A stretch of 9,138 nt of DNA, taken from positions 6,139-15,276 of the forward strand of contig JALWSI010000176.1 of the NCBI GenBank assembly GCA_027080315.1. The letters run 5' to 3'. The notes under the pieces were generated by a model that did not search any database, was not told the origin of the DNA, and saw only the letters and a program-made list of their open reading frames with translations. This document shows positions 1-9,138 of the stretch, piece by piece; positions within the stretch are counted from its first letter, which is position 1; each line of letters starts with the position of its first letter. This DNA is from a bacterium (GTDB lineage: Bacteria; Thermosulfidibacterota; Thermosulfidibacteria; Thermosulfidibacterales; JALWSI01). The position numbers and the translations under genes were made by a program.

Positions 1-186
1 CTCCCCTTCGTGGTTGGACTGAAGCTGGCTAACCTCTAAACCCAGCTCTTGGGATTTGGCATCTATGGCTTCTTTTAGCCTTTCAAAGCTCCATTCACCG
101 TAGATTCCAGGCTCTCTAACCCCCAGCATATTAAGGTTGGGACCGTGAACCACCAGAACCCTTCTTTTGGCGATAGGAGCACTCAA
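1..186 (-). CDS. aroQ: 3-dehydroquinate dehydratase, type II (partial, N-terminal 62 residues)
   Basis: Type II dehydroquinase catalyses the third shikimate-pathway step, 3-dehydroquinate to 3-dehydroshikimate, in the cytoplasm as a dodecamer. Only the first 62 codons are visible; the gene continues past position 1. The frame shows the family's N-terminal signature: VVHGPNLNMLG (residues 12-22), then REPGIYG with the expected active-site Arg24 and Tyr29 on the flexible lid loop, and QSNHEGE at 56-62. The start is inferred as TTG at 184-186, because no ATG or GTG precedes the conserved strand and this TTG overlaps the stop of the upstream TPR gene (TTGA). That overlap suggests translational coupling; only a weak GAAGAG-like ribosome site is visible. 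The family is usually about 145-150 residues, so roughly 60 percent is outside the window. The catalytic His of the C-terminal half cannot be checked. Identity is very likely; the exact start is less sure. Confidence 0.93.
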   Translation of the reverse strand, partial: MSAPIAKRRVLVVHGPNLNMLGVREPGIYGEWSFERLKEAIDAKSQELGLEVSQLQSNHEGE

Positions 187-947
187 GGCTCTTCAGGCTC
201 CAGCATCTCAAGAAGAGGACGCAGTTTCTCAAGCCTATTCTTCACCTCTTGATCCTCTGGGTCCTTCTGTAAGAGCTTCTCTAAAACCTCCACAGCTTGG
301 GGAATAAGCCCCTGTTTATAGTAAAGGTCCGCCATCTCTACTGTGAGAAACTCTTCACCAAGCTCCCCATCAGCCTCGCCCTCCTCGGGAATCTCTATCT
401 CCTCGTCAAGGTTAATAACGGGAAGGTCGTCATCTTCAACCCCATCCTCAACCACAACCTCTGCAGCTTCAAGCCCCTCTTTAGTCTCAGGTTCAACGGA
501 AGCCTGTGCAAGCTTTTTAGACTTCTTAGCCCTTCTCTCAACCAGACGCTTAAGGTGGCTGTCTCTGAACTCTTCCAGCACAAAGAGATACTCCTCAATT
601 GCTTCATCATCCCTGCCCGCCCGACTGTACAACCTGCCCAAGCGCTTTCTGGCACCTAAGGCACAGGGGAATCTAACCTTAAGATCCTCCAGTACAGAGA
701 TGGCTCCCTCAACATCGTCCTTGGCCTCTTTGATCTGGGCAAGCATGTAAAGACCACCTGCATCTTCCGGGAAAGCCTCAACGAAGAGTTCGCAGTACTC
801 CTGAGCCTTATCAATAAGTCCTTCTTTCAGGCAAAGAGCCGCTAACGGCAGAAGGATTATAGGATTACTGTCTTTAAGGTACTGCTCCTCAAGTCTCTCT
901 CTGCGGGTGAGCTTCTTTCTCTTTCTCTTCAACAAGCCCAAGGGCAC
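183..947 (-). CDS. TPR-repeat protein with acidic central linker
   Basis: A 254-residue cytoplasmic-looking protein (no signal peptide or membrane helix) built of tetratricopeptide repeats, which normally act as protein-docking scaffolds. Residues 1-20 are strongly basic (KRKRKKLTRRER). Three TPR-like units lie at about 33-66, 67-99 and 100-133, with typical spacing such as LAALCLKEGLIDKAQEY and LGRLYSRAGRDDEAIEEY. A linker very rich in Asp/Glu follows (about 151-199). A last TPR at about 200-235 reads MADLYYKQGLIPQAVEVLEK. The GTG start at 947 is chosen because a perfect AGGAGGT lies 5 nt upstream and the next in-frame Met is residue 68, inside the repeats. It therefore overlaps aroK by 59 bp and its stop overlaps the aroQ start. 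Its role is unknown. Co-translation with shikimate genes and linkage to pilQ would fit a pilus-related or pathway-scaffold role, but neither is shown by the sequence. Confidence 0.85.
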   Translation of the reverse strand: MPLGLLKRKRKKLTRRERLEEQYLKDSNPIILLPLAALCLKEGLIDKAQEYCELFVEAFPEDAGGLYMLAQIKEAKDDVEGAISVLEDLKVRFPCALGARKRLGRLYSRAGRDDEAIEEYLFVLEEFRDSHLKRLVERRAKKSKKLAQASVEPETKEGLEAAEVVVEDGVEDDDLPVINLDEEIEIPEEGEADGELGEEFLTVEMADLYYKQGLIPQAVEVLEKLLQKDPEDQEVKNRLEKLRPLLEMLEPEEP

Positions 948-1434
948 CCAACACCTCCTCTGCCACCTCTTCGGGACTCTTTGGATGAGAAACTACCTCA
1001 ATCTGTGCCCTTCTGTAAAGTGGAAGCCTTGACCAGTACAGAGACTCAAACTGCTGCCTGTCTTCTGCCAGAGGACGGTTATTTGTACCAGACACCCTAT
1101 TCCATAAAGTATCAATAGACGCGTGGAGGTGAATGGTAACCCCGCTCTCTTCCATCACCCTCCAGTTATCCTCCTTCAACACAATCCCTCCACCGGTAGC
1201 CACCACAGAGGGATCCGGAGAGGCCGCAACCTCGTTTAGAACGTAGCTCTCAACCTCCCTGAAGTGCTCTTCTCCGTATTCTGAGAAGATCTCAGAGATC
1301 TCCACCCCAACGGTCTCTTCAATAAAACGATCAAGATCAACAAAGAAGGCTCCAAGTTTGTTGGCAAGTATCTCTCCTACAGTGCTCTTACCAGAGCCCA
1401 TAAAACCAACCAAATAGACGTGTCTCTGCTCCAT
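889..1434 (-). CDS. aroK: Shikimate kinase
   Basis: Phosphorylates shikimate at the 3-hydroxyl using ATP, the fifth step of the shikimate pathway; a cytoplasmic monomeric P-loop kinase. At 181 residues it is near the family's usual 165-180. Visible motifs: Walker A GFMGSGKST at 10-18; DLD at 33-35, whose second Asp is the expected shikimate/Mg contact; FREVE at 58-62 with the substrate-binding Arg59; ATGGG at 79-83; the lid with NNRPL and Arg120; and SRLPLYRR, whose Arg135 matches the second substrate Arg. The ATG at 1434 is preceded by TGAGGT, which overlaps the aroC stop, and lies 7 bp after that stop. The C-terminal tail after about residue 165 is acidic and highly charged (VEEKEKEAH) and is encoded within the overlap with the TPR gene, so it may be shaped by the other frame. 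Sited between aroC and the TPR gene in the pilQ operon. Confidence 0.96.
   Translation of the reverse strand: MEQRHVYLVGFMGSGKSTVGEILANKLGAFFVDLDRFIEETVGVEISEIFSEYGEEHFREVESYVLNEVAASPDPSVVATGGGIVLKEDNWRVMEESGVTIHLHASIDTLWNRVSGTNNRPLAEDRQQFESLYWSRLPLYRRAQIEVVSHPKSPEEVAEEVLGALGLVEEKEKEAHPQRET
953..959 (-). promoter_or_regulatory. Shine-Dalgarno for the TPR gene, inside aroK
   Basis: On the minus strand positions 959-953 read AGGAGGT, a perfect anti-16S match 5 nt before the GTG at 947. In the aroK frame the same bases encode Glu-Glu-Val. This site decides the start of the TPR gene and fixes the 59-bp overlap with aroK. Confidence 0.75.
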
Positions 1435-1441
1435 AGCTACC

Positions 1442-2605
1442 TCAACCCAAAGCGTCAGCCTTTTCTTTTACTTCCTCTACCCGGGAGCTTATCTCATCCA
1501 TGCTGTCACCACCGGTCTTCTCAAGAAGTGCATCGGCAAGCACTATGGCCAGCATAGCCTCCCCCACAACCGAGGCCGCAGGAACGGCACAAACATCAGA
1601 ACGCTCTTTTGCGGCAGAGACTGGTTCGCCTGTTAAGAGGTCAACTGAAGAGAGTGGCTTCATAAGAGTTGGTATGGGCTTCATGGCGCACCTAACAACG
1701 ATCTCCTCCCCGTTTGATACCCCACCCTCTATTCCTCCAGCCCTGTTGGTCTTCCTGATAGGACCAGCTTCAGAAGGATAGAGCTCGTCATGCACAGAAG
1801 ATCCGGGAAAGGCGCTACATTCAAACCCCATGCCAATCTCTACCCCTTTGATTGCCGGTATGCTCATAAGGGCCCCGGCTATTCGGGTATCTAAACGTCT
1901 ATCCCAGTGAACATAAGAACCCAAGCCCACAGGCACCCCCTTGGCTCTCACCTCAAATACGCCCCCGAGGGTGTCTCCTTCAGCCTTGGCTTCTTCTATG
2001 GCCTCAATCATCTCTTCCTCAGCCCTCTTGTCACAACAAAAGAGAGGAGATTCTTCAACACCCTCAAGTTCATCCCAGGTTGGCTCCATATCAATGCTAT
2101 GGAACCCTATGGAGACCACATGGGCGCGAATCTCAATTCCAAAGGACTTAAGCATGAGGGCACAAAGCCCCCCTGCTACCACCCTTGCAGCGGTCTCTCG
2201 GGCGCTGGCCCTTTCAAGCACATTGCGCACGTCAGAATGGCTGTACTTAATCACTCCAGCCAGATCCGCATGTCCAGGCCGGGGCATGGTAAGCCTCTGG
2301 CCGGAAGTATCCTTCACAGGCTCAACAGACATGGTATCTTTCCAGTTCTCCCAGTCACGGTTTCTCACAAGCATGAGTACAGGGCTTCCCAAGGTGTGGC
2401 CGTGCCTCACCCCTGAAAGGATCTCTACCCTGTCTTTTTCAATAGCCATCCTGCCGCCTCGGCCATAACCCTGCTGCCTTCGCCACAGGGCATGATTGAT
2501 AAATGCGACATCAACCTTTAGACCTGCAGGAAGCCCCTCCACCACCACCCCCAGACTGGGGCCGTGGGACTCACCAGCAGTGAGAAACCTTAAGCGAGAA
2601 AGCAT
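1442..2605 (-). CDS. aroC: Chorismate synthase
   Basis: Last step of the shikimate pathway: anti-1,4-elimination of phosphate from EPSP to give chorismate, needing reduced FMN; a cytoplasmic homotetramer. Its 387 residues match the usual 360-390. Motifs in order: GESHG at 11-15 with the catalytic-type His14; GYGRGGRM at 47-53 and following; [16 protein letters not shown] at about 73-88; [13 protein letters not shown] at 109-121 with His112; [12 protein letters not shown] at 131-142; a C-terminal [11 protein letters not shown] flavin/substrate loop; and a [12 protein letters not shown] segment. All signatures are intact. The form with NRDWENW resembles Bacillus- and Aquifex-type enzymes rather than the E. 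coli one. The ATG at 2605 follows the pilQ stop by 2 bp. Its own ribosome site is weak, so translation probably depends on coupling to pilQ. Confidence 0.97.
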
Positions 2606-2607
2606 GC

Positions 2608-4860
2608 CTACAATTGGCCTAAGGCCCTTCTGGGTTTCTTTGGAGGGGTGGGTAAAATGGTGGGGGTGATAAATATCAAAAGCTCCTTTTTCTGAATTTG
2701 TTGAGACTCATGAGTGAAAAGCCAGCCTAACAAAGGTAATCTACTAAGACCAGGAACCCCATTCTTGTTGTTAGCGTCCAACTCTTCATATATACCACCA
2801 ATAACCAACGTATCTCCATTGTGCATACGAACAGAAGTGGTAACCGATCTTTTTTTGATTGGAACACCATCAGGGGTAATCTGCTCAAAATCAGGAGAAT
2901 CTTTGGTGATTTCAACATTCATCAAAATATCTCCACTGGATGTAATGTGTGGTGTAACAGTAAGGCTCATAGTAGCTTCTTCAAAATCTGTCTCCGTCCC
3001 TGATTCCGACACTGTTTTATAAGGTATTTCATATCCTTGCTCTATCTTTGCTTCCTGATTATCCAGAGTTATCACCTTAGGTTGAGAGATTACCCTCCCT
3101 AATCCGTTACTCTCAAGAGCAGACAGACGCATATCTATGCCAAAAGTCTGTTCCTTATTCAAAAGGCTTGCGGCAATAGCCCCTCCTGATCCAATTGTGG
3201 TGGCAGAAGGTAAGTCTATCACATACCCAGGGAAGCTTGGAGCCCATCCTGCAGTCTCGCCCATTTTAGCTGTGGACTGTTTCACAGCATCCCCAGACCT
3301 TACCCCAGCACCTCCAACTCCAAAAGAGTAAGGAAAGTTCATCTCGGTCTTGCTCTGATGCCACAAAAATCCCCACTGAATTCCAAGCTCTTTCGCATAA
3401 TCGGTACTAACATCCACTATTTTGGCAGCGATCTGCACCTGAGGAGTTGGGGTGTCTATCTGATCAATGAAGTCTAACACCGTGTCTATGCGAGAGCGGA
3501 TATCCTTAACCACCAGAGAGTTGGTTCGCTCTATCACATTCACCTCACCCCTATCGCTAAGCAAAGGGGTGATGAGATTAACCACGTCTTTTGCCTCAGA
3601 GTAGTTGAGAGGAATCACCTCGGTGGCCAAAGGCTCAAGCTTCTCAATGGCTCTACCAGCCTCTTCTTGAGCTCTCATCTCGCTCTTTATGTTATCCAAG
3701 GTTGAGATTCTCACGATTCCATTTTCTTCAATCATCCCCAGACCATTCATCTTCAGTATAAGATCCAAGGCCTGGTCCCAAGGCACGTTTTTTAGTTGAA
3801 CGGTAACCTTGCCACTCACATTTGGATCTATCACGAAGTTCATCTTGCTTATCTCTGCCATAAGCTGCATAACTTCCCAAAGGTCCGCATCTTTGAACTT
3901 AAGGGAAACCCTTCTGCCCTTAAAAACCCTCTTCTCTCCAAAAGGATTTGTAGAAGAGGCACCTAACACCACTCTGGGGCCTGATTCTGTGGTGACCTCG
4001 CTGTTCTTAAGGGCAAGCTCTATCTTATCGCCATTTTTGTCTATGCTACACTCCTGCTCTCCCTTTAGATTCAATATGACGCTGGTGGTTTTAGAATGTG
4101 GGTCATAGGTGATCCTTAGCTTTTCAATCTCCCTCTGAGGATTGTAAAGGGTATCCACATTTGACTGATTCTCCGTATTAAAAAGCCTGAGAACATATCG
4201 GGGAGGATCCTCAAGGTAGCTAAGGTGGGTTTTGCCCCAAAAGCTCTTTCCTTTAAGTATAACCTTGTTATCCTTTATTGAAACACTAAGAAGGGAGTTT
4301 AATGCTGACTCATTATTCTCTGCCTCAACGGTCTTTGATTCAGAGTATTTATGAGTGGTCTCACTTGAAGTCTTGCTTGTTACATTAGTTTTTTCTTTCT
4401 TTTTCTCAACAGTCTTTTTAGGCTCTTCCTTCTTTTTCGACGCCTGTTCATTAGATTCCTCATTGGTAGAGTCACCAGATATAGCAAGATAGGGAACCTC
4501 TTTAGGAAGTCTCAAACGAACAAAGGCATCTTTATTTATCAATCCCTCCTTTATCAACTTATCTCTCAAAGACTCTGCCTTATCTTTCGTATCAAACCCA
4601 CCAACTGACAGGGTATATCTATCGCCTTTTTTGCCAATAAAACATATAAGCCTGTGGTGCCTATATAACTGTTCTGCCTGATGATCCAGTTCTGAAATGG
4701 ACTTTTCACTTACAGAAATAACCTGAACAGTGTATATTTTATTGGATGAGTCTGAACCTTTCTTTATTAAGTCAGCCGCGTTATTAGCTGCGAAAGCCCC
4801 TTCGCACAATACCCATAACAGGAGCCCCAACACCATCAACCATCTTGACCTTCTCTTCAT
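2608..4860 (-). CDS. pilQ: Type IV pilus secretin PilQ with N-terminal SPOR and AMIN domains
   Basis: A 750-residue outer-membrane secretin forming the gated ring through which type IV pili (or a DNA-uptake or type II-like machine) pass. Domains: Sec signal peptide 1-24 (basic MKRRSR, hydrophobic core, AFA cleavage site); SPOR-like domain about 41-118 ([26 protein letters not shown]), expected to bind denuded peptidoglycan; Lys/Ser/Thr/Glu-rich linker about 128-183; AMIN domain about 190-286, another envelope-binding module; STN/N0 domain about 315-388 ([20 protein letters not shown]); secretin N1 domain about 412-470; secretin barrel about 570-735 ending in the hallmark [14 protein letters not shown] and [13 protein letters not shown]. 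The ATG at 4860 has AGGAGGA 5 nt upstream. First gene of the operon; no pilM, N, O or P lies directly upstream, because the neighbour is divergent. No lipobox is evident. A type II-like secretin is the alternative, but AMIN domains favour PilQ. Confidence 0.93.
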
Positions 4861-4901
4861 TGTGATCCTCCTGATAGTTTCTCCTCTATTCTCACTTTAA
4901 G

Positions 4902-4931
4902 AATATATCCTTATAACTCTATATTCGTCAA
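4902..4931 (-). promoter_or_regulatory. Candidate sigma-70 promoter of the pilQ-aro operon
   Basis: On the minus strand TTGACG (4931-4926) and TATATT (4907-4902) are separated by 18 bp, both close to sigma-70 consensus. Transcription would begin near 4895, giving a leader of about 35 nt holding the pilQ Shine-Dalgarno (AGGAGGA at 4872-4866). A second TATAAT about 45 bp further upstream has no good -35 partner. No terminator or other promoter is evident before aroC, so this could drive the whole minus-strand operon. Pattern match only. Confidence 0.45.
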
Positions 4932-5164
4932 TAGCCTTTTTGGCATTATAGTGCAATTTTTTATATGGTTACCTTCTAATGTTTTAACTTTTAAAACTCC
5001 CAATATCCCTTAACACAAAATATGCTCTACTAATCTTATCTACTCCTAATATGTAGTATTTCTTCCAACTTTAAAAGGCTCAGAAATTCATCAAAGATCC
5101 TCACGAACATTGATCACAAAGAAGGAGACCACAAAACAGAAACGATAAAAGTTACTAATTACTC

Positions 5165-5192
5165 TTGAAGCTGAGATAATAGAGCCTATATT
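5165..5192 (+). promoter_or_regulatory. Candidate sigma-70 promoter of the cytochrome bd-like operon
   Basis: TTGAAG (5165-5170) and TATATT (5187-5192) are 16 bp apart. Transcription would start near 5199, giving a leader of about 38 nt with AGGAGGT at 5225-5231, 5 nt before the ATG at 5237. Spacing is slightly short, so this is a moderate match without further support. Confidence 0.38.
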
Positions 5193-5236
5193 GGGTGAAC
5201 GCTTTTAAGTAATTCCATTCCAAAAGGAGGTGCTGC

Positions 5237-6598
5237 ATGTATCCATTATTTGAGGTACCTTTGGTTGGAGGCCCCATCCTTATTGCCCTCATAGCGGTCT
5301 TTCATATCTTACCCTGCCACCTCGCCACCGGAGCCTTCTGGATCACCTACTTCATTGAACGGAAGGCCTACAACGAGAACCGTCCTGACCTGTTAGAGTT
5401 TCTGAAGAAGTACACCCTTTTCATCCTAATCTTCTGCTTCGTCACTGGTTCAATAACCGGTGTTGGTATCTGGTTCGCCTCTTCCGTGACCGCTCCAAGG
5501 GCCATATCGGGATTGATCCACAACTACGTGTGGGGCTGGGCAACAGAATGGGTGTTCTTCATTATTGAGATTGTCACCATATACATCTACTACTACACCT
5601 TTGAGAAGATCTCTCCAAAGGCACACATGCGCATAGGGCTTATCTATGCAATGGCGGCTTGGACAAGCATGGTGATAATCACCGGAATCCTCGCCTTCAT
5701 GATGACCCCAGGGAAATGGCCGGTAACTGGAGGCTTCTTCGACGGTTTCTTCAACCAGACCTACTGGCCCCAGTTGCTAACCAGAACAGCTTTGATGTTC
5801 GTAATTGGTGGCATATTTGGTTTAGTGGTTGCCCCCTTTGTAACCAATAGCTCTGCCAGAGAGACCGTGACTAAAACAGCCGCCAAGTGGGTGGTAGGTG
5901 GAGCCGTATTCACCGCTTTGTTCGCAACCTGGTACTTCTACAGGATCCCCCAGTCTGCAAGGGAGCTCATCATTTCAGGATACCCCTACCTGAAACTCAT
6001 GGGCTTTGTGGCCATTGGATCGTTAGCTCTGGTAACTCTATTCGCCCTTGTATGGGCGCTCCCCAAGCCTCTATCCCTGAATCCCATAGCCTCTATAGTG
6101 ATGGTGATCGTCCTCTTTGCAGGCATAGGTGGCTTTGAAAGCATCAGAGAGATCGTGCGCAGGCCCTACCTGATCCCCGACTACATGTACAGTAACCAGA
6201 TCATAGGCCACGACATGCCCGCTAAGGGAGTGAAGGCTGAGTCTGAACTGATCAACAAAGAAGGTTTCTTGAAGTATGCGAAGTTCGTACCCCAAGGACT
6301 GAGAGAGATCAACGAAAAGAACTTTATGGACGCAGGCAGAATCATCTCTAAGTATCAGTGTATGAGCTGCCATACCTTCTCCCCAGATGGAAGACTCTCT
6401 ATTCAGAAGCTACTCAACAGCGCCGGAATGAGCGCTCCAGAAGACGTGGCCGATCTATTGGATTCACTTGGAGACTACCCGTACATGCCACCCTTTATGG
6501 GAACAGAGGTGGAGAAGAGAGCCACTGCAGCATACCTGGCAAAACTGGCATCTCCAGATGCGGAAGTTGATCCCAAATGGGTAGTGAACGGAGAATGA
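5237..6598 (+). CDS. Cytochrome bd-like (CydA-family) subunit fused to C-terminal cytochrome c
   Basis: A 453-residue inner-membrane protein: about 8 helices (roughly 12-35, 59-81, 98-121, 131-154, 183-202, 218-235, 250-274, 284-303), then a periplasmic class I cytochrome c. By eye the membrane part follows E. coli CydA: His23 matches the haem d ligand H19, Glu111 matches E107, the KAHM segment with His130 matches QHM, Met255 matches the b558 ligand M393, and REIVRRPY (304-311) matches AEYGRQPW with Glu305 at the E445 position. The b558 ligand H186 position holds Arg183. The long quinol loop is absent. The c domain has CMSCH at 375-379 and probable Met axial ligand in YMPPFMG (Met417). An even helix count puts haem c outside the cytoplasm if the N-terminus is periplasmic as in CydA. 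This resembles the described haem-c-containing bd-superfamily enzymes (the 'OR-C' type, as I recall it). Oxygen reduction is inferred, not shown. Confidence 0.88.
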   Translation: MYPLFEVPLVGGPILIALIAVFHILPCHLATGAFWITYFIERKAYNENRPDLLEFLKKYTLFILIFCFVTGSITGVGIWFASSVTAPRAISGLIHNYVWGWATEWVFFIIEIVTIYIYYYTFEKISPKAHMRIGLIYAMAAWTSMVIITGILAFMMTPGKWPVTGGFFDGFFNQTYWPQLLTRTALMFVIGGIFGLVVAPFVTNSSARETVTKTAAKWVVGGAVFTALFATWYFYRIPQSARELIISGYPYLKLMGFVAIGSLALVTLFALVWALPKPLSLNPIASIVMVIVLFAGIGGFESIREIVRRPYLIPDYMYSNQIIGHDMPAKGVKAESELINKEGFLKYAKFVPQGLREINEKNFMDAGRIISKYQCMSCHTFSPDGRLSIQKLLNSAGMSAPEDVADLLDSLGDYPYMPPFMGTEVEKRATAAYLAKLASPDAEVDPKWVVNGE

Positions 6599-6611
6599 AG
6601 GAGGGCTAAAA

Positions 6612-7730
6612 ATGACGAATATGGCAACCATCCTTAACAGTATGAGGGACCCTATGGGGGTGCCCTTCTATCCTTGGATGTTTCAAGCACTGATGGTGCT
6701 CACCTTTGCCCTTCACATAATCTTTGTGAATCTGGTGATTGGTGGAGCATCACTGGCCATGTATGGTCATATCAAGGGCAAGGAAGAACCCAAATGGAAA
6801 AGGCTATCTGCAACCTTGGCAAGGGCTTCAACGGTGAACCTCTCCCTGGCAATAGTGCTGGGAGTAGCACCTTTGCTCTTTGTGCAGGTGATCTATGATC
6901 CGTTCTGGTACTTCTCAAACGTGCTCTCTGGCTGGTGGGCAATGGGCTTTCTGCTCTTCATCTGCATAGCCTTTCTCGCCCTGTATGTTTTCTACCTGAA
7001 AAGGGGAGAGAATATTGAAGGATACGGCTTCTTTGGAGCCATAGCCCTGGTTATGCTGGCCTTAACAGCAATAACAATAAGCGCTCTCTCTGTGCAGTCT
7101 TTACACCCCGAAAAGTGGGACAGCTGGTACCTCATAGGCAAACATATGAACACAGCAGGAACAGCCCTTCATGACTTAAACATAGCTCGTCTCCTACACT
7201 TCATAGTGCCCTCCTTTGCCATAACCGGAATATTCCTCATGCTCTATTCATGGTACTTTGAGCCTCGCAAAGACTTTGACCACGAATATCTAACCTGGGT
7301 GGGCAAAACAGGGGCAAAACTGGCCCTTTACTTCACCCTGCTTCAGATAGTGGTAGGGGTATGGTGGCTTTTGACGATACCCAAAAACCTGGACTTTCTA
7401 ACCAATCCTGCCCTGCTGGGGGGAGCCGCAGTGGGTGTGGTTACCTTGGTGATACTGGTAGGGGCTCAGAAGAACCCGCAAAAGCAGGCTATTCCCGTGG
7501 CCTTTGTAGCGTTCTTGGCTGTGTTGGCTATGTCAATCACAAGGGAAGTTCTGCGCATGGAGTACCTTGGCAAGTTTAACTACAGCATCTACACCTATAA
7601 GCTGAACCTGGACTGGGGAAGCACCTTCCTATTCTTCGCCACCTTCGTCATGGGACTCATTGTGATCTCGTATCCCATAATCATCGCCTTCAAACTGGGT
7701 AGAGGTACCGATGTAACAGGAGGTGAGTGA
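6612..7730 (+). CDS. Second CydA-like membrane subunit of the bd-like complex
   Basis: A 372-residue inner-membrane protein with about 9 helices, lying 13 bp after the haem c subunit with AGGAGG at 6599-6604, 7 nt before the ATG. It is a distant paralogue of its neighbour rather than a recognisable CydB. Both share the helix-1 His (His35, like H19), a TGAK/TAAK helix ending in a Trp-rich stretch and IP (about 233-257 here, 214-238 there), and REVLRMEY (311-318), matching REIVRRPY, with Glu312 and Arg315. It keeps a His at the b558 H186 position (His196 in ARLLHF), which the first subunit lost. It lacks the Glu pair of helix 3 (Cys118 sits at the E107 position) and has no Met at the M393 position. 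No quinol loop and no CxxCH. It probably forms a heterodimer with the first subunit; whether it binds haem is inferred from the conserved residues only. Met4 is an alternative start. Confidence 0.83.
   Translation: MTNMATILNSMRDPMGVPFYPWMFQALMVLTFALHIIFVNLVIGGASLAMYGHIKGKEEPKWKRLSATLARASTVNLSLAIVLGVAPLLFVQVIYDPFWYFSNVLSGWWAMGFLLFICIAFLALYVFYLKRGENIEGYGFFGAIALVMLALTAITISALSVQSLHPEKWDSWYLIGKHMNTAGTALHDLNIARLLHFIVPSFAITGIFLMLYSWYFEPRKDFDHEYLTWVGKTGAKLALYFTLLQIVVGVWWLLTIPKNLDFLTNPALLGGAAVGVVTLVILVGAQKNPQKQAIPVAFVAFLAVLAMSITREVLRMEYLGKFNYSIYTYKLNLDWGSTFLFFATFVMGLIVISYPIIIAFKLGRGTDVTGGE
7718..7724 (+). promoter_or_regulatory. Shine-Dalgarno deciding the small-gene start
   Basis: AGGAGGT lies inside the last codons of the preceding gene, 5 nt before the ATG at 7730. 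Site and spacing equal those of the first gene of the operon, which strongly supports the short ORF as a real gene. Confidence 0.75.
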
Positions 7731-7834
7731 TGGAGAAACTGGGCAAGCTGGCTTTAGGGCTCATGGTGGCATGGGTGGTGATCGTGGGTGGATACGGTAT
7801 GATCCTCACCATAAAGAACGGAATGCTCTTCTAA
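7730..7834 (+). CDS. 34-residue single-helix membrane protein, CydX-like small subunit candidate
   Basis: An ORF of 34 codons plus TAA. It starts MEKLGK, has one hydrophobic helix at about residues 7-28 (LALGLMVAWVVIVGGYGMIL) and ends TIKNGMLF. The ATG shares one base with the TGA of the preceding gene (TGATG) and has a perfect AGGAGGT 5 nt upstream, so translation is well supported despite the length. It is the last gene before a strong terminator, so it belongs to the bd-like operon. Cytochrome bd oxidases carry tiny one-helix subunits (CydX, CydS, CydH/Y) that stabilise haem binding, and position, size and topology fit that role. I see no sequence identity to E. coli CydX beyond the general pattern, so the link rests on context. 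No haem-ligand His is present. Confidence 0.78.
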   Translation: MEKLGKLALGLMVAWVVIVGGYGMILTIKNGMLF

Positions 7835-7851
7835 GCAAAGCTCTAAGCACC

Positions 7852-7885
7852 AAAGGAGCTGGCGTTTGCCAGCTCCTTTTTCTTT
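7852..7885 (+). terminator. Rho-independent terminator of the cytochrome bd-like operon
   Basis: A perfect 12-bp inverted repeat: AAAGGAGCTGGC (7852-7863), loop GTTT (7864-7867), GCCAGCTCCTTT (7868-7879), then a T-rich tail TTCTTT (7880-7885). It begins 17 bp after the small gene's stop. The tail runs into the rsmB stop codon from the other side. Read on the minus strand the same stem is followed by only three U, so it may also slow rsmB transcription, but less efficiently. Confidence 0.9.
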
Positions 7886-9138
7886 AAGGGCCCACCTTTC
7901 TCATCCTTGCAATGAAGAAGCCGTCTGCATTTAGAAGATGAGGAGCCACAAAGAGGGTTCCATTATCTATGCGGCCCCGTTCTCTAAAGACCTCAGGCAA
8001 ATAAGGCTCAATATCGTCAAGGACAAACCCAGGGTGTCTCTTCAGAAAGCCTTTGATAACATCATATCCCTCTTCAGGCTCGGTGCTGCAAACGCTGTAA
8101 ACCAGCACACCATCGCTCTTAAGAAGCGGTGAGACAGCCTCAAGGATTGAGCCCTGCAGAAGCGAGTAGGTCTTAAGATCACTGCTCTTTCTACGCCAGC
8201 GGATCTCGGGATGCCTTCTTATTATCCCAAGGTCAGAGCAGGGGGCATCAACCAGAATCCGGTCAAATGAGGCCTTCTCAAGAGAGTCTGCCACCTCCAC
8301 CACATCCCCTCCTATGAACCTCACCATATCTGTTCCCCATCTCTCACAGGTCTCTTTTAGAACCTCAAGCCTCGTCTCATCTCTCTCAACTGCAACAATC
8401 TTACCACGATTATCCATCATGGTGGTGATCTGGGTGGTCTTGATGCCTGGAGCGGCACAGGAATCAAGGATTCTCTCCCCGGGTTTGGGTTCAAGCACCT
8501 TTGAAACAACCCATGAGGACAGATCCTGAGGTATGAACAGCCCATCTCCAAAGAGAGAAAGGGTAGATATATCAACAGGTGTAAGGATAATCAGCATCTC
8601 AGGACTTTCAGGATGAAGCATACACTCAATCCCCGCCTTCCTCAGGCTTTTTCTGAGCTCTTGAGGAGAGGTCTTCAAAAGGTTCACCCGCACCGAGAAA
8701 GGGGCCTTACCACAATTGGCCTTGCACAGTGCCACGGTCTCCTTAGCACCCCACCTCTTCAGCCATCTTCTCACCAACCAGCGAGGATGCGAGTAACCAA
8801 CAAAGATAGCGTCTTCAACGGATTTCATATGCCCCACGTGAGGATAAGGGCTTCTTGAGATCTCTCTCAGTACACCGTTCACTATGGGCTTAAACTTAGA
8901 GGGAGCCACATTCCCTTTGAGCAGTTTAACAGTCTCGTTCACCGCAGCATAAGGGGGAATTCTATCAAGCATCACAAGCTGATACGCACCCATGAGAAAA
9001 AGCACCTTCACAGGCAATGGGGCCTTGTAGTAACCGGAGAAGTGTGACGACACTATCCACTCAAGCCTCGTCTTCCACTGAACCACCCCCAACACAAGCT
9101 GGCGCAGCAGGCCCCTGTTGGGACCATCAACATTGAAC
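7884..9138 (-). CDS. rsmB: 16S rRNA (cytosine-5) methyltransferase RsmB (N-terminus beyond the window)
   Basis: SAM-dependent enzyme that methylates C967 (E. coli numbering) of 16S rRNA at carbon 5. The frame stays open through 9137, and residues before the GTG at 9095 (GLLRQLVLGVVQW) align with the NusB-like domain of E. coli RsmB (LLQELCFGVL). The gene therefore enters from outside, and about 30-45 residues are missing. Numbering from the codon at 9095: NusB-like RNA-binding domain about 1-80 (RIPPYAAVNET, IVNGVLR); linker and RNA-binding part to about 185; Rossmann methyltransferase from about 186, with SAM loop DSCAAPGIKTTQ (211-222) and acidic VERDE (236-240). The two cysteines of this family are present: Cys286 in VDAPCSDLG, for product release, and Cys336 in YSVCSTEPEEG, the nucleophile. 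It is convergent with the cytochrome operon, leaving 49 bp between stop codons that hold the terminator. Confidence 0.94.
   Translation of the reverse strand, partial: FNVDGPNRGLLRQLVLGVVQWKTRLEWIVSSHFSGYYKAPLPVKVLFLMGAYQLVMLDRIPPYAAVNETVKLLKGNVAPSKFKPIVNGVLREISRSPYPHVGHMKSVEDAIFVGYSHPRWLVRRWLKRWGAKETVALCKANCGKAPFSVRVNLLKTSPQELRKSLRKAGIECMLHPESPEMLIILTPVDISTLSLFGDGLFIPQDLSSWVVSKVLEPKPGERILDSCAAPGIKTTQITTMMDNRGKIVAVERDETRLEVLKETCERWGTDMVRFIGGDVVEVADSLEKASFDRILVDAPCSDLGIIRRHPEIRWRRKSSDLKTYSLLQGSILEAVSPLLKSDGVLVYSVCSTEPEEGYDVIKGFLKRHPGFVLDDIEPYLPEVFRERGRIDNGTLFVAPHLLNADGFFIARMRKVGP

Follow-up and report, generated by a model that had tools for sequence, protein, structure and literature searches.

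The question raised by this locus is what a complex of the cytochrome bd type might do when it is built from two CydA-like proteins, one of which carries a cytochrome c domain, and from where it would then take its electrons. The operon lies in a stretch of 9,138 nucleotides, called the window below. An earlier note on this DNA, made from the sequence alone, had proposed a separate complex fed by a periplasmic c-type carrier and had left three functional options side by side, namely an oxygen reductase, a detoxifying enzyme or something else.

The operon and its third gene

The features of the window that matter for the argument are the following:

2608-4860, - strand: secretin, upstream neighbour of the operon
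5222-5231, + strand: Shine-Dalgarno sequence of gene A (aaaggaggtg)
5237-6598, + strand: gene A, 453 aa, CydA-like membrane domain fused to cytochrome c
6359-6373, + strand: CMSCH haem c attachment site of A, with C375, C378 and H379 invariant in the A alignment
6612-7730, + strand: gene B, 372 aa, diverged CydA paralogue with 9 helices
7730-7834, + strand: gene C, 34 aa, single-helix protein, by homology the C-terminal helix of B encoded as a separate gene
7852-7879, + strand: intrinsic-terminator-like hairpin of 12 pairs with a T-rich stretch behind it, which closes the operon
7884-9095, - strand: RsmB-type methyltransferase, downstream neighbour of the operon

A, B and C are all encoded on the + strand and are tightly spaced, with 13 bases between the end of A and the start of B, while the ATG of C at position 7730 overlaps the TGA of B by one base. 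Clear Shine-Dalgarno sequences also precede B (aaggagg) and C (aggaggtg). The layout described in the earlier note, a three-gene operon with tight spacing, strong ribosome sites and one terminator, was recovered in full, at the same place and on the same strand. Both flanking genes are located on the - strand and the operon therefore stands alone in the window. The secretin, which is divergent from the operon, has a SPOR-like domain at its N-terminus, besides an N0 domain and short repeat domains.

A scan for relatives yielded 114 related stretches, 80 of which were kept for the analysis; according to their titles these come from Thermodesulfobacteriota, Nitrospirota, Elusimicrobiota, Acidobacteria, Verrucomicrobia and others. 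At least 70 of 81 loci have B immediately 3' of A, and among the remaining loci some are cut off by contig ends; because the arrangement recurs in 70 loci, chance is excluded as its cause. The distances of A and B are correlated with an r of 0.92. The A-B pair is also present in the cultured Thermosulfurimonas dismutans S95 (L072), a thermophilic anaerobe (PMC5276818).

Some of the homologues have an unusual architecture. A distant A homologue of 856 aa (L087:214-2784, - strand) contains eight CXXCH motifs, its CydA-like and monohaem part being followed by a long multihaem extension, and another A homologue (L079:5995-7506) carries tandem cytochrome c domains, in which two CXXCH motifs occur. 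A distant B homologue (L093:140-1486, - strand) ends in a CXXCH-bearing C-terminal extension of its own, which was seen in no other B.

The third gene had been implied to encode an additional membrane subunit, an idea which has to be abandoned. B has about 30 additional residues in 48 of the related loci, and a profile built from these fused tails was run against a set of 20,202 small reading frames taken from the related loci and the window. It found exactly 12 separate small ORFs, all directly after B; one of them is C of the window (E 2.8e-11), and the best frame beyond these 12 has an E of 1.3. The last helix of B is thus separate in 12 loci and fused in 48, and 14 loci show neither form, several of these being distant members or placed at contig ends. 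Since the profile of fused B tails recovers C together with 11 other separate ORFs, C is to be regarded, on the strength of this homology, as the split-off last membrane helix of B, and its encoding by a third gene is a local variant. The same homology rules out that C is an independent accessory subunit of the CydX/CydS type.

Two CydA-like subunits and one probable active site

Protein A only just exceeds the cut-off of the Pfam profile Cyt_bd_oxida_I (26.3 bits, E 3.4e-6, cut-off 26.2) and stays under the cut-off of the cytochrome c profile (E 2.3e-4). In the A family as a whole, each of the two profiles is matched by 44 of the 45 members, which bears out the earlier reading of A as a CydA-like domain continuing into a cytochrome c with a CMSCH motif. 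The membrane domain comprises eight helices (residues 12-308) and the monohaem cytochrome c domain extends from about residue 361 to 441, its haem c ligands, C375-C378-H379 with M417, being invariant in the 45 sequences. In the AlphaFold2 model (pLDDT 91.7) eight long helices are followed by a small helical domain. The membrane part superposes on every listed solved CydA chain with Z scores of 29-32 over about 310 residues, and the tail superposes on cytochromes c6 with Z scores of 6-7. Profile-to-profile comparison of A with canonical CydA gave an E value of 7.8e-13. In CydA, helix 8 terminates at the periplasmic side; because the cytochrome c domain of A replaces the subsequent helix 9, it would be located in the periplasm. 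The membrane urate oxidase PuuD, which likewise combines a membrane domain with a cytochrome c, was considered as well, and neither A nor B gave a Pfam match to it.

Neither Pfam nor NCBIfam gave a noteworthy match for B. Its model (pLDDT 93.8) superposes best on solved CydA, with Z scores of 24-27.5, and its profile aligns with those of canonical CydA (E 7.9e-9) and of A (E 9.5e-12). Profiles were needed for this purpose, as a direct sequence search of the PDB with A or B as single query found no CydA. A relationship of B to CydB was rejected, because sequence comparison gave nothing and Foldseek places CydA chains above CydB chains. The membrane subunits of alternative complex III and polysulfide reductase were also rejected, their structural matches to the A and B models being weaker than those of CydA (Z about 18 or less). 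The earlier note had named two outcomes that would speak against its assignment, a best hit to an unrelated family and a structure that does not superpose on CydA. What was found is a best hit of A to CydA, a profile of B that aligns with CydA, and models of both proteins that fit CydA far above other families. The proposed replacement of the usual CydA and CydB by two CydA-like subunits likewise holds, as B is CydA-like and the genome of this organism, which is 94% complete, contains no match to CydB (PF02322).

The bd superfamily has been divided into the branches qOR, OR-C and OR-N, with a quinol site in qOR only (PMC13189123). In a tree of 72 sequences, canonical CydA, OR-N-like proteins, A and B form four clades with 100% bootstrap support each, the order of which is unsure owing to long branches; the five rows used for comparison were classed as OR-N by their length, their lack of CXXCH and their match to PF01654. 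A and B are separated from the qOR and OR-N-like rows in this tree, which has no named OR-C reference. Judged by profiles and predicted models, the operon belongs to the cytochrome bd superfamily and B is a diverged CydA paralogue.

In the E. coli bd enzymes, H186 and M393 are the ligands of b558, E445 is the ligand of b595 and H19 that of heme d (PMC8585947), and E99 is located at heme d in E. coli bd enzymes (PMC6853902). Profile alignment with E. coli CydA identifies H19 with H23 of A, E107 with E111, E445 with E305 and R448 with R308. E99 corresponds to E104 in a direct alignment with M. smegmatis CydA (9r2g), whereas the E. coli profile alignment sets S91 at this position owing to a gap. 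All five residues of A (H23, E104, E111, E305 and R308) are invariant among 45 sequences. At the b558 ligand positions, A has T182 in place of H186, beside an invariant R183, and A259 in place of M393 (weak alignment), and the positions of the Q-loop residues K252 and E257 fall into a gap. H28, H95 and H130 of A are almost invariant too; H130 aligns with H126 of E. coli CydA, and H28 and H95 are conceivable ligands of a relay haem.

In B, H35 is the equivalent of H19 and H196 that of H186, the E99/E107 pair is missing, and E312 aligns only weakly with E445 (0.36). The claim that B shares the ligand-bearing motifs of A is therefore correct for H19 but needs to be amended otherwise, since B has the H186 that is missing in A and is devoid of E99/E107. 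As A keeps the equivalents of H19 and E445, while B lacks that of E107 and has only a weak alignment for E445, the two-haem active site is assigned to A, in which, as far as the alignments indicate, the usual b558 and the quinol site are gone. The sequence leaves unexplained by which route electrons from haem c would reach the haem pair when haem b558 is missing. The absence of the Q-loop residues together with the fused haem c makes a c-type donor in place of quinol the natural reading, as the earlier note had suggested. A canonical quinol-oxidising bd oxidase (qOR) is excluded because the Q-loop, the b558 ligands (in A) and the CydB partner are all missing.

Proposed oxygen defence and the competing explanations

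We propose that the product of the operon is an O2 reductase of the OR-C type, heterodimeric and independent of quinol, which most likely serves oxygen defence, and we assign this reading a probability of roughly 0.6. Single electrons from a periplasmic c-type cytochrome would enter at the haem c fused to A and pass on to haems in the membrane; O2 would be reduced to water at the pair of high-spin haems that A would bind through H23 and E305, with E104/E111 for protons. B, as a degenerate CydA paralogue, would occupy the structural place of CydB and would be completed by C as its split-off last helix. In this organism, a probable anaerobe, the complex would serve oxygen defence rather than aerobic respiratory growth. 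What the analysis shows directly is the gene order, the conservation, the fold, the retained ligands, the loss of the Q-loop and of the b558 ligands, the origin of C as a split helix and the genomic context; the haem types, the electron donor, O2 as the substrate and the A-B dimer are all parts that we infer. Points against the proposal are the lack of the E99/E107 pair in B and the electron route without haem b558 mentioned above.

Genome content and neighbourhood are the reasons why, of the three options mentioned at the outset, oxygen defence by O2 reduction is favoured. Apart from lacking CydB, the genome of the organism contains no haem-copper oxidase (COX1) at its completeness of 94% and no member of the CydA family besides those of this operon, and it does contain a flavodiiron homologue. 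COX1 was found over the cut-off in 13 of the 39 other carrier genomes and CydB in 15, while 14 have neither; these 14 include the genomes of L002, L004-L008, L010 and L069. The operon itself is accompanied by varying subsets of oxygen-defence genes in L002, L003, L004, L006, L007 and L069, the set comprising rubrerythrin, desulfoferrodoxin, ferritin, peroxiredoxin, flavodoxin, a Fur-family regulator and a flavodiiron protein. Parts of it are also seen in the more distant L024 and L078. Most instances of this oxygen-stress neighbourhood come from a single group of relatives (L002-L004, L006, L007 and L069), and in the window no such genes adjoin the operon; the neighbourhood is a strong suggestion of the role rather than a statistical result.

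In two of these loci (L002:2302-3000 and L006:4705-5410) the reading frame of the peroxiredoxin beside the operon has an in-frame TGA at the place of the expected peroxidatic cysteine (FTFV*PTEL) and then reads through, so that it probably encodes a selenocysteine peroxiredoxin.

With respect to the electron donor, the genome of the organism encodes cytochrome c assembly proteins and contains 225 CXXCH-coding sites vs 63 in a reversed control (3.6 times), some of them densely clustered. The only match to PF13442 in this genome is the domain fused in A, and candidates for multihaem donors appear there only as CXXCH clusters. One dense run of 12 sites lies at G000:C19:2502-3909 (- strand), and runs of 8 and then 4 sites lie at G000:C95:9965-12636 (+ strand); these look like multihaem cytochromes and are possible electron donors. 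The organism was also considered as a sulfate reducer, and no NIR_SIR (DsrAB-type) domain was found in its genome.

The complex could instead be a true terminal oxidase that conserves energy under microaerobic conditions, passing electrons from a c-type cytochrome to O2, taking up cytoplasmic protons and thereby charging the membrane. The invariant equivalents of E99/E107 in A would fit such a function, some carriers are probably aerobic, as the COX1 counts indicate, and the OR-N relatives have been proposed as terminal oxidases of nitrite oxidisers (PMC10839748). Several carriers from the Nitrospirota and Elusimicrobiota also possess haem-copper oxidases, and there a respiratory role is possible. 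However, the organism of the window lacks COX1 and CydB, as do, judged by the cut-offs, those of its closest relatives whose genomes were checked, the operon stands among oxygen-stress genes in the closest relatives, and the carrier T. dismutans has been described as an anaerobe (PMC5276818), so that we consider this explanation unlikely.

Somewhat less probable still is that the substrate reduced at the haem pair is not O2 but a different small oxidant (NO or peroxide), haem c delivering the electrons. An Rrf2-family regulator is encoded near the operon in several Nitrospirota loci, and this family includes the NO sensor NsrR; in other relatives, peroxiredoxin and rubrerythrin are neighbours. 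Iron-sulfur status is however the more frequent signal of Rrf2 regulators, the active-site ligands are those of the O2-reducing bd enzymes, and canonical bd enzymes resist NO and are, to our knowledge, not known as NO reductases. That quinol is still oxidised, at a site outside the Q-loop and with haem c as an additional carrier, we regard as very improbable. The archaeal CydAA', also a pair of CydA paralogues, reportedly uses quinol, but A has lost both b558 ligands along with the Q-loop residues. The published classification also reserves quinol sites for qOR (PMC13189123).

Returning to oxygen defence by O2 reduction, we tentatively suggest, with rather less confidence than in the function itself, that a group of anaerobes has as its sole recognisable membrane O2 reductase a quinol-independent, cytochrome c-fed enzyme dedicated to oxygen defence, which would act alongside flavodiiron protein, rubrerythrin and superoxide reductase. 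If cytochrome c-driven O2 reduction were demonstrated, the bd superfamily would include cytochrome c oxidases. Such a demonstration would also bear on the electron route to a haem pair without haem b558, and on the removal of O2 at the membrane by anaerobes that lack any standard oxidase. At least one cultured carrier, T. dismutans S95, makes the enzyme testable.

Relation to known bd enzymes

An OR-C branch of the bd superfamily with features matching this operon was reportedly described by Murali et al. in 2021, and a haem c on a CydA homologue is what we take to be its hallmark. A resembles OR-C in being a CydA homologue with haem c and without a quinol site, and in the tree it forms a clade apart from qOR and OR-N-like proteins. 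Judged by its features, the operon is thus likely a member of OR-C. In the literature searched, no characterised member of a haem c-bearing bd branch free of the quinol site was found. The sister branch OR-N is called uncharacterised as well; it is thought to use cytochrome c, experimental confirmation being lacking (PMC10839748).

With the canonical CydAB of E. coli (bd-I) the operon shares the CydA fold and, in A, the equivalents of H19, E99/E107 and E445/R448. It differs in having no CydB, in the absence of the Q-loop and the b558 ligands from A, in the cytochrome c that replaces helix 9 and in a second subunit that is itself CydA-like. The use of two CydA paralogues instead of CydA and CydB is also known from the OR-N CydAA' of Nitrospira and Nitrospina and from the archaeal CydAA', the latter reportedly a quinol-using pair according to Murali et al. 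in 2021. The OR-N-like proteins sampled here are about 600 aa long and lack CXXCH, and A and B are placed in clades apart from them. C resembles CydX/CydS in being short, in having one helix and in being encoded last in the operon, but it differs in its homology to the C-terminal helix with which B ends in other loci. The kind of enzyme is therefore one that is already known, and what the present analysis usefully adds to it is the case, drawn from genomic data, that its role is oxygen defence.
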